Shown here: piece after piece, positions 1-64,000 of the stretch
How positions within the stretch are numbered: the stretch's first letter is position 1
Layout of the letters: the number at the start of each line of letters is the position of its first letter
From: Schaalia sp. HMT-172
Lineage (GTDB): Bacteria > Actinomycetota > Actinomycetes > Actinomycetales > Actinomycetaceae
Assembly (NCBI RefSeq): GCF_030644365.1
Contig: NZ_CP130058.1
Location: forward strand, 1,860,001-1,924,000
Direction of reading: 5' to 3'
Length of the DNA: 64,000 nucleotides
Position numbers and translations under genes: made by a program
Notes under the pieces: generated by a model
What the model was told of the DNA's origin: nothing
Seen by the model: only the letters and a program-made list of their open reading frames with translations
Database searches by the model: none

Positions 1-258
1 TACACGACAACCCAGCAGGTTCAGGTCGTCGACCCCAAGCTCGATCGACGCATCATCGTCGATAAGAACGGCTCGGGCTCGACGATCGTGTGGAATCCCT
101 GGTCGCAGGCGGCGGCGGGCATGAGCGACGTCGGCGAGGGCGAGTGGCAGCACTTCGTATGCGTCGAAACAGGGGCGGTGCGCGAGAGGGCGCTCACGCT
201 GTGGCCGGGTCACCCTCACATCATGACGCAGACCCTCGCTGTGGAGGCGCTCGACTGA
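1..258 (+). CDS. D-hexose-6-phosphate mutarotase / aldose 1-epimerase family, C-terminal part
   Basis: The window opens inside this gene. Frame 1 reads through 85 codons to a TGA at 256-258. The segment contains the motifs VWNPW and FVCVETG and ends with a beta-rich tail, as in the YeaD-type galactose-mutarotase-like family, which interconverts anomers of hexose phosphates in the cytoplasm. The N-terminal two thirds, including most catalytic residues, lie outside the window, so the exact substrate cannot be judged. The next gene starts 47 bp downstream on the same strand and may be co-transcribed. Confidence 0.72.
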   Translation, partial: YTTTQQVQVVDPKLDRRIIVDKNGSGSTIVWNPWSQAAAGMSDVGEGEWQHFVCVETGAVRERALTLWPGHPHIMTQTLAVEALD

Positions 259-305
259 GCTGAGCGCGAGTACGATTGGGGGCAGCTACGAACAGAAAGG
301 CCCCC

Positions 306-884
306 ATGGCTCTCACGCGCGCTCTCGCCTCCGCCTACTTAGCAGTGTCCCGCTGGACGCTCACCACCGAGCCGTTGCCCGATAAGGTCATCGTCATCGG
401 CGCCCCGCACACCTCTAATTGGGACGGCGTGTTCATGGCCGTGTCGATGTGGAAGAGCGGGCGCAGCTTTTCCTTCCTCGTGAAGGATTCCGTCGTCAAG
501 GCCCCGGTGCTCGGCTGGTTCGTCAAGAAGATCGGCGCGGTTCCCGTGGAGCGTAGCGCCGCGCACGGCCTGGTGGACCAGGTGGCGGCGCGCATTCGCG
601 AGTCCGACTCCTTCACGCTGTGCATCACGCCGAAGGGGACGCGCTCGCCTCGCGACTTTTGGAAGTCGGGCTTCTATCGCATCGCGATGGAGGCGGACGT
701 GCCGATTCAGCTGGGCTTTATTGACCGCACGACCCGGACCTTCGGGTGGGGGCCGACCTACCGCCTGACGGGCGACGTCCGCGCGGACATGGACGTGATC
801 CGAGCCTTCTACGCGGATAAGGTGGGCGTCAATCCCGCCAAGACCTCGGTTCCTCGCCTGCGCGCCGAGGACGAGGACCAGTGA
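306..884 (+). CDS. 1-acyl-sn-glycerol-3-phosphate acyltransferase-like protein (LPLAT family)
   Basis: Predicted 192-residue acyltransferase of the PlsC/LPLAT fold, expected to transfer an acyl group to a lysophospholipid or related acceptor at the inner membrane face. The catalytic HX4D motif is HTSNWD (His35 to Asp40). A second block, TPKGTRSP near residue 106, matches the family's PEGTR-type glycerophosphate-binding motif with Lys in place of Glu. The ATG at 306 is preceded by AGAAAGG at good spacing, so it is preferred over an in-frame TTG at 276. The gene overlaps the next one by 4 bp (GTGA), indicating translational coupling. The protein is shorter than typical PlsC, as in the compact actinobacterial members. 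Confidence 0.8.
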   Translation: MALTRALASAYLAVSRWTLTTEPLPDKVIVIGAPHTSNWDGVFMAVSMWKSGRSFSFLVKDSVVKAPVLGWFVKKIGAVPVERSAAHGLVDQVAARIRESDSFTLCITPKGTRSPRDFWKSGFYRIAMEADVPIQLGFIDRTTRTFGWGPTYRLTGDVRADMDVIRAFYADKVGVNPAKTSVPRLRAEDEDQ

Positions 885-1948
885 GGATCGCCCGCGCACT
901 GCTATGCGCCACAGGGGCTGCGGCGCTAATGGCTCTGGGTGCGCCCACCTTTGCCGACGAAGCAACGCCGATTCACCTTGCCGAGGTTTACGACGTCACG
1001 CCGGGCGTGTCGGCCACCCACGAGGTCACGCTGTCAACCGACGCGCCCTTGCTGAGCGAGCAGTGCCAGTCGATGGGCACCGGTGCGCGCGCGACCTCCA
1101 CCGTGTCCGTTGAGGTCAACGGGGTGGCAGCCTGCCGCTTCACGTGGGATCTGGACGATAGCGGCGCCGAGGTCCTGACGGTGGACGACGGCGGGGTGTT
1201 CCATTTTCATTCCGTGTCCGCCTCGCTCCTGGAGGGTTTTTCCTCCCCGGAGGCGCTCGCCTCCATCGACTCCGTGACCCTGGTCGCGCACGCCTCCGAG
1301 ATCGTCGAGGCCTCTGCCGGGGGTGCCATCACGTCGCCGGGAGCCTCCACGAAGAAGGACGCGAGCACGGTGACGTGGACGCGGGTGAGCGATGACGTGA
1401 GCGCCACGGGGACGGTCGATCTGGAGGCCACGGCGATGCCCGCCTCCCCGGCCTCGCCCTCCTCCGCCGCGCCTGCTTCTCGGGAGGGACGAGGCTCTGG
1501 CTCCTCGCGCTCGTCCCTGACCCTGATCGTCGCGATGACCGGGGCGGTGGTCGCGCTGGCGCTCGCCGGCGCGGTCGCGCGTTCCATGGGTCGGTCGCGC
1601 CGCGCCAGCGCCGACGCGCAATTCGAGCGCGACGCTGCCTTGCGCGCCGCCCAGCGGGCCGCCGCCCGCTCCGCCAGGCAGGCGTCCGCGGCCCACGCCG
1701 ACGCTCGCTTAGGCTTGGTGCGTGACGTCCTGACGCCGCCCGTGGGTATGCCCCCCGCGCCCGAGGCCGACCCGCTGCCCGCGGACGCACGCCCCGCGCC
1801 CGAAGCCGACCCGCTGCCCGCGGACGCGCCCCCCGCGCCCGAAGCCGACGCGCTCCCCTCGGACGTGCCCCCCGCGCCCGAGGCCGACCCCGCCGAAGGG
1901 GGCGAGCGCTTCGCTCCCCCGCCGGGCAGCGATGCCACCGCCCGCTAG
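881..1948 (+). CDS. Secreted/membrane-anchored protein, LppM-like ectodomain, Pro/Asp-rich C-terminal repeats
   Basis: A 355-residue protein with a GTG start that overlaps the upstream acyltransferase by 4 bp. A signal peptide is cleaved after about residue 25 (ALGAPTFA). A ~180-residue extracellular domain follows with two cysteines (EQC and AAC), then one membrane helix near residues 212-231 and a basic cytoplasmic stretch. The tail (residues ~290-340) is built from four 12-residue repeats of the type PPAPEADPLPAD. The layout matches the much larger gene at 6272-9247, so the two are probable paralogs. The ectodomain resembles the actinobacterial LppM/DUF3153 type, but that is a weak visual match. 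Function unknown. Its stop codon overlaps that of the convergent glutamine synthetase gene in a CTAG. Confidence 0.7.
   Translation: MRIARALLCATGAAALMALGAPTFADEATPIHLAEVYDVTPGVSATHEVTLSTDAPLLSEQCQSMGTGARATSTVSVEVNGVAACRFTWDLDDSGAEVLTVDDGGVFHFHSVSASLLEGFSSPEALASIDSVTLVAHASEIVEASAGGAITSPGASTKKDASTVTWTRVSDDVSATGTVDLEATAMPASPASPSSAAPASREGRGSGSSRSSLTLIVAMTGAVVALALAGAVARSMGRSRRASADAQFERDAALRAAQRAAARSARQASAAHADARLGLVRDVLTPPVGMPPAPEADPLPADARPAPEADPLPADAPPAPEADALPSDVPPAPEADPAEGGERFAPPPGSDATAR
1747..1897 (+). repeat. 36-bp tandem repeat coding PPAPEADPLPAD units
   Basis: Four imperfect in-frame copies of a 36-bp unit encode the 12-residue repeat at the end of the preceding membrane protein. The unit length is a multiple of three, so changes in copy number would only lengthen or shorten the tail. 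Confidence 0.85.
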
Positions 1949-3438
1949 CCGACGTGGAAGTAGCGGTCGACAAGCTCCTCGACGGACACGCGCGAGTCTG
2001 CCAGGTCGTCGCGCAGGTGCATGTCGCCCAGTTCCACCAGGCGTGAGGCCCACGCGTCGATGAGGCCGGCGGGGAACACGCCGCGTGCCTCGTAGTCCTC
2101 GCGCTGGGCGAGAAGGCGCCCGGCCGCCTCGAAACACGACGAGGGCAGCTGGTCCAGTCCGGGGGTCTGGGATGCGTCGCCGTCGACCTTGGACTCGCGC
2201 GCGTAGTCGGCCATGCCGGGCTGGGTGAGTCCCAGGCGAGCGGCGACCGTGATCCCCGCGAGCAGCAGGTGGATGGCCGCCGAGCCGTCGGGGCTGCGTA
2301 GCTCGACGGTCTGTGAATCGTTGGGAAGCCCGGTGATGGGCGACTCGTTGGGGTTGGCATCGCGGAACATGGAGTCGTCGATGTGTTGCCATCCGAGGGG
2401 CACGCGCACGAGGACCGATCGGTTGCGGTCTCCCCAGCAGATCGAGGTCGGGGCCTCCTGGTGAGGAACGAGGCGCAGGAACGAGGTGGGCACCGTGTTC
2501 CCGAAGGCGGTGAGCGACGCCGCGTGGGAGAGGTAGCCGCCGATCACCTTGAGGGCGTCCTCGGTCAGCCCTTCGCCGGTCGAGAATTGGTTCACCCCGT
2601 CTTTGACGAGGCGGGTGTGGAAGTGCATGCCGGAGCCCGCCTGGCCGACTGCGATCTTGGGCGAGAAGGACACCTCGATGCCGTAGGAGTGGGCAACCTC
2701 GCGCAGCACCCACTTGGCCAGGACCATCTGGTCGGCCGCATCCATCGCGTCGACCGGCAGGAACTCGATCTCCTGCTGGATCATCTGGCGGCCCTCGACG
2801 ACGAAGTTTCCGACCTCGGAGTGCGCATATTTGACGGCACAGCCCATGGTCACCAGGTGGAGCAGGGTTTCGGTGCGCACATCCTCCCACTTCGAGAACG
2901 GACCGGACTCGTGGTAGCCGCGTTGCTCTTCGACACGGAAGAGGGGTTCTTCCGGGGAGAAGAGGTAGTACTCGAGTTCGCCGAGGGCCTCGAGGGTACA
3001 ACCCGTGTCCTCCTGGAGGGCACGCTGCGCCTTACGCAGGATCTCCTGGGGCGCGGAGGCCAGGGGGGCGCCGTCGACGTCGTAGAAGGCGCAGAGGAAT
3101 TCCAGGGTGGGGATGGTGGAGAAGGGGCTCAGGAACGCCGTCGACAGGCGCGGGACGACGTAGAGGTCCGAGGAGGTCGCGTCGACGAAGGTGAACAGGG
3201 AGGAGCCGTCGACACGTTCGCCGAGGGTGAGGACACGGTCGAGGTGCGCCTTTGATTGGATCGCGAAGTTGAGGGTCTTGAGCCGTCCGTCTCCCCCGAC
3301 GTAGCGTAGGTTGAGCATCGGGATTCGATTGTCCTCAATGTAACCGATGATGTCGGCTTTGGTGAACTCCTTCGGCGGCTTGCGCAGTGCCTGCACGAGG
3401 GGGTTGGGACTCAGGGAAACGGTGTCGGTCGAGAGCAT
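1945..3438 (-). CDS. Glutamine synthetase family protein
   Basis: A 497-residue protein with the type I glutamine synthetase core. Visible motifs are EALGELEYYLF (metal-binding glutamates), QQEIEF, GSGMHFH (ATP/metal site), NRSVLVRVP and RSPDGSA. The N-terminal beta-grasp part is present but the usual DxRG-type start region is altered (NLRYVGGDGRLK). It ligates ammonia to glutamate or to another gamma-carboxyl or amine substrate; family members with this divergence include gamma-glutamylpolyamine synthetases, so the substrate is open. An AGAGGAG site precedes the ATG. A palindrome lies in its promoter region. The gene is monocistronic and divergent from the GH20-like gene. Confidence 0.85.
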   Translation of the reverse strand: MLSTDTVSLSPNPLVQALRKPPKEFTKADIIGYIEDNRIPMLNLRYVGGDGRLKTLNFAIQSKAHLDRVLTLGERVDGSSLFTFVDATSSDLYVVPRLSTAFLSPFSTIPTLEFLCAFYDVDGAPLASAPQEILRKAQRALQEDTGCTLEALGELEYYLFSPEEPLFRVEEQRGYHESGPFSKWEDVRTETLLHLVTMGCAVKYAHSEVGNFVVEGRQMIQQEIEFLPVDAMDAADQMVLAKWVLREVAHSYGIEVSFSPKIAVGQAGSGMHFHTRLVKDGVNQFSTGEGLTEDALKVIGGYLSHAASLTAFGNTVPTSFLRLVPHQEAPTSICWGDRNRSVLVRVPLGWQHIDDSMFRDANPNESPITGLPNDSQTVELRSPDGSAAIHLLLAGITVAARLGLTQPGMADYARESKVDGDASQTPGLDQLPSSCFEAAGRLLAQREDYEARGVFPAGLIDAWASRLVELGDMHLRDDLADSRVSVEELVDRYFHVG

Positions 3439-3463
3439 CTCTCACTCCTCTTTGAGCATGACT

Positions 3464-3485
3464 TGTGCCACCCCATTGTGGCACA
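3464..3485. promoter_or_regulatory. Inverted repeat in glutamine synthetase promoter region
   Basis: Perfect 8-bp half-sites TGTGCCAC and GTGGCACA separated by 6 bp, 26 bp upstream of the glutamine synthetase start. The size and position fit an operator for a dimeric regulator. The cognate regulator is not identifiable here. Confidence 0.45.
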
Positions 3486-3613
3486 TGACACCGCATCGGA
3501 ACAGCCGAGGTCGACGCCATGCCGGGAAGGGGACACCGAATCATGTCCCGAAAACGCCACGAGACATTAGTGATGCTTGTTACACTCTCGTTAGTCGCAT
3601 TCAAGGAGCCGAC

Positions 3614-4795
3614 ATGGCGAGCACCTCCGCTTTCATCCCCCACGACCCCGCACAGGCGCCCACATGTTCCTGGCGGGGCGTCGCCGTCGATCCCACGCAC
3701 TCCTTCTGGCCAGTCCCTTCCTTGAAGCTTGTCCTCTCCCTCATGTCCAGGTATCGCCTCACCGTCATGCGCTGGCGGCTCTGCGCCGGATCGTCGTGCC
3801 TCCTGTCGGTCCCAGGCTTTCCTTTCGACACCGGAGCCGGGGCACATCCCTCCTCCCTATCCGCCCCCGGCGCCGACCTCGCGCGCACTCAGTCCGCTCG
3901 CGACGCCATGCACCAGGCTCCGCGCATGCGCGGCTACTACTCCGACGCCAACATCCGCCACCTTGTCGCCTACGCGGCGGCAGGCAACATCCGCCTCATC
4001 CCCGAGATCTGTCTCCCCAGCCACGCACCCGAATCCCCCTCGGCGGTCGTGCCCGCCCCGGCCTCGTTCGGCCTCATCGAGGCCGCCGTCCACCACGCGT
4101 GCGACCTGTTCCCTTCCCCGGTCTTGTCCATCGTCCAGCAGGGGGGAGCGCCGCGAGAGGAGGCCGCCGCTCGCTCACGCTCCGAGGGCAAGGCTCCGTC
4201 GCGCACACCCCTCGACGCCGCCCTGCGAGCCCTGCGCTTCCACGGGCGAAGGGCCGCACTGCGAGAGGACCCGCTCACCTCGACCCTCCTTCCGGCGGAG
4301 GGGAGCATCATCCGAGCGCGAACCATCCCGGGGACAGACCGGAAGTCCGGGCGATTCCCTTCCACCCCGCGGATGCTCTCGCTGACACTTGATACGCCGG
4401 GGGACGGCGGCGAGGCCACAGACGCCGCGAACCTCGCGGCGGCGCACCACATGCACGAGGCACTCCCCCGCGCCCTGCGCGCCGCCGACGTGCAGGGGAT
4501 CGAGGCACTCCTCCAACCGGCGTCGGCCATGGGACCGACCACCCTCATCCGGCAGCTCCTCCCCCGCCTCATCGTCGTCGCCGAGGTCGGCTGGCACGGG
4601 GAGCGCACACTGCCATGGGACCGCCTGCGCCCCATCATCGAGCGCGAGAGCGCGCACCTGGGCCGCGCGATTCCCCGTCGCAGCGCCGCGCGCATAGTTG
4701 AGGGCCGCGCACCACAAGCAGGTACGCGGCCCGTGCCCCCTAGCGGGGCGAGGTTCGGAGCAGGCATGGAACCCGCCCCACTAGGCTCATTATGA
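3614..4795 (+). CDS. GH20 hexosaminidase-like protein lacking catalytic residues (pseudoenzyme)
   Basis: A 393-residue protein starting at an ATG with AAGGAG five bases upstream. Its segments line up in order with the GH20 beta-N-acetylhexosaminidase barrel. FWPVPSLKLVLSLMSRYRLT matches the FFPV...MARYKLNVxHWHL start. GYYSDANIRHLVAYAA plus IRLIPEICLPSH matches GYYTxExIRxxVxYAA...VIPEIDMPGH. LFPSP matches the strand before HIGGDE, and FHGRRAALRED matches the GRRxxxWDE strand. The tail LLPRLIVVAEVGWHGE matches the PRLxAxAExxW end. The catalytic Asp-Glu pair is absent (SIVQQGGAP instead), as is the Trp-Asp-Glu. There is no N-terminal GH20b domain and no signal peptide. The frame is open with GC-rich third positions, so it may be a maintained pseudoenzyme and not a decayed gene. 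It converges on the MerR gene with a 6-bp overlap. Confidence 0.68.
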   Translation: MASTSAFIPHDPAQAPTCSWRGVAVDPTHSFWPVPSLKLVLSLMSRYRLTVMRWRLCAGSSCLLSVPGFPFDTGAGAHPSSLSAPGADLARTQSARDAMHQAPRMRGYYSDANIRHLVAYAAAGNIRLIPEICLPSHAPESPSAVVPAPASFGLIEAAVHHACDLFPSPVLSIVQQGGAPREEAAARSRSEGKAPSRTPLDAALRALRFHGRRAALREDPLTSTLLPAEGSIIRARTIPGTDRKSGRFPSTPRMLSLTLDTPGDGGEATDAANLAAAHHMHEALPRALRAADVQGIEALLQPASAMGPTTLIRQLLPRLIVVAEVGWHGERTLPWDRLRPIIERESAHLGRAIPRRSAARIVEGRAPQAGTRPVPPSGARFGAGMEPAPLGSL

Positions 4796-5254
4796 ACGCG
4801 GAGACCAGGACTTCAGGCGTTCAGCGAGTTCACGAGCTCTCATATCCAAGCGCTCAGCTTCTTGCGCATCTCCGCTCTTCATCGCACGCCAATACGCGAT
4901 CTTTGTGCGCAAGAACTCACGTCGTAATTCGATAATCTGCGCCTCCTCCTGAAGGCGCGCGTCCTGCTGTTGCAGCAGGGAAATGAACTCCGCGACGTCA
5001 CGCTCCGCGCCCAGCCCGGAACGCACGTACTCACGCATGTCGGCGATCGACATTCCGGACGCCGACAGGCACGCGACCCAGGTCAGCAGCTCCAGGTCGC
5101 CCTCCGTGTAAATTCGGTGGCCACTGGAGGGATCGCGCGCGATGGCCGGAATGACGCTGACGTCCTCGTAGTAGCGCAAAGTCGACGGGGGCAGGCCAAC
5201 GAGCGCCGATACCTCCTTAATGGAGTACGTGCGCCCGATGCCTGTTCCTGCCAT
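4790..5254 (-). CDS. MerR family transcriptional regulator
   Basis: A 154-residue DNA-binding protein. The N-terminal winged helix-turn-helix is typical (YSIKEVSALVGLPPSTLRYYE, GHRIYTEGDLELL). A long dimerisation coiled coil follows (LLQQQDARLQEEAQIIELRREFL). No clustered cysteines are present, so it is closer to the non-metal, aldehyde/NmlR-type or drug-responsive members than to metal sensors. A 20-bp palindrome lies just upstream of its start, suggesting autoregulation. No divergent target gene lies beside it: the next gene upstream is a GNAT enzyme read in the same direction. Confidence 0.88.
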   Translation of the reverse strand: MAGTGIGRTYSIKEVSALVGLPPSTLRYYEDVSVIPAIARDPSSGHRIYTEGDLELLTWVACLSASGMSIADMREYVRSGLGAERDVAEFISLLQQQDARLQEEAQIIELRREFLRTKIAYWRAMKSGDAQEAERLDMRARELAERLKSWSPRS

Positions 5255-5269
5255 AACCTCACCCTAAAA

Positions 5270-5289
5270 GACCTCAAGTCCTTGAAGTC
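5270..5289. promoter_or_regulatory. Probable MerR operator
   Basis: GACCTCAAG-TC-CTTGAAGTC is an inverted repeat with one mismatch, 16 bp upstream of the merR-type start. MerR proteins bind 18-20-bp palindromes between the -35 and -10 elements, and the CTTGAAGTC half-site resembles those used by NmlR-like members. Confidence 0.6.
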
Positions 5290-5396
5290 AAGCGGAACTG
5301 CGGGACGTGCATCACGCGGCGCGACCAGCGCAAAAGCCGTTCACGAAACCCGGCCGGGTCGCCCGTCACCGAACGGCAGCAGCGACCGGCCACGCG

Positions 5397-6029
5397 TCAT
5401 GAGTCGAGCAGTTCGGCGCGGCGCTGGAACGCCCAGATCGGGCAGGTCTGTTCCCTCAGGCGAACCTCGACGAGATCGAGGAGCTCACAGCCTCCGTTGG
5501 TGTAGAAGCGCGCGTTGGATTCCGTCGATGTGACGAAGCCGTACGCGCGACCGCCCCTCTTTGCCACAAAGTCCGGCAGCACTTTGGCAACGAGCCAACG
5601 CCCCACCCCCTTGCCGCGCATGTGACGGTCCACTGACAGGACCTCGAGGTACCAGTCGAAGTCACCCAGGTCGATGGCGACCTGATCGCTACGCGCCGCC
5701 ACGTCGTCAAACTGGAGGACGAGCGTGGGGGTCGCGTAGCGGAAGAGCTCGTGCCCACCGTTGATGAAGTTATCCCAGAAACCGACCTTGCGATCGTGCA
5801 TAAGCGCCACGGCGACAACGCGCCCCTCATGCTCGACGACAAGCGCATTCCTGCACCTCAGATAGGCCCTGACGAGCATCCGATTGATCGCTTCCAGGCA
5901 TTGCGGGTAACGCTCCGGCTGGTAGAGATACGGTTTCAGCATGATATGAAACGGGTAATCCAGGAATCCATCGGTGATAATACGTGTCATTTCGGGGATA
6001 TCTGCACTAGTTGCGGGTCGACACTTCAC
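5397..6029 (-). CDS. GNAT family N-acetyltransferase
   Basis: A 210-residue acetyltransferase. The acetyl-CoA pyrophosphate-binding loop VDRHMRGKGVGRWL lies near residues 131-145 (the family's Q/RxxGxG/A). The conserved strand LEVLSV precedes it, and a C-terminal ESNARFYTNGGCELLD segment is typical of small-molecule GNATs. It moves an acetyl group from acetyl-CoA to an unknown amine. It is divergent from the large surface protein gene at 6272 across 240 bp that contain an inverted repeat. Confidence 0.85.
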   Translation of the reverse strand: MKCRPATSADIPEMTRIITDGFLDYPFHIMLKPYLYQPERYPQCLEAINRMLVRAYLRCRNALVVEHEGRVVAVALMHDRKVGFWDNFINGGHELFRYATPTLVLQFDDVAARSDQVAIDLGDFDWYLEVLSVDRHMRGKGVGRWLVAKVLPDFVAKRGGRAYGFVTSTESNARFYTNGGCELLDLVEVRLREQTCPIWAFQRRAELLDS

Positions 6030-6064
6030 AGCAGCCCTCCTCTGTTATGTCAGACAGTATCACG

Positions 6065-6137
6065 TGACAAGGTCGAAAACCTGACCACAGGTAGACAGTT
6101 GTCATACTACGCGATGAGCCACAATCTGACCTTGTCA
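6065..6137. promoter_or_regulatory. Spaced inverted repeat between divergent genes
   Basis: TGACAAGGTC at 6065-6074 is repeated exactly in inverted orientation (GACCTTGTCA) at 6128-6137, with 53 bp between. Both copies lie in the divergent promoter region of the GNAT gene and the 991-residue surface protein gene. They could be paired operator half-sites or a weak cruciform. Confidence 0.35.
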
Positions 6138-6271
6138 GTTAACTACGATGTGCTTTGACAGTCAGAGAAGGATTACTTGACGACCGGTCAGGCACTGTCG
6201 GACTTGCGCGCCCTCGTTGCTTTGTATCCACGAACGGACGATAATCGAGTGACCCATCTCAGGAGGACTGC

Positions 6272-9247
6272 ATGCGATTCTTTCGTGCCCTGTGCGCTGT
6301 GCTCGGGGCCCTACTCATCGTGCCCACCCTGCCTTCAGCGTCCTTTGCGACCGACGCTCCGACCGTGTCGGAGGCGTTTGTCCTGACCAAGGACGGGCAG
6401 CTCGTGGACACGCTGACCGTCAGGGACCCGTCACGCACTATGACGGAGTCAACGTGCCAGCCCTTTGCGGGTAGCTCGACCGACCACCGCGTCCAGTTCG
6501 TCCTGTTGGACGACGCGGCGGTGTGCCACATGCAGCTCATGTACACCCGTGCTGAGGACGAGAGCGAGTTCGAGCTCAAGGATTCGGGCGAATTCATCAT
6601 GACGGCGCGAACCGATCAGACCATCGATGGGTACCGCCGGAATTTTGGCGTGACGCTGGTGATGACCTCCCTGTCGCTGAGCGTGGAGGGGGACGTGAAG
6701 TCGTCGACGGCCGGGGCGGCGAACTCGTCCATGACCTACGAGAACCGTTCTTTTACCGTGGTGACGTGGAAAGACTCCGTCCCCGAGGTGATCACCGTTC
6801 GTGGGAATCTGGCGGCCGGCGGCGACCGCTCCGCCGCTGGCGGCACTCGCGCGCTGCGGGATCCGTGGGGCGTCACTCCTCCCCCGGGTCGTCCCGAGGC
6901 CGGGGCCGCGCAGAGTGGTAGCGAGCCGTCGTCCGCAGCCTCCTCGTCGGGTCCATCGATCGGCCTGCTTATCGGCTTGATCGTCGGCCTCATCGTCGTG
7001 GTGCTCGTCGGCGTCTTCGTCGTTTATGCGAAGCGCTCGAAGAAGTCTCCGGCGCCGACGAAGGGTGCGCGGTCCCCCGCACCCGCGTCGCACGTGCGCC
7101 CGCAAGGCCCCCAGCACGGCGAGGAGCGCGCGCCCGCCGCGCACGTCGCTCCCTCCCCGCAAGCACGCCGCGGCAGTGGGGCTCCTGCACCGTCGAGGAC
7201 CTCCGCGCCCCCGAGGACCCCCGCGCCCCCGAGCGCTCAGCCCTCCAACGAGCGCCGTGCCCCCATTGCACCACCCACCCGCCAGCAGGCACCCGCCTCT
7301 CGCCCGCAGGCGCCCACCCGCCAGCAGTCGCCGGCCTCTCGCCCACAGGCGTCGGCCGCCAACGAACGCCGCCACGAAGCCATGCCCTCCTCTCGCCCAC
7401 AGGCGTCGGCCGCCAACGAACGCCGCCACGAAGCCATGCCCGCCTCTCGCCCGCAGGCGTCGGCCGCGCCTTCGCGCAGGACTAGGCCCGAGGCGCCCGC
7501 ACCACAGGTTCCGAGTGCCCCCGCCGCGCCGAGCCGACAAACGCCTCCTTCCGACTCCCCGCGCGCTGCGACGCCCGCGGCGGGCGCGAGTCACACACAG
7601 CCGACTCCTCGAGAGACCGGATTCGTGTGGAACCGTCAGTCGGGTGCCGCGTCGTCCCAGCAGGCGGCGTCGGGGGCGGCTGCGCGCTCCGGCGAGACCC
7701 CCAAGCGGAAGCGGTCGCGCGGCGGGCATCGTCCTGCGGTCTTCCCCGAGACTCGCCCGTCGGATGCCGTCTCCGCGCCGACGCAGGCGGTGCCCGGCAA
7801 CGGCGCTATCGCGGCCCAGATGGGTGCTGTCGCGGCGTCCTCGCAGGCGCCCGTTCCGCCGCCCGGCCGCCGCGCCGACCGCGTGCGCCCGTCTGTCACG
7901 GATCAGCCTGCGCCGGTTCCTGCGCCCGAGAGCACCGCGCCGGCATCCCGGCGCGCCACGTCGGCCGTGCCAGCAGCACCCGTTGCCCCCAGGCCGACTG
8001 CCGTTCCCGCGCCCGAGACGATTCCTGCGCCCGCGCCACAGCCCGCGAGCATCCCCGAGCCGGAGCCGGTCGCCATGCCCGAACCGATGCCTGTCGTCGC
8101 GCCCGAGCCGGTCGCCATGCCCGAACCGGTCGCCATGCCCGAGCCGGAACCGGTCGTCGCGCCCGAACCCAAGCCGGAGCCCGAGCCGGTCGTCGCGCCC
8201 GAACCCGAGCCGGTCGTCGCGCCCGAGCCGGTCGTCATGCCCGAGCCGGAACCGGTCGTCGCGCCCGAACCCGAGCCGGTCACCATGCCCGCGCCCGAGC
8301 CGGTCGCCATGCCCGAACCGGAACCGGTCATCATGCCCGAACCGGAGCCCGCCCCGGCCTCGTTCGTCATGCCCGAGCCGGAACCCGCCCCGGCCTCGTT
8401 CGTCATGCCCGAGCCGGAACCCGAGCCCGAGCCGGTCGTCGCGCCCGAACCCAAGCCGGAGCCCGAGCCGGTCGTCGCGCCCGAACCCGAGCCGGAGCCC
8501 GCCCCGGCCTCGTTCGTCATGCATGAGCCGGAACCCGAGCCAGAGCCGGTCGCCATGCCCGAACCCGAGCCCGAGCCGGAACCCGAGCCCGAGCCGGTCG
8601 TCGAGCCCGAGCCGGAGCCGGTCGCCATGCCCGAGCCCGAGCCGCTCGTGATGCCGGAGCCGGAGCCCGCCCCGGCCTCGTTCGTCATGCACGAGGAGGA
8701 CGCCGACCTGGCAACCACACAGATGCCCCAGGTCCGCAGGATCGCGGGCTTCGATTGGGATATGCCCGCCGCGCCTCAGGCGGCTGCCGAGTCCTCGTTC
8801 GAGACTCCCGCTCCCGAGGCCCCCGCGTTCGAGGCGCCCACACCCGATTCTCCGACGCGCAACAACGGTTTCGTCGCAGGCCCCGCCGAGGGCTTCCCCT
8901 CCGCTCCTGTTCAGCCCAGCGCACCCGTTGAGCCCGCGACTCCCGCGCCCCTCTTGACGTCGCAGCCCCAGGCTCCCCAGTCGCCGCAGATTCCGGCCGC
9001 GTTCCAAAGCGACTGGAACACCGATTTCTCGTGGAACGACGAGGCGCGCGAGGAACAGGAAGCCGAGACGAAGCGCCGTGGTCGCTGGCCCTGGAACAAG
9101 CGCCGCAAGAAGCAGCGCGACGAGGACAACAAGCCGACCCTGCCCGAGATCGACGAGCGCGACGCCGCTACTCGCATGCCGATCATCGCGGTCGACGCTC
9201 AGGACGACGACTGGAACGACTGGCAGAACTGGAACTCGCAGAACTGA
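6272..9247 (+). CDS. Large single-pass membrane protein with Pro/Glu repeat cytoplasmic tail
   Basis: A 991-residue protein. AGGAGG precedes the ATG. A signal peptide ends near residue 27 (SASFA). An extracellular domain of ~200 residues carries two cysteines (residues ~62 and ~84) and resembles the ectodomain of the 881-1948 protein and, faintly, LppM. One membrane helix spans residues ~228-251 and is followed by basic residues, placing the remaining ~740 residues in the cytoplasm. That tail has a Pro/Ala/Arg-rich part with a perfect duplicated segment ([16 protein letters not shown]), then ~210 residues of PEPEPV-type repeats, then a C-terminal Trp-rich acidic end ([11 protein letters not shown]). 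No enzymatic motif is visible. Function unknown. Confidence 0.72.
8050..8690 (+). repeat. Degenerate coding repeat (PEPEPV / [12 protein letters not shown])
   Basis: About 640 bp of imperfect 12- to 36-bp repeats based on cccgagccggagccg encode alternating Pro-Glu runs with Val-Ala or Val-Met spacers. Three to four longer units end in PAPASFVM. The array is in frame throughout and would be prone to slippage. Confidence 0.85.
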
Positions 9248-9286
9248 CGCCGTCTCCGAGGTGCCGCCGTCTCCGAGGGGTGCTCG

Positions 9287-10384
9287 TTACCGCGAGCGCC
9301 CCTCGGTTTGCGTGAGCTCGACGTAGGCGGCGATGTCGGCGCTGATCTTGTCAGCCAGGTCGGTGCTCACGACGCCCGTGGAGCCCTCCCCCGCCTCGTC
9401 GATGTAGCCGTAGCGCTCCGCGAGGAAACGCTCCCGATACAGGTGGTCGGCGGTGTCCCCGATGGTGCGCATGAGGGAGGCGTTGACGAACGCGCCGACG
9501 ACGATGCCAACGAATGGCACGATCTGCGCGATCTTCAGGCTAGCCAGACGCGCGCCGAGGGAGGCGACCAGGGAGTTTATGGCGGCAGAGAACACGTTGG
9601 TTCCGACGCTATCCACCGGTCCGCGCTTGGCGACGTCGCGCATCACCTTGTTGAAGGCAATCATTGTCGTCTGCTTCTCCACGACTGCGCCCTCCCCGGC
9701 GCTCTCCGGGTCGATCGCCTGCGAGAGCACCATCGTGGCGAAAAGGTTCTCGGCGGGATCGACCGTGTCGTAGCCGTAGTAGGCCGCCGTGTGGGATACG
9801 AGCCGCGTCGCGGCACCGAGGAAGGTCGCGATGTCGAGGGCGACAACCGAGGCCGTGAGGGCGATCCCGGGGGCCGAGGCGACACCCAGGCCGAGGACCG
9901 CCGCGATCGAAGCGCCGGAGGCGACGACGCCACTGAACGCCCCCTCGGCGGCTGCGGCGCTCGAATACGCAATCTTCAGGTGGGGTCTCACCGGGCGAAT
10001 CTGGTCAAGGTCCAGGCCGAGACGACGAATGTCCTCCAGGCACTCGACGTCGTAGCCTGCCTTGCGGTACGCCCTGAGGATGAGGCGTCGACGCACCGAG
10101 GCCTCGGACACCGAAGTCGCTTTCTCCATGAGGCCAAGCCCCACCGCGGACACCGCCCGGGCGACGGCAGCGCCCCCGGGGACCTTGCGGGCGACAGACA
10201 CAATCGTGCCGAGGGGCGCCATCAGGTAGGAACGCAGGCGCTGGGAGATGACGCGAGGGCGCCTGGGGCTGATCTGGGCCTCTTTCCAACGCTGAATTTC
10301 CTCCCACTGGGCGGCGTCGCCGACGCTCATGCGCGCGCGGGCCTGCCCGGTGACAGGCTCGTGATCCCTGGAGGTTTCTTTCAC
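9287..10384 (-). CDS. EcsC family protein
   Basis: A 365-residue protein with the EcsC-type alternating helical/glycine-rich core: GAFSGVVASGASIAAVLGLG, a hydrophobic run at ALTASVVALDIATFL, and YYGYDTVDPAENLF. EcsC-like proteins are membrane-associated and of poorly defined role. The chosen start is a GTG preceded by AGGGTGG. A second, more distant EcsC-like gene lies at 14071-15096. The gene faces away from the TPR-YbjN gene across a ~110-bp divergent promoter region. Confidence 0.75.
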   Translation of the reverse strand: MKETSRDHEPVTGQARARMSVGDAAQWEEIQRWKEAQISPRRPRVISQRLRSYLMAPLGTIVSVARKVPGGAAVARAVSAVGLGLMEKATSVSEASVRRRLILRAYRKAGYDVECLEDIRRLGLDLDQIRPVRPHLKIAYSSAAAAEGAFSGVVASGASIAAVLGLGVASAPGIALTASVVALDIATFLGAATRLVSHTAAYYGYDTVDPAENLFATMVLSQAIDPESAGEGAVVEKQTTMIAFNKVMRDVAKRGPVDSVGTNVFSAAINSLVASLGARLASLKIAQIVPFVGIVVGAFVNASLMRTIGDTADHLYRERFLAERYGYIDEAGEGSTGVVSTDLADKISADIAAYVELTQTEGRSR

Positions 10385-10492
10385 GCTGCCACCCTACACA
10401 ACGCGGCGGCGTCACGGGGCATGGGGGCACCCACCGCCCTGTTATGCTGAGGTCTTGGTCATCACTCGTGGCCTCACGACGAAGGAATTACC

Positions 10493-11311
10493 GTGGATTC
10501 GCGCGCACAGCTCATTGATCAGGTCAACGCCCTGCACGACGAGGGCGAGCATCAAAAGATCATCGCACTGATCGAACAGCTGCCTCCATCATCGATGGGC
10601 TACGAGCTCACGTGTCTGCTGGCGCGCGCCTACATTAACTACGCGCAGCCGTACATGAATTCCTTCTCCGAGCACATCAATCGCGCCGTGGAGCTGCTGC
10701 ACAGCGTCGAAACGGAGGGCCTGTCCGACCCGCTGTGGTACTACCGCATCGGTAGCGCCCTGTATTGGCTGGACCGGGAAGAGAGCGCCCTGACATACCT
10801 CGAACAGTGCGTCGCCATGGACCCGTCCAACTCCTACGCGCCCGAGCTGATCGAGCAATGCAAGCGTGCCCTTGATCGCCGCAGGATCGTCCGGCCCGTC
10901 GACTTCGCGCGCCTCGTCAGCTACTTCGAGGAGAAGGACTACAGCCACGAAGTGGAAGACCAGCACGTCTACACGAACTTCACGCACGGCTTTTTCATTT
11001 TCTCCATCGCCAACGACGGCACAGACCTGTGCATGTGGGGTGCCGTGCGTGAGGAAGTGTCGATGGAGCTGCGTTCTCGCCTGCTCCAGGCGTGCAACGA
11101 CTGGAATAGCTCGACGACGTGGCCGAAGGTCTACGTCGCTACGCTGGATGACGGCCGTCAGCGCCTGTGCGCGGAGCAGTTCGCAATTATCCGCCTGGGC
11201 ATGACGGACGCGCAGCTCTTCGACAACATCGACCGCTTCATTTCGGCAGCCGAGGCGTTCTTCAAGGACCAGATCGAACGCGTCCCCGCCCTGGGCGGCA
11301 CCGCCGAGTAG
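10493..11311 (+). CDS. TPR-repeat protein with C-terminal YbjN-like domain
   Basis: A 272-residue cytosolic protein. Residues ~1-130 form helical pairs of the TPR type (YELTCLLARAYINYAQ, PLWYYRIGSALYWL, EESALTYLEQCVAMDP). Residues ~140-265 match the YbjN fold, which resembles type III secretion chaperones (DFARLVSYFEEKDYSHEV, FFIFSIAND). The start is a GTG preceded by GAAGGAA. Its last six codons and the following ~110 bp recur after the GNAT toxin gene at 12301, so the gene's end forms one border of a repeat-flanked cassette. Confidence 0.75.
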   Translation: MDSRAQLIDQVNALHDEGEHQKIIALIEQLPPSSMGYELTCLLARAYINYAQPYMNSFSEHINRAVELLHSVETEGLSDPLWYYRIGSALYWLDREESALTYLEQCVAMDPSNSYAPELIEQCKRALDRRRIVRPVDFARLVSYFEEKDYSHEVEDQHVYTNFTHGFFIFSIANDGTDLCMWGAVREEVSMELRSRLLQACNDWNSSTTWPKVYVATLDDGRQRLCAEQFAIIRLGMTDAQLFDNIDRFISAAEAFFKDQIERVPALGGTAE

Positions 11312-11416
11312 GAGCAGCACCTGAGCGCGGGGCCGATCACGCAGGGCCGACTTACCCGAGTGCGGGCCTTCTCCGCGCGGGCAGCCACGTCCTCGTCGAG
11401 GGGACGAGGCCGTGGC
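11294..11416 (+). repeat. Direct repeat, left copy, flanking GNAT toxin-antitoxin cassette
   Basis: It begins in the last codons of the TPR-YbjN gene (GGTAE-stop) and continues to a GACGAGGCCGTGGC motif. It matches 12286-12423 closely except for a ~15-bp insertion in the right copy. Confidence 0.85.
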
Positions 11417-11486
11417 ACGTGTCGCGCGTCGCCGCGCCACACCCTTCACGATGACATACACTGTACATACAAGAGGGAGGGGCGAT

Positions 11487-11786
11487 ATGCCGACACAAAC
11501 GACCGCAACAAAGTCCTCGCGTATCAATCTGCGACTGACTCCCGCCCAGGAGGAGAAGCTGCGCTACGTCGCAGCCTCCTCGCAGACGTCTCTGAGTGAT
11601 TTCGTCCTCGCTTCGGCCTTGGATCGCGCAGATCGTGCGCTCGCAGACCAAACGGAATTTACCGCGGACGACGGCGCTTTCGACCACCTGCTGGAGGCAC
11701 TGGACACTCCCCTGCCGACGACGCGGATCCGCGCCCTCGCCTCCCGCCCCTCCCCCGTCGGATCGACGCTGACATGGACGCACTAG
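11487..11786 (+). CDS. DUF1778-type ribbon-helix-helix antitoxin
   Basis: A 99-residue protein with the N-terminal ribbon-helix-helix of TacA-like antitoxins (SSRINLRLTPAQEEKLRYVA, SLSDFVLASALDRA). A flexible C-terminus would wrap and neutralise the toxin. The ATG is preceded by GGGAGGGG. The reading frame overlaps the acetyltransferase gene by 13 bp, the usual arrangement for this toxin-antitoxin class. A small palindrome TACA-C-TGTA at 11457-11465 lies in the promoter and is a candidate autoregulatory site. Confidence 0.88.
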   Translation: MPTQTTATKSSRINLRLTPAQEEKLRYVAASSQTSLSDFVLASALDRADRALADQTEFTADDGAFDHLLEALDTPLPTTRIRALASRPSPVGSTLTWTH

Positions 11787-12301
11787 GACAGCCCACGCTG
11801 GAGCCTCCTCGACGGCTGGAGCGCCACGATCGACGCGAAGATTTCACGTGTGGCAACGACGAGCTAGATCAGTGGTTTCACCGCTATTCCTGGCACAACC
11901 AGAAAGCACACAACGCGGTGACATACGTGGCCCAGCAGGGCGGGCGCGTCGCCGGATACTACGCACTTGCTGCAGCGACGATCCGGCGCGACTGGTCGCC
12001 GACAAGCTTCGCCGCACACCGGCCCCAATCCATTCCGTGCATGCTTCTGGCCCGACTCGCCGTCGATCGGAGGGTGCAAGGCCAGGGCGTGGGTACGACG
12101 CTGCTGCTCGACGCGCTCCGCCGGACACTCGCGGCGTCCGACCAATTCGGTATCGCCGCCCTTCTCATCCACTGCAAAGACGAAGAGGCGCGCGCCTTCT
12201 ACATGCGCCACGTCGATGCGCTGGAGTCTGCCGTCAGCCCGTTGCAGCTGATCGTCCCGACACGAACAATTGCCCGTGCCTTCGGCGGCACCGCCGAGTA
12301 G
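11774..12301 (+). CDS. GNAT toxin, TacT-type aminoacyl-tRNA acetyltransferase
   Basis: A 175-residue acetyltransferase paired with the DUF1778 antitoxin. Features typical of the TacT/AtaT class are FTCGNDELDQWFHRYSW near the N-terminus, the acetyl-CoA site LAVDRRVQGQGVGTTLL, and the C-terminal ARAFYMRHVDAL with the conserved Tyr. Known members acetylate charged tRNAs and block translation. The final GGTAE-stop and the next ~120 bp are shared with the end of the preceding TPR-YbjN gene, so the pair looks like an inserted cassette. Confidence 0.88.
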   Translation: MDALGQPTLEPPRRLERHDRREDFTCGNDELDQWFHRYSWHNQKAHNAVTYVAQQGGRVAGYYALAAATIRRDWSPTSFAAHRPQSIPCMLLARLAVDRRVQGQGVGTTLLLDALRRTLAASDQFGIAALLIHCKDEEARAFYMRHVDALESAVSPLQLIVPTRTIARAFGGTAE

Positions 12302-12423
12302 GAGCAGCGTCTGAGCGCGCGGGGGCCACTCGCGCGGGGCCGATCACGCGGGGCCGACCTGCCCGAGTGCGGGGCTTCTCCGCGCGGGCAGCCACCGCCT
12401 CGCCGAGGGGACGAGGCCGGGGC
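12286..12423 (+). repeat. Direct repeat, right copy, flanking GNAT toxin-antitoxin cassette
   Basis: It matches 11294-11416 from the GGTAE-stop codons through CTGAGCGCG, CCGATCACGC, CTCCGCGCGGGCAGCCAC and GACGAGGCCG. It carries an extra GC-rich stretch after CTGAGCGCGC. Confidence 0.85.
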
Positions 12424-12433
12424 CCGCTCCGGG

Positions 12434-13921
12434 TCAGATGCGCGGCACGTAGACGCTCAGTCCGCCGTCGCTGACGAGGCCCGTCAGCGTCCCATCGTCG
12501 GCGACGCGCACGGGCGGGTGGCCGCCGATGAGGCACTCCCATTCCTCGCCCGCGTGGTGGGCGCCCACGGACAGGGTTTTCTCGGCGGCGCGGCGGTCGG
12601 ATAGGATGACGGCGCAGCCCGTGCCGGGCACGTCCGCCCTGCCTTCGCGGGCGAAACCGACGACGTCCGGGTCGTCGAAGGCGTTGCGCTGGGGGCCGAT
12701 CGCGGCGCGGAAGCGCACACTCATGAGGATGGGGAGCTCACGCACGGCGGGCAGGTCGCCGGTCTCGGGGGTCCCCAGGAGGTCCCCCCAGAAGACGCAG
12801 GGCACCCCGGCCTCGTTGAGGAGAATGAGCGCGTAGGCGGCGGCCTTGAACCAGGAGGCGACCGTGGAGGCCAGGGACTGTCCGGGCTGCGTGTCGTGGT
12901 TTTCGACGAAGGTGACGGACAGTTCGGGGATCGACGCCGTCAGCGTGCCCTCCCACAGGCGCGACAGGTCGACGTTTCCGTCGGAGACCGAGGCCTGGTG
13001 GAGGTGGTAGTGCAGGGGCACGTCGAAGAGCATGGCGTTGGGGACCTCCCGCAGGTAGGCCTCGAGTTCGCGCACGTCGCCGCTCCAGTACTCGCCGACA
13101 GCGGGCAGGAGGCGGCCCGTGGAGGTGCGCAGGTCTTCGAGCCAGCGCGCGTAGAAGTCGGAGCCGACGTGCTTGACGGCGTCCAGGCGCAGCGCGTCCA
13201 CGCCGGTCGTCTCGACGTACCAGCGGCCCCAGCGGTCCAGCTCGTCGCTGACGCGCGGGTCGGTGACGTGCACGTCGCAGCCCATGAGGTAGTCGAAGTT
13301 GCCGAACTCGGTGTTGACGGACTCGTTCCAGTGCTTTCCTTCGAAGAGCCATAGGCCCTTGCGCCCCGTCGCCGCGTCCCAGTCGATGCCGTGGAAGCAC
13401 GTCCAGTCCCATGTGAAGTCGGAGTAGGCTCCCGCTCGACCCGGGAAGGTGAATCGGGTCCAGGCCTCGATCATCTCGGGTTCGCCGATGGCCTCATGAC
13501 GGTTATGGGGGTTGATCGGGGTAGCTCGCACGGTCTCGGAGGCGTCCGCGCCCATGCGGTGGTTGAGGACGATGTCGGCGCACACGGCGATGCCCGCCTC
13601 GTGCAGGGCGTCGATGGCGGCCAGGTATTCGTCCTTCGTCCCGTACTTCGTGGGCACGGACCCCTTCTGGTCGAATTCGCCCAGGTCGTACAGGTCGTAG
13701 ACGCCGTAGCCGACGTCCTTGACGCCGCCGTGCCCCTTGTAGGCGGGCGGCAGCCAGATAATGGTGACGCCCAGGTCCGCAATCGATTGGGCGTTCTCGG
13801 CGAGGTAGCGCCAGTGGCTCGCATCCGCGGTCATATCCCAGGCGAAGGCCTGGAGGATCAGGGGTCCAGCCTCTTGCGTCGAGGAGAGCAGGGCTGGTGT
13901 CTTCGTCTCACTCACCCGCAT
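12434..13921 (-). CDS. Cytoplasmic alpha-amylase, GH13
   Basis: A 495-residue glycoside hydrolase acting on alpha-1,4-glucans. GH13 regions are clear: DIVLNHRMG (region I), GVDALRLDAVKH with nucleophile Asp247 (region II), AVGEYW with acid/base Glu277 (region III) and FVENHDTQ with Asp343 (region IV). The domain layout (PLILQAFAWDM start, WLPPAYKG, YDLYDLGEF) matches the GH13_5 AmyS/cytoplasmic group. There is no signal peptide, so it probably acts on intracellular glycogen or imported maltodextrin. It stands alone; the dispersed GAGGCCGGGG motif follows its 3' end. Confidence 0.92.
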   Translation of the reverse strand: MRVSETKTPALLSSTQEAGPLILQAFAWDMTADASHWRYLAENAQSIADLGVTIIWLPPAYKGHGGVKDVGYGVYDLYDLGEFDQKGSVPTKYGTKDEYLAAIDALHEAGIAVCADIVLNHRMGADASETVRATPINPHNRHEAIGEPEMIEAWTRFTFPGRAGAYSDFTWDWTCFHGIDWDAATGRKGLWLFEGKHWNESVNTEFGNFDYLMGCDVHVTDPRVSDELDRWGRWYVETTGVDALRLDAVKHVGSDFYARWLEDLRTSTGRLLPAVGEYWSGDVRELEAYLREVPNAMLFDVPLHYHLHQASVSDGNVDLSRLWEGTLTASIPELSVTFVENHDTQPGQSLASTVASWFKAAAYALILLNEAGVPCVFWGDLLGTPETGDLPAVRELPILMSVRFRAAIGPQRNAFDDPDVVGFAREGRADVPGTGCAVILSDRRAAEKTLSVGAHHAGEEWECLIGGHPPVRVADDGTLTGLVSDGGLSVYVPRI

Positions 13922-13991
13922 ATGGTGGCAGGTTTGCCCTCGGGTGCGCGGGCGGGAAGGTGAAACAGTGGCGCGTTAAACACGCCCGGGA

Positions 13992-14059
13992 CGAGGCCGT
14001 GGCCGCCCTGCGCGGAGGGCGCGGAGGGCGCGGACGGACGGGTGCCGGCCACGGCCTCG
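13992..14059. terminator. GC-rich hairpin between amylase and EcsC-like gene
   Basis: CGAGGCCGTGGCC at 13992-14004 pairs perfectly with GGCCACGGCCTCG at 14047-14059 across a 42-nt GC-rich loop. It lies just downstream of the minus-strand EcsC-like gene. There is no clear U-tract, so it could be a terminator-like or repeat-derived hairpin. Confidence 0.5.
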
Positions 14060-14070
14060 CGTGTGGGGGC

Positions 14071-15096
14071 CTATTTGTGCTTTCGGAAGCGCTGTTTCAC
14101 GCCGCTCGAGATGCCGGAGGCGGCGCTCGAGATGCCGGAGGCGGCGCTCGAGGCCCCGGTGACGACGCCTGAGGCGGCGCTCTTCGCGCCGACCATGACA
14201 ATCCGCGCTTTGCCTTTCATGGTTTCTTGGATTCCGTCGGCGCTGACCTGGTTGCCGCGCGCCGGGGTCGTGTCGTTGACGTGGCGAGCCCAGGCATCGG
14301 CGTCGATGCCGCGGGGCGGGAGCTCACGCAGGTGCGCCTTGAGGCGGGAGGACTGGGCTTGAAGTGCCATGAAGGTCAGGCCGCTCGACACGAAGCCGCC
14401 GATGATGGGGACGACTTTCGAGACGCTCTTGGTGAAGGTGCTCTTCGTGATGTTGATGCCGATGACGCGCAGGGAGTATTTGACGACCGGGTACCAGGTG
14501 ATGCCCATGAGGGCTTTCTTGGTGACGTGGTTCTGGTAGGCGGTGGTGGCCACCAGGCGCGCAAAAGCCGTCAGCGACTGGGCGGCGCCGCCGAGGCCGA
14601 GCATGACGCCGAAGAAGACGGCGAGGACGCCGATCGTGTCGTCGTCGGTCTGGTCCGCGTCGGCGACGAGGTCGTGCCACCCGTACAGGTAGGCGAGTTT
14701 TTGCATGATCCGCAGCGCGTGCGCGTAGTACTGCGTCAGATCTGCGGGGATCGCGGCGACCATCGCGAAGCCGCCGGGGATGCCCGCCGCGAAGGAGATG
14801 GCGGCCGACTTGTTGGTTTCGTAGGAGATTGCCTCTTCCGCAAGGCCGTCGAGCACCGCCAGGGGGACGCCCGCCGCCGCGGGGTTGGTGTCGAGGGAGC
14901 GCGCGATGATGTCGTGGCCTGCGTGAACCTTGGCGAGTTCTTGGCGCAAGAACTCGTCGCGGCGGATGCGCACGCCCGGGAGGCGAACGATCTTGGTGAG
15001 GAAGTCTAGTCCGCGGTGCTCGGCCTCGGCCTCTTGCGCGGGGGTGAGGCCGCGCAGTTCGTCGCCCCCACCGAGGTCTTCCTTTTTGTTACGCAT
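14071..15096 (-). CDS. EcsC-like membrane-associated protein
   Basis: A 341-residue protein. The core has AISFAAGIPGGFAMVAAIPADLTQYY, a membrane-like stretch at IGVLAVFFGVMLGLGGAAQ, and a second hydrophobic part at VVPIIGGFVSSGLTF, resembling EcsC-type proteins. The C-terminus carries two tandem AASGISS repeats before a basic end. The ATG at 15096 has GGAGGAA upstream and is preferred over the longer reading from 15123. Role unknown. It is transcribed away from the EamA transporter gene. Confidence 0.6.
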   Translation of the reverse strand: MRNKKEDLGGGDELRGLTPAQEAEAEHRGLDFLTKIVRLPGVRIRRDEFLRQELAKVHAGHDIIARSLDTNPAAAGVPLAVLDGLAEEAISYETNKSAAISFAAGIPGGFAMVAAIPADLTQYYAHALRIMQKLAYLYGWHDLVADADQTDDDTIGVLAVFFGVMLGLGGAAQSLTAFARLVATTAYQNHVTKKALMGITWYPVVKYSLRVIGINITKSTFTKSVSKVVPIIGGFVSSGLTFMALQAQSSRLKAHLRELPPRGIDADAWARHVNDTTPARGNQVSADGIQETMKGKARIVMVGAKSAASGVVTGASSAASGISSAASGISSGVKQRFRKHK

Positions 15097-15275
15097 CGTG
15101 TTCCTCCACGTCTGTGCGCGCACCGGCAGCGCGCATGCTTACGGGCTCACTCTATCGCGCGTGGGGCTTCAGTCGGGTTGTGGCACGAGGCCGGGGCGTC
15201 CTCGGGCGGCACGGGTGCGGCGGGTGCGCGTGGCCGCACCCCGGCCTCGGGCGTGTCAGGACGTACAGTAGGGGC

Positions 15276-16148
15276 ATGTGGATTATCGCTGCCTGCTTGT
15301 CAGCCCTGTTCGCGGGGCTGACTGCCGTCCTGGCGAAGGCGGGCGTCGCATCGACGAACTCGACGGTCGCGACGGCGCTGCGCACGGTTGTGGTGGTCGC
15401 GGGGGCGTGGGGCATGGCGGCGCTGACCGGCACGGTTTCCGGTGTCGCTGTCATTGATGGGCGTTCACTGGTTTTCTTGGTGTTGTCCGGGATGGCGACC
15501 GGCGCCTCGTGGTTGTGCTACTTCGCGGCGCTGGCGCGGGGCGACGTATCCCGCGTGGCACCGATCGACAAGCTGTCGACGGTGCTTGCGATCGTCCTGG
15601 CGCTGGTCCTGCTGGGCGAGCCGGTGAGCGCGTGGGGGGCGGCCGGGATCGTGGCAATCACGGTGGGAACGCTCCTCATGGTCGAGCCTTCCGACCTGTC
15701 GGGCCTGCCTCGTGCGCTGCGCGGGGGTGGCAGCTGGCTGGTGTACGCGCTCGCGTCCGCTCTGTTCGCGGCGCTCACGTCGATTCTCGGAAAGGTCGGG
15801 ATTTCGGGGGTTGATCCGACGCTGGGGACGGCGGTGCGCACGCTGGTGGTCCTGGCGATGGCGTGGGTGGTCGTGGCCGCGCAGGGGCGCCTGGGCGAGG
15901 TTCGGTCGATTCCTGGCCGCGAGCTGGCGTTCATCGTCGCGTCGGGGGCGGCGACGTGCGCGTCTTGGTTGGCGTACTATCGCGCGCTGAAAGACGGGCC
16001 CGCCTCGGTGGTGGTGCCCATTGATAAGCTGTCGATCCTCGTGACGGTTGCCGTGTCAGCCGTGGCGTTTCACGAGCGTTTCACGCGTCGCTACCTGTCT
16101 GGCCTGGCGTTCATGTGCGCGGGAACGGCCGCCATGGTGGTGGCGTAG
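15276..16148 (+). CDS. EamA family transporter (drug/metabolite transporter superfamily)
   Basis: A 290-residue integral membrane protein with ten predicted helices made of two related halves. Each half has the family pattern: ALFAGLTAVLAKAGV and ALFAALTSILGKVGI for the first helices, and GDVSRVAPIDKLSTVLAIVLA and GPASVVVPIDKLSILVTVAVS for the later ones. The internal duplication is very clear. EamA members export or import small metabolites; the substrate is unknown. The ATG at 15276 is preceded by AGTAGGGG. The 126 bp after it hold no gene. Confidence 0.9.
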   Translation: MWIIAACLSALFAGLTAVLAKAGVASTNSTVATALRTVVVVAGAWGMAALTGTVSGVAVIDGRSLVFLVLSGMATGASWLCYFAALARGDVSRVAPIDKLSTVLAIVLALVLLGEPVSAWGAAGIVAITVGTLLMVEPSDLSGLPRALRGGGSWLVYALASALFAALTSILGKVGISGVDPTLGTAVRTLVVLAMAWVVVAAQGRLGEVRSIPGRELAFIVASGAATCASWLAYYRALKDGPASVVVPIDKLSILVTVAVSAVAFHERFTRRYLSGLAFMCAGTAAMVVA

Positions 16149-16274
16149 GGCCGGCTGGTGCCGGCAGCGCGCGGCAGCTCATTACTCAGTGTCGGCGTCA
16201 GGCCCTTCACCTGTTTCACGCGTGTTTCACGCGGGATGGTTGGCCGGACAGGCCGTGGTGGCGTGTCTGCCTGG

Positions 16275-17228
16275 CTAGTGGCCTTGTTTTTCTTCCCAGG
16301 TGTCGGTGTTGTTAATGACCAGGTGGGACAGGGGGAAGGGACCGGTTGTTTCGGTGGTGGTGACCAGGCCGTTGATCGTCTGGGTCTCCCCGGTGAAAGG
16401 GTTCGTGGCCGTCCCGCTCCACGTGGTCCTCAGCGTGATCTCTCGGTTCTCGTGAGGGTAGGGCCCATCGAACCCAGAACGCCAGCCTTGCGGGGGCGTG
16501 TAGTAGTGGCGAATCAAGCGCGGGTCCTTGTTCGGATCGATTCCCTTCTCCCATGCCAGGCCCGGGGAGGTGGTCACCGTGTTGGGGGTGCCATCACCCC
16601 AGGAGTACTCGTAGTTCGTTGCCGTGAGCGTGATCGTGATGTCGCGGCCTAGCAGGTTGATGACGTGAGTCTGGGTCGGGCTCGTCACCGAGACAATGGT
16701 GGGTACAAACCTGTTCGTGTACGACACCGTGGGTGGTTGTTTATTGATGCCGGCTCCGTCGGCATGGATCGTGGTAGCAGCGTAGTAGAGGATTTCCTGG
16801 GTGGTGGGCAGCGCCAGCTTGCCACCCGCCGGATGAGCAGCAGAGAAATACAGGCACGCGACCTCCTCGGTGCTCCCGTCAGGCTTCTCATACATGTGCA
16901 TCATGCCATCACACACCTGCCCCACACCAGCCCCCTGAGCATCAGACGACGCACTCCCCTCCGCCGTTTGCAGCGAACGCTGAGAATTCACAGACGACGT
17001 GGGATCCGTCGTTCCTGTAGCTTGCTTAAGCACATTGTCTAACTGCTGTTCGATCGACAGCGCATAAGTAGTCACTGATCGTCCGGAGGCATCGGAACGT
17101 TGCATATATGGATCCGGTGGTTCATCGGCAGATAGCGCATGAGCGACAGAAGACGCATTCACTACTATACAGAGAAATAGGAGGCTAGTGAACCCAGCAT
17201 GAATTAACTTATTTGCCAGCATGATCAA
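16275..17228 (-). CDS. Secreted protein with PKD-like domain (copy A)
   Basis: A 317-residue exported protein. A signal peptide is visible (LLFLCIVVNASSVAHA), followed by ~55 variable residues and then a region nearly identical to the copy-B protein starting at SSVNSQRSL. The conserved part has two cysteines (GQVCDGMM, EVACLYF) and a PKD-like beta-sandwich motif (YEYSWGDGTPNTV). The start is either a TTG at 17228 or an ATG at 17222; AAGGAAG upstream fits the TTG better. The start overlaps the end of the DUF6318 gene by ~20 bp, so both are likely translated from one transcript. Function unknown. Confidence 0.7.
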   Translation of the reverse strand: MIMLANKLIHAGFTSLLFLCIVVNASSVAHALSADEPPDPYMQRSDASGRSVTTYALSIEQQLDNVLKQATGTTDPTSSVNSQRSLQTAEGSASSDAQGAGVGQVCDGMMHMYEKPDGSTEEVACLYFSAAHPAGGKLALPTTQEILYYAATTIHADGAGINKQPPTVSYTNRFVPTIVSVTSPTQTHVINLLGRDITITLTATNYEYSWGDGTPNTVTTSPGLAWEKGIDPNKDPRLIRHYYTPPQGWRSGFDGPYPHENREITLRTTWSGTATNPFTGETQTINGLVTTTETTGPFPLSHLVINNTDTWEEKQGH

Positions 17229-18099
17229 TCAAGCTTCCTTGAGTTTCAATCCAGTGATCATCTTCCCATGTCATATACAGCGTTAGTAGCGACTGATACT
17301 CTCGATCTCTCTTCACTATCTTCTGACCTTGGCAAACAATCCCAGTCTTTGAGGAGATCTGAAAAGTGACTGCGATTGTATTTGGGCGCACATCGTCACC
17401 GTTCTCAGGTATGGGCTCAACACGAACGATGCGAGTAATTTCTGACATACTCCCATAAGCCCAACCATTCGAGTAGATTTTGGAAACGTCATCGGCGTAA
17501 GAGGTCGCGAAAGTCGAGTTGGGATCCGAAACACCCAACAGCGCTAACGTGTCACCCGTGTTCCAGGTGTATCCCATCAGTGCGTGATAATACTCCGCGG
17601 CGAGTTCGGCCCCTCGTTCGGTATTCTCCTTGGCCTCCTCTGGCAGCTCTGGTTTGGTGTAGGTGGACGCGGCGTGCTCGGCGGGGCGGACCAGGACGCC
17701 GTCTGGGCCGATCTGGTAGCCGCCCGACATCGCAGCCTCGCCCGAGGCCGTGGCGGAAGCAGTGGGCTCCGGGTAGATGGGTGGCGTGGTCGTGGCTGCC
17801 ACGGTGGGCCTCTCACCCCACGCGGGCCACCAGCCCTCGGCGACCCCGTTGACGTACACGGACAAGACCGCACCCGCGAAGAGAACAACGTAGACGACGC
17901 GCATCCCCCAATAGAAGGGCTCCACGTGCAGCCACGCCCGGGCGCGGGCCCGCGCACCCTTAGGGCGCCGCGCTTTGACCTCGGCACGATAATCAGCCCA
18001 CCGCCGGCGCAGCGTGTACTTACGCGGCGCCGTTTCGCGGCGGAAGCGCTCCTCGTCCTCCTCGGTCACGGGACGCTCAGACAACGGCGGAACCATCAT
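17209..18099 (-). CDS. DUF6318 family membrane protein (copy A)
   Basis: A 296-residue protein. The N-terminal ~85 residues are cytoplasmic and basic (RRRWADYRAEVKARRPKGAR). One membrane helix (YVVLFAGAVLSVYVNG) follows, then a Thr/Ala/Pro-rich linker. The extracellular DUF6318 domain contains YTKPELPEEAKENTERGAEL and YTWNTGD. Residues ~1-150 are nearly identical to copy B, while the C-terminal ~140 residues are only distantly similar. It is first in a two-gene unit with the secreted PKD-like protein. DUF6318 proteins are common actinobacterial lipoproteins or anchored proteins of unknown role. Confidence 0.72.
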   Translation of the reverse strand: MMVPPLSERPVTEEDEERFRRETAPRKYTLRRRWADYRAEVKARRPKGARARARAWLHVEPFYWGMRVVYVVLFAGAVLSVYVNGVAEGWWPAWGERPTVAATTTPPIYPEPTASATASGEAAMSGGYQIGPDGVLVRPAEHAASTYTKPELPEEAKENTERGAELAAEYYHALMGYTWNTGDTLALLGVSDPNSTFATSYADDVSKIYSNGWAYGSMSEITRIVRVEPIPENGDDVRPNTIAVTFQISSKTGIVCQGQKIVKRDREYQSLLTLYMTWEDDHWIETQGSLIDHAGK

Positions 18100-18129
18100 G
18101 ATGCATCTACCTCTCTCGCGGTTTCCCGG

Positions 18130-19092
18130 TTAGTGGCCTTGTTTTTCTTCCCAGGTGTCGGTGTTGTTAATGACCAGGTGAGACAGCGGGAAGGGGCCGG
18201 TCGTTTCGGTGGTGGTGACCAGGCCGTTGATCGTCTGGGTCTCCCCGGTGAAAGGGTTCGTGGCCGTCCCGCTCCACGTGGTCCTCAGCGTGATCTCGCG
18301 GTTCTCATGCGGGTAGGGCCCATCGAACCCAGAACGCCACCCCTGCGGGGGCGTGTAGTAGTGGCGGATCAAGCGCGGGTCCTTGTTCGGATCGATTCCC
18401 TTCTCCCATGCCAGGCCCGGCGAGGTAGTCACCGTGTTGGGGGTCCCATCACCCCAGGAGTACTCGTAGTTCGTTGCCGTCAGCGTGATCGTGATGTCGC
18501 GGCCCAGCAGATTGATGACGTGAGTCTGGGTCGGGCTCGTCACCGAGACGATGGTGGGCACAAACCTGTTCGTGTACGACACCGTGGGTGGTTGTTTATT
18601 GATGCCGGCTCCGTCGGCGTGGATCGTGGTGGCAGCGTAGTAGAGGATTTCCCGGGTGGTGGGCAGCGTCGGTCTGGACCCTGCCGGATGAGCAGCAGAG
18701 AAATACAGGCACGCGACCTCCTCGGTGCTCCCGTCAGGCTTCTCATACATGTGCATCATGCCATCACACACCTGCCCCACACCAGCCCCCTGAGCATCAG
18801 GCGACGCACTACCCTCCGCCGTTTGCAGCGAACGCTGAGAATTTACAGACGAGGGAGTAGAATCTCCATCCTGTCCCGAAGATTGCTGATTGTTGCGATA
18901 TTGCATAGTTGTATCTACGCTGTCATCAACTCCTCTTGAACAGAAACTCCACGTTGAGTTATCGGAGTCAGAGCAACGATTCGTAGCACTTGTCGGCACC
19001 GGATTTGTAATTGCCTGGGCGTTATGTGGGCACGCGCACGTGAGAGCTATCGTGACTAAGCATGAAAATGCAATACTAGCTTTGAGCGTCAT
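18130..19092 (-). CDS. Secreted protein with PKD-like domain (copy B)
   Basis: A 320-residue paralog of the 16275-17228 protein. The ATG at 19092 has AGGAG seven bases upstream and is preferred over the longer reading from 19128. A signal peptide (FSCLVTIALTCACPHNAQA) and ~60 residues unlike copy A are followed by a nearly identical region from SSVNSQRSL to the C-terminus EEKQGH. The PKD-like WGDGTPNTV motif is kept. Its start overlaps the end of its DUF6318 partner by 17 bp, as in copy A. Confidence 0.7.
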   Translation of the reverse strand: MTLKASIAFSCLVTIALTCACPHNAQAITNPVPTSATNRCSDSDNSTWSFCSRGVDDSVDTTMQYRNNQQSSGQDGDSTPSSVNSQRSLQTAEGSASPDAQGAGVGQVCDGMMHMYEKPDGSTEEVACLYFSAAHPAGSRPTLPTTREILYYAATTIHADGAGINKQPPTVSYTNRFVPTIVSVTSPTQTHVINLLGRDITITLTATNYEYSWGDGTPNTVTTSPGLAWEKGIDPNKDPRLIRHYYTPPQGWRSGFDGPYPHENREITLRTTWSGTATNPFTGETQTINGLVTTTETTGPFPLSHLVINNTDTWEEKQGH

Positions 19093-19969
19093 CAGTAACT
19101 CCTGTCCCTGTATCGATCCAACGCCCATTCTTCCATGTCATATGTAGGAATATTCTTGATGGGTACGTACCTTCGCTGACAATAATTTTTTGATCCACGC
19201 AAGCAGTTCCATTGCTCGACTCAATATCAAAGATGACTAGAATTGTGTCAGGCTCGACTTTCGGATGCTCTTCCGTGTCTACCGGAGCGACGTGCAGGAT
19301 CCTCGTCACCGTAGAGCTGCTGTCGTACATCCAGCCGTGGGAATAGAGTTCGTTGACGTTGTGAATGTATGTTTCTCGAACTTCTTTTCCGGGCTCTGTG
19401 ATGTCTTCAAATGGTCGTGTGTCTCCCGTGTTCCACGCGTAGGTAATCGTGTCGATGACGTACTCCGCGGCGAGCTCGGCCCCACGTTCTGTGTGCTCTT
19501 TGGCTTCCTCTGGCAGCTCGGGTTTGGTGTAGGTGGATGCTGCGTGTTCGGCGGGGCGGACCAGGACGCCGTCGGGGCCGATTTGATAGCCGCCCGACAT
19601 CGCGGCCTCGCCGGTAGCCGACGGGGATGGGGTGGGTGTGGGGTTTACGGGCGGCGTGGTCGTGGCTGCCACGGTGGGCCTCTCACCCCACGCGGGCCAC
19701 CACCCGTTGGCAACCCCGTTAACGTACACGGACAATACCGCACCCGCGAAGAGAACAACGTAGACGACGCGCATCCCCCAATATAAGGGCTCCACGTGCA
19801 GCCACGCCCGGGCGCGGGCCCGCGCACCCTTAGGGCGCCGCGCTTTGACCTCGGCACGATAATCAGCCCACCGCCGGCGCAGCGTGTACTTACGCGGCGC
19901 CGTTTCGCGGCGGAATTGCTCCTCGTCCTCCTCGGTCACGGGACGCTCAGACAACGGCGGAACCATCAT
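19076..19969 (-). CDS. DUF6318 family membrane protein (copy B)
   Basis: A 297-residue paralog of 17209-18099. The cytoplasmic region, the membrane helix and the linker up to PELPEEAKEHTERGAELAAEY match copy A almost residue for residue. After that the sequence diverges strongly although it keeps DUF6318 landmarks (YAWNTGDT, LYSHGWMYDSS, FLHMTWKNGRW). It is the first gene of the second two-gene unit, and its upstream 260 bp hold no gene. Confidence 0.72.
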   Translation of the reverse strand: MMVPPLSERPVTEEDEEQFRRETAPRKYTLRRRWADYRAEVKARRPKGARARARAWLHVEPLYWGMRVVYVVLFAGAVLSVYVNGVANGWWPAWGERPTVAATTTPPVNPTPTPSPSATGEAAMSGGYQIGPDGVLVRPAEHAASTYTKPELPEEAKEHTERGAELAAEYVIDTITYAWNTGDTRPFEDITEPGKEVRETYIHNVNELYSHGWMYDSSSTVTRILHVAPVDTEEHPKVEPDTILVIFDIESSNGTACVDQKIIVSEGTYPSRIFLHMTWKNGRWIDTGTGVTDDAQS

Positions 19970-20231
19970 GATCTATCAACCTCCACGATGAGGTGTCCTC
20001 ACGCGCGCCCCCGCCATCGGCGACGCGCCCTTCACCCACCAGACTACGCGCCGTCACACGCAAATACACCAAGAATGCACGGTAACCACCAACGCACATC
20101 CTCCCGCCCAGAGGGGACGAACGTGCACGCACCCGCACAAGCCAGCCACGACCTCGTCAAACACGAACGCCGCACCGACAACGCCGCGGGAAGGCGACCG
20201 TTACGGAGGGCGCCACGGTGGCGCGGTGTCC

Positions 20232-22811
20232 TCAGAGAAGCTTGTCTAACTCCTCCTTGATCCTGCGTTCCTCCCCCGATTCGTTCGTCGCCAGACGCAG
20301 GACCGGCACGCCATACGCGGCCATGATTGAGTCCTTGCGGGCGTCGCGCTGCTGCTGCTCCTTGTTGTTGCCGTGGTATTCCCAGCCGTCGACCTCGATG
20401 GCGAGGACAATGCGCCCGGTCACTCGCGAGTAGACCCCGAAGTCGAGGGCACTGTCCGTGAACACGAAGTCACGCTGTTCCTCGTTCAGGAAGCGCGTAT
20501 GTGGCAACGCCTCCCGAAGAGGGACCTCCGTGTAATACCCGAATGACGAATACTTCCGATCGGCCAGGACCTCCCGCAGACACAGGTCCGCAACATTCTC
20601 GGCCGGAGTCCGTTTCCAATTCGACCACTTCGCGCGCGAATACCGCTCAAGGGACGCACTGTAGGCGCTGTAGAGGACATCGAAGATTGACACAATATCC
20701 GATTCAACAGAAACACGCGGGTCGTACATCTTAATATAGTCAAGGAGGGCACTGACATTCTTACTATGCGGAACACCATTGTGAGCCGTCACGACAATCA
20801 AGCGATCCTTCGCTCGGGACACGCTCACATTCGTCATGGCGTCCGCATCGTAGAAACTAAAGCCAGCGGACTTATCGGTCGAATTCAAGACCGTCGACAA
20901 AATGATCGTTTCCGCGTCACGGCCCTGGAACTTATGAACAGTCGCCGACATCCATCGATCGCTGCTCCCCTCCCCAACATCGTGGAGAACTTGCTCGCCC
21001 GCGCTCTGTGCCTGCACGCGGAAGGGCGTCACAATCCCCAGGAGGAAATCACCAACCCCGTCCTTGTCCTCGGGCTGAATTCCCTTACGAATAAGCTTCA
21101 TGTCTTCCAGCTGCGTGATGATGCGGGCAATGATGTCGATCTCGCGCTGAGAGTAGCTCCCTCCCTCTTCCAGGCGGCGCGCATGATTCCCGGGAGCGGC
21201 ATGAACAATCTTGAAGGGGCTAGGCGCCCCCTCATCAGCCGAGCGCATGGGAATGAGCTGGCCGTCGTAATACATGCGATTACAGAACTCGATAATGGCC
21301 GGATGGCAGCGGTAATGCTCCTTCAGGAGCGTGCTCACGACGCCCGAATCTGGTTCCATCTCTTTAGCTGACTCCAACAGCGACAGCGAGCGGACGTCGA
21401 CGCGCGCATCGGGCGGATCAGACTCGCTCTCGCACCAGCCGGCGAAAATCGGGCTAAGCTGCTTCGTATCGCCGACGATGACAGCATTGCGTGCGACACT
21501 CAGCGCCGCCAAACCCGGCGGCAGCAGCACTTGCGAGGCCTCGTCGACGATCACCCAATCCAGGAGAGGGTCCCTACCCAGGTTATTTCCGATCGAGTAG
21601 CACGACGACGCCACGATCGGGTAGGCAGAGAGAAGCGCTTGCGTTTTGGTATGTATCTGTCCGCCCAGGTCGGGTACCACAGCGCCTGCTTGGCAGAATC
21701 GCCGGGCGAGGATCGCATCGAAGATGCTCCTCGACCGACGCCGATACGCTGCACTCGCATCATCTACTCCGCTGTCTTCGACGCGCTGCGTCGCGATGTC
21801 GACGGCCTGCGCGAGTTCCGCCTCGCGCGCCCGATAGAACAGCATCTGGATGGCTGACTGAACGTCGACATCCCTCAGGTCCAGGCCTTTGAGGGGGCCG
21901 AAGGTGCGGTAGCGGCGCACGCGCTCAATGAGACCACCGATACTCCATGACGGCCTCGGCGCGAAGCGAGCGGCTGCGACAAGCTCAGCGATAGTCTCGG
22001 AGGGGGCGCTCGCGATGGGCAGGTTCCCCATGTCTGGCAGGGAGCGGCGACTCTCCTTCACTTTTTCTTCAAACAGTTTTCTTTCGTGCCGGATGTTGTC
22101 CAGCTGGGCGCGCACGATCGGCAGATCCCTGCTGGTCTTCCACAGGTCTACGAGGCGTTCTTCCTCCTCGCGGAGTGTCTCTAGCTCATCCGCAATCACT
22201 AACCCAGCGGTTACACGCCCCGTGTTGTCACACCATTGTTTCCGTTGCTGGATGAGCTCATCCTGTCTGCTGTGGAACTTTCGGACGCGCGGGGCGCTCC
22301 CGAGGTTCGCGATGAGGAACCCATACCCTTCATCTGAGAGCTTCTTCACGACGTTCTCGACGGCCGAATTTGCCGACGCGACGACGCCGACGGTCTTTCC
22401 CTGCGCGACCAACGTGGCGATCAGGTTGAGGATCGTCTGCGTTTTTCCGGTGCCGGGAGGCCCGTCGATGATCGAGATCTGGTGAGTGAGCGCGGCGCGT
22501 ATGGCGTTGCGTTGATCGAGGTTGGAGTGGAAGGGCATCACGACAGCGTCGCTTGCGCCGGTGTCGGCGCTCGACCTGCCGACGAGGAAGGCTTCGAGGG
22601 CGGAGCCTTGCGGCACGGATGTGATGTTTTCCCACACGTTGGCCAGGCTCGCGTACACGATCGAGACGTCATGTCCCTTCCAGGGCTTCGGCGCCCCAGG
22701 CTCGGCGCGCAATGCTCCCTGACGCTCCGCCGCCGAGAAGACTTCGGTACAGATGTAGTCGAAGAGCGCCTTGGCCCGCTCGCGCTCCTCTTGTGTTGGT
22801 TCTGCGCTCAC
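20232..22811 (-). CDS. SF1 helicase with C-terminal PD-(D/E)xK nuclease-like domain
   Basis: An 859-residue protein. The Walker A is GPPGTGKT (residues 117-124), Walker B is VIVDEASQ, and motif III/Q-like GDTKQLSP and C-terminal VSRAKDRLIVV follow, as in AAA_11/AAA_12 superfamily 1 helicases. An inserted ~180-residue coiled-coil region lies between the two RecA lobes. Near residues 788-805 the pattern SALDFGV, AIEVDGWEYH, QRDARKD gives a Vsr/DUF559-type nuclease fold. The GTG at 22811 is chosen because AAAGGAG precedes it; a longer GTG at 22835 is possible. Proteins of this architecture are often found in defence islands, and restriction genes lie nearby. A role in DNA defence is inferred. 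Confidence 0.78.
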   Translation of the reverse strand: MSAEPTQEERERAKALFDYICTEVFSAAERQGALRAEPGAPKPWKGHDVSIVYASLANVWENITSVPQGSALEAFLVGRSSADTGASDAVVMPFHSNLDQRNAIRAALTHQISIIDGPPGTGKTQTILNLIATLVAQGKTVGVVASANSAVENVVKKLSDEGYGFLIANLGSAPRVRKFHSRQDELIQQRKQWCDNTGRVTAGLVIADELETLREEEERLVDLWKTSRDLPIVRAQLDNIRHERKLFEEKVKESRRSLPDMGNLPIASAPSETIAELVAAARFAPRPSWSIGGLIERVRRYRTFGPLKGLDLRDVDVQSAIQMLFYRAREAELAQAVDIATQRVEDSGVDDASAAYRRRSRSIFDAILARRFCQAGAVVPDLGGQIHTKTQALLSAYPIVASSCYSIGNNLGRDPLLDWVIVDEASQVLLPPGLAALSVARNAVIVGDTKQLSPIFAGWCESESDPPDARVDVRSLSLLESAKEMEPDSGVVSTLLKEHYRCHPAIIEFCNRMYYDGQLIPMRSADEGAPSPFKIVHAAPGNHARRLEEGGSYSQREIDIIARIITQLEDMKLIRKGIQPEDKDGVGDFLLGIVTPFRVQAQSAGEQVLHDVGEGSSDRWMSATVHKFQGRDAETIILSTVLNSTDKSAGFSFYDADAMTNVSVSRAKDRLIVVTAHNGVPHSKNVSALLDYIKMYDPRVSVESDIVSIFDVLYSAYSASLERYSRAKWSNWKRTPAENVADLCLREVLADRKYSSFGYYTEVPLREALPHTRFLNEEQRDFVFTDSALDFGVYSRVTGRIVLAIEVDGWEYHGNNKEQQQRDARKDSIMAAYGVPVLRLATNESGEERRIKEELDKLL

Positions 22812-22947
22812 GTCAGCTCCTTTGCGACCCTCCACACGTGTTTGACGCTCAGCATAATCGACTTATCTGACTAGCGGTAGGTTGTTGGACACCCACCCGG
22901 ACCGCCCGCTGGACGCAGATGTGCATGGCCCCTCGTATCGTGGCGCT

Positions 22948-24150
22948 ATGGGTATATCACTTGTTTTTCTCCTGGTTGGACTGGTCGTGGGCGCTGCGCT
23001 CGGGTACGTGGGGGCGGTGGCGCGCCGCGCCTCGCAGCCGGGCGAGGACGTGGGCGCGTTGCGCGCGGAGGCCGCACGGTGGCAGGCGCGCGCGGAGGAG
23101 CTGTCGCATCGCGTCGAATCCGCCGACGCCCGCTCGGCCGGTGATGCGTCCGTGTTGCAGGCCCTCGCCCCGGTTCGCGCGCAGCTGGAGCAGATGACGG
23201 CGCGCGTCGACCAGATGGAACAGACGCGGGCACGCCAGCACGGGGCCCTCGCCGAACAGCTGCGCGACGCCGCGCAGCGTGAGGCGGACCTGGCCCGCAC
23301 GGCCGCCTCCCTGGAGGGCGCCCTGCGCTCGCGTAGCGCGCGCGGCACGTGGGGCGAGGTCGAGCTCGCCCGCATCCTCGAGGCCTCCGGCATGATGGCG
23401 CACGTCGACTTCGCGGAACAGCGCTCGATCGCGTCACTCACTCAGGGACGAGGCCTGGGCGCGGGCAGCGCATCGACTGACCGCGGGCGCCCCGACGTGA
23501 CGATTCACCTGCCGGGCCAGGGATTCCTCGCCCTCGACGCGAAAGCCCCCATGGACGCGTACCTGCGGGCCTGCGGCATCGAGGACAGCGGGGAGGAAGC
23601 GGAGGCTCGGCGCCGAACGGAGCTCGCCGCGCACGCGAAGGCCTTGCGTTCTCACGTGGAGGCGCTCGCGTCGCGCGACTACGCGCGCGCTCTCGGCTCC
23701 TCACCCGAGCTGGTGATCCTCTTCGTCCCGTCGGAGGCGGCGCTGAGCGCCGCGCTGCGCTCGGACGCCGCACTCCTCGATGATGCGATGGCGCGCGGCG
23801 TGGCCCTGTGTTCCCCCGTCACCCTGCTGGCGGTGGCTCGCACGTGCGCCACGGCGTGGGCACGCACGACGATTAACGAGCAGGCTGACCAGGTCATCGC
23901 CTTGGGCCGCGACCTGTACGAGCGGCTCGGCGTCGTCGCCGGCCACATGGACAACCTGGGCAAGAACCTGGCCAAGAGCGTCGACTTCTACAACAAGGCC
24001 GTGTCCTCGATGGAGACTCGGCTCCTGTCGCGAGCCCGCGCCGTCACCGCCCTCGAGTCCGCCTCCAAGAAACCCATGACGGCCACCGACATCGACCCGG
24101 ACGCCGCCCAGGTCCGCGCCTTCACGAAGCCGGAGCTGACGGGGAGGTGA
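22948..24150 (+). CDS. rmuC: DNA recombination protein RmuC
   Basis: A 400-residue protein. An N-terminal membrane-type helix (ISLVFLLVGLVVGAALGYVGA) precedes a long coiled coil (residues ~35-120). The conserved RmuC nuclease-like core includes SARGTWGEVELARILE, RPDVTIHLPGQGFLALDAKAPM, and ALCSPVTLLAVARTCATAW. The DAKAPM block is the family's PD-(D/E)xK-like signature. RmuC limits inversions and processes DNA ends. It sits between the helicase-nuclease gene and the type I restriction remnant but is a normal chromosomal gene. Confidence 0.9.
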   Translation: MGISLVFLLVGLVVGAALGYVGAVARRASQPGEDVGALRAEAARWQARAEELSHRVESADARSAGDASVLQALAPVRAQLEQMTARVDQMEQTRARQHGALAEQLRDAAQREADLARTAASLEGALRSRSARGTWGEVELARILEASGMMAHVDFAEQRSIASLTQGRGLGAGSASTDRGRPDVTIHLPGQGFLALDAKAPMDAYLRACGIEDSGEEAEARRRTELAAHAKALRSHVEALASRDYARALGSSPELVILFVPSEAALSAALRSDAALLDDAMARGVALCSPVTLLAVARTCATAWARTTINEQADQVIALGRDLYERLGVVAGHMDNLGKNLAKSVDFYNKAVSSMETRLLSRARAVTALESASKKPMTATDIDPDAAQVRAFTKPELTGR

Positions 24151-24213
24151 GACGGCGACACCGGCCCCGCGGCGCTTCAACACCCGCGGGGCGAGGGGAC
24201 GCCGGGCATCCGG

Positions 24214-25464
24214 CTACGCCTCGGTACCCTCGCCGCCGCGACTGTAGTGGGCCTGGAGCGCATCCGCCGTGATCTCGACGATCCTATCCAGGAAGGACTG
24301 ATCCGTCATGTACGACTGAATCTCCTGGTTTTCCTGGCAGGTGCGAACCATGGCGACGCCGACGGCGTTCTTGAAGTCAGCGGATGCTTTGAGCTGGCTC
24401 GGGCTGTTCTTCTTCGCCATGGCCTGCGCGGCCTCGTTCTCATCCAGGAAACCCCAGAAGGTGGTGATGAACCCGGCGACACTGCCCTCGGTCACGTCGA
24501 CGTTCCGGGCCCGGAACATGTCGTTAACGCGATCGATAACCTCCGCGAGGGGGCCCTTCGTCGGAGTCTGCCCGCCGCGGAACTCGCCGTCGAAGCCGGG
24601 AAGCACCATCGGCTCGACGCTGCCCTCGCTCAGGGAGTGATCCTCGTTGATGGCGGAGGGGACGAGCTGCACGCCGGAGAGCTGCACGCCCTCAAGGTAG
24701 GAGTCGTCGTACTGGTTGCCGTCCATGTGCAGGTTGCGCGACAGGAGGGTGGCCACGATGGCGCGCTTGTGCAGGTCCGGGTCCTGGTAGTCGACGATTT
24801 GGCTGAGGAACTGCCAGGCGTTGCGGTAGCTGATCGTGTCCGCGCGGAAGCTACGCAGGGAATCCTTGAGTTCGTTGTCCTTGCCCAGACGCGCGCACTT
24901 CCACGCGGCCTGCCACCGCTCCTTGATGGGCCCCAGGGCCCGCGCGATGGCTTCACCGCCGGCATCGCTCAGGTACGCGTCGGCGACCGCTTCCATCTCC
25001 ACCATCGTATAGATGCCGGCAGTGTCCAGGCGTTCGGCGATCGTGATGAGCGAGTTCGGGTCGACTTCCCCGGCCACGTGCGCGTCCGAATAGTACATCC
25101 TGAAGTCGTCCTCGATGCTGGCCGGCGTGTTCTGGAAGTCCACGACCATGGGCGCGGTCTTGCCGGGGTAGGTGCGGTTGAGGCGCGAGAGGGTCTGGAC
25201 GGCGGCGATGCCGGATAGTTTCTTGTCCACGTACATGGCCGTGAGGCGCGGCTCGTCGAAGCCGGTCTGGAACTTGTTGGCGACGATGAGGACCTTGTAG
25301 TCCTCCTCGCGGAACGCTCGCGCCGTGTCGCCGCGCCCGTTGAGCGAGGCCTCGGTGACGGTTTCTCCGTCGTCGGATTCCAGGGAGCCGGAGAAGGCGA
25401 CGAGGGGACGAATGTCTGTGTAGCCCTGCGTGTCGATGTAGGAGTTCATTGCCTCGAACCACAC
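24214..25464 (-). pseudogene. hsdR remnant, C-terminal part of type I restriction endonuclease subunit
   Basis: A 416-codon open stretch that begins abruptly inside the helicase region (EAMNSYIDTQGYTD, LVAFSGSL). It keeps the late motor motifs (VANKFQTGFDEP and QTLSRLNRTYPGK) and the C-terminal coupling domain. The N-terminal nuclease and first RecA lobe, about 600 residues, are missing. The reading frame ends upstream at a junction with foreign AT-rich sequence. A truncated hsdM lies on the far side of that insert, in the order expected for hsdM-hsdS-hsdR. No translation start is evident. It is very likely non-functional. Confidence 0.85.
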
Positions 25465-25497
25465 TCAACTCTGAAGAGCCGGATTCAGACCCCAACT

Positions 25498-25521
25498 ACA
25501 CCCCCAATTATGAAGAGCCAG
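25498..25521 (+). repeat. Imperfect inverted repeat, left border of AT-rich insert
   Basis: ACACCCCCAATTATGAAGAGCCAG resembles, in inverted orientation, 28218-28239 at the other border: a shared CACCC, then A(T/C)TATGAAGA, then C/A and AG. The sites lie just inside the hsdR and hsdM breakpoints. Confidence 0.4.
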
Positions 25522-25572
25522 CATCATCGCAACGCAAAGTTGACTAAACACGATGGGTATGCCTTATAACCC

Positions 25573-28152
25573 TCAATTTGAGTTGAGTTCTGAAATATAT
25601 TGTTCGATATATCCCGTCTGCTCAGATTCTATGGCGGAAATAAATCGCTCAATGGAAGCCAAATCAGGCGAGCCTTCTTTGCAGGGCAGCATGATCGGCA
25701 GGTCGAAGCTCCGGGAACTGCGCAACTTGTTTCCAAAAGAAAACCTACCGCGCAAAGCTCTGTTAATGGATGCAGCAATGAAGATCAAAGCTCGGCGAGT
25801 GTAGGCAACTCCTTCGCTCCAATAAACTCCAGTGTCGTCACCGGCACCAAACTCGTATTCTCTAACAAAGGCATTACCGAAAATATCAATGGTTATAGAA
25901 TTAGAAGGAAAAACAACAAGTGGATTTGAAATATAGCCGACTACGCCCGTGTTCGTTGTGCCAGACATGACGAACGGAATGTCGCCGGGGATCTGATCAT
26001 CTTTTTTGAGACGCTGACCTTGCTCTATATGATCGAACAAATCACCGAGCTTGAAGGAGGCCCACGACAAATCGCTTAATTCTTCTGTCAACAATGCTGA
26101 TCGTCGACACAATTCAGGATAGCGCCCTGCTCCTTGCTTAAGTACGCTGGATAGCTCCCATGAAAGATGATCGGCAACGGACGACTCCAGCATGCTGTAG
26201 GTAAGCCGAATATCCGCGGGCGCGGTCTGGTTCCAATCGGTACCGCTGAGGGGATCGATAACACCTTCGAAGTAGTCTTGTGCAGTAAGATAACATAACT
26301 TCTTCGAACCGAATTTCACAAGATTTACTAATTCCTCGTACCTTTCAGGAGCATGATCCACGTTACGCAAATTCACGGCACTCCGAGCTTTACGTCGGTT
26401 GGTTCGTTTATATCCATCGTTCGAGAAATCGATAAACTTTACTACATCATCAGGTTCATGTGCTTCGCCGACGCGAAATACATAAATTTGCGTATGAACA
26501 CTGGACTTGCCGATGAAGAGGTCGGCGGGCATTTTGATGCTTGCAAGAAGTTTCGATTGCTTAAGAATTCTCTTATTATACTCGGCCGCCTTCCCAGAGC
26601 CAGCTGAATTCTGAATAATAACTGCTGCATAACCCTTGTTCATCATAGAAAGGGCGCGCTCGACAAAGATCATGCCGTTGCCTTCGGCTGAATAGGGAGG
26701 ATTGAGCACAAAAGCAGTGGCTGGAAATGGTTTTCCTTTGTTGCCATACTCGTAGTCCCCCCGAAAATTTGTTAGAGAGTCCGAATTGAGGACATTCGCT
26801 GATCCGTCACCCATCATGATCATATTTAGGACCGCCAGCATGTACACGCTAGGTAGTAACTCAAGGCCCAATAGCTGAGAAGATTTTATCTCTGCATACT
26901 TAATCTCGAGTTCATCAGGTGATTCGATACGATGCTTGGCATCGTTCATCATTTCGTTCATCGCCGCCACAAGTAGCCCCGCCGAACCGGTCGCGAAGTC
27001 CCAGACGTATGAATTCCGATCAACTCGAGCTAGCCTAACCAGCAATTTTGCCACATACGAAGGAGTTAGGACAACGTCATTTAACTTATCCTGAGTGAAT
27101 CCCAGCCAGCTGTACATCTCATTAAATAGCTTGCCGGTGAAGTCTGTTGTTAAGCCGATTTTGTAGTAGATGCCCAAATCGTCAATGATCTTGGAAAAGA
27201 CTCGCTTGAGCTGAGTTTCGCCATTATTCACCATGTTGAGATTTTCAGCGGTCAGAGTGTTTTTCAAGGTGCGCACGATCATTTTACGCTTTTCGGTTGG
27301 TAACGCCTTTTGCATGAGAAAGCTGTTAACCTTGCGCAAGACTATTTCGCCGTCGGTACCCCCTGGTTCGTTGATGGACTTTAGGTCCGCCTTTTCAAGT
27401 GGTGCCACCTTGCCTGGCACGCCCAGAGTTGCAATTATAGAGGCTGCGACTAGGTATACTCGATCATTTTCGGAAAGTCCTTTTTCGTTTTGATATATAT
27501 CGTTATTCAATTTGATTAGACTCTCATCGATTTCACGTTCCCTTTGAGCCCTAATGTTATCGATTTCGGAAGGGCTTAGCTGCTGATTGTGAACATATTC
27601 AGTAAACTCATCAAATCGAGTCTGCTTTAGGAAAGATAGATCGCTGTATTTCCCCAATCTTTGCCCAACGCCAAAATTGCTTTTCGAGACCAGGTATACA
27701 GCGATCTCCAACTTTAAGTTACCATTATCTTTGTATCCGGTAACACCAATTGCAATGATGTTTGAATATGCGGTATAGTGCAATAATGCGTTCGCATAGT
27801 GGACAGCCCCATTTGCTGCGTATCCATTAATGTTTGCAAAGTGTGGAGTATTGTCTTTCTTGCGATTTTCAATGTGACCTTTTGGGTCTAGCTTTTCAAG
27901 TTTGTTTTTGTATCCTTTATACTCAATTAGGATGGGCCAGTACTCATTACGCGCGTCTTGAATCAACGCCTTCGCGTCCGGCCGATTCCCGCCCGCTCCC
28001 CCTCGTTTCGAATAATACTCATCCAGTGCTGCATCAATTTCGTGATTTAAAGGTTCTTGCTCAAGTTTATAATCTACGCCGTAAGACTTTAACCAGCCGT
28101 TCACTTTGTCTGCTACATTTGGTTCCACCGACTGAGGTATCTTATTTGCCAT
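25573..28152 (-). CDS. Single-chain type IIG-like restriction-modification enzyme
   Basis: An 859-residue protein with three regions. At the N-terminus, IQDAR (Asp66) and WPILIEYKG (Glu77, Lys79) form a PD-(D/E)xK nuclease site. The centre is an N6-adenine methyltransferase with motif I-like DFATGSAGLLVAA and motif IV NPPY at residues 484-487. The C-terminal ~170 residues form one target-recognition domain of the HsdS/BcgI type (FKLGDLFDHIEQGQRL, LPIMLPCKE). Known type IIG enzymes cut and modify with one chain. The gene is clearly AT-rich relative to its neighbours and sits between truncated hsdM and hsdR, indicating horizontal acquisition. GAAAGG precedes the ATG. Cleavage specificity cannot be read. 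Confidence 0.82.
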   Translation of the reverse strand: MANKIPQSVEPNVADKVNGWLKSYGVDYKLEQEPLNHEIDAALDEYYSKRGGAGGNRPDAKALIQDARNEYWPILIEYKGYKNKLEKLDPKGHIENRKKDNTPHFANINGYAANGAVHYANALLHYTAYSNIIAIGVTGYKDNGNLKLEIAVYLVSKSNFGVGQRLGKYSDLSFLKQTRFDEFTEYVHNQQLSPSEIDNIRAQREREIDESLIKLNNDIYQNEKGLSENDRVYLVAASIIATLGVPGKVAPLEKADLKSINEPGGTDGEIVLRKVNSFLMQKALPTEKRKMIVRTLKNTLTAENLNMVNNGETQLKRVFSKIIDDLGIYYKIGLTTDFTGKLFNEMYSWLGFTQDKLNDVVLTPSYVAKLLVRLARVDRNSYVWDFATGSAGLLVAAMNEMMNDAKHRIESPDELEIKYAEIKSSQLLGLELLPSVYMLAVLNMIMMGDGSANVLNSDSLTNFRGDYEYGNKGKPFPATAFVLNPPYSAEGNGMIFVERALSMMNKGYAAVIIQNSAGSGKAAEYNKRILKQSKLLASIKMPADLFIGKSSVHTQIYVFRVGEAHEPDDVVKFIDFSNDGYKRTNRRKARSAVNLRNVDHAPERYEELVNLVKFGSKKLCYLTAQDYFEGVIDPLSGTDWNQTAPADIRLTYSMLESSVADHLSWELSSVLKQGAGRYPELCRRSALLTEELSDLSWASFKLGDLFDHIEQGQRLKKDDQIPGDIPFVMSGTTNTGVVGYISNPLVVFPSNSITIDIFGNAFVREYEFGAGDDTGVYWSEGVAYTRRALIFIAASINRALRGRFSFGNKLRSSRSFDLPIMLPCKEGSPDLASIERFISAIESEQTGYIEQYISELNSN

Positions 28153-28214
28153 GGTCTACCTTTCGTTTTCAGCTGGCCCATGCCCGCTCTCAGGATATGC
28201 ATTCAACGGTGATA

Positions 28215-28478
28215 TTACCTGTTCTTCATAGTCGGGTGTGGGGTGAGACGTGTTGAGAAGCGGTGATCAGGTCCATTCGGAGTCTGAGCCTTCACGAACT
28301 CGATGACGTCGTCCTTCGTGTCCTCCAACAGGCACTCAAGGCGGCGCAGGACCGTGAACGGCAGGATGTAGTCGCCGTACTCCTGGGGTTCGACGACGTT
28401 ACGCAGGTACTTGTCAGCCGTGTCCCACACGATCCGGGCGGTGGTGGATGCCGCCGCGCGCGATGCCTCGTTTGCCAT
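28215..28478 (-). pseudogene. hsdM remnant, N-terminal part of type I methyltransferase subunit
   Basis: The first ~70 codons match the start of HsdM (AARIVWDTADKYLRN-type opening, EYGDYILPFTVLRRLECLLE, KDDVIEF). Coding similarity then stops near 28255, and the reading frame ends 40 bp later in unrelated sequence. The methyltransferase domain is absent. Together with the hsdR fragment at 24214-25464 this marks a former hsdMSR operon whose central part has been replaced. Confidence 0.82.
28218..28239 (-). repeat. Imperfect inverted repeat, right border of AT-rich insert
   Basis: On the minus strand this reads ACACCCGACTATGAAGAACAGG and resembles 25498-25521. It lies between the hsdM fragment and the type IIG gene. 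Confidence 0.4.
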
Positions 28479-28582
28479 GACTGTCTTGCTCCCCCGCGCC
28501 TGCGACTACTGCTATTACAACGAAAAATGAGGACGTCCCGCCCGCTGGCATGCCAGCAAGAGAGCGCCCATTGAAGTCTACC

Positions 28583-29638
28583 TCACGACGCCGAAACTGA
28601 CGGGGACGTGAGCATGTCAGCGATGCCGTCCAACTGCGCGCGGATCTCCTCAAAAGGCCGGTCCAGGTCGAGCGTCCTCACGCCGATCTGGTTGCCGCTC
28701 ATGCGATACGTGACGTCGGGCTGCACCTCCTCGTCGGTCGCGGCGTACAGGAGCATGCCCGACACTTCGACACTCTCCCCCGCGCGCTCCAGCACCGCCT
28801 GCTTGTTCTTCACGTACGCGAAGATCTGATAGAGGTTTCCCGAGTGCACGGTCCTCTTGTCGAAGTTGCTCTGCATCGTGGACTTGTAGTACTTCGCATC
28901 GATGATGAGCACGCGGCCACCAGCACTCAACGTAATGTCGCTGCGCATGGCGGGCAGGCCCTCCGACATGCCATCGTCGAGCGCCCACTCGACGAACGAG
29001 GCACTGGCACGCAGCCGTGGGTGTTCCTTACGGTAGTACTCGAGGATGAACTTTTCGTACAGGCGGCTCATGCGCTGCTCGTCGAAGAAATCCATCATGC
29101 GCACGCTGCCGTCGCTCTGGGTTTGAAGCAGCCCTTTGACGACGAGCCAGCACACCGCCATCAGCATGCGGTAGGTGCGATTGTTGCGGTCGTAGCGCAT
29201 GTTCCAGTCGACCGTGTGCAGGTCGATCTCGCGCACGTTCGCGAAATACACCATGAGCTTCTTCAGGCTCTTCTTGCGCGCCCTGGAGATATCCGAGCAC
29301 ACAAGCAACGCGACCGTCGCCTTGATCACGCGGTTCATTGTCGTGTCGACGCTGAACTCGTCGTAGGAGCACACCAGCTGACGGCGCCAAATCGCCTGCG
29401 ATTTCACGGACTCGGTGACCTTAATTGCGCCGCGCAGGGAGGAGCGAGCCTCGGTCCGGTTCACGTACTCCTGCCCGAGGCCTCGTTTGAGTTGCAGGGA
29501 CACGCCTCGCTCGAGGATGGCGGCGCACAGCTCGGCCGCGTTATCGAAGTCCTCCGTGGCCACGGAACGGTAGCCCTGCTCGCGTAGCGCCGAGAAGGCG
29601 TAGGCGAGCATGTGGAAGACGTTGCGGACGCGGATCAC
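28583..29638 (-). CDS. mcrC: McrC-type 5-methylcytosine restriction nuclease subunit
   Basis: A 351-residue McrC family protein. The nuclease signature is in place: MRSDITL followed by VLIIDAKYYK (residues ~231-246), a PD-(D/E)xK site. The N-terminal helical region (RVRNVFHMLAYAFSAL, LKRGLGQEYVNRTE) is the McrB-contacting part in this family. The GTG start overlaps the mcrB stop by 4 bp, so the pair is translationally coupled. It supplies DNA cleavage once McrB motors converge at modified sites. Confidence 0.9.
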   Translation of the reverse strand: MIRVRNVFHMLAYAFSALREQGYRSVATEDFDNAAELCAAILERGVSLQLKRGLGQEYVNRTEARSSLRGAIKVTESVKSQAIWRRQLVCSYDEFSVDTTMNRVIKATVALLVCSDISRARKKSLKKLMVYFANVREIDLHTVDWNMRYDRNNRTYRMLMAVCWLVVKGLLQTQSDGSVRMMDFFDEQRMSRLYEKFILEYYRKEHPRLRASASFVEWALDDGMSEGLPAMRSDITLSAGGRVLIIDAKYYKSTMQSNFDKRTVHSGNLYQIFAYVKNKQAVLERAGESVEVSGMLLYAATDEEVQPDVTYRMSGNQIGVRTLDLDRPFEEIRAQLDGIADMLTSPSVSAS

Positions 29639-31029
29639 CGCAGCGGCCTACGCAGCCTGTCGGCCCACTCGCGGACCTTGCCGGGTTCGTCGAACCAGTA
29701 CTCCTTGAGCATCGGGATGAGCTCGTAGTCCACGATCGAGGCCAGGGCCGCGTCGGTGCAGTTTTCGGGTTTCATGTTGCAGAAGTAGCTGTGGCCGATG
29801 CAGAATCCTTCGCCGAGCGACTCGTCCTCGGCGATCACGCGGTTGAGGGATTCCACCTCACGCACCAGGGCCTCAAACCTCGGATTAACGAGGCCGACGC
29901 GGTAGGCGCGGAAGCCGTCGGAGTCGAAGGCGGGGCGCAGTTCCACGAAGGCGAAGCGGCGGCGCAGCGCGTAGTCGAGCATCGCGAGGCTGCGGTCCGC
30001 CGTGTTCATCATGCCGATGATGTGGACGTTTGCCGGCACGCAGAACAGTTCGTGTGAGTAGAGGAGTTGGAGCTTGTACTCCGGCCCTCGTTTATCGCTC
30101 TCGATGAGCATGAACAGCTCACCGAAGATCGTGGAGAGGTTGCCGCGGTTGATCTCGTCGATGATGAAGAAGTAGTCGTTATCCTGATCGTCGGCGGCCT
30201 TCCTACAGAAGGAGTAGAAGGCACCCTTGACCAGCTCAAACCCCGCACCGGAGGGGCGGTACCCTTCGATGAAGTCCTCGTAGGAGTAGCTCTGGTGAAA
30301 CTGGACCAGCTTGACGCGTGAGGCGTCCTTGACACCCATCATCGAGTAGGCGAGGCGCTTGGCGGCAAAGGTCTTACCCACTCCGGGCGCGCCCTGCATG
30401 ATGACGTTCTTCTTGGCACGCAGCAGGCCAACGATCGCGTCGTATCGCTGGCGGTCCATGTAGACCTCGCCGAGAAATTTCTCCACGGGATATTCGATCA
30501 GGGGCGCCGACATCTCCGCGCCGTCGAACGCGCCGTCCTCTTCCTCGAAAAAAGCCTTCAATTGAGCTAGTCGGTCGGTGTAGTCGGTGATCTCAGTGAG
30601 GGTCTTCCTCACCGACCACGGCTTGTCGAGGCTCCAGTTTCCCTTGTGGGTCCAGCGGACCCCGCGGACGTTCCGGTAGTGCTCGGCGTCCGCATCGTAG
30701 ACGTAGTCACCCGTGACAACGCCTCGCCCGATGATCTCCTTGATGCCTCGTTTCGCAAAGATGACATCGCCCGGCTTCATCTCGTTCGCGAACTGCCACA
30801 GGGCAAGAACGTCGTTCGTTGGCCTGCCTGGGCCAGAGGATGTCTGAAGCAGCTGGCGTTCCATGTCCGACCTGCTGGCGTACGCCCTCAGGTCACCTAG
30901 CTCCCCCCAGGCGAGGCCCATGATACCGCGCGCGTAAAAGTCGTCCCACTCGGATGCGCGGTGGCCCGGCGCGTAGAGCCAGTAGCGCACGGTCTGCACG
31001 CCGTCATCCCCGAGAGCAGATGCCTGCAT
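29635..31029 (-). CDS. mcrB: McrB-type AAA+ GTPase with EVE-like N-terminal reader domain
   Basis: A 464-residue protein. Residues ~10-150 have the EVE-like pattern (WLYAPGHRASEWDDFYARGIMGLAWGEL, MKPGDVIFAKRGIKEIIGRG), a fold that reads modified bases. Residues ~180-440 form the McrB AAA+ module: Walker A GAPGVGKT near 210, Walker B FFIIDEINRGN and the McrB signature MNTADRSLAMLDYALRRRF. The ATG at 31029 has AAGGAGG five bases upstream and is preferred over a longer start at 31056. It partners with McrC to restrict DNA carrying modified bases. Which modification is read cannot be told. Confidence 0.9.
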   Translation of the reverse strand: MQASALGDDGVQTVRYWLYAPGHRASEWDDFYARGIMGLAWGELGDLRAYASRSDMERQLLQTSSGPGRPTNDVLALWQFANEMKPGDVIFAKRGIKEIIGRGVVTGDYVYDADAEHYRNVRGVRWTHKGNWSLDKPWSVRKTLTEITDYTDRLAQLKAFFEEEDGAFDGAEMSAPLIEYPVEKFLGEVYMDRQRYDAIVGLLRAKKNVIMQGAPGVGKTFAAKRLAYSMMGVKDASRVKLVQFHQSYSYEDFIEGYRPSGAGFELVKGAFYSFCRKAADDQDNDYFFIIDEINRGNLSTIFGELFMLIESDKRGPEYKLQLLYSHELFCVPANVHIIGMMNTADRSLAMLDYALRRRFAFVELRPAFDSDGFRAYRVGLVNPRFEALVREVESLNRVIAEDESLGEGFCIGHSYFCNMKPENCTDAALASIVDYELIPMLKEYWFDEPGKVREWADRLRRPLR

Positions 31030-31192
31030 TGTCGCCTCCTTGCCAAGCTCGGCCATAAGTACCGGCTATCCGTCGCCATGGCCACACACTACCACCGCGT
31101 GACTGGCGACATGCTTCACGCTCGCACTGGCTCGACAGCAAAGCCGAGCCACGCTCGCGCGCCCCGGCCACGGCCTCGTCAGTGCGCACTCC

Positions 31193-31564
31193 TCAGTCAA
31201 GGTCCGCCAACACGCCCACGTCACACGCGGCCTGACGAAGGCGCTTATCGCGCGTCCACAGCGACACGCCGGGGGTCACGACGACGCTCGCCAGGAGAGC
31301 CACGTCGATCGCACTGAGTCCTCTACCCCACAGTCTCCGCTCCTCGACGAGGTGCCGCACGCCCTGATCATCGATATTGCGCACGATCATCAAGCGCTCA
31401 AGCATTTTCAGAAAGAACGACCGATTCTTGAGGTTCCCTAACGCGAGCTCGGTGATGACGCTCTGGTGCACACACACCAGGTCGCGCTCGAGCAGATCGA
31501 CCAGAACCGGCTCAGTTTGCCGCAGGTGATCGATCCAGATGTTCGTGTCGACGAGGACTCTCAT
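31193..31564 (-). CDS. PIN-domain ribonuclease toxin, VapC family
   Basis: A 123-residue PIN-domain protein. The acidic metal-binding residues are visible in LVDTNIW (Asp6), VITELALG (Glu), SAIDVALLA (Asp) and LWTRDKRL (Asp). VapC toxins cleave tRNA or rRNA. The start overlaps the antitoxin stop by 4 bp. It is located directly downstream of mcrB at the edge of the defence cluster, separated by ~135 bp. Confidence 0.9.
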   Translation of the reverse strand: MRVLVDTNIWIDHLRQTEPVLVDLLERDLVCVHQSVITELALGNLKNRSFFLKMLERLMIVRNIDDQGVRHLVEERRLWGRGLSAIDVALLASVVVTPGVSLWTRDKRLRQAACDVGVLADLD

Positions 31565-31755
31565 GCACGCTTGCGGCTCCGCGGCGCAGCTTCCGCCGCC
31601 TGATCGCTGCCGCCGAGCGCGGCGAGCTGCCGACCGCTCTCAATGCGAACGAGGAGTTCGACCGCGTCCCTGATCAACGCGGATCGTTCCCTGATCCCGG
31701 TGAGCTCCTCGGCGCGCGCGAGCAGGTCATCATCGAGTGTCACTGTGGTTCTCAT
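31561..31755 (-). CDS. VapB-type ribbon-helix-helix antitoxin
   Basis: A 64-residue protein. MRTTVTLDDDLLARAEELTG is the classic ribbon-helix-helix start, followed by a helix ending in VELLVRIESGRQLAAL and a disordered basic tail. The ATG at 31755 is preceded by GGAGG; a longer upstream reading lacks support. It binds and neutralises the adjacent VapC and probably represses the operon. Confidence 0.88.
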   Translation of the reverse strand: MRTTVTLDDDLLARAEELTGIRERSALIRDAVELLVRIESGRQLAALGGSDQAAEAAPRSRKRA

Positions 31756-32023
31756 GGCTACCTCCACAACAATACTAGCATCATATAAGTCACCATTTGA
31801 TGCATACATTGGTTCACCCGGCAACACCGTCAACCTCCTCTCGCATGGAAACTCACCACAATACGCAAAGCCAACCGGCCCAGGAGGGGCGAATCACCAC
31901 CCGGCAGGGCGGGATAAAGCTCGGTGGCCCATATTGTCGAAGGCCGTCGATGCCCATCCGAGCCCACGGCCCCACACAGGCACGAAAGAGGGCCGCCCGA
32001 GAACACGTGCAACCGACCTTGCT

Positions 32024-32092
32024 CAAACTGCAGTCCACTTCGCCCAAATCGGGCCATTTTCGGCAATTTTCAGCGAAGTGGACTGCGGTTTG
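32024..32092. repeat. Long hairpin element, copy 1
   Basis: CAAACTGCAGTCCACTTCGC at 32024-32043 pairs with GCGAAGTGGACTGCGGTTTG at 32073-32092: 20 bp with one G-T pair and a 29-nt loop. The same architecture with compensating differences occurs at 36815-36891. No coding potential is apparent. Confidence 0.88.
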
Positions 32093-32130
32093 GGACAGGA
32101 GACCGGTGACAACACCGCACCAACAACAAA

Positions 32131-32170
32131 GCCGGGCCACGCCCTCGCGCGACCCGGCTACCGCCTCGTC
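32131..32170 (-). terminator. GC-rich terminator-like element, copy 1
   Basis: GCCGGGCCACGCCCTCGCGC followed by GACCCGGC forms a hairpin of GCCGGG/CCCGGC arms. Read on the minus strand the hairpin is followed by TTTG. It lies 14 bp past the stop of the orphan higA copy. Close copies are at 33432, 34161 and 36925. Confidence 0.6.
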
Positions 32171-32524
32171 AGGCCCCTTCGCCTCAGGCGACTTCCACCG
32201 TCACAAGGGGAACGATTCCGCTCAACGTATCCCCCAGCGCGTCCTCGGCACGGTCGAGCTCGTATCGCATCTGGAGGTTCATCCAGAATCCCGGGGTCGT
32301 ACCGAAGTAGCGGGACAGCCGCATCGCCGTATCAGCCGTAATCCCGCGCTTCCCGTGGACGATTTCATTGATACGGCGGGGCGGAACACCGATAGCAACA
32401 GCGAGCTTGTGCTGCGTGATTCCGAAGCCCTCGATGAAGTCCTCCATGAGGACTTCACCCGGGTGAATCGGAGCAATCTTAGTGGTAGTCAACGATCTCA
32501 ACCCCTTCTGGACCAGCATCGCCC
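32132..32524 (-). repeat. 393-bp direct repeat, copy 1 (higA region)
   Basis: It contains the terminator-like element, all of higA and the last ~13 codons of higB. It is nearly identical to 33433-33825, and the HEPN/Abi-type gene lies between the two copies. Confidence 0.9.
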
Positions 32525-32534
32525 AGGCCGTCAC
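32184..32534 (-). CDS. Orphan HigA-type XRE antitoxin, duplicate copy with altered start
   Basis: The last ~97 residues are almost identical to the HigA at 33485-33778, with the helix-turn-helix ITQHKLAVAIGVPPRRINEIVHGK. The toxin gene is missing apart from its final codons. The normal ATG start is ATT here, so translation would need the rare ATT or an upstream GTG at 32534 that adds ~18 residues derived from the higB frame. It may be a decaying duplicate, or it may still supply antitoxin in trans. Confidence 0.6.
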   Translation of the reverse strand: MTAWAMLVQKGLRSLTTTKIAPIHPGEVLMEDFIEGFGITQHKLAVAIGVPPRRINEIVHGKRGITADTAMRLSRYFGTTPGFWMNLQMRYELDRAEDALGDTLSGIVPLVTVEVA

Positions 32535-32549
32535 ACATCACGGACGCGC

Positions 32550-33275
32550 TCACCACGAGCGGCGAGGGTCTGCCCGAACAAGCGTGCGCACACGATTGCT
32601 CTGCATCGCAAGATCAGGCAGCTTCGGATCTATCAACGCGAGAATGCCGAGCATATCCCGCAGCCGCCTACGGATGTCGACGGACAGCAAGTTCTCATGA
32701 TGAGCCACACGATTCCTCAGCTTCCTCACTCGATCAAGCTGATCACCCAGCTTCTCACGGCCCAAGTCGGAAGGGTCCGCATGGGGAAACGCATCCGACA
32801 AACATTCGTGCCACAACTGTTGACACTGTTGAGGCTGATTCCGAACCCTCGGCTTAATAAGATAGACCCAGGTTCCGAACATAAAATGCGACACAACATC
32901 ATCGTGCGTGACGGCTGCCAAACGACGCGGATGAGTCTTTGGACGCAAGCGCGATTGCTCACGTGCAAAATTCTGGGCGACCGCAAGGCTCTTGTGAGTG
33001 ACAAGATCGTAGAGCAAGGGGGCTGCGCCCTTACGGAGCGCCCAATCTTCCCCATAATCTATCCCTTGCTGATCATTCCAGGCCCGAAGCTTCCGGTCCA
33101 TTGCATTACGTAGACCCACCTCAACAAACGCAATCGTTGAAAACAATGCTCCCGCAAGATCCGCAGCCCACAAATAGAGCTCACGAGCACGATCAATATC
33201 CCCATGAGCTTCACGGAGGTAAGGCGCGAACCTAGCTGACCCAGCTAGGTCCAAAATCACATTTTGGTCTCCCAC
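32550..33275 (-). CDS. Abi-family protein with HEPN motif
   Basis: A 241-residue protein. The start region (RFAPYLREAHGDIDRARELYLWAADLAGALF) and the core FVEVGLRNAMDRKL resemble Abi_2-type abortive-infection proteins. Near residue 190 is KLRNRVAHHENL, the RNxxxH form of the HEPN ribonuclease signature. Members act as RNases triggered by phage, often causing dormancy. The GTG start has only a weak ribosome site. The gene lies between two 393-bp direct repeats that carry higA. It may be an independent defence gene or a toxin whose partner is the nearby HigA copy; the first is more likely. Confidence 0.78.
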   Translation of the reverse strand: MGDQNVILDLAGSARFAPYLREAHGDIDRARELYLWAADLAGALFSTIAFVEVGLRNAMDRKLRAWNDQQGIDYGEDWALRKGAAPLLYDLVTHKSLAVAQNFAREQSRLRPKTHPRRLAAVTHDDVVSHFMFGTWVYLIKPRVRNQPQQCQQLWHECLSDAFPHADPSDLGREKLGDQLDRVRKLRNRVAHHENLLSVDIRRRLRDMLGILALIDPKLPDLAMQSNRVRTLVRADPRRSW

Positions 33276-33431
33276 GTCTCAATGCTAACATTTAATTAAT
33301 CGCGTCGGGCTTGGACCGGCGCAGTCTACCACGGGGACCCTGGCCACAACGGTCAGGGTCCCTTGGTATTCCAAGAGCATCCTGCATGTCAGCACCGCAG
33401 AACGACCCGCAGCTGTCCTCACAAGCAGGCG

Positions 33432-33472
33432 ACCGGGCCACGCCCTCGCGCGACCCGGCCACCGCCTCATCA
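33432..33472 (-). terminator. GC-rich terminator-like element, copy 2
   Basis: ACCGGGCCACGCCCTCGCGC then GACCCGGC, 13 bp past the higA stop. The same element stands at 32131, 34161 and 36925; this copy has one arm base changed. Confidence 0.55.
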
Positions 33473-33825
33473 GACCCCTTCGCCTCAGGCGACTTCCACC
33501 GTCACAAGGGGAACGATTCCGCTCAACGTATCCCCCAGCGCGTCCTCGGCGCGATCGAGCTCATAGCGCATCTGCAGGTTCATCCAGAACCCCGGGGTCG
33601 TACCGAAGTAGCGGGACAGCCGCATCGCCGTATCAGCCGTAATCCCGCGCTTCCCGTGGACGATTTCATTGATACGGCGGGGCGGAACACCGATAGCAAC
33701 GGCGAGCTTGTGCTGCGTGATTCCGAAGCCCTCGATGAAGTCTTCCATGAGGACTTCGCCCGGGTGAATCGGAGTCATTTTAGTGGTAGTCAACGATCTC
33801 AACCCCTTCTGGACCAGCATCGCCC
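33433..33825 (-). repeat. 393-bp direct repeat, copy 2 (higA region)
   Basis: The partner of 32132-32524. This copy is continuous with a complete higB, so it looks ancestral. Confidence 0.9.
33485..33778 (-). CDS. higA: HigA-type XRE family antitoxin
   Basis: A 97-residue XRE-type helix-turn-helix protein (HPGEVLMEDFIEGFGITQHKLA, RRINEIVHGKRGIT, TAMRLSRYFGTTPGFWMNLQ), the signature of HigA/VapI-type antitoxins. It begins one base after the higB stop, the usual toxin-first order. It binds HigB and probably represses the pair at the palindrome near 34089. The downstream end is followed by a terminator-like hairpin. Confidence 0.9.
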   Translation of the reverse strand: MTPIHPGEVLMEDFIEGFGITQHKLAVAIGVPPRRINEIVHGKRGITADTAMRLSRYFGTTPGFWMNLQMRYELDRAEDALGDTLSGIVPLVTVEVA

Positions 33826-34061
33826 CACTTGAAGCAGATACGCCACTGATCATTGATTCGAATACTGTACTGTCCTGCTCTATCAACGCGAAGAAGCTCG
33901 AGTCGATTGCCCGGAGGGATCCGGAGGTCCTCCAAACGACACGCAGCGTCGATCTGACGCAACTTGCGCAGCGCGACGCGAGCGATGCGCGGGTCAAGGG
34001 AAGGAACAGGCTCCCTCGCAGACAACCGCTCGGTCTCGCGATCCCCGAACGACTGGATCAT
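33780..34061 (-). CDS. higB: HigB-type RelE-superfamily toxin
   Basis: A 93-residue ribosome-dependent mRNA interferase. Typical features are ALRKLRQIDAACRLEDLRIPPGNRLELL and the C-terminal YSIRINDQWRICFKW followed by VEIVDYH. HigB cleaves mRNA in translating ribosomes. It is first in the operon with higA. Its final codons are duplicated as a fragment beside the orphan higA copy at 32480-32524. Confidence 0.9.
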   Translation of the reverse strand: MIQSFGDRETERLSAREPVPSLDPRIARVALRKLRQIDAACRLEDLRIPPGNRLELLRVDRAGQYSIRINDQWRICFKWGDAGPEGVEIVDYH

Positions 34062-34449
34062 GACAACATGATATATCGGATCGCGTCATTAACGCAAACC
34101 GTTAACCTGCACTGCCCTCACACCCACTTTCCCGCCTGCCAGACGACCGGCAACAGCGAAGCCGGGCCACGCCCTCGCGCGACCCCGCCACGGCCTCGTC
34201 GCCACGGACACTCCCGTCACCTCGTATCACCATGTATCAAACCTTAGTGACGTATCCCATTAATAGAGATCTCAGAGCTTTTTCAACCGACTGTACCCAT
34301 CACCTTGCGCAAGAATGGTCTCGGGGAGCAATACAGGGCGACGGGCAGGGCACACCTGTCGCAGTGTCTGTGACGATACTTCACTAATCCGTTGCTTAGC
34401 CTCCCCTTACTACACGGCCCCCACCTTCGACTCAATGAAAGAGGCTCAC
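34062..34449. other. Gene-free divergent region between higBA and the Gls24 operon
   Basis: No gene is seen. It contains the higBA operator-like palindrome (34089-34105), a copy of the GC-rich hairpin element at 34161-34200 that here follows no gene, and presumably the promoter of the Asp23/Gls24 operon. AGAGG precedes the ATG at 34450. Confidence 0.65.
34089..34105. promoter_or_regulatory. Probable higBA operator
   Basis: TTAACG-CAAAC-CGTTAA is a perfect 6-bp inverted repeat 28 bp upstream of the higB start. XRE-type HigA proteins bind sites of this size. It is absent from the duplicated higA copy. Confidence 0.5.
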
Positions 34450-34893
34450 ATGAGCGACAACAACGAGAACGTTGACCAGGACAAGACCCCCGAGGGTCCC
34501 CTCCAGACCGACCACGGCACGACCACCATCGAGGAAAACGTCGTCGCTAAGATCGCCGGCATGGCCGCCCGCCAGGTGCCCGGCGTGTACGGCATGGGCA
34601 ACGCCGTGCGCCGCGCCTTCAGCGCCGTGACCGACCGCATCCCCACCACCCAGACCAACGTCACCGGCGGCATCACCGTACACAAGGGCGAAACCCAGGC
34701 TGCCATTGATGTCACCGTCGTCGTCGAGTACGGCTATTCCATCATCAACGTCTGCAACGACATTCGCAGCAACATCATCGACCAGATCGAGGGCACCACC
34801 GGCTTGGAGGTCGTCGAGGTCAATATCGACGTCACCGACGTCCACCTGCCCGAGGAGGAAACAACCACCTCCGCCTCAACCGATCTGAAGTAG
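34450..34893 (+). CDS. Asp23/Gls24 family envelope stress response protein
   Basis: A 147-residue protein. The Asp23 core is clear: TIEENVVAKIAGMAARQVPGV, GITVHKGETQAAIDVTVVVEYG and IIDQIEGTTGLEVVEVNIDV. In Firmicutes such proteins are anchored under the membrane by AmaP and reduce cell-wall stress. The ATG at 34450 with GAAAGAGG upstream is chosen over an in-frame ATG at 34435. It is the first gene of a five-gene operon that ends with an AmaP-like protein. Confidence 0.88.
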   Translation: MSDNNENVDQDKTPEGPLQTDHGTTTIEENVVAKIAGMAARQVPGVYGMGNAVRRAFSAVTDRIPTTQTNVTGGITVHKGETQAAIDVTVVVEYGYSIINVCNDIRSNIIDQIEGTTGLEVVEVNIDVTDVHLPEEETTTSASTDLK

Positions 34894-34925
34894 GCGACGT
34901 CGACGCCTAGATCTGAGGAATTCTC

Positions 34926-35102
34926 ATGAAGACAACGCACCTGGCCCTCCTCGTGGGCCTGTTCATGGGAGCCGTTCTCGCTTTCGGTTCCTTCGCTAAC
35001 TTCGTCCTCGTCGCCCTGTGTGGTGTCGTCGGATGGGCGGTGGGCCTTTATCTGGAGGGCCGGGTCGATGTCCAACGTATTCTCGATTGGCGCAGGAGGT
35101 GA
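34926..35102 (+). CDS. DUF2273 small membrane protein
   Basis: A 58-residue protein with two membrane helices (LALLVGLFMGAVLAFGSFAN and VLVALCGVVGWAVGLYL) and a basic end (DWRRR). DUF2273 proteins occur with Asp23/Gls24 genes in Gram-positive bacteria. Its stop region carries the AGGAGG ribosome site for the next gene. Confidence 0.8.
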   Translation: MKTTHLALLVGLFMGAVLAFGSFANFVLVALCGVVGWAVGLYLEGRVDVQRILDWRRR

Positions 35103-35107
35103 CGAGC

Positions 35108-35521
35108 GTGGCCGCGTCTGACTCCGCAGTCACGCAGTCGAGGCCGTCGCACGAGAAGGAGCCCTACCTGACACAGCGCGGCACCACGACTATCCCGGCC
35201 AATGTAGTCGCCCGAATCGCCGCTCAAGCCGCGTTTGAGTTCGCCACCGTAGGCTCGAACGCAGGTGGAGTCCTCGGAATTGGTTCCCGCCGAAACTTCG
35301 GATCTCGCCCCGAGGCCACGTGCCAACTCTATGGGCAGCGCGCAATCCTCCATCTGGACCTCGGCCTCGTCTTCCCCACCCCCTTGTCCTCCACTCTCGA
35401 GGACCTGCGCGCACACGTGAGTGATCGCGTCGAGAAGCTGTGCGGGATGAACGTTGGCAAGGTAACCGTCGACATATCCTGGCTCAACCCGAGCAATCGC
35501 GTCAGGAAACCCCTGAGATGA
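35108..35521 (+). CDS. Asp23/Gls24 family protein, second copy
   Basis: A 137-residue divergent paralog of the first gene in the operon. Recognisable parts are TIPANVVARIAAQAAFEF and ILHLDLGLVFPTPLSSTLEDLRAHVSDRVEKLCGMNVGKVTVDI. AGGAGG at 35094 is well spaced for the GTG at 35108; a GTG at 35099 would overlap the previous stop. The 3' end overlaps the next start by 4 bp (ATGA). Confidence 0.8.
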   Translation: MAASDSAVTQSRPSHEKEPYLTQRGTTTIPANVVARIAAQAAFEFATVGSNAGGVLGIGSRRNFGSRPEATCQLYGQRAILHLDLGLVFPTPLSSTLEDLRAHVSDRVEKLCGMNVGKVTVDISWLNPSNRVRKPLR

Positions 35522-36066
35522 GAACACCCGTACCGCCAATCGTTTATCGCCCGACCCGGAGCGCACCTGCCACCCTCTTGGCGTTGCTGCTCCTCATTGT
35601 CGGAGGCCTCGGCACGTGGCTGACCGCGTACCGCTTCCTCACAGGGGACTGGCCACAGCGCACCGTGACCATGCTTGGCGAGGTTGGCGCGGCATCCCTC
35701 GGTTCCATCGCCGTGCTTGTCGCAGCCGGAATCGCCGCCGCCTTTGGTCTCTTCCTCCTGATCGCAGCGCTGTGGCCTGGCCGCCCCAAGCACGTCGCTT
35801 TTCTTCCCGACGATATCCCCGGGCAGACAGCACTTCACCGTTCTGACCTGGCAATCCTCGTGAAGAGGCACGTCGAACAGCTCGCCACGATTCGGTCCGC
35901 TTCCGCCACGGTGCGCAGGTCGCGAGTCGACGTGGTCGTCTTCAGTGACGCGGATGATTTAGACGCCGTGCGCGAAGCAGCGTCCAAGAGGACCAACGAG
36001 GCGCTGGAGGTTTTCAACCCCGAGGGCATCTCCCGCAGCCGCGTCCGCGCCAAGCGCGTGAGCTGA
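35518..36066 (+). CDS. DUF6286 family membrane protein
   Basis: A 182-residue protein with two membrane helices (LLALLLLIVGGLGTWLTA and IAVLVAAGIAAAFGLFLLIAAL) and a cytoplasmic C-terminal half with DLAILVKRHVEQLATIRSA, as in DUF6286 proteins found in actinobacterial Gls24 operons. It starts within the stop of the preceding gene. Its role is unknown but presumably envelope-related. Confidence 0.75.
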   Translation: MRTPVPPIVYRPTRSAPATLLALLLLIVGGLGTWLTAYRFLTGDWPQRTVTMLGEVGAASLGSIAVLVAAGIAAAFGLFLLIAALWPGRPKHVAFLPDDIPGQTALHRSDLAILVKRHVEQLATIRSASATVRRSRVDVVVFSDADDLDAVREAASKRTNEALEVFNPEGISRSRVRAKRVS

Positions 36067-36079
36067 AAGAGAGCCACTT

Positions 36080-36721
36080 ATGCGTTCAGTTTCTGCCGCT
36101 CTTAACAGAGTTTTCCTGGCCTTCTTCGGCCTGATTATCGTCTGCGCGGCCGCCTGGTTCCTCGCGTCCGGCCTCGACGCCGGTCACTGGGTGCCCAGCA
36201 TTGCCGCTTACCTGGCCACGACACAGGACGAAATCGGAGCATTCCTCTCACCGCACGCTCACTGGCTTCTACCGTTTGGCGTTCTGATGTCTATCATCAC
36301 CTTCGTCATCGGTCTGTTCCTGCTTCTCATGCAGGTGCCGCGCAGGCCCGCGAATTCTTCACTGAGGATCAGCGGATCTGACGGCACTCTGCTGGCTACT
36401 CTCTCCCCCGATGTTCTGTCGCGGGCACTCTCCGAGCGGGCACAGGGTGTTCCAGGGGTCGAACGATGCACCGTCTTCGTCACCGGTTCCCCGAGCAAGC
36501 TCTGGGTTCAGGCGGACACGAGCGTCGCACCAGACTGCGAGGTCGAATGGACCGTCACCGAACTACGCAAGCAGCTGAGCGAGGACGTGGCCACGTCTCT
36601 TGGGACTCCTCCCAAGCAGCTCGATGTCCTCGTACGGCTAGCACGCTCCGTGAGTTCGACATCAACATCGAAGGCCGTCACAGGCCAGCAGTCGCCAGTA
36701 ATCACTGGAACAGACGCATGA
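36080..36721 (+). CDS. AmaP-like alkaline shock membrane anchor protein
   Basis: A 213-residue protein. The N-terminal half has two membrane helices (RVFLAFFGLIIVCAAAWFLASG and LPFGVLMSIITFVIGLFLLLMQ) separated by ~45 residues, the AmaP arrangement. The C-terminal cytoplasmic part contains LRKQLSEDVATSLG, similar to Asp23-binding regions. It is the last gene of the Gls24 operon. A hairpin element lies 95 bp further downstream. Confidence 0.78.
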   Translation: MRSVSAALNRVFLAFFGLIIVCAAAWFLASGLDAGHWVPSIAAYLATTQDEIGAFLSPHAHWLLPFGVLMSIITFVIGLFLLLMQVPRRPANSSLRISGSDGTLLATLSPDVLSRALSERAQGVPGVERCTVFVTGSPSKLWVQADTSVAPDCEVEWTVTELRKQLSEDVATSLGTPPKQLDVLVRLARSVSSTSTSKAVTGQQSPVITGTDA

Positions 36722-36814
36722 GGCGTGGGGTAGGGCGGACGAAGCCTTGCCCCACGCTTATGTGTATCACGCGGCCACATTCACGAGGCCGGGGCTGAGC
36801 CTGTCATCACAATT

Positions 36815-36891
36815 CGCCCAAAGTGCAGACCACCTCGCTCCGATGAGGCGTTTTTCGCGACTTTTTACCGAGGTGGTCTGCACTTTGGGCG
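36815..36891. repeat. Long hairpin element, copy 2
   Basis: The 23-bp arms 36815-36837 and 36869-36891 are perfectly complementary, enclosing a 31-nt T-rich loop. The core CAAAGTGCAGACCACCTCG differs from copy 1 (32024-32092) at several positions that are matched by changes in the opposite arm. It may also act as a terminator for the Gls24 operon. Confidence 0.9.
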
Positions 36892-36924
36892 CTCTGCCGA
36901 CTTTAGACCACCCTCAACAGCAAA

Positions 36925-36966
36925 GCCGGGCCACGCCCTCGCGCGACCCGGCCACTGCCTCGTTCA
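36925..36966 (-). terminator. GC-rich terminator-like element, copy 4, after ychF
   Basis: On the minus strand, GTGGCCGGGTCGCGCGAGG leads to GGCCCGGC followed by TTTGCTGTTG: a hairpin with a short T-tract 8 bp past the ychF stop. It is the best terminator candidate of the four copies of this element. Confidence 0.65.
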
Positions 36967-36973
36967 GAAATGA

Positions 36974-38056
36974 TTAAACATTAAACCTGAACTCAACGAC
37001 GTCACCGTCGTGCATCACGTAGTCCTTGCCTTCCATGCGGACCTTGCCGGCGGCCTTCGCGGCGGCCATGGAGCCGGCCTCGACCAGGTCGTCGTAGGAG
37101 ACGACCTCGGCCTTGATGAAGCCCTTCTCGAAGTCCGTGTGGATGACGCCGGCGGCCTTGGGGGCGGTGTCGCCCTTGTGGATCGTCCAAGCGCGCGCTT
37201 CCTTCTCGCCTGCGGTGAGGTAGGTCTGCAGGCCCAGGGTGTCGAAGCCGACGCGGGCCAGCTTGTCCAGGCCGGACTCGTCCTGGCCGGATTCGGCGAG
37301 CATCTCACGGGCATCCTCGTCGTCCAGTTCGACCAGCTCGGCCTCGAACTGGGCATCCAGGAAGATCGCCTCGGCAGGCGCGACCAGGGAGCGCAGCTCG
37401 TCCTTCATCTCCTCGTTGTCCATCTCCGCGGCGTCCATGTTGAACACGAAAATGAAGGGCTTCGACGTCATGAGCTGGAAGGAACGCAGCGCGTCCTGGT
37501 CCAGCTTGGCGCCCTCGGGGCCAGACAACAGCTCGCCGCGCTCCAGCAGCTCCAGAGCCGCACGCGCGGTCTCAAGGATGATCGGCTCGGTCTTCTTGCC
37601 GCGCACCTCCTTCTCGAGGCGCGGGATCTGCTTCTCGATCGTCTGCATGTCGGCGAGGATCAGCTCAGTCTTGATGGTCTCAATGTCCGAGGCCGGGTCC
37701 ACCTTGCCGTCGACGTGCACGACGTCGGGGTCCGAGAAGGCGCGCGTGACCTGGCAGATCGCGTCGGCCTCGCGAATGTTGGCGAGGAACTGGTTGCCCA
37801 GGCCTTCACCCTCGGAGGCGCCGCGCACGATGCCGGCGATGTCCACGAAGGACACGGTGGCGGGCAGGATGCGCTGGGAGCCGAAGATCTCCGCGAGCTT
37901 GTTCAGGCGCGGGTCGGGCAGGGGCACGACGCCGACGTTGGGCTCAATGGTCGCAAACGGGTAGTTCGCGGCGAGCACGGTCGCGCGGGTCAGGGCGTTG
38001 AACAGGGTGGACTTGCCGACGTTGGGCAGTCCAGCGATACCGATAGTAAGAGACAC
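36974..38056 (-). CDS. ychF: Redox-regulated ATPase YchF (Obg-like)
   Basis: A 360-residue P-loop NTPase. The G1 motif GLPNVGKSTLF (residues ~9-19), FVDIAGIVRGASEGEGLGNQFL (G3 region) and the NMDA in place of NKxD, which marks the ATP-preferring YchF/OLA1 group, are all present. A coiled-coil insertion and a C-terminal TGS domain (AWTIHKGDTAPKAAGVIHTDFEKGFIKAEV) complete the usual layout. It binds ribosomes. The gene runs alone and is followed by the terminator-like element. Confidence 0.96.
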   Translation of the reverse strand: MSLTIGIAGLPNVGKSTLFNALTRATVLAANYPFATIEPNVGVVPLPDPRLNKLAEIFGSQRILPATVSFVDIAGIVRGASEGEGLGNQFLANIREADAICQVTRAFSDPDVVHVDGKVDPASDIETIKTELILADMQTIEKQIPRLEKEVRGKKTEPIILETARAALELLERGELLSGPEGAKLDQDALRSFQLMTSKPFIFVFNMDAAEMDNEEMKDELRSLVAPAEAIFLDAQFEAELVELDDEDAREMLAESGQDESGLDKLARVGFDTLGLQTYLTAGEKEARAWTIHKGDTAPKAAGVIHTDFEKGFIKAEVVSYDDLVEAGSMAAAKAAGKVRMEGKDYVMHDGDVVEFRFNV

Positions 38057-38093
38057 GCCCCCATCCTATCCGAGCAGACCCGGTGGTGTTGCC

Positions 38094-39161
38094 CTACTTC
38101 GTGTGGTTTGGCCCGGCCACACGCGGCGCGTGGGGGCGCGCGGGCGCCATTCCGGCGTTCTTCAGGTCGGCGCGCAGGTCGCGCGGCAGCGCGAAGGTCG
38201 TCGATTCGGTTTCGGTGCGGGCCACCTCGACGGTGGGGAATCCGCGCGCTTGCAGCCATTCGATGACGTCGCGCACCAGGATCTCGGGCACGGAGGCCCC
38301 CGACGTGAGACCCACGGTGCGAGCGCCCTCAAACCAGGCCTCCTGCAGTTCGTCGGCCTTGTCGACGCGATACGCGGAGCCCGCCCCTGCCTCGAGCGCG
38401 ACCTCGACGAGGCGCACCGAGTTCGACGAGTTCGCCGACCCGACGACCACCATGACGTCCACCTGCGGCGCAATATGCTTGACGGCGCCCTGGCGATTCT
38501 GCGTGGCGTAGCAGATATCGTCCGACGGCGGGTCGATGAGCTGCGGGAAACGCTGACGCAGGCGGTCCACGGTCTCGCGGGTCTCGTCGACGGAGAGCGT
38601 GGTCTGGGAGATCCACACGACGCGCGAGGGGTCGCGCACGACGACGCCCTCGACCTCGTCGGGGGTGCCCACGACCTGAATATGCTCCGGCGCCTCGCCG
38701 AACGTGCCCTCGACCTCCTCGTGGCCCTGATGCCCCACCAGGATGATGTCGTAGTCCTCCTTCGCGAAACGCACGGCCTCGCGGTGAACCTTGGTCACCA
38801 GCGGGCAGGTCGCGTCAATTGTCGCGAGGTGGCGGGTGGCGGCGGCCTCGTGGACGGCCGGGGAGACGCCGTGCGCGGAGAAGACGACGCGCGCCCCCTC
38901 GGGCACCTCGTCGGTCTCCTGGACGAAGATCGCGCCGCGCTTGGTCAGCGACTCGACGACGAACTTGTTGTGCACGATCTCCTTGCGCACGTACACGGGC
39001 GCGCCGTACAGCTCCAGGGCCTTTTCGACGACGTCGACGGCACGGTCCACGCCGGCGCAGTATCCGCGGGGCGCGGCCAAGAGGATGCGGCCATTTCCCT
39101 CTCCGTGGGAGGCGGGCAGGGGGGAATCGGCGCTGGCACGCAGGTCGACGTTTTCGCTCAT
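38094..39161 (-). CDS. ispH: 4-hydroxy-3-methylbut-2-enyl diphosphate reductase
   Basis: A 355-residue iron-sulfur enzyme that performs the last step of the MEP isoprenoid pathway, giving IPP and DMAPP. Cluster cysteines are seen in [12 protein letters not shown] and [11 protein letters not shown]; the family's third cysteine would lie in the GSANSSNS region, where NSSNS is kept. VFSAHGVSP and ICYATQNRQ are also diagnostic. It is divergent from xseA by ~200 bp that contain a copy of the GAGGCCGGGG motif. Confidence 0.95.
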
Positions 39162-39366
39162 GCACCCACCCTAGCGCCCGGGGCGGCGGGGGTGCGCGCG
39201 CTCGTGGCAATCCCACACGCCCCTCATCGACGAGGCCGGGGCCCCTCCCGCTCTCGCGTGCAGGGTGAGAGAGCGGCCCGGGTGCCCCCTCGCGCTCACC
39301 CACCCCGGGCGCTGGGGCCGTCCACAGGGGCGTGGCGCGCCAGCGCGGCGGGGGCGCTCCTATGGC

Positions 39367-40695
39367 ATGCTGAAGGACGTGACATCGCCTCATCGTCTCG
39401 CCGCGCCGCCTCCCGGCGGCTCGCCACAGCCTCGTCCGCCCGCCGCGAAGGCGGCCGACACGACGCGCGATAATCCGTGGCCGCTGCGCCGACTGACGGA
39501 AAACATCAAGGTGTACGTGGACCGCATGAGCCCCCTGTGGGTGGAGGGCCAGGTCGTCGAATACAAGGTGCGCCCCGGCGCGAAAATGCACTTTTTGACG
39601 CTGCGCGACCTCCAGACCGACACGTCGATGACGGTAACCGCGTGGGCGGGCGTCATGGACTCCACGCCGCTGACCGAGGGCGCGCGCGTGGTCACGCGCG
39701 TGAAACCCGTGTTCTGGGAGCGCTCGGGGCGCCTCAACCTGCAGGCCGCAGAGATACACCTGCAGGGCGTGGGCGACCTGTTGGCCCAGATCGAGGCGCT
39801 GCGCGCCCGCCTGGCGGCCGAAGGCCTGTTCTCTGACGCACGCAAGAAGCCGCTGCCGTTCCTGCCGCGCACGATCGGCCTGATCTGCGGGCGGGGCGCC
39901 AAGGCGGAGGACGACGTGGTCGTCAACGCGTCCGAACGGTGGCCCGCCGCGCGCTTCGAAATCCGCGAGGTTGCGGTGCAGGGCGACCACTGCGTGCCCG
40001 AGGTGGGCCGCGCCCTGACCGAACTGGACGCCATGGATGGCGTGGACGTCATCGTCATCGCGCGCGGCGGCGGCGCCGTCGAAGACCTCCTCCCCTTCTC
40101 CGACGAGCGCCTCGTGCGCGCCGTCGCGGGCGCACGCACGCCCATCGTCTCCGCGATCGGCCACGAGGGCGACTCTCCCCTGCTGGACCTCGTCGCCGAC
40201 TACCGGGCCTCGACCCCCACGGACGCGGCCCGCCGCATCGTGCCCGACCGCGCCCGAGAGCGCGACGGCATCTCCCAGGCCCTCACCCGCATGCGCGGGG
40301 CGCTGGGCGCGCGCCTGGCGACGGAGCGCTCGAACCTGACGCTCATCGCGTCGCGCGCGGTCCTCCAGGGCCCGGAGGCCATCGTTGAGGGGCACCGAAC
40401 GGCCCTCACGCAGCGCGTCACGGCGATGCGCTCGGCGATCGAACGCCGCCTCGCATCCGAACGCCAGCGGCTGACGCGCTCGCGCGCGACGCTGACCGCC
40501 CTGTCCCCGCAGGCGACCCTCGACCGCGGGTACGCGCTCCTGAAGACCCCGTCGGGCGCGCTCATCACCTCCTCGGCGCAGGTGAAGAAGGGCGACCTCA
40601 TCGAAGGCATCCTCGCGTCGGGCCGCATGGTCGCCCAAGTCGTGGGTGCCACCAGCCCCACTCCTCCCACGGACGCACCCACTATCGACGCCTGA
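39367..40695 (+). CDS. xseA: Exodeoxyribonuclease VII large subunit
   Basis: A 442-residue subunit of the single-strand exonuclease. An N-terminal OB fold (LWVEGQVVEYKVRPGAKMHFLTLRD) is followed by the catalytic core (GLICGRGAKAEDDVV, VDVIVIARGGGAVEDLLPFSDE, PIVSAIGHEGDSPLLDLVAD, RASTPTDAA) and a C-terminal helical region for XseB binding. The start chosen (MLKDVTS) is the first plausible ATG near the homologous region. xseB follows 57 bp later. Confidence 0.93.
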   Translation: MLKDVTSPHRLAAPPPGGSPQPRPPAAKAADTTRDNPWPLRRLTENIKVYVDRMSPLWVEGQVVEYKVRPGAKMHFLTLRDLQTDTSMTVTAWAGVMDSTPLTEGARVVTRVKPVFWERSGRLNLQAAEIHLQGVGDLLAQIEALRARLAAEGLFSDARKKPLPFLPRTIGLICGRGAKAEDDVVVNASERWPAARFEIREVAVQGDHCVPEVGRALTELDAMDGVDVIVIARGGGAVEDLLPFSDERLVRAVAGARTPIVSAIGHEGDSPLLDLVADYRASTPTDAARRIVPDRARERDGISQALTRMRGALGARLATERSNLTLIASRAVLQGPEAIVEGHRTALTQRVTAMRSAIERRLASERQRLTRSRATLTALSPQATLDRGYALLKTPSGALITSSAQVKKGDLIEGILASGRMVAQVVGATSPTPPTDAPTIDA

Positions 40696-40752
40696 CCTGC
40701 GCGGCCCGCCCCGGCCTCGTCCTCAGACCCTCTCACCCAAAGGAACACTGCC

Positions 40753-40983
40753 ATGACCACGAACGACCAGCTCCCCGATCCCCAGTCCCTCGGCTACGAG
40801 GAGGCGCGCGACGAGCTCGTGCGCATCGTCCAAACCCTCGAGGGCGGGCAGGCACCGCTCGAGGACACTCTCACCATGTGGGAGCGCGGCGAGGCACTGG
40901 CGGCGCGCTGTTCTCAGATTCTGGACGGTGCGCAGGCGCGTCTTTCTGGACGCGCGACGCCCCCGACCCCCGAAGCACGCTAA
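40753..40983 (+). CDS. xseB: Exodeoxyribonuclease VII small subunit
   Basis: A 76-residue partner of XseA. The signature LGYEEARDELVRIVQTLEGGQAPLEDTLTMWERGEAL is typical of the helical-hairpin family. AAAGGA precedes the ATG. It is required for exonuclease activity by forming a complex with the large subunit. Confidence 0.95.
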   Translation: MTTNDQLPDPQSLGYEEARDELVRIVQTLEGGQAPLEDTLTMWERGEALAARCSQILDGAQARLSGRATPPTPEAR

Positions 40984-41028
40984 TCTACATTCTGTAAGTC
41001 CACTGACCCCCAAAGGCGAGGAGACACC

Positions 41029-41964
41029 ATGACGGTGCAATCTGGCCCCCACATTCTCGCGATCGGCGAGGCGCTCATCGACGTCGTCATCACGTACGAG
41101 CAGCCCGACTTCCCCGTTGAGGTCCCAGGTGGCTCTCCCGCGAACGTCGCCCTGACGCTGGGTCGCCTCGGCCGCCCGGTGGCGCTGGCGACCTGGATCG
41201 GTCTGGACGAGCGCGGCCGCCTCATCGACTTCCACATGTACGATTCCGGCGTGCACGTCACCGGGGCCTCGCGCGGTGCCTCGCACACGTCGACGGCGCT
41301 GGCACGCCTGGACGAGTCGGGGGCCGCCTCCTACACCTTCGACCTGGAGTGGGCGCCGGCTCCACCAATCACCGTTCCGCCTACCGCTCAGATCATCGAG
41401 GCGGGCTCGATTTCGGCGATCATCGAGCCGGGCGCCTCCGCCGTTCTTGACGCGCTGACCCGCGGCCGCGAGCACGCGCTCGTGTGCTTCGACCCGAACG
41501 CACGCCCCTCGATCATGGGCGAACCCGAGGCTGCCCTCGCCTCCCTCGAGCGTTTCATCGCGCTGGCGGACGTCGTCAAGGTGTCGGATGAGGACATCGA
41601 GTGGCTGACGGGCGGCGCTCCCATTGACGAGGTCGTGGAGCGTTGGCTCGGCATGGGACCGGCGCTCGTCGTCGTCACGCGCGGCAAGCACGGGAGCCTC
41701 GCCGTCACCTCCTCGGGCCTGCGCTTCACGAAGACCCCGAGCGACGTCAAGGTCGTCGACACGGTCGGCGCGGGCGACTCCTTCATGGGCGGCATCATCG
41801 ACGCCATGTGGGGGATGGGCCTGCGCGGCGCCGACGCGCGCGAGACTCTGCGTACCCTGCCCGAGGAGCAGGTCCGCGCGATCATCGACCGCGCGAGCGC
41901 CGTGTCCGACGTGACCGTGTCACGCAAGGGCGCGAACCCGCCTTGGGCGCACGAACTGTCCTGA
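41029..41964 (+). CDS. PfkB family carbohydrate kinase (fructokinase-like)
   Basis: A 311-residue sugar kinase. The N-terminal GEALIDVV and PGGSPANVALTLGRLG and the C-terminal DTVGAGDSFMGGIIDAM (catalytic Asp in GAGDS) are the two PfkB signatures. The GG-S/P-N pattern and length fit fructokinase, though other ketohexoses are possible. GGCGAGGAGA lies before the ATG. It ends next to the convergent prenyl synthase gene across a strong hairpin. Confidence 0.9.
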   Translation: MTVQSGPHILAIGEALIDVVITYEQPDFPVEVPGGSPANVALTLGRLGRPVALATWIGLDERGRLIDFHMYDSGVHVTGASRGASHTSTALARLDESGAASYTFDLEWAPAPPITVPPTAQIIEAGSISAIIEPGASAVLDALTRGREHALVCFDPNARPSIMGEPEAALASLERFIALADVVKVSDEDIEWLTGGAPIDEVVERWLGMGPALVVVTRGKHGSLAVTSSGLRFTKTPSDVKVVDTVGAGDSFMGGIIDAMWGMGLRGADARETLRTLPEEQVRAIIDRASAVSDVTVSRKGANPPWAHELS

Positions 41965-41987
41965 GGCGCCTCCCCCACCAACGCGAG

Positions 41988-42020
41988 CGAGGCCGGTCCC
42001 CACAGCGGGGTCCGGCCTCG
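41988..42020. terminator. Bidirectional hairpin between PfkB kinase and prenyl synthase genes
   Basis: CGAGGCCGG-T-CCCC pairs with GGGG-T-CCGGCCTCG around a five-base loop, followed by TTC on the plus strand. The two genes converge here. The arms are made of the motif dispersed through the window. Confidence 0.75.
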
Positions 42021-42054
42021 TTCAGTGTGTGCGTGCGCGCGATGTGGCGCGGGC

Positions 42055-42816
42055 CTACTTGCCCATGCGACGCTCGCGCTGGGCGTAGGAGCGCAGGGCA
42101 CGCAGGAAGTCGACGCGGCGGAAGTCGGGCCAGTACACCTCGCAGAAGTAGTACTCGGAGTGCACGGACTGCCACAGCATGAAACCGGACAGGCGCTGCT
42201 CCCCCGAGGTGCGGATGACGAGGTCGGGGTCGGGCTGGTCCTTCGTGTACAGGTGGGCGGTGATGTCCGCGTCCGTGAAGGAGTCGGCGAGCTCGTCGAG
42301 GGTGCGTCCCTGGGCGGAGGCCTCGCGCATCATGGCGCGGACGGCCTCGGTGATCTCGTGTCGGCCGCCGTAGCCCACCGCGATATTGACGGTCATCCCC
42401 TGCACGTCCGCGGTGCGCGCGACGGAAGAACGCAGGTCCTCACCCACCTTCTCGGGCAGCAGGGCCAGGTCGCCGACGACCGCCAGCTTCCAGCGCCCCT
42501 GGTCGGCCAGGAGAGACACAGCCTCGCAGATGATGCGCAGCAGCTCGCCCAGCTCGCCCGCGTCGCGCGAGAGATTGTCGGTGGAAAGCAGCCACAGCGT
42601 CACGATGGAGACGCCCGCGTCCTCCGACCACTGGAGGAACTCGCTGATCTTGCCCGCGCCCGCGCGGTGTCCCTGGGAGGCCGTGGCACCCAGCGACTTC
42701 GCCCAGCGGCGGTTCCCATCCAAGATGACGCCGATATGTTTGGGCACGGCCGCGTCGGACAACTCGGCTTTCAGGCGACGCTCATACATGTCGTAGAGCA
42801 TGTTCCACTGGCCCAT
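42055..42816 (-). CDS. Isoprenyl diphosphate synthase, UppS family
   Basis: A 253-residue cis-prenyltransferase. The family motifs are present: HIGVILDGNRRWAKSLG, GHRAGAGKISEFLQW, TLWLLSTDNLSR, AVGYGGRHEI, DLVIRTSGEQRLSGFMLWQSVHSEYYF. It elongates isoprenyl diphosphate in the Z configuration, supplying undecaprenyl or short-chain (Z,E) carriers. In actinobacteria two UppS-type enzymes are common, so chain length is uncertain. It is divergent from the hemolysin III gene. Confidence 0.93.
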   Translation of the reverse strand: MGQWNMLYDMYERRLKAELSDAAVPKHIGVILDGNRRWAKSLGATASQGHRAGAGKISEFLQWSEDAGVSIVTLWLLSTDNLSRDAGELGELLRIICEAVSLLADQGRWKLAVVGDLALLPEKVGEDLRSSVARTADVQGMTVNIAVGYGGRHEITEAVRAMMREASAQGRTLDELADSFTDADITAHLYTKDQPDPDLVIRTSGEQRLSGFMLWQSVHSEYYFCEVYWPDFRRVDFLRALRSYAQRERRMGK

Positions 42817-42942
42817 GTTGTCCCCTTCTCGGTGTCACACCTTTCGGCGCGGCGTACTCTTATGAGATTAAGGGTATCGCGCCGTTGGTCACAGGGAAAC
42901 AGAAATGCTCTCGCTGTGCGAGAACAAGGCGCATCCACAAAC

Positions 42943-42972
42943 CTACGGCGTAGTAACCTACGGTGGCGTAAG
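42943..42972 (+). promoter_or_regulatory. Tandem operator-like sites before hemolysin III gene
   Basis: CTACG-G-CGTAG at 42943-42953 is a perfect palindrome. A related site CTACGGTGGCGTAAG follows at 42958-42972; both are within a direct repeat of aacctacgg. The second ends 19 bp before the ATG. TACGG/CCGTA half-sites of this kind are common TetR-type operators in actinobacteria. Confidence 0.45.
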
Positions 42973-42991
42973 AAGAGATGAGGGAACACGT

Positions 42992-43675
42992 ATGAAGATC
43001 GCATCGCTCACGCCCAAACAGTGGGCAACCGGGCAGCTCGTCCAAATCAAGCCGAAGCTACGCGGATGGCTCCACCTGGCTGCCACCCCCCTGTCGCTCG
43101 CCGCGTCCATCGTCCTGGTGTGCCTGGCGCCCACGACCCCCACGAAGATCGGATCCGCCGTCTACCTGGCGTGCTCCCTCATCCTGTTCGGGGTCTCCGC
43201 CACCTACCACCGCTTCTACTGGGCGCCCCGCTGGGAGACCATGTGGAAGCGCCTGGACCACTCCAACATTTTCCTGCTCATCGCCGGCACCTACACGCCG
43301 CTGACCATCGCGCTCCTTACCCGCTCCGACGCCACCATCCTCCTGTCCGTCGTCTGGGGCGGCGCTCTCGCCGGCATCCTCCTCAACCTCTTCTGGCCCA
43401 CCGCCCCGCGCTGGCTCACCACCCTCATCTACGTGGCCCTGGGCTGGGTCGCCGTCTGGTACCTGCCCCAACTGTGGGCGGGAGGCGGCCCCGCCGTCGT
43501 GTTACTCATCGTCGCCGGCGGCGTCCTCTACACGCTCGGCGCGATCGTCTACGGCATGAAGAAGCCCGACCCCTCCCCCACCTGGTTCGGCTTCCACGAA
43601 ATCTTCCACGCCTTCACCGTGGCCGCGTGGGCCTGCCACTGCGTCGCCGTCTACCTGGCGGTCCTGGGCGGCTGA
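42992..43675 (+). CDS. Hemolysin III family membrane protein (PAQR-like)
   Basis: A 227-residue protein with seven membrane helices. The conserved residues of the progestin/adiponectin-receptor-like family are visible: SATYHR in the second helix region, the RLDHSNIFLLIAGTYTP signature, and the metal-site EIFHAFTVAAWACH near the C-terminus. Despite the name, cytolysis is not its established role; a hydrolase-type lipid function is suspected for the superfamily. The chosen ATG follows GATGAGGG. Confidence 0.9.
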   Translation: MKIASLTPKQWATGQLVQIKPKLRGWLHLAATPLSLAASIVLVCLAPTTPTKIGSAVYLACSLILFGVSATYHRFYWAPRWETMWKRLDHSNIFLLIAGTYTPLTIALLTRSDATILLSVVWGGALAGILLNLFWPTAPRWLTTLIYVALGWVAVWYLPQLWAGGGPAVVLLIVAGGVLYTLGAIVYGMKKPDPSPTWFGFHEIFHAFTVAAWACHCVAVYLAVLGG

Positions 43676-43738
43676 CGCGCCACCGGCGCGGTCATGACCG
43701 TATCGGCGCGCGCAATGTTGCTACACTCGACACCGTGC

Positions 43739-43762
43739 GCGCCGACACTCCCGTGTCGGCGC
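43739..43762 (+). promoter_or_regulatory. 10-bp perfect hairpin in greA leader
   Basis: GCGCCGACAC-TCCC-GTGTCGGCGC forms a tight hairpin 32 bp before the greA start. A -10-like GCTACACT lies just upstream at 43720, so the hairpin would be at the 5' end of the mRNA, perhaps stabilising it or pausing transcription. Confidence 0.45.
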
Positions 43763-43794
43763 TCAATGGACTGACACACGTCAATGGAGGAACC

Positions 43795-44274
43795 ATGGCC
43801 GACACTCAGTGGCTCACGCAGGCACAATACGACCTGCTCGCAAACGAGCTCAAGGAACGCGTCGAGGTCAAGCGCGTCGAAATCGCCCGACTCATCGACG
43901 CCGCCCGCCAGGAGGGCGACCTGCGCGAGAACGGCGGCTACCACGCCGCCCGCAACGAGCAGTCGATGAACGAGACGCGCATCCAGGCCCTCCAGGACAT
44001 GCTCGAACACGCCGAGGTCGGGGAGACCCCCGCTGACGACGGCATCGTCGAGCCCGGCATGGTCGTCACCGCCCTGGTGGCCGGCCGCGAGCAGACATTC
44101 CTCCTGGGGTCGCGCGACGCCGGCGGCGACCTGGGCATCCAGGTCTTCTCCGCCCAAGCCCCCCTGGGCGCCGCCGTCATCGGCCACAAGGCCGGCGACA
44201 AGCTCTCCTTCGAGGCCCCCACCGGCCGCATGATCGACGTCGAAATCCTCGACGCCAAGCCCTTCGAGGGCTGA
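43795..44274 (+). CDS. greA: Transcription elongation factor GreA
   Basis: A 159-residue protein. The N-terminal coiled coil (YDLLANELKERVEVKRVEIARLIDAARQEGDLRENGGYHAARNEQ) carries the GDLRENGGY tip that enters the RNA polymerase secondary channel and stimulates transcript cleavage. The C-terminal FKBP-like domain follows. TGGAGG precedes the ATG. It is monocistronic, with a hairpin in its leader and a strong terminator after it. Confidence 0.93.
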   Translation: MADTQWLTQAQYDLLANELKERVEVKRVEIARLIDAARQEGDLRENGGYHAARNEQSMNETRIQALQDMLEHAEVGETPADDGIVEPGMVVTALVAGREQTFLLGSRDAGGDLGIQVFSAQAPLGAAVIGHKAGDKLSFEAPTGRMIDVEILDAKPFEG

Positions 44275-44322
44275 GCCGAGGCGCGGGCGCAGCGCGGGCT
44301 ACCGCGCGCCCCACAGACGCGA

Positions 44323-44352
44323 AGCGGGTCCCACCGACTGGTGGGACCCGCT
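44323..44352. terminator. 13-bp perfect hairpin after greA
   Basis: AGCGGGTCCCACC-GACT-GGTGGGACCCGCT lies between the convergent greA and AI-2E transporter genes. It has no U-tract but is likely a bidirectional terminator. Confidence 0.75.
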
Positions 44353-44374
44353 CACGCGTGCGCGCCAGGGCGGC

Positions 44375-45880
44375 TCAGGCCTCCACGTGCGGAGTCGGAG
44401 GCTCCCCCGGCTTCTCCTTCTCAGGCAGCGGGGCCTGGGCGGTCGGCGCGGCCTTGTCCGCCTCCACGTGAAGCTCGACGTGAGCGTCCACCGACGCCAC
44501 GGCCTCGTCCCCCTCAGATTCCGGGTGCGCCACGTAGGGGCGCGTGTCGGGCTTCCCCGCGTAGCTCGCCGCGATCTGCTCCTCGAGCATCCCCGGAGGG
44601 CCACCCGGGCGATCCTGAGCGGTAGCCAGCTCCGGCATCGGATCGTAGCCGTGCAGGTACATGACGGTGGCGTTGATGAAAGCGGCAATCGGCACGGAGA
44701 AAACCGCCCCGGCGATACCGGCGATCGCGGAACCCGCGGTGATGACCAGCATGACGGCCACGGGATGCAGGGACACCGCGTTCGACATCATGAAGGGCTG
44801 CAGGACGTTGGATTCGACCTGCTGGACCACCAGGATGATGACCAGCATAATGATCGCCTTCGACAGGCCGCCGTTCACGGCCGCCACCAGGACCGCGATG
44901 ACGCCCGACGTCATGGCGCCCAGAATCGGCACGAACGCCGCGAAGAAGGTGATGACGCCGATCGGGATGGCGAGGGGCACCCCCAGGAAGAAGGCACCCA
45001 GTGCGATACCGGTCGCGTCGATCGCCGCGACCTGGATCTGCGTGCGCACGTAGGAACCGAAGGTCGACCAGCCGCGAATCGCGCTCTCATGGACGGGCAC
45101 GCGCGCGGGGGCGGGCAGCAGACGCACGCACCACAGCCAGATGGAGCGGCCCTCCTTCAGGAAGAAGAACAGGCAGAACAGCATCGTCAGTGCGGAGGTG
45201 GCCAGCGTCCCCACCGAGGAGGTGATGTTCAAGGCACCTGTCGCCAGCGTTTCCTTGTTCGTGTTCAGCCAGTTCACCAGCTCGCTGCGCAGCTGCTCGG
45301 CGGCCTGACTCAGGACGGTCGTGTCAAGCTTGAGGGGACCGTTCTTCAGGTACTCGTTGTGCGTGATCGCATCCAGGAGCGCGGCGAAGCCCGCCGCGGC
45401 CTGCGACGCCAGCTGCGGGACCTGCTGGATGAGCTCGGCGGCCGCCTGACTGAGCGCGCCAGCGACGACCGCGAAGAAGACCAGCAGGCCGACGGTGGCC
45501 GCCAGGGAGGAGGGGAAGCGCAGCGTGCGGCGCATCCACGACACGAGAGGCTCAAGCAGGACGGTGATCGTCAGCGCGATCGCGACCGGCATGATGACGA
45601 GCGTCAGCCTGGCGGCGCCCCACAGGATCGCGGCGACCAGTCCCACGACGACAAGGGTGCGCCAGGAGAACGCGGCGGCCACGCGCAGGGTGCGCGGCAC
45701 GAGGGCCGCGGCGTCACCCTCATCGGCGTGTTCCTCGCGCACGGACAGAAGGACGGGGGCGGGCTCCGGGTTCTGGGCGGCGTTCTTCGCGGGCAGCGCC
45801 GCGCTGAGTCGTCCCATCAGGTCGGATAGCTTCCAGCGGGGGTGTTGGGGTGCGTCGGCCACGGGCTCTCCTTTTCTCAC
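44375..45880 (-). CDS. AI-2E family transporter
   Basis: A 501-residue membrane protein with about eight helices. Family features are ALTITVLLEPLVSWMRR, VFFAVVAGALSQAAAELIQQVPQL, FFFLKEGRSIWLW and FFAAFVPILGAMTSGVIAVLVAAVNGG. The C-terminal ~90 residues form a Pro/Glu-rich cytoplasmic tail. AI-2E proteins are permeases of varied substrates, including autoinducer-2 export and Na+/H+ antiport; nothing here decides between these. Confidence 0.9.
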   Translation of the reverse strand: MRKGEPVADAPQHPRWKLSDLMGRLSAALPAKNAAQNPEPAPVLLSVREEHADEGDAAALVPRTLRVAAAFSWRTLVVVGLVAAILWGAARLTLVIMPVAIALTITVLLEPLVSWMRRTLRFPSSLAATVGLLVFFAVVAGALSQAAAELIQQVPQLASQAAAGFAALLDAITHNEYLKNGPLKLDTTVLSQAAEQLRSELVNWLNTNKETLATGALNITSSVGTLATSALTMLFCLFFFLKEGRSIWLWCVRLLPAPARVPVHESAIRGWSTFGSYVRTQIQVAAIDATGIALGAFFLGVPLAIPIGVITFFAAFVPILGAMTSGVIAVLVAAVNGGLSKAIIMLVIILVVQQVESNVLQPFMMSNAVSLHPVAVMLVITAGSAIAGIAGAVFSVPIAAFINATVMYLHGYDPMPELATAQDRPGGPPGMLEEQIAASYAGKPDTRPYVAHPESEGDEAVASVDAHVELHVEADKAAPTAQAPLPEKEKPGEPPTPHVEA

Positions 45881-45967
45881 GCCCCTAGGTTACCCGCGCT
45901 CCCCCCGTTTTCCGCCCCTCACGCGCTTGGCGCGCGCAGGTAGGGCGCTCGGTGGTGAAATGAAGGC

Positions 45968-46594
45968 ATGAGATCACTGTTTTCGCTCGCGCGCACGGGG
46001 GTTCGCTCCTCCACTCACGCCGTGTTAGGTTCTTCGCTTGTCGACGAGGCCGGGGCAGGCCAGGAGGTCATCTTCCTGGCGGCGGGCTGTTTCTGGGGCG
46101 TCGAAAAAGCCATGTGGAACGCTCCCGGCGTCGTCTCGACGGCCGTGGGGTACATGGGCGGGCACACCCCCAACCCGACGTATGAGCAGGTGTGTTCGCA
46201 TTCGACGGGCCACGCCGAGACCGTGCGGGTCCTCTTCGACACCGCGACCACGAGCGCCGCGGACCTGATCCGCCTGTTCTTCGAGATTCACGACCCCACG
46301 CAGGTGGGCGGCCAGGGCAACGACCTCGGCGACCAGTATCGTTCCGCGATCTGGACGACGACGCCGGAGCAGCTGCACGATGCCGTGGCGCTGCGCGACG
46401 CCTACCAGGAGGCGCTCACCGCTGCAGGTTTCGGCCCCATCCAGACGAGCATCGCCCCCGCGCCTCCCGAGGACTCCGACGCCCACTTCTGGTACGCGGA
46501 GGACTACCACCAGCAGTACCTGTTCAAGAATCCGGGCGGCTACGAGTGCCACGCGCGCACGGGCCTCGCCTGCCCGGCGCTGCCGCGCCAGTAG
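45968..46594 (+). CDS. msrA: Peptide-methionine (S)-S-oxide reductase MsrA
   Basis: A 208-residue enzyme that repairs oxidised methionine. The catalytic GCFWG (AAGCFWGVEKA) lies near residue 40, and YMGGHTPNPTYEQVCSHSTGHAE and EDYHQQYLFKNPGGYECH complete the family. The N-terminal ~30 residues have no counterpart in typical MsrA and include DEAGAG, the translated form of the dispersed GACGAGGCCGGGGC motif, so the true start may be the GTG at 46022. Downstream is a perfect hairpin. Confidence 0.93.
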   Translation: MRSLFSLARTGVRSSTHAVLGSSLVDEAGAGQEVIFLAAGCFWGVEKAMWNAPGVVSTAVGYMGGHTPNPTYEQVCSHSTGHAETVRVLFDTATTSAADLIRLFFEIHDPTQVGGQGNDLGDQYRSAIWTTTPEQLHDAVALRDAYQEALTAAGFGPIQTSIAPAPPEDSDAHFWYAEDYHQQYLFKNPGGYECHARTGLACPALPRQ

Positions 46595-46615
46595 CGTGCA
46601 CGTCGGGTCGCATGA

Positions 46616-46657
46616 AACGGGGGCGGGCCAACACACACGTGCTGGCCCGCCCCCGTT
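46616..46657. terminator. 15-bp perfect hairpin between msrA and FKBP gene
   Basis: AACGGGGGCGGGCCA pairs exactly with TGGCCCGCCCCCGTT across a 12-nt loop and is followed by CTTC. It separates two convergent genes and should terminate both. Confidence 0.8.
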
Positions 46658-46669
46658 CTTCAGCTGCGA

Positions 46670-47068
46670 TCAGTTCACGCCGAGGATGTCGGTGACGAAC
46701 ACCAGGGTCGCGCCGCCGGGGATGCCCGCCTGCGGGACGCCGCGGGCGCCGTAGCCAAGCTCGGCGGGGATGGACAGGAGCACGCGGTCACCCACGCGCT
46801 TGCCCACCAGGCCCTCATCCCAACCGGGGATGACCATGCCGACGCCAATCTGGAAAGACAGGGCGCCGCCGCGGTCGAAGGAGTTGTCGAAGTCGGTCGC
46901 CGAGCCGAAGACCGCGCCGTAGTAGTGGCAGGTGATCGTGTCGCCGGCCTCGACCTCCTGGCCGTCTCCGGCGCGCAGGACCTCGACGACGAGCTCGTCG
47001 GAGGGAGCGCCATCGAAGGAGAGGGCGGGCTTGCGGCCAAATTCGCCGGTGACAGAAATGTTCTCCAT
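46670..47068 (-). CDS. FKBP-type peptidyl-prolyl cis-trans isomerase
   Basis: A 132-residue cytosolic FKBP. Typical residues are visible: ITCHYYGAVFGSATDFDNSFDRG, FQIGVGMVIPGWDEGLVGKRVGDRVLLSIPAELGYGARG, and GGATLVFVTDILGV. It has no signal peptide. ATG at 47068 has a GAAGAA ribosome-site-like element. The neighbouring Bax-inhibitor gene is 45 bp away on the same strand and may lie in the same transcript. Confidence 0.92.
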   Translation of the reverse strand: MENISVTGEFGRKPALSFDGAPSDELVVEVLRAGDGQEVEAGDTITCHYYGAVFGSATDFDNSFDRGGALSFQIGVGMVIPGWDEGLVGKRVGDRVLLSIPAELGYGARGVPQAGIPGGATLVFVTDILGVN

Positions 47069-47112
47069 GGGTTCTTCCTTGGTGGGGTGAGTGTCGAGTG
47101 ATGGACGAGCCG

Positions 47113-48087
47113 TCAGTTGCGGCGCATGAAGTACGACAGGATCTTGAGGAGCTCGAGGTAGATCCAGATGACGTCCGTCATGATCGCGAAGGTGCACAGC
47201 CACGAGTACTTCTCAGGCACGCCGGCGTTCACGCCAACCTTGACGGCGTCAAAGTCGCGCACGAGGCACAGGACACCGATGAACACAGCGAACAGACCAA
47301 TGATGACGCCCAGCGGGATACCGAAGACCTGAATGTTGCGCACCATCGTCATGTCGACGGTGCCGGTGACCCCCAGCACGAAGCTGATGCCGTAGTAGAT
47401 GGCGAAAGCGGTCGAGCCCAGGAAAGCCACGCGGGTCAGGGTCTTGGAGTTACGCACGAAGCCGAAACTGAACGCCGCAAGCGTCACGCCGATCACGATC
47501 AGGGTCGCCAGGACAGCCAGGACGACGACGCCCGGGTAGAGCGTCTCGAAAGCGAAGGACAACGCACCCAGCACGAAGCCCTCGAGCAGCGAGTAGGCGA
47601 TGATCGCCCCGGGGCGCACCTTCTTCGAGAAGCGCACGAACAGGCCCAGGCCGAGGGTCACGGCGCACAGGCCGAGGGCGGTCACCATCGCCAGTGCGGG
47701 GACAATCACGCCGGTCATCCAGCCGACGACGGCGCCGGCCACCAGCAGGCCGAAGCACATGAGGGACTTGACCACGACGTCGTCGTAGGTCATGTGCCCA
47801 CGGTCCACCGCGTCGGCGGCCGGGGCGTTCATCATCGCCTCATAGGAGGCCATCTGGTCCCCGTAGGCGCCCTGCTGGCCGTAGGCCTGCTCCTGGGGCA
47901 TACCGTAGGCGCCCTGCTGGCCATACGCCTGGCCCTGCTGGGTCTCGTAGGGGTTCGCCTGGCCCCCATAGGGGTTGGGTGCCTGCTGCGCAGCGGGCTG
48001 ATAACCGGGCATCGTGGGATATCCGGCGGGAGTCTGGGACTGAGCGGACCAGTCCTTCTGAATCGAGTTCATCACCGGGTTGGCCAT
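47113..48087 (-). CDS. Bax inhibitor-1/YccA family membrane protein
   Basis: A 324-residue protein. The first ~95 residues are Gln/Tyr/Gly/Pro-rich with QAYGQQGAYG repeats, as in many actinobacterial members. Seven membrane helices follow, including PALAMVTALGLCAVTLGLGLFV, SLLEGFVLGALSFAFE and the C-terminal AIMTDVIWIYLELLKIL. BI-1 family proteins are ion-leak channels in the membrane; the bacterial role is not settled. AAGGAGG precedes its start. Confidence 0.9.
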   Translation of the reverse strand: MANPVMNSIQKDWSAQSQTPAGYPTMPGYQPAAQQAPNPYGGQANPYETQQGQAYGQQGAYGMPQEQAYGQQGAYGDQMASYEAMMNAPAADAVDRGHMTYDDVVVKSLMCFGLLVAGAVVGWMTGVIVPALAMVTALGLCAVTLGLGLFVRFSKKVRPGAIIAYSLLEGFVLGALSFAFETLYPGVVVLAVLATLIVIGVTLAAFSFGFVRNSKTLTRVAFLGSTAFAIYYGISFVLGVTGTVDMTMVRNIQVFGIPLGVIIGLFAVFIGVLCLVRDFDAVKVGVNAGVPEKYSWLCTFAIMTDVIWIYLELLKILSYFMRRN

Positions 48088-48242
48088 ATTTCCTCCTTGG
48101 TCAGTGATGTATTGCCTCTAGTGTCGCACGAGGCGCCCCCGCAGTGGGAAACATACCATTATGCGCGTAACGAAACTGAGGATCCACCCGGGGTACGCTC
48201 AGGCGAGCCCCGGCCACGGCCTCGTCCGTGCCGCGCGGATAG

Positions 48243-48316
48243 TACCCCCGGTGGGACTCGAACCCACAACACACCGATTTTAAGTCGGTTGCCTCTGCCA
48301 ATTGGGCCACGGGGGC
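48243..48316 (-). tRNA. tRNA with UAA anticodon (Leu by anticodon), short variable loop
   Basis: A 74-nt cloverleaf on the minus strand. The acceptor arms are GCCCCCG and CGGGGGT (G1-U72), the D arm is GCC/GGC, and the anticodon stem ACCGA/TCGGT has loop CTTAAAA, giving anticodon UAA. The T arm is GTGGG-TTCGAGT-CCCAC. The 3' end is A followed by CT, so CCA is not encoded. The variable region is only 5 nt (GTGTT), a class I form, whereas leucine tRNAs normally carry a long class II arm. Confidence 0.9.
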
Positions 48317-48354
48317 CAGACGCGAGTCCAGCCTACGGGAGGCCGGAGCCCGCA

Positions 48355-49332
48355 TCAAGCCTGATCGATCATCGCCATCGCGATGCCGTCGAGGATGTCG
48401 TGCTCGGAGGTGACGACCTCGTCGATGGGGTGCCCAGCGCCGCTCGCGCGATCCAACACACGCGTCACGATGCGGCTCCAGATGAGCGCTCCGGCGGCGA
48501 TGACGTCCTCGCGGCCCTCGGGCATAAACCCCAGGGAAGCCTTGACGGAGACCGGTTGGTCGACCATGAAGCGCACGGCCTCCTCGATCTGAGCGGCGCT
48601 CAGGCGCGCCCCGTGGATGCGTTCAGGCTGGTAGGAGGTGAGCCCCAGCGCCTGCGCGGTCAGCGTCGTCACCGTGCCGGCGACGCCCACGAGGGAACGC
48701 ACCCGCGCCAGATCCACCGCCTTCTCCGCGCCGTCCAGCTGCTCGTCGATCCACGTGATCGCGCGCTCCTGCTCCGCCTTGGGCACTCCGCCCGCGGGGT
48801 CGACGTGGGCGAAAAACTTCTCCGTCACGCGCACCGCACCCATGTCGATCGACACCGCCTGCTTGACGCTCGTCGATCCCAGCACCAGCTCCGTCGAACC
48901 GCCGCCGATATCGACGACCAGCATGGGGGCGTCAACCCCCTCCCCGAGCCCGCCGACCGCGCCGTTAAAGGACAGAGAGGCCTCCTGCGTGCCGACGACC
49001 ACTTCGGGTTCAACACCGATGACAGCCTCAATCTGGCGGACGAATTCAGCGCTGTTGGAGGCGTCGCGCGTCGCCGAGGTCGCCACGAAACGGGTGCGCG
49101 TCGCGCCCAGCTTCTCGATCATGCGCTGATACTCGACCGTCGCCTCCACCGTCCGCTCGATCGCGGCCGGATCCAGGTAGCCGCGTGCATCCACCCCCTG
49201 CCCCAGGCGCACGATGCGCATCTGGCGCGTCAGATCGGCGAGGCGGGGCCTGCCGTCCTCGCCGACGGTGGCGTCGGCAACGAGCAGTCGGATGGAGTTT
49301 GTTCCACAGTCAATGGCAGCTACGCGGGTCAT
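48355..49332 (-). CDS. ppx: Ppx/GppA family exopolyphosphatase
   Basis: A 325-residue phosphatase of the actin-like ATPase superfamily. The first phosphate loop is AAIDCGTNSIRLLV, followed by TSATRDASNSAEF and the second loop VVDIGGGSTELVLG. The protein is of the short actinobacterial type without the C-terminal HD part and degrades polyphosphate or pppGpp. It is downstream of the DUF501 gene in the conserved eno-ftsB-DUF501-ppx order. Confidence 0.93.
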   Translation of the reverse strand: MTRVAAIDCGTNSIRLLVADATVGEDGRPRLADLTRQMRIVRLGQGVDARGYLDPAAIERTVEATVEYQRMIEKLGATRTRFVATSATRDASNSAEFVRQIEAVIGVEPEVVVGTQEASLSFNGAVGGLGEGVDAPMLVVDIGGGSTELVLGSTSVKQAVSIDMGAVRVTEKFFAHVDPAGGVPKAEQERAITWIDEQLDGAEKAVDLARVRSLVGVAGTVTTLTAQALGLTSYQPERIHGARLSAAQIEEAVRFMVDQPVSVKASLGFMPEGREDVIAAGALIWSRIVTRVLDRASGAGHPIDEVVTSEHDILDGIAMAMIDQA

Positions 49333-49392
49333 CGCTTCGTTTCTGGTGGGTTCTTTCCCGGACGAGGCCGGGGCTAGCTCATGTGGGTGCGC

Positions 49393-49902
49393 TCAGCAGG
49401 AGCAGCGCGCGGTCGAAAACAGGTCGCGCTCCTCAAGCATGGCGAGCGCGCGATCGCCGATCGGGTTCACGCCCGGTCCCGCGGCCAGCGAGTGGCCCAC
49501 GAGGGCGTGCAGGCACTTGACGCGCGTCGGCATGCCGCCCGCGCTCACGCCGGAAATCTCGGGGACGTCGCCCAGGGACAGGCGCGCATCGATGTAGGCC
49601 TGGTGGGCGCGCGCGTAGGCGACGCGCAGCTCCTCGTCGGCGGCGAGCTCCTCGTTCAGGGCGTCCATGACGTGCTCCGCCTCGAGGGTTGAGACGCCCT
49701 TCACCGCGGCCGGGTGCGTCAGGTAGTAGGTCGTGGGGAATGGGGTCCCATCGGGCAAGCGCGGCGCGGTGGCGACGACCGTGGGACGACCGCACAGGCA
49801 GCGCGCGGCGATGCCGACGACGCCTCGGGGCACGCGCCCCAGCTGCTCGCGCAGGACCTCGAGGTCCTCTTCGGTGGCGTCGGTGGTGTTAACGAGGCTC
49901 AT
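49393..49902 (-). CDS. DUF501 domain-containing protein
   Basis: A 169-residue protein. PRGVVGIAARCLCGRPTVVATAPRLPDGTPFPTTYYLTHP and TRVKCLHALVGHSLAAGPGVNPIGD are hallmark segments of DUF501, with conserved cysteines (CLCG, VKC) suggesting metal binding. The gene is always found between the FtsB-like and Ppx genes in actinobacteria. It overlaps the upstream gene by 4 bp. Function unknown. Confidence 0.92.
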   Translation of the reverse strand: MSLVNTTDATEEDLEVLREQLGRVPRGVVGIAARCLCGRPTVVATAPRLPDGTPFPTTYYLTHPAAVKGVSTLEAEHVMDALNEELAADEELRVAYARAHQAYIDARLSLGDVPEISGVSAGGMPTRVKCLHALVGHSLAAGPGVNPIGDRALAMLEERDLFSTARCSC

Positions 49903-50657
49903 TCTCCGCTTTCTTGGCCGGTGGTGGGCGCCTGGCCCGACTGGCTGGTGTCAGCCGACGGGATGGGCGTCGCGTTGGGCGGCTGATCCGCCTTCCCCAC
50001 TAGGATAGCGAGCTGCTGCACCCAGGGCCGCGCGGGCCCCGTCGGCGCCGCGGCCGCAGCCATCGCGGAATCCTGGTATTGCGGCCCCGGATCCACGACC
50101 GTGTATTGAGTCTCACCCGGGCGCACGTACCCCAGGCGTTCACGCGCCTGCGTCGAGATGTAGTCCGGGTCGTTCCACAGGTCCAGCTGGCGCTGCATCT
50201 CCTCGTTGCGGCGCTGCTGCTCCGCGACCTGCGCCTTGATCTGGGCGAGCTCGCGTTCCTGCTGCCACCACTGGTACACGCTGGGCACCAGCATGACCGC
50301 GAGGATCGCGGCGACTGTCAGGACGACGACGAGGCGCGTGGAGATATCCAGGCCGCCGATCGACAGGACGGAGGCACCCTCACGGCCGCCCCGAGCGCCC
50401 TGGCGCTCCCGGGCGCGCTGCGCCCGCCGTTCCTTCGCAGAGGTCTTGCGCTCCGCGCCCGCCTCGGCCTTCCCAGCGTCTGCCTTCTTTCCCTTGCGCG
50501 CGCTCCGCGCCGAGGCCTCGTCCCCCTTCGCGGCCTTGGCCGCGGCCCTGCGCTGACGCGACTTTTCTGCGTTGATCTCACGCGTCGTGCGCGCTGCCTC
50601 CGACGTGGAGGAGCGACGACGCGAGGAAGGGCGGGAGGAAGGACGACGGCTAGCCAT
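49899..50657 (-). CDS. FtsB/DivIC-family septum formation initiator protein
   Basis: A 252-residue protein. The first ~115 residues are cytoplasmic, basic and low-complexity (Arg/Ala/Lys). One membrane helix (RLVVVLTVAAILAVMLVPSVY) follows, then the coiled coil QQERELAQIKAQVAEQQRRNEEMQRQLDLW and the DivIC signature DPDYISTQARERLGYVRPGE. It acts with FtsL/FtsQ in the divisome. A low-complexity acidic tail ends the protein. Coupled to DUF501. Confidence 0.9.
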   Translation of the reverse strand: MASRRPSSRPSSRRRSSTSEAARTTREINAEKSRQRRAAAKAAKGDEASARSARKGKKADAGKAEAGAERKTSAKERRAQRARERQGARGGREGASVLSIGGLDISTRLVVVLTVAAILAVMLVPSVYQWWQQERELAQIKAQVAEQQRRNEEMQRQLDLWNDPDYISTQARERLGYVRPGETQYTVVDPGPQYQDSAMAAAAAPTGPARPWVQQLAILVGKADQPPNATPIPSADTSQSGQAPTTGQESGE

Positions 50658-50704
50658 TCTTCTATCGTGCCCTATGAACGCACATTTGGCTCACCCCCAC
50701 GCCG

Positions 50705-50744
50705 TGAAAAAACTCCGCGCGGACCCTTGCGGGCCCGCGCGGAG
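50705..50744 (-). terminator. Rho-independent terminator of eno
   Basis: On the minus strand a stem CTCCGCGCGGGCCC / GGGTCCGCGCGGAG is followed directly by TTTTTT. It lies 22 bp past the enolase stop and is the most canonical terminator in the window. Confidence 0.88.
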
Positions 50745-50766
50745 CTATGCGGCTAGTTGCCTAGGC

Positions 50767-52113
<1,347 letters not shown>

Positions 52114-52223
52114 TCACCCCCGATGAGGGGACGTTTTTCAATGTGGGACGAAGCGTCCCGCTGCGCGACGCCGGGCAAGCGACATTAGTCCCCGCCCGGT
52201 GTGAGCGAATGCTCACACAAGCG

Positions 52224-52826
52224 TCATCGCGTGGTGGTTCCCGGCGTGCCCCCACCCATCAGCGAGGAGACGTCGGGTTCCTTCTCGCCGGAGACCGCGT
52301 CACCGAACAGGGTCGGCTCGGCCTTGACGGACGAGACAGGGAAACGCGGGTTCAGGGTCGCAGTGCTCGAGCTACTGGCCTCGTTCATGACCTGGTTGAC
52401 CTGAGCGGCAACAGTGGGGTTCATCTGCATGATGCCCGTCAGCTGATAGTTGATGAAAAGCGACGTCAGGGCCGCTCGCGTCGCGGGAGTCAGCTCGATG
52501 GGCTCGAGGTTCTGGGCTTTCGCTGCTTCCTGGTTCAGCTCGTTCATCACCTCGTCGCTCACGGTCACGCCGACGACGGCGCCACCGGCCAGGTACGCGT
52601 CCTCATTCATGATGGCGGCGCGAATCTGACCGTCGGAGTACATACGCCGTCCGCCAGTCAAAAAGCTGAGCTGCTGGGCGGCTTGATGAATGTCCGCGTT
52701 AGAGAACGTGACTCCCGACGAGGTGACCACGGCGGCACCGGGATGGGCGGAGCAGGCCCCCATTCCCAGTCCTGCGGCCGCGATGAGAGCGGCGGTCACC
52801 AGCTGACGTGTGTAGCGCACGAGCAT
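52224..52826 (-). CDS. Lipoprotein, SurA-N-like
   Basis: A 200-residue lipoprotein. The signal peptide ends in a lipobox (LGMGAC) at residue ~24, so it is anchored on the outer face of the membrane. The remainder has a helical region (FSNADIHQAAQQLSFLTG, YLAGGAVVGVTVSDEVMNELNQEAAK) like the N-terminal chaperone part of SurA/PrsA foldases, but there is no parvulin domain. The ATG at 52826 has AGGAAGGA upstream. It lies between mfd and eno, as related lipoproteins do in other actinobacteria. Confidence 0.75.
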   Translation of the reverse strand: MLVRYTRQLVTAALIAAAGLGMGACSAHPGAAVVTSSGVTFSNADIHQAAQQLSFLTGGRRMYSDGQIRAAIMNEDAYLAGGAVVGVTVSDEVMNELNQEAAKAQNLEPIELTPATRAALTSLFINYQLTGIMQMNPTVAAQVNQVMNEASSSSTATLNPRFPVSSVKAEPTLFGDAVSGEKEPDVSSLMGGGTPGTTTR

Positions 52827-52880
52827 TCCTTCCTCAGATGTGTTGCGACGCAATGGCACCAGTGTATTCCACCACAGGGC

Positions 52881-55800
52881 CTACTCGCCAAAAGGCACGA
52901 GAATCTTGGTCACCAGCGTCTCCACCCACTCCAGGAGAGGGCCGTCGGTGAGGGGAGATCCGCCGACGCGCGAGGTGAGCGGCAGGGGCACGAGGACCTG
53001 GCGGACGGCCGCCTTGATGACGGTGCCCGGGTGCAGGCGTTTGAGGCGCATGACCTGGGAATCTCGCAGTTCGACGGGCGAGACGCGCAGGTATTTGCCC
53101 TGCGTGACAACCTCGGTGATCCCGGCTCGGCGCACGATCTCACGCAGCCGTGCGACGGCGAAGAGCAGGTCGACCTGGGGCGGGATGGGGCCGTATCGGT
53201 CGACCAGCTCCTCGCGCACGTCGGCTTCCTGCTCGGGGGTGGTCGTGGCGGCGATCTTCGCGTAGACCTCGAGGCGCAGGCGCTCACCTCGCACGTACCC
53301 CTCGGGGATGTGCGCGTCGACCTGCAGGTCCATGCGCACGTCGGTCTTCTCGGCGGGCGCGTCGCCGCGGTAGGCGGCGACCGCGTCGGAGACCATGCGC
53401 ACGTACAGGTCGAATCCGACGCCCTCGACGTGGCCGGACTGGGCCCCTCCCAGGAGGTTGCCGGCGCCTCGGATCTCGAGGTCACGCTGGGCGACCGCCA
53501 GGCCCGCGCCCAGCTCGGTGTTCGCGGCGATCGTCTTGAGGCGCTCGTGAGCGGTCTCGGTGAGCGCCTTGTCGCCGGGGTAGAAGAAGTACGCGTAGGC
53601 TCGTTCGCGGCCTCGCCCGACGCGCCCGCGCAGCTGGTGGAGCTGGGACAGGCCGAAGGTGTCGGCGCGGTCCACGATGAGGGTGTTCGCGTTGGAGATG
53701 TCCAGGCCAGTTTCGACGATGGTCGTGCACACGAGGACGTCGAACTCGTGGTTCCAGAAGTCCTGGATGACGGCCTCGAGCTGATGCTCGTTCATCTTGC
53801 CGTGGGCGGTGCGCACGCGCGCCTCAGGGACCAGCTCGGCGATGTGGGAGGCGACCGAGGAAATCGAGTCGACGCGGTTGTGCACGTAGAACACCTGCCC
53901 ATCGCGCAGGAGCTCGCGCCGGATTGCGGCGCTGACCTGTGCGTCCGTGTAGGCACCGACGAAGGTCAGGACGGGCTGGCGTTCCTCCGGCGGTGTCTGG
54001 AGGATCGACATCTCACGGATGCCGGAGATCGCCATCTCGAGGGTGCGCGGGATGGGGGTGGCCGACATGGATAGGACGTCCACGTCGGTGCGCAGCGCCT
54101 TGAGAGTCTCCTTGTGTTCGACGCCGAAGCGCTGCTCCTCGTCGATGATGACCAGGCCAAGCTTCTTGAAGGAGACGGTGCCGGTCAGCAGGGAATGTGT
54201 GCCGATGACCAGGTCGACCTCGCCCGAGGCCAGCCCCGCCTTGACCTCCTCGGTCTCCTTAGGCGTCGAGAAGCGCGAGAGGGTGCCGATGCGCACGGGA
54301 AACCCGGCGTAGCGCTCAGCGAAGGTTTCCGCATGCTGGGTGACCAGCAGGGTCGTGGGCACGAGGACGGCGGCCTGGTAGCCGTCCTGGATGGCCTTGA
54401 AGGCGGCGCGCACGGCGATCTCGGTCTTGCCATAGCCGACGTCGCCGGTGAGCAGGCGGTCCATGGGGACGGGCTTTTCCATGTCGGCCTTGACCTCGTC
54501 GATGGTGACGAGCTGGTCGGGGGTCTCCACGTAGGGGAAGGCGTCCTCAAGTTCGCGCTGCCAGGGCGTGTCGGGCCCGAAGGCGTGGCCCTTGGTCTGC
54601 TGGCGCACGGCGTACAGGCGGATAAGCTCCTTGGCGACCTCGTTGACGGCCTTCTTTGCGCGCGCCTTGGTCTTGGCCCAGTCGGCGCCGCCCATCTTCG
54701 TCAGGGTCGGTTCGTCGGATCCGGTGTACTTCGAGATCTGGTCCAGGGCGTCGGTGGGCACGAAGAGCCGGTCGGCGGGCTGGCCGCGCTTGGAGGGCGC
54801 GTATTCGATGACCAGGTAGTCGCGCGTGGAGGCGGCGTCCCCGCGCCCGATCATGCGCGAGACCAGCTCGATGAAGCGCCCGATGCCGTGCTGGTCGTGG
54901 ACAATGTAGTCCCCGGGGTGCAGGGTCAGCGGGTCGACGCCCTTGCGCCTGCGCGAGGGCATGCGCCGCATGTCGCGCGTGGAGGCGCCGACGCGCCCGG
55001 TCAGGTCGCCTTCGGTGAGGATCGCGAGTTTCAGGTGGGGCGCGACGAATCCGACGCCGGCCTGCGCGGTCGTGATGGTGACGAGGCCGGGGTCGGGGCG
55101 TGCTTCCACGCTGTCCGCGAGCGCGGCCGGGCACGAGGCGTCGGTGAGGATGGAGCGGATGCGTCGGCCGGGGCCGGGGCCTTCGGTGGTGACAACGATG
55201 CGCCAGCCGTCGCGGGCCAGGTCGGTGAGGTCGGCGGCGGCGCGGGCGAAGTCCCCGCGGTAGGGGTGCACGTCGCGGGCTCCCACGCGCATGAGGGTGG
55301 GCGAGACGACGACGGGCGCCGGGCCTCCCTGACCCGCGGCCCCGGCCTCGGCCTCGTCGATGGCGGAGGCAAGGTCGGCGGGCGGCAGGTCGGTGAGCTC
55401 CCACCAGGGGCGCGTCCCGCTCCCCCACAGCTCGCTCAGGTCGAGGAACGAGGCCTTGGAGGCCTCGAGGGGAGTGTCGGCTCCCCCGGCGGCGGCGCTC
55501 CACGCGGCGGCGAGGAATTCCTCGGTCGTGGCGACCAGGTCGGCGGCGCGGGCGCGGATGCGTTCGGGGTCGGAGGCGAGGATGGGGGCGCTTGCCGGGA
55601 GCAGGTCAAGGAGGGATTCCATGCCGCCCACGAGGATGGGGGCCAGCGATTCGATGCCGGGCGCAGCGATCCCCTCGGCGGCGAGGCTGAGCATCTCGGC
55701 GGCGCCGGGCAGGCGGTCGGCGGCCTCGCGGGCGCGGGCGCGCACAGCTTGGGTGAGGAGGAGTTCGCGGCAGGGCACGGCCCACACGCCGTCGGTGGCC

Positions 55801-56465
55801 TCGCCGAGGGTGCGCTGGTCGGAGACGGAGAAGGCGCGGATATCGTCAACTTCGTCGCCCCACAGCTCCACGCGCAGCGGGTGGGCTTCCTGGGGTGGGA
55901 AGACGTCGAGGATGCCGCCGCGCACGCTCATCTGGCCGCGGCCCTCGACCATGTCGACGCGCTCGTAGCCGAGCTCGGACAGGCGGTTCGTGACCTCGGT
56001 GAGGTCCATGATGTCACCTTTGCGCACACGCACGGGTTCGAGGTCCGCCAGGCCGGAGATAATCGGCTGGAGGAAGGCGCGGATGGGCACGACGAGGACC
56101 GAGATCGGGCCGGCGCTGTCGTCGCCCTCGATGGGGTGGACGAGGCGGCGCAGGACGGCGATGCGGCGCGCCATCGTGTCGACCTGGGGCGAGAGGCGCT
56201 CGTGGGGCAGGGTCTCCCAGGCGGGCAGCATAGCTACGCCCGGGATCCACGAGGCCAGGGCGTTGGTCAGCGTCTCCGCGTCGCGTCCGGTGGCCGTGAG
56301 GACCACAAGCGGCGTGGCCGCACGGGAGGACACGGCCGCGAGGAGCGGCGGCCGGACGCCGACGGGGGCGACGATCACTCCCGAGCGGCCGGCCTCGATG
56401 GAGTCCGTGGCCGTCTCGATCGCGGGATCGGTGGAGATGTCCGGGAGGAGTCCGGTAAGTAGCAC
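52881..56465 (-). CDS. mfd: Transcription-repair coupling factor Mfd
   Basis: A 1194-residue motor that removes stalled RNA polymerase and recruits UvrA. The order is standard: the UvrB-like N-terminal part (AAVSSRAATPLVVLTATGRDAETL, LPHERLSPQVDTMARRIAVL), the polymerase-interacting domain (LHPGDYIVHDQHGIGRF), the RecG-like motor (LTGDVGYGKTEIAVRAAFKA, IIDEEQRFGVEHKE, LSMSATPIPRTL, QLRGRVGRG) and the C-terminal TRCF domain. Length is normal. It is downstream of pth in the same direction. Confidence 0.97.
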   Translation of the reverse strand: MLLTGLLPDISTDPAIETATDSIEAGRSGVIVAPVGVRPPLLAAVSSRAATPLVVLTATGRDAETLTNALASWIPGVAMLPAWETLPHERLSPQVDTMARRIAVLRRLVHPIEGDDSAGPISVLVVPIRAFLQPIISGLADLEPVRVRKGDIMDLTEVTNRLSELGYERVDMVEGRGQMSVRGGILDVFPPQEAHPLRVELWGDEVDDIRAFSVSDQRTLGEATDGVWAVPCRELLLTQAVRARAREAADRLPGAAEMLSLAAEGIAAPGIESLAPILVGGMESLLDLLPASAPILASDPERIRARAADLVATTEEFLAAAWSAAAGGADTPLEASKASFLDLSELWGSGTRPWWELTDLPPADLASAIDEAEAGAAGQGGPAPVVVSPTLMRVGARDVHPYRGDFARAAADLTDLARDGWRIVVTTEGPGPGRRIRSILTDASCPAALADSVEARPDPGLVTITTAQAGVGFVAPHLKLAILTEGDLTGRVGASTRDMRRMPSRRRKGVDPLTLHPGDYIVHDQHGIGRFIELVSRMIGRGDAASTRDYLVIEYAPSKRGQPADRLFVPTDALDQISKYTGSDEPTLTKMGGADWAKTKARAKKAVNEVAKELIRLYAVRQQTKGHAFGPDTPWQRELEDAFPYVETPDQLVTIDEVKADMEKPVPMDRLLTGDVGYGKTEIAVRAAFKAIQDGYQAAVLVPTTLLVTQHAETFAERYAGFPVRIGTLSRFSTPKETEEVKAGLASGEVDLVIGTHSLLTGTVSFKKLGLVIIDEEQRFGVEHKETLKALRTDVDVLSMSATPIPRTLEMAISGIREMSILQTPPEERQPVLTFVGAYTDAQVSAAIRRELLRDGQVFYVHNRVDSISSVASHIAELVPEARVRTAHGKMNEHQLEAVIQDFWNHEFDVLVCTTIVETGLDISNANTLIVDRADTFGLSQLHQLRGRVGRGRERAYAYFFYPGDKALTETAHERLKTIAANTELGAGLAVAQRDLEIRGAGNLLGGAQSGHVEGVGFDLYVRMVSDAVAAYRGDAPAEKTDVRMDLQVDAHIPEGYVRGERLRLEVYAKIAATTTPEQEADVREELVDRYGPIPPQVDLLFAVARLREIVRRAGITEVVTQGKYLRVSPVELRDSQVMRLKRLHPGTVIKAAVRQVLVPLPLTSRVGGSPLTDGPLLEWVETLVTKILVPFGE

Positions 56466-56518
56466 GCGCTGCCTTTCGCGGTGAGGGTATGCGGCGATGC
56501 CCCAGGGCGCCGCCGCGA

Positions 56519-57121
56519 TCAGGACCCGGTGTGTAGGGCCATCTGGGTGGGGGCAAATCCCTTGGTCACGATGTCTTCGACGACGTCGGCGGCCTGCTCG
56601 AAGGTGACGTCCCAGTCGGGGCGCTCCTTGGAGGGCAGGGCGGCCAGCACGTAGTCGGCGGGGTCCATGCGCCCCGGGGGACGCCCGACGCCGATGCGCA
56701 GGCGCGCGTAGTCTCGGGTGCCCAGGTGCTGGGTGAGGGACTTCAGGCCGTTGTGACCGCCCTCTCCCCCGCCGACCTTGAGGCGCAGCGTGTGCGCGGG
56801 CAGGTCCATGTCGTCGTGGATGACGAGGATGCGCGAGGGCTCGATCTTGTGGAAGGAGGCAAGCGCGCTGATCGGCCCGCCGGAGGTGTTCATGTAGCTG
56901 TCGGAGCGCGCCAGGATCACGCGCGGTCCGGGCACGCCGCCGGGGCCGATCCCGAGGCGAACGTCGGCCGTATGCGTGCGCGAACGGTGCGATGTCAGGG
57001 TCGCGCCGTCGCGCGAGGCGAGCACGTCGAGGGTCAAGTACCCGACGTTGTGTCGGGTGGAGGCATACTGCGCGCCGGGGTTACCTAACCCGACGACGAG
57101 CCACGGTCCGTCAGTCGTCAT
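56519..57121 (-). CDS. pth: Peptidyl-tRNA hydrolase
   Basis: A 200-residue esterase that recycles tRNA from prematurely released peptidyl-tRNA. Motifs: VVGLGNPGAQYASTRHNVGY with the catalytic His, RSDSYMNTSGG, ILVIHDDMDLP with the catalytic Asp and GGGEGGHNGLKSL. The ATG at 57121 with CGGAGT upstream is used. Its first codons overlap the end of the SGNH hydrolase gene by 11 bp, so the two are likely co-transcribed and coupled. Confidence 0.95.
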   Translation of the reverse strand: MTTDGPWLVVGLGNPGAQYASTRHNVGYLTLDVLASRDGATLTSHRSRTHTADVRLGIGPGGVPGPRVILARSDSYMNTSGGPISALASFHKIEPSRILVIHDDMDLPAHTLRLKVGGGEGGHNGLKSLTQHLGTRDYARLRIGVGRPPGRMDPADYVLAALPSKERPDWDVTFEQAADVVEDIVTKGFAPTQMALHTGS

Positions 57122-57974
57122 ACTCCGATTGTGCCACCCGCGCCGAGAGCATGTCCCACTGGGGGGCATCCTCAACGACGGGGGCTGCCTCACGTCGGGA
57201 CTTGGCCCATGCGTCGGCGAAGAGCTGGGCCCACTTGGCGTAGGCCGCCGAGTTGGGGTGGAAGAAGTCCGCGGCGTGGTAGGCGAAGGTGTAGGTCGGC
57301 AGGGAGTATTCCTGCGTGAGGGAGCGCAGGTCGACCAGGTGCGCGTCGCTGTCGGCGACCGCGGCGCCGATGCGGTCGGACATGTCCTGCGCGCGGCTTT
57401 CCTGCGGCATGATGCCGAAGGAGGGGATGGTGGAGACGAGGGCGTGCGCGGGCAGGAAGCCGAGGACGCGGCGCAGACGCTCCTCGAACTGGCCGGGGGC
57501 CATGTCCTCTGCCATCACGTCGTTGCCGCCGATGGTCAGGGTGACCAGGTCGGGACTCCAGGGGCCGTCCAGGAGGCCCAGGCCACGCATCTGGGGGACC
57601 TGGGTGAGCTCGACGGACTCGATGGTGGCACCCGACAAGGAGAGGTTGAGCAGGAGGACCTCGCGGTCCAGCTGGGCGTTGATCGCGGAAGCCAGGCGCG
57701 CCGGGTAGGACTCGGTGATGCGCGAGGCACCCATGCCCTGCACGGAGGAGTCGCCCAGCGCCACGATCAGGTAGGGGCGCTCGCCCTCGGGGTGCTCGTC
57801 GAGCTGACGGAGGCGGTCCAGGGTCGCCAGGTTGTGGTTCTCCCACGCCTTGCGGTAGTCACCGCGCTGGGAGTCCAGGCGCAGGAGCCGCCCAATCGCC
57901 ACGCCGCCGCCGAAGAGGCTCGCACCGCCTGCCGCAGCGCCCGCTACCTGCCATGCCCGTTTGCCGATCCCCAT
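57111..57974 (-). CDS. SGNH/GDSL hydrolase family protein
   Basis: A 287-residue serine hydrolase. Block I is VALGDSSVQGMGAS (nucleophile Ser), block III is TIGGNDVM, and block V is DFFHPNSAAYAKWA, giving the Ser-Asp-His triad. An N-terminal Gly/Ala-rich hydrophobic segment (AWQVAGAAAGGASLFGGGVAIG) could be a signal or membrane anchor. Likely an esterase or lipase of unknown substrate. Confidence 0.88.
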   Translation of the reverse strand: MGIGKRAWQVAGAAAGGASLFGGGVAIGRLLRLDSQRGDYRKAWENHNLATLDRLRQLDEHPEGERPYLIVALGDSSVQGMGASRITESYPARLASAINAQLDREVLLLNLSLSGATIESVELTQVPQMRGLGLLDGPWSPDLVTLTIGGNDVMAEDMAPGQFEERLRRVLGFLPAHALVSTIPSFGIMPQESRAQDMSDRIGAAVADSDAHLVDLRSLTQEYSLPTYTFAYHAADFFHPNSAAYAKWAQLFADAWAKSRREAAPVVEDAPQWDMLSARVAQSEYDD

Positions 57975-58022
57975 GTTGCATCCTTCCCGCGTTCTCGTTG
58001 CTTCCTCAAGTGTAACGAGGCC

Positions 58023-58057
58023 GGGGCCGGTGCTTCAAATGCTGAAGCACCGGCCCC
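58023..58057. terminator. 15-bp perfect hairpin downstream of galK
   Basis: GGGGCCGGTGCTTCA pairs exactly with TGAAGCACCGGCCCC over a 5-nt loop. On the minus strand it follows galK by 19 bp and runs into GGCCTCGTTACACTT. One arm includes the dispersed GAGGCCGGGG motif. Confidence 0.78.
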
Positions 58058-58076
58058 TTGGTTTGTCTCAGATCGC

Positions 58077-59324
58077 TCAGCTCAGACGCCCGGCCGGCGC
58101 TCCCGGGAGAGCACGGATGAAGTGAGGAGGCTCCCAGCCACGCTGCGCGTAGGCGCTCGCCACGGCCTGGGCGACACTCAGGACCGCGTCCGCATCCACA
58201 AGCGCGATCGCGCTGCCGCCGAAGCCGCCGCCCGTCATGCGGGCGCCATGAGCGCCCGCCGCCCGAGCCGCATCCACGGCCACATCCAGTTCCTCGCACG
58301 ACACTTCATAGTCATCACGCAGCGAATCATGCGAGTCATTCATGAGAGCACCCGCCACCTTCAGGCGCGTCCCCTCCAGCAGCCCCTCGTCAAGCAGATC
58401 AATGAACGCCCGCGTGCGCGCAATCTCGGACACGACGTGGCGGGTGCGCGCCGCCAAGCGCTCATCACCCAACGCGGCCATAGCCTCGTCCAAATCCTCC
58501 ACGTCCACGAGCTGCTCGACACCCAACATCCGCGCCGACTCCTCACAATCCGCGCGGCGCGACCCGTACTGACCATCCGCCAGCGAGTGCTTCGCGCGGG
58601 TGTCGATGACGAGGAGCTCCAAGCCGACCGCGCTCAGGTCGAAGGGGACCTGACGCGTCGACATGTCGCGGCAGTCGAGGGCCAGCGCGTGGCCCTCCCG
58701 GCAGCGCAGCGACGCCGTCTGATCCAGGCCGCCCGTGTTCGCGCCGGCGACCTGATTCTCCGCAGCGCGCGCCGCGTCGACGAGCACCTTGCGCCCCTCG
58801 TCGCTGGGGGCCTCGATCGTGCCGGCCAAGCCGAGGGAGCACACCTCGTCCAGGGCGACCGCCGTCGCACACTCAAGCGCGGCGCTCGAGGAGAGGCCGC
58901 CACCCAGAGGAACGCACGACCACAGGGCCGCGTCGAAACCGGGCAACGGGCCATATCCGGCTTGCTCAAGCGCCCACGCAACGCCAGCCAGGTACGCGGT
59001 CCAGTGGTTCGTCACCTCACCGGGCGTCCCCTTCGGGCCGATCACATCCAGATCGAGGACATCCACCGCGTCGCGGGTCTGCGGCGAAATCAGCCGAATC
59101 GTTCGATCCTCGCGGGGCGACAACGCCACGTAGGCGCGGTGCGGGAGGGCAATCGGCAGGCACGGGCCGCCGTTATAGTCCACATGTTCACCAATGATGT
59201 TCACGCGCCCGGGCGCACTCCACACGCCCGAAGGCTCGTAGCCAAACGCCTCACGGAACAGGTTGGCGGCCTGTGCGGCCCCATCGGCGGGGGTAGCAGC
59301 GTCGGCCCACACGAGATCACTCAC
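58077..59324 (-). CDS. galK: Galactokinase
   Basis: A 415-residue GHMP kinase phosphorylating galactose in the Leloir pathway. The galactokinase signature APGRVNIIGEHVDYNGG, the ATP loop CVPLGGGLSSSAALECA and the GHMP C-terminal motif MTGGGFGGSAIAL are all intact. Length is normal. galT and galE are not nearby, so it stands alone here, followed by a strong hairpin. Confidence 0.96.
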   Translation of the reverse strand: MSDLVWADAATPADGAAQAANLFREAFGYEPSGVWSAPGRVNIIGEHVDYNGGPCLPIALPHRAYVALSPREDRTIRLISPQTRDAVDVLDLDVIGPKGTPGEVTNHWTAYLAGVAWALEQAGYGPLPGFDAALWSCVPLGGGLSSSAALECATAVALDEVCSLGLAGTIEAPSDEGRKVLVDAARAAENQVAGANTGGLDQTASLRCREGHALALDCRDMSTRQVPFDLSAVGLELLVIDTRAKHSLADGQYGSRRADCEESARMLGVEQLVDVEDLDEAMAALGDERLAARTRHVVSEIARTRAFIDLLDEGLLEGTRLKVAGALMNDSHDSLRDDYEVSCEELDVAVDAARAAGAHGARMTGGGFGGSAIALVDADAVLSVAQAVASAYAQRGWEPPHFIRALPGAPAGRLS

Positions 59325-59457
59325 ACGATCCTCCTTGGTCTCACTCCCACAAGGCTACGTGAACGCCCTCACACCCTTCAAGCGCTATAGCCTCACCACG
59401 CTCACCCCGCCGCCCCGGTACAGTGGAGCCACCACATTCGCGACACAGGCAGGCCCC

Positions 59458-60006
59458 ATGTTCCTCCCCCAACGACTCCCCGGCCAAGACTGGCTCGGCG
59501 TCGTCGTCGCCATCCCCGAACCCTGGGTCTCACAGCTGACTGACCTGCGCCTACGCCTCGGCGACCTCGCCGGCTCGCGCATCCCCGCGCACATCACCCT
59601 CATGCCGCCTACGCCCGTCGCCCGCGACGCGCGCGCCGACGTCATCGACCACCTGCGCACGATCGCCGCCCGGCACGCGCCCTTCCGCATCACCCTATCC
59701 GGCACAGATTCGTTCCGGCCCATCTCCAACGTCGCCTTCATGACCCTGGCCGAGGGCGCCGACGCCTGCATCGACATCGCCGAGGAGATCCGCTCCGGCC
59801 CCCTCGACCACGAGACGCGATTCCCCTACCACCCGCACGTGACGCTGGCACAGGACGTCGACGACATCGCCCTGGATCTTGCGCTCGACATCGGCGCCAC
59901 CGTCAAGGCCTCGTGGATCGTCCCCGGCTTCCGCCTGGACCGCATCGACCCCTCGGGCATCTACTCCTCGATGGCACTCTTCGACTTCGACGCCTCCGGA
60001 CACTGA
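59458..60006 (+). CDS. 2'-5' RNA ligase superfamily protein
   Basis: A 182-residue protein with both HxT motifs of the 2H phosphoesterase fold, HITL (residue ~48) and HVTL (~130). Members act as cyclic phosphodiesterases or RNA ligases on RNA ends. The ATG at 59458 is the start nearest the conserved region; upstream open frame lacks a ribosome site. The 3' side opens into a long gene-free region. Confidence 0.85.
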   Translation: MFLPQRLPGQDWLGVVVAIPEPWVSQLTDLRLRLGDLAGSRIPAHITLMPPTPVARDARADVIDHLRTIAARHAPFRITLSGTDSFRPISNVAFMTLAEGADACIDIAEEIRSGPLDHETRFPYHPHVTLAQDVDDIALDLALDIGATVKASWIVPGFRLDRIDPSGIYSSMALFDFDASGH

Positions 60007-60061
60007 GGCACTATTGGCCAGACTGTCGCACACTCTTTTCACTGCCCGCTTTCCGCACGAC

Positions 60062-60174
60062 CCGATCCCTGTCCACCTGCTTTCCACGCGGCACGATCCC
60101 TGTCCACCTGCTTTCCACGCGGCACGATCCCTGTCCACCTGCTTTCCACGCGGCACGATCCCTGCCCACCCGCT
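60062..60174 (+). repeat. 31-bp tandem repeat
   Basis: About 3.5 copies of a 31-bp unit beginning gatccctgtccacctgcttt and ending in ccacgcggcac, starting at 60064, 60095, 60126 and 60157. The unit is not a multiple of three, so it is non-coding. It begins within 60 bp of the preceding stop codon. Confidence 0.88.
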
Positions 60175-60474
60175 CATCGCACGCTCATCACCCGCTGGTG
60201 TTCCGGGCGCCGGAAGCCCCGGCCGTGGGGCCGGACTGCTTGGTGTGCCCGTGGGCGGCGGCCCGCCCGCGAGCCGTCCGCGCCGCGAGCTTCGCTCGGT
60301 GCGTCGTCTCGAAGCCCGGCCAGGCCCCGCCACCGCCCACGGGCACCGCAGCCAGGCCTTCCTGTCCCTCCGGCGCCCTCCACACCGGCGCTCTCCTTAC
60401 TGCGAGTAGCCAGCCCAAGCCACACCACCATCTGCAAGCACCGCCAGGACCCACAACCCCATCTTCGGGGCACC

Positions 60475-60580
60475 ATCCGGATAGGTTGCGCGCACGCGGA
60501 TAGGTTACGCACATCCGGATAGGTTATTAAGCTATCCAGATGCTCACTACCTATCCAGATGTTCGTTTCCTATCCGGATG
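60475..60580. repeat. Head-to-head array of CGGATAGG sites at 19-bp spacing, copy 1
   Basis: CGGATAGG occurs at 60478, 60497 and 60516 in one orientation. Then TATCC(A/G)GATG occurs at 60533, 60552 and 60571 in the other. Spacing within each half is exactly 19 bp. The centre ATTAAGC separates the halves. Confidence 0.9.
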
Positions 60581-60641
60581 CGTATTGTCCCCGGGGGCAG
60601 CCCCCATCATCGACAAGCGCCAAGGCCAGCCCTACCCATTC

Positions 60642-60744
60642 CGCATGCAATTCCCTCGCGACTACTTCAAATTCTGAAGTCACACTGTTGGAATTGCAAC
60701 GTTTCCAGCGATTGTCGAAACTTCACTCAAGTGAATTGCATGCG
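60642..60744. repeat. Structured element with long outer stem, copy 1
   Basis: Outer stem CGCATGCAATTC (60642-60653) pairs with GAATTGCATGCG (60733-60744). Inside lie three hairpins: ACTTCA-AATTC-TGAAGT (60664-60680), GTTG/CAAC (60687-60700) and GTTTC/GAAAC (60701-60721). The element looks like a multi-branched RNA or a DNA cruciform. The strand is unknown. Confidence 0.65.
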
Positions 60745-60944
60745 AAATTTTGGAAAACAGTGCCACAGCCCACACAACAGGCCGCCCGCAGACATGAAAG
60801 GCCGTAGCTGCCCGCAGACACGAAAGGCCGTGGCCCCGGGCCAGATGCCCCCAGAGACAGTCCCCCCATCGACGAGCACGGCAGCCAGGCCACACCATCA
60901 CCTACAAGCACCGCCAGGCCCCACAGCCTCCTCTTCTGGGCACC

Positions 60945-61069
60945 ATCCGGATAGGTTGCGCGTACGCGGATAGGTTATGCACATCCGGATAGGTTATTAA
61001 GCTATCCGGATGCTCGTTACCTATCCAGATGTTCGCTTCCTATCCGGATGCTCGTTTCCTATCCGGATG
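60945..61069. repeat. Head-to-head array of CGGATAGG sites at 19-bp spacing, copy 2
   Basis: CGGATAGG occurs at 60948, 60967 and 60986, then TATCC(G/A)GATG at 61003, 61022, 61041 and 61060. Spacing is again exactly 19 bp. This copy has one extra site in the right half compared with copy 1. Confidence 0.9.
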
Positions 61070-61124
61070 CGTATTGTCCCCGGGGACACCCCGTCATCGA
61101 CGAGCACGGCAGCTAGGCCCCATC

Positions 61125-61237
61125 AATTTCGCACGTAATTCCCTCGCGACTACTTCAAATTTTGAAGTCACACTGTTGGAATTGCAACGTTTCCAGCGAT
61201 TGTTGAAACTTCACCCAAACGAATTACGTGCGAAATT
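61125..61237. repeat. Structured element with long outer stem, copy 2
   Basis: AATTTCGCACGTAATTC (61125-61141) pairs perfectly over 17 bp with GAATTACGTGCGAAATT (61221-61237). The inner hairpins are conserved: ACTTCA/TGAAGT, GTTG/CAAC, GTTTC/GAAAC. Relative to copy 1 the stem has CACGT where copy 1 has CATGC, with matching changes on the opposite arm. Confidence 0.68.
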
Positions 61238-61365
61238 TTGGAAAACAGTGCCACAGCCCACACAACAGATCGCCCGCAGACATGAGAGGCCGTGGCCTCC
61301 CGCAGACACGAAAGGCCGCGGCCCCGGGCCAGATGGCCCCGGGCCACGGCCTCGTGCACGAAACG

Positions 61366-62193
61366 TCAGATGTCGTAGGTCACCGAGACGGGCGCGTGAT
61401 CCGAGAAACGCTCCGCGTACTCGTCGGCGCGACCGATCTCGAAGGAGCTCGCACGCTCCCCCAGCGCGGGCGTCGCGTACTGATAGTCGATGCGCCAGCC
61501 CGCGTTGTTGACGAAGGCCTGGCCGCGCCACGACCACCACGAGTAGGGGCCCTGCACGTCACCGGCCAGGTCGCGCACGGTGTCGCGCCATCCCTCGTCC
61601 ACCCACTGGTTGAGGAAAGCGATCTCCTCGTCGAGGACGCCCGCGCGCTTATTGTGGTTCGGCTTCCAGTTCTTAATGTCGGCCTGCGAGCGAACGACGT
61701 TGAAGTCGCCGCACACGAGCGACGACATGCCACCGGCAGCCTCCTCGGCGAGCAGCTCGGCCATGCGGGCCCCAATGCGAGGCAGGTGCGCCATCTTCGC
61801 CTCCTGCTTGGGCGTATCCTTCTCGCCCGAGTGGAAGTAGGCCGAGACGACGCGCACGAGGGCATTCCTACCGTCGGGGCGCACCACGGCCTCGAGCCAC
61901 CGGCCCGAATCCACGTCCGTCTCCGCATCGTCGAGGATCACGCGAGGCCCACCTTCCAGGCTCGCGCGCCCGCGCCGCGCGGCCACACCCACGCCCGCGC
62001 GCCCCTTAATACGGCAGGGAACCCACACGCTCTCCCAGGCCTCGCCCATGATCTCGCGGGAAATCTCCTCCGGCGCACGCACCTCCTGCATGAGCAGCAC
62101 GTCTGTACCGCTCCCCTCCAGCCAGTCGAGGAAGCCGCGCTTGTGGGCGGCGCGGATCCCGTTCAGGTTCACGGTGGTCACCGTCAGAGTCAT
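61366..62193 (-). CDS. xth: Exodeoxyribonuclease III
   Basis: A 275-residue AP endonuclease/3'-5' exonuclease of base-excision repair. Motifs: VTTVNLNGIRAAHKRGF, LLMQEVRAP, VVSAYFHSG, VCGDFNVVRSQADIKNWKPN and the C-terminal catalytic SDHAPVSV. Length is normal. It is transcribed toward the repeat region and ends at its edge. Confidence 0.95.
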   Translation of the reverse strand: MTLTVTTVNLNGIRAAHKRGFLDWLEGSGTDVLLMQEVRAPEEISREIMGEAWESVWVPCRIKGRAGVGVAARRGRASLEGGPRVILDDAETDVDSGRWLEAVVRPDGRNALVRVVSAYFHSGEKDTPKQEAKMAHLPRIGARMAELLAEEAAGGMSSLVCGDFNVVRSQADIKNWKPNHNKRAGVLDEEIAFLNQWVDEGWRDTVRDLAGDVQGPYSWWSWRGQAFVNNAGWRIDYQYATPALGERASSFEIGRADEYAERFSDHAPVSVTYDI

Positions 62194-62324
62194 CGTTTTC
62201 TCCTTAACAAGAGTTTTCTTCAGTCTAGATGAACGAGGAGGCGCGGCGAGGAATGGGTATCCTCACCGCGCCTCCGCTACGTTCGCGGGCAACAGCCCCG
62301 TTTCTTGAGGCTACGCACCGCCGG

Positions 62325-63233
62325 TCAGCTCGCGCCGATTCCCGCCTGGCGTTCCGCGGCCTCGACGACGTTCGTGACGAGCAGGGCCCGCGTCATCGGG
62401 CCGACGCCGCCGGGGTTCGGGCTGATCCACGCGGCGACCTGGTCCACTCCGTCGGCGACGTCGCCCTTCAGGCGAGCCTTGCCGTCTGCGTCTCTCACGC
62501 GGCTCACGCCCACATCGAGGACGACAGCGCCGGGGGCGACCATGTCGGCGGTGATGATCCCAGCGGACCCCGCCGCTGCGACGATCACGTCCGCCCGGCG
62601 CACGTGCTCTGCGAGGTTTTCGGTGCCCGTGTGGCACACGTCGACCGTGGCATTGACTTCCTTGCGCATGAGGAGCAAGCCGATCGAGCGACCCACGGTC
62701 ACGCCACGGCCGACGACGCATACGTTCTTTCCGGCCAGGTCGATCCCGTGGCGCTCCACGAGCTCGATGACCGCGCGCGGAGTGCACGGCAGCGGCGACT
62801 CGATGGGACCCGAGCCTCGCAGCACGAGGCGTCCGAGATTCATCGGATGCAGACCATCCGCATCCTTCGCGGGATCGATACGCTCCAGAACGGCGTTCGT
62901 GTCGATCCCGCGAGGCAACGGCAGCTGCACGATGTAGCCCGTGCACGCGGGGTCAGCGTTAAGCTGATCGATCGCGGCCTCCACCTGCTCCTGCGTTGCG
63001 TCGGCGGGCAGATCCACGCGGATCGACTCGGCGCCGATCTCGGCGCAGTCGCGGTGCTTGCCCGCGACGTAGGCGACCGAGCCGGGGTCCTCGCCTACCA
63101 AGATCGTCCCGAGGCCCGGGACAACCCCGGCCTCGCGCAGGCGACCCACGCGCTCCTTGAGCTCCGCCTTAATGGCGGCCGCGGTCGCGGTGCCGTCCAG
63201 GACGCGTGCGCCGCCCTCCCAGGGAGCCCTCAC
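62325..63233 (-). CDS. folD: Bifunctional methylenetetrahydrofolate dehydrogenase/cyclohydrolase FolD
   Basis: A 302-residue enzyme of one-carbon metabolism interconverting methylene-, methenyl- and formyl-tetrahydrofolate. Motifs: [18 protein letters not shown] with the catalytic Lys, [26 protein letters not shown] (NADP site) and [12 protein letters not shown]. The start overlaps the glyA stop by 4 bp, so the folate pair forms an operon. Confidence 0.95.
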
Positions 63234-64000
63234 TGCTCGAGCCCCGCGTAGAGGGGATGCTTGTCCGTGAGCTTCTTGACGCGGGCGCGCAGCGCATCCA
63301 CCTCAACGTTGCCGCCGGAGGCACCCTGCGTCAGCGTCGTGCCGATGATATCCGCGACCTCCGCGAAGTCCTCCGCGTCGAATCCGCGCGAGGCCAGGGC
63401 GGGCGTGCCGATGCGCAGGCCCGAGGTGACGGCCGGCGGACGCGGGTCGAAGGGCACCGCGTTGCGGTTGACCGTAATACCGACCTCGTGCAGCAGATCC
63501 TCGGCCTGCTGGCCGTTGAGCTCGGACTCGACCAAGTCGACCAGGACCAGGTGGACGTCGGTGCCGCCGGTGACCAGCTTGATACCGGCATTCTTGGCGT
63601 CGTCGGCGCCCAGGCGCTCGGCCAGGATCTGCGCACCTTCGAGCGTGCGGCGCTGGCGATCCTTGAACTCCTCGGTCTGAGCGACCTTCATGGCAATGGC
63701 CTTCGCGGCGATCACGTGCATGAGGGGGCCGCCCTGCTGGCCGGGGAACACGGCAGAATTGAGCTTCTTGCCCCACTGCTCGCCGCGCGAGGAGAGGATC
63801 ATGCCGGAACGAGGCCCGCCCAGGGTCTTGTGGACCGTCGTCGTGACGACGTCGGCGTAGGGAACGGGGTTCGGGTGCAGGCCGGCGGCCACGAGGCCGG
63901 CGAAGTGCGCCATGTCAACCCAGAGGGCGGCGCCGACCTCGTCCGCGATATCGCGGAAGGCTTGGAAGTCGAGGTGACGAGGGTAGGCCGACCAGCCGGC
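63230..64000 (-). CDS. glyA: Serine hydroxymethyltransferase, C-terminal part (cut by window end)
   Basis: The C-terminal ~256 residues of SHMT, which makes glycine and methylene-tetrahydrofolate from serine. The PLP-lysine motif [15 protein letters not shown] is seen, with upstream [21 protein letters not shown] and the C-terminal [17 protein letters not shown]. The N-terminal half lies beyond 64000. It is first in a coupled pair with folD. Confidence 0.95.

Follow-up and report, generated by a model that had tools for sequence, protein, structure and literature searches.

A dispersed intergenic repeat of Schaalia with paired end-words that may be read by a protein

Small dispersed repeats of bacteria, among them ERIC, RUP and Correia, are about 100 to 200 bp long and have stem-loop transcripts, and most have inverted ends, TA ends and target duplications (PMC2229807, in the portion of that paper drawn on here). 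The same portion leaves the way in which such repeats move to future work and, RUP excepted, reports links between their ends and IS as either not sought or not found (PMC2229807). The repeat described here, from Schaalia sp. HMT-172, is like the enterobacterial 127-bp repeats known as ERIC, IRU or RU-1 in its size range, its intergenic sites, its inverted ends and its many copies, a likeness of description and not of sequence homology (PMC2229807, same portion). ERIC is enterobacterial and has TA ends and target duplications, whereas the Schaalia element is without a target duplication, and ends paired in two versions of a word, as in this element, are not mentioned for ERIC in that portion of the source (PMC2229807). 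RUP of the pneumococcus and the Correia/NEMIS MITEs share with it a length of about 100 to 200 bp, terminal inverted repeats and dispersal, but TA targets and an IS with similar ends are on record for RUP, while neither such an IS nor a target duplication was found for the element (PMC2229807, same portion). No description of this repeat was found in the open-licence literature searched.

Two further systems were compared. REP and REPIN sequences, with RAYT (TnpA-REP), are also extragenic palindromes in many copies in the partial accounts used here, but REPs are 20 to 40 bp and the element is longer. REP elements are located at the 3' sides of genes. The Y1 transposase (PF01797) was matched in 5 of 14 control genomes and in none of the 35 genomes of the genus, which rules out a REP/RAYT system. 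The central inverted half-sites of the element, with their 6-bp spacer, and its outer inverted arms recall the core-and-arm layout of tyrosine-recombinase att sites and RIT. The host genome (G000) has only two integrase-family (PF00589) matches against 97 dispersed copies; these are taken as XerC/XerD by length and score, and the linked recombinase genes of an RIT or integrase att site were not found, so this candidate was rejected. A phage or plasmid origin was rejected too, no match having been found. A match in another genome (L162 in G096), with an E value of 0.02 only, lies in a stretch with a ParA-like ORF and an integrase match about 1.2 kb away.

The window, a stretch of 64,000 nucleotides from the host chromosome, contains two copies of the element, each in one unit of a tandem duplication (Table 1). 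A duplicated structured segment of about 100 nt had been noticed here in a preliminary description, and both copies proved to be 105 bp. The duplicated blocks are 91% identical and sit between an ORF ending at 60006 on the plus strand and one ending at 61366 on the minus strand, by eye a putative 2'-5' RNA ligase-like and a putative exonuclease III-like gene respectively. Between the two elements there are 10 differences in 105 bases, 5 of these falling in the arms (24 bases), and their interiors are 0.94 identical. The double change described for the outer stem is real, with T-A/C-G and C-G/T-A pairs altered in both arms, and direct reading also bears out an alternative pairing of 9 nt, TGCAATTCC with GGAATTGCA (60690-60698), in copy 1 only. 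Of three inner hairpins proposed, the left and central ones recur across the family and no clear third was seen by eye. Free variation of the loop in the ACTTCA/TGAAGT hairpin was too strong a statement from two copies, which differ there at one base. What had been taken for a feature of two copies is one element of about 97 in the genome.

Table 1. Positions in the window of the two element copies, their parts and the duplication that holds them, with the members of the 83-bp family.
Feature	Position	Strand	Sequence or remark	Basis
Copy 1, 105-bp element	60641..60745	+	end-words TGC/TGC	direct sequence reading and family search
Left 12-bp end-word of copy 1	60641..60652	+	CCGCATGCAATT; first base departs from consensus T	
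Right 12-bp end-word of copy 1	60734..60745	+	AATTGCATGCGA; inverted	
Left inner hairpin of copy 1	60664..60680	+	ACTTCAAATTCTGAAGT	
Central palindrome of copy 1	60686..60701	+	TGTTGGAATTGCAACG; portion recurring in other genera	
Copy 2, 105-bp element	61129..61233	+	end-words CGT/CGT	direct sequence reading and family search
Left 12-bp end-word of copy 2	61129..61140	+	TCGCACGTAATT	
Right 12-bp end-word of copy 2	61222..61233	+	AATTACGTGCGA	
Left inner hairpin of copy 2	61152..61168	+		
Central palindrome of copy 2	61174..61189	+		
Tandem duplication unit 1	60415..60852	+	holds copy 1	
Tandem duplication unit 2	60885..61340	+	holds copy 2	
83-bp family members			L381, L382, L383, L384, L391, L399, L400	

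Other short repeats are found nearby. Ahead of each copy (60474-60582 and 60944-61072 of the window) is an array of GGATAGGTT and AACCTATCC units, which run both ways; such arrays also adjoin the element copy at position 1770367 of the host genome (about 2690-2820 of locus L120). By eye, short tandem repeats of CGGCACGATCCCTGTCCACCTGCTTTCCACG lie upstream of the element at about 60070-60165 of the window.

A covariance model built from 42 copies (A2) gave 149 matches in the host genome. These fall to 97 places when the opposite-strand match of the same place is dropped, so that the dispersed intergenic repeat occurs at at least 97 places, a lower bound because the scoring covered 150 of 416 candidates. 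By DNA search, 46 matches were found across the genome. Within the genus, 12 of the 35 genomes have matches by covariance model (10 of 35 by DNA search) and the rest have none. At the level of the family, with stricter filters, A2 matched 13 of 213 genomes, 12 from the genus and one from another.

The core is mostly 105 bp: among distinct arm pairs, 169 are of this length, 31 are 106 bp, 11 are 107 bp and 5 are 104 bp. Each end of the core is formed by the 12-bp word, the two being inverted relative to each other; between them come a left hairpin, the central palindrome CGTTGGAATTGCAACG and then a right part that varies. More weakly conserved sequence extends beyond the core for about 16 bp on the left (TGGTTCCCCA and the following bases) and for about 11 bp on the right, giving an element of about 130 bp. 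As to ends of the ERIC type (5'-TA-3'), the outer boundary is too blurred for the terminal bases to be named. By eye, some copies have outer flanks (GGTTCCCCA side) that seem to face the wrong way round for their core, as an inversion of the core between its ends would produce; these are the copies at 151571, 1791811, 648304, 629187, 2038281 and 1837698 of the host genome.

The element is lodged between genes and is rare in divergent gaps, which hold promoters. Against gene calls predicted by a codon-usage script and not curated, none of the 97 copies is inside a gene and one overlaps a gene end by 12 bases. Among intergenic regions of at least 100 bp, the element occupies 32 of the 47 convergent gaps, 46 of the 112 tandem ones and 5 of the 47 divergent ones; because the stretches were picked as containing elements, these figures are informative only as a comparison between contexts. 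The tandem regions hold copies in the sense orientation in 35 cases, antisense in 10 and mixed in one (p 0.00025 for 35 against 10), and the distance to the upstream predicted gene is often more than 100 nt. At the orthologous sites 151571 and 153120 the element is present in G000, G020, G022 and G026 and absent from G005, G006, G013 and G023.

This placement might reflect a chromosomal binding or structuring site, at which a host protein binds the arms and central palindrome for nucleoid organisation, termination or replication, the copies being functional and not selfish. The far higher occupancy of convergent than of divergent gaps and the sense orientation in tandem gaps would fit such a role, as would the presence of the central palindrome in Bifidobacteriaceae and Clostridia above a rough chance estimate, in some cases near DnaA-box-like repeats or tRNA genes. 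Set against this, copy number differs greatly between related species, 22 to 25 of the 35 genus genomes have no match, depending on the search, and copies are present or absent at orthologous sites. The avoidance of promoters fits neutral insertion equally well, and we regard a functional chromosomal site as unlikely.

There is also a strand bias along the contig, 44 of 59 copies being on the plus strand in its first half and 26 of 38 on the minus strand in its second. With an origin close to contig position 1, the convergent regions would divide into 22 leading and 10 lagging. GC skew is too weak for placing the origin, and a cause in replication only was set aside. The copy at 148614 of the host genome (about 3600-3740 of locus L096) has a DnaA-box-like TTATCCACAG within a few bases of it and may be close to a replication feature.

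The ends were compared in 209 copies from the host genome and its relatives (212 before identical rows were removed). They are one 12-bp word in either of two versions, TCGCA-TGC-AATT or TCGCA-CGT-AATT, and in 190 of the 209 copies both ends have the same version: 96 are TGC/TGC, 93 are CGT/CGT and one is CAT/CAT. One copy is a straight mix of TGC and CGT, against about 81 predicted for ends that vary independently within each genome. The models and patterns used to collect copies presuppose these arms, allowing up to 3 mismatches in each, which means that those with badly decayed ends are missing from the set; a TGC/CGT mix would still be recovered. Taken alone, the host genome has agreeing left and right words in 86 of 97 copies (54 TGC, 31 CGT, one CAT), one right word being unreadable.

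Covariation in a larger set of homologues, on which the preliminary description had staked its fold, is real and very strong, but it is confined to positions 6 and 8 of the word. Of 208 copies with full flanks, cut to 141 below 90% identity, the two ends pair at these positions in 132 and 133, against 68 and 70 expected. The linkage of the two variable positions within one arm is about as strong as that across arms. The arm coupling is a two-state TGC/CGT switch and not free base-pair covariation. Weaker coupling at -1 (68 against 54 expected, p 0.008), 7 (p 0.04) and -11 (p 0.003) is not convincing with 38 positions tested. Positions -2, 13, 14 and 15 vary yet pair below expectation in the 141 copies, and the variable position -5 is uncoupled between the arms. 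Mismatches in the arms of the 209 copies comprise 21 G.T and 17 A.C, so there is no clear signature of an RNA strand. Coupling at the word only, together with these near-even mismatches, argues against general selection on a stem and for a paired 12-bp word.

It is conceivable that the arms match without selection, two word alleles in the pool of copies being spread by gene conversion and by palindrome-templated repair that copies one arm to the other. Such homogenisation accords with the finding of only two common words, matched arms, genome-specific frequencies and switches in place with the interior retained. The mismatch at pair 13, next to the word, where the right arm has G in 97 and A in 43 of the 141 copies, has nevertheless not been homogenised, and most flanking positions are uncoupled. 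Conversion tracts would therefore have to stop at the word. We hold this explanation to be improbable.

The same ends occur on a second family. Of eight full-length matches to an 83-bp element, both arms were recovered in seven, and these seven (Table 1) are exactly 83 bp and TGC/TGC. By eye, their interior is unrelated to that of the 105-bp family and is without the central palindrome. There are also single forms of 73 bp and of 63 bp. The lengths 63, 73, 83 and 105 fall near multiples of 10.5 bp, which would set both words on one face of the DNA, but this is suggestive only, there being few independent lengths and other spacings having been set aside by eye. Those dropped were arm pairs of 34, 41, 90 (three), 94 and 223-327 bp (four), in each of which, by eye, one arm is genuine and the other is a near-match inside the element or next to it; the arm-pair analysis also left out ten pairs of 400 bp or more.

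The use of the two words differs between genomes. Exact arms of the TGC and CGT versions number 107 and 65 in G000, 39 and 125 in G001, 12 and 12 in G005, 18 and 6 in G006, 4 and 2 in G013, 112 and 40 in G020, 33 and 98 in G022, 16 and 52 in G023, and 16 and 71 in G026. With counts halved, use is heterogeneous among these nine genomes (chi2 86, p 4e-15). Nine sites were compared with relatives, and orthologous copies were found at eight, of which five have both TGC/TGC and CGT/CGT. The cleanest switch is at 159208, where the interior is 0.88-0.92 identical and G000 alone among four genomes has TGC. At three of the five switched sites the interior is merely 0.71-0.85 identical, and for that reason these may have been replaced by another copy. 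At the window site, where compared interiors are 0.77-0.94 identical, G000 has one TGC and one CGT copy, G001 has CGT twice, G022 has a CGC/CGT intermediate and G023 has TGC.

The predicted folds of the element are stable. On either strand and for either copy, none of 200 shuffles was as stable, with z scores of -4.4 (plus) and -3.7 (minus) for copy 1 and of -6.2 and -4.8 for copy 2. With three helices, 95.8% of cells in A2 are paired, and neither its covariation score nor its count of cells changed on both sides was reached by any of 500 shuffles. The two word pairs account, however, for 33 of these 39 cells. Five pairs have a change on both sides, a number that 40 of the 500 shuffles reach, and 145 shuffles reach the observed number of pair types. 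Compensating changes occur at two pairs of the left hairpin and one of the central hairpin. Mismatches of the inner hairpins in 171 copies of 105 bp are G.T more often than A.C (57 against 14 in the central and 34 against 21 in the left), the central G.T count being inflated by a subfamily with a shifted pairing register and the copies being related. At the gathering score, Rfam found nothing near either copy; at E values up to 5 it gave 11 weak matches, all outside both copies and mostly on the GGATAGGTT arrays. An Rfam structured RNA was rejected on this basis.

The element may instead be a structured RNA, transcribed, with the closing stem and inner hairpins selected as a fold, perhaps in the 3' regions of mRNAs, where an action of the fold has been proposed for ERIC and Correia repeats (PMC2229807, in the portion drawn on). 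The stability against shuffles, some compensation in the left and central hairpins, a covariation score higher than in any shuffle, the excess of G.T in the inner hairpins, the sense orientation to the upstream gene in tandem contexts and the pairing arms of different sequence retained by members in other genera all speak for it. Yet the strong covariation of the stem is one linked two-state switch, pairing is lost beyond 12 bp, the arms lack a clear wobble asymmetry, the fold energy of the minus strand is comparable, and the 83-bp family has the same ends around an unrelated interior. To these are added the lack of an Rfam match over the copies and the frequently long predicted distance from the upstream gene. 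A selected fold had been put forward, in the form of an RNA or of protein-bound DNA; of these, the DNA and protein branch is favoured, and an RNA fold has little likelihood. The compensation in the inner hairpins, their G.T excess and the pairing arms of other genera leave open an option of RNA or of hairpin DNA.

The reading to which we give a probability of about 0.6 is that this DNA repeat belongs with elements of the MITE/ERIC type, being short, non-coding and non-autonomous, and that its paired end-words are putative DNA sites for one protein. The repeat is dispersed, is present or absent at orthologous sites, is bounded by the 12-bp inverted word and has this word in common with a second family. 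Like MITEs, it is short (105 or 83 bp) with terminal inverted repeats. One trans-acting protein, a transposase, recombinase or nucleoid protein, would bind both words and would require the same version at both ends. Such a requirement would cause the arms to switch from TGC to CGT together and one version to become prevalent, by drift, across a whole genome. The central palindrome and the hairpins inside the arms would make up the interior of the 105-bp family and be dispensable for the end-word itself.

Two marks of a MITE proper were looked for and not found. No offset or length of flank stands out as a target-site duplication, a mark of ERIC also, among the combinations tried in 208 copies. 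No autonomous element with exact ends was found in the host genome, since the 97 copies account for 88 of the 89 exact forward arms and for all 84 reverse ones, and the lone arm outside belongs, by position, to an 83-bp variant; other genomes were searched in part. The element is consequently not filed as a MITE proper. The partner protein that would bind the ends was not found. Three observations count against the repeat with protein-read ends: a purely selfish element does not predict the sense bias in tandem gaps, ordinary transposition does not explain the switch of both ends at 159208 with the interior kept, and compensating changes are present in the left and central hairpins.

The element of G034 (L079), another genome of the genus, is identical in sequence to a S. 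vaccimaxillae locus and has arms that differ from the word. A second covariance model (R2), made from 20 sequences of which two had N padding, matched 20 of 396 genomes of the order at E 0.05, five of them in the genus, and several low-scoring matches look like chance. In some matches, from another genus of the family (g3) and from Bifidobacterium (g54), the central palindrome is retained and the outer arms, long and still matching each other, differ in sequence from those of the repeat, as in TGTCCAAATCGGTGACAAAGG or ACACGCCCGGCCTGCACGGACTCTGACAC; one from Bifidobacterium (L153) equals the B. pullorum locus L234. An exact pattern for the symmetric core found 85 stretches in the genome collection, where chance would give about 4 by a rough estimate of our own and not one derived from a tool, and 55 of the 80 loci listed are in Bifidobacteriaceae. 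A tRNA gene is within 400 bp of the core at 17 of the 80, and some core loci are among DnaA-box-like repeats. It is not certain that core-bearing loci outside the genus are the same system as the repeat.

A symmetric palindrome close to AAATCGTTGGAATTYCAACGATTT recurs in Bifidobacterium, Pseudoscardovia and Clostridia (L170-L249), and at many loci such palindromes are among short repeats specific to the locus or genome. The core adjoins a tRNA-Tyr/Thr/Met cluster at seven Bifidobacterium loci. Eighteen viral contigs have the same core (L255-L272), and in several it is surrounded by short repeats, either inverted or direct, such as units of ACTATTCCG or TTGGGTGAC. Pfam searches of 10 ORFs near viral cores gave no shared family. 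When ORFs around 98 core loci were clustered by sequence comparison, no cluster had more than 7 loci among the 25 listed, and these clusters look like orthologous neighbourhoods.

A more far-reaching proposal, which we hold tentatively and think rather doubtful, is that the end-words are mutually exclusive specificities and that both ends are rewritten together in place, shifting a whole genome. This would imply recognition of paired ends with a heritable two-state specificity, the central palindrome being a site common to other actinobacteria, bifidobacteria and clostridia.

A pair of copies with compensating changes is not in itself a sign of an RNA fold; once 209 copies are compared, the strong part of the signal narrows to one paired DNA word. 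Should the lock-step switch prove real, the ends of a repeat and a putative protein that binds them could be tested directly for coordinated evolution in an actinomycete.
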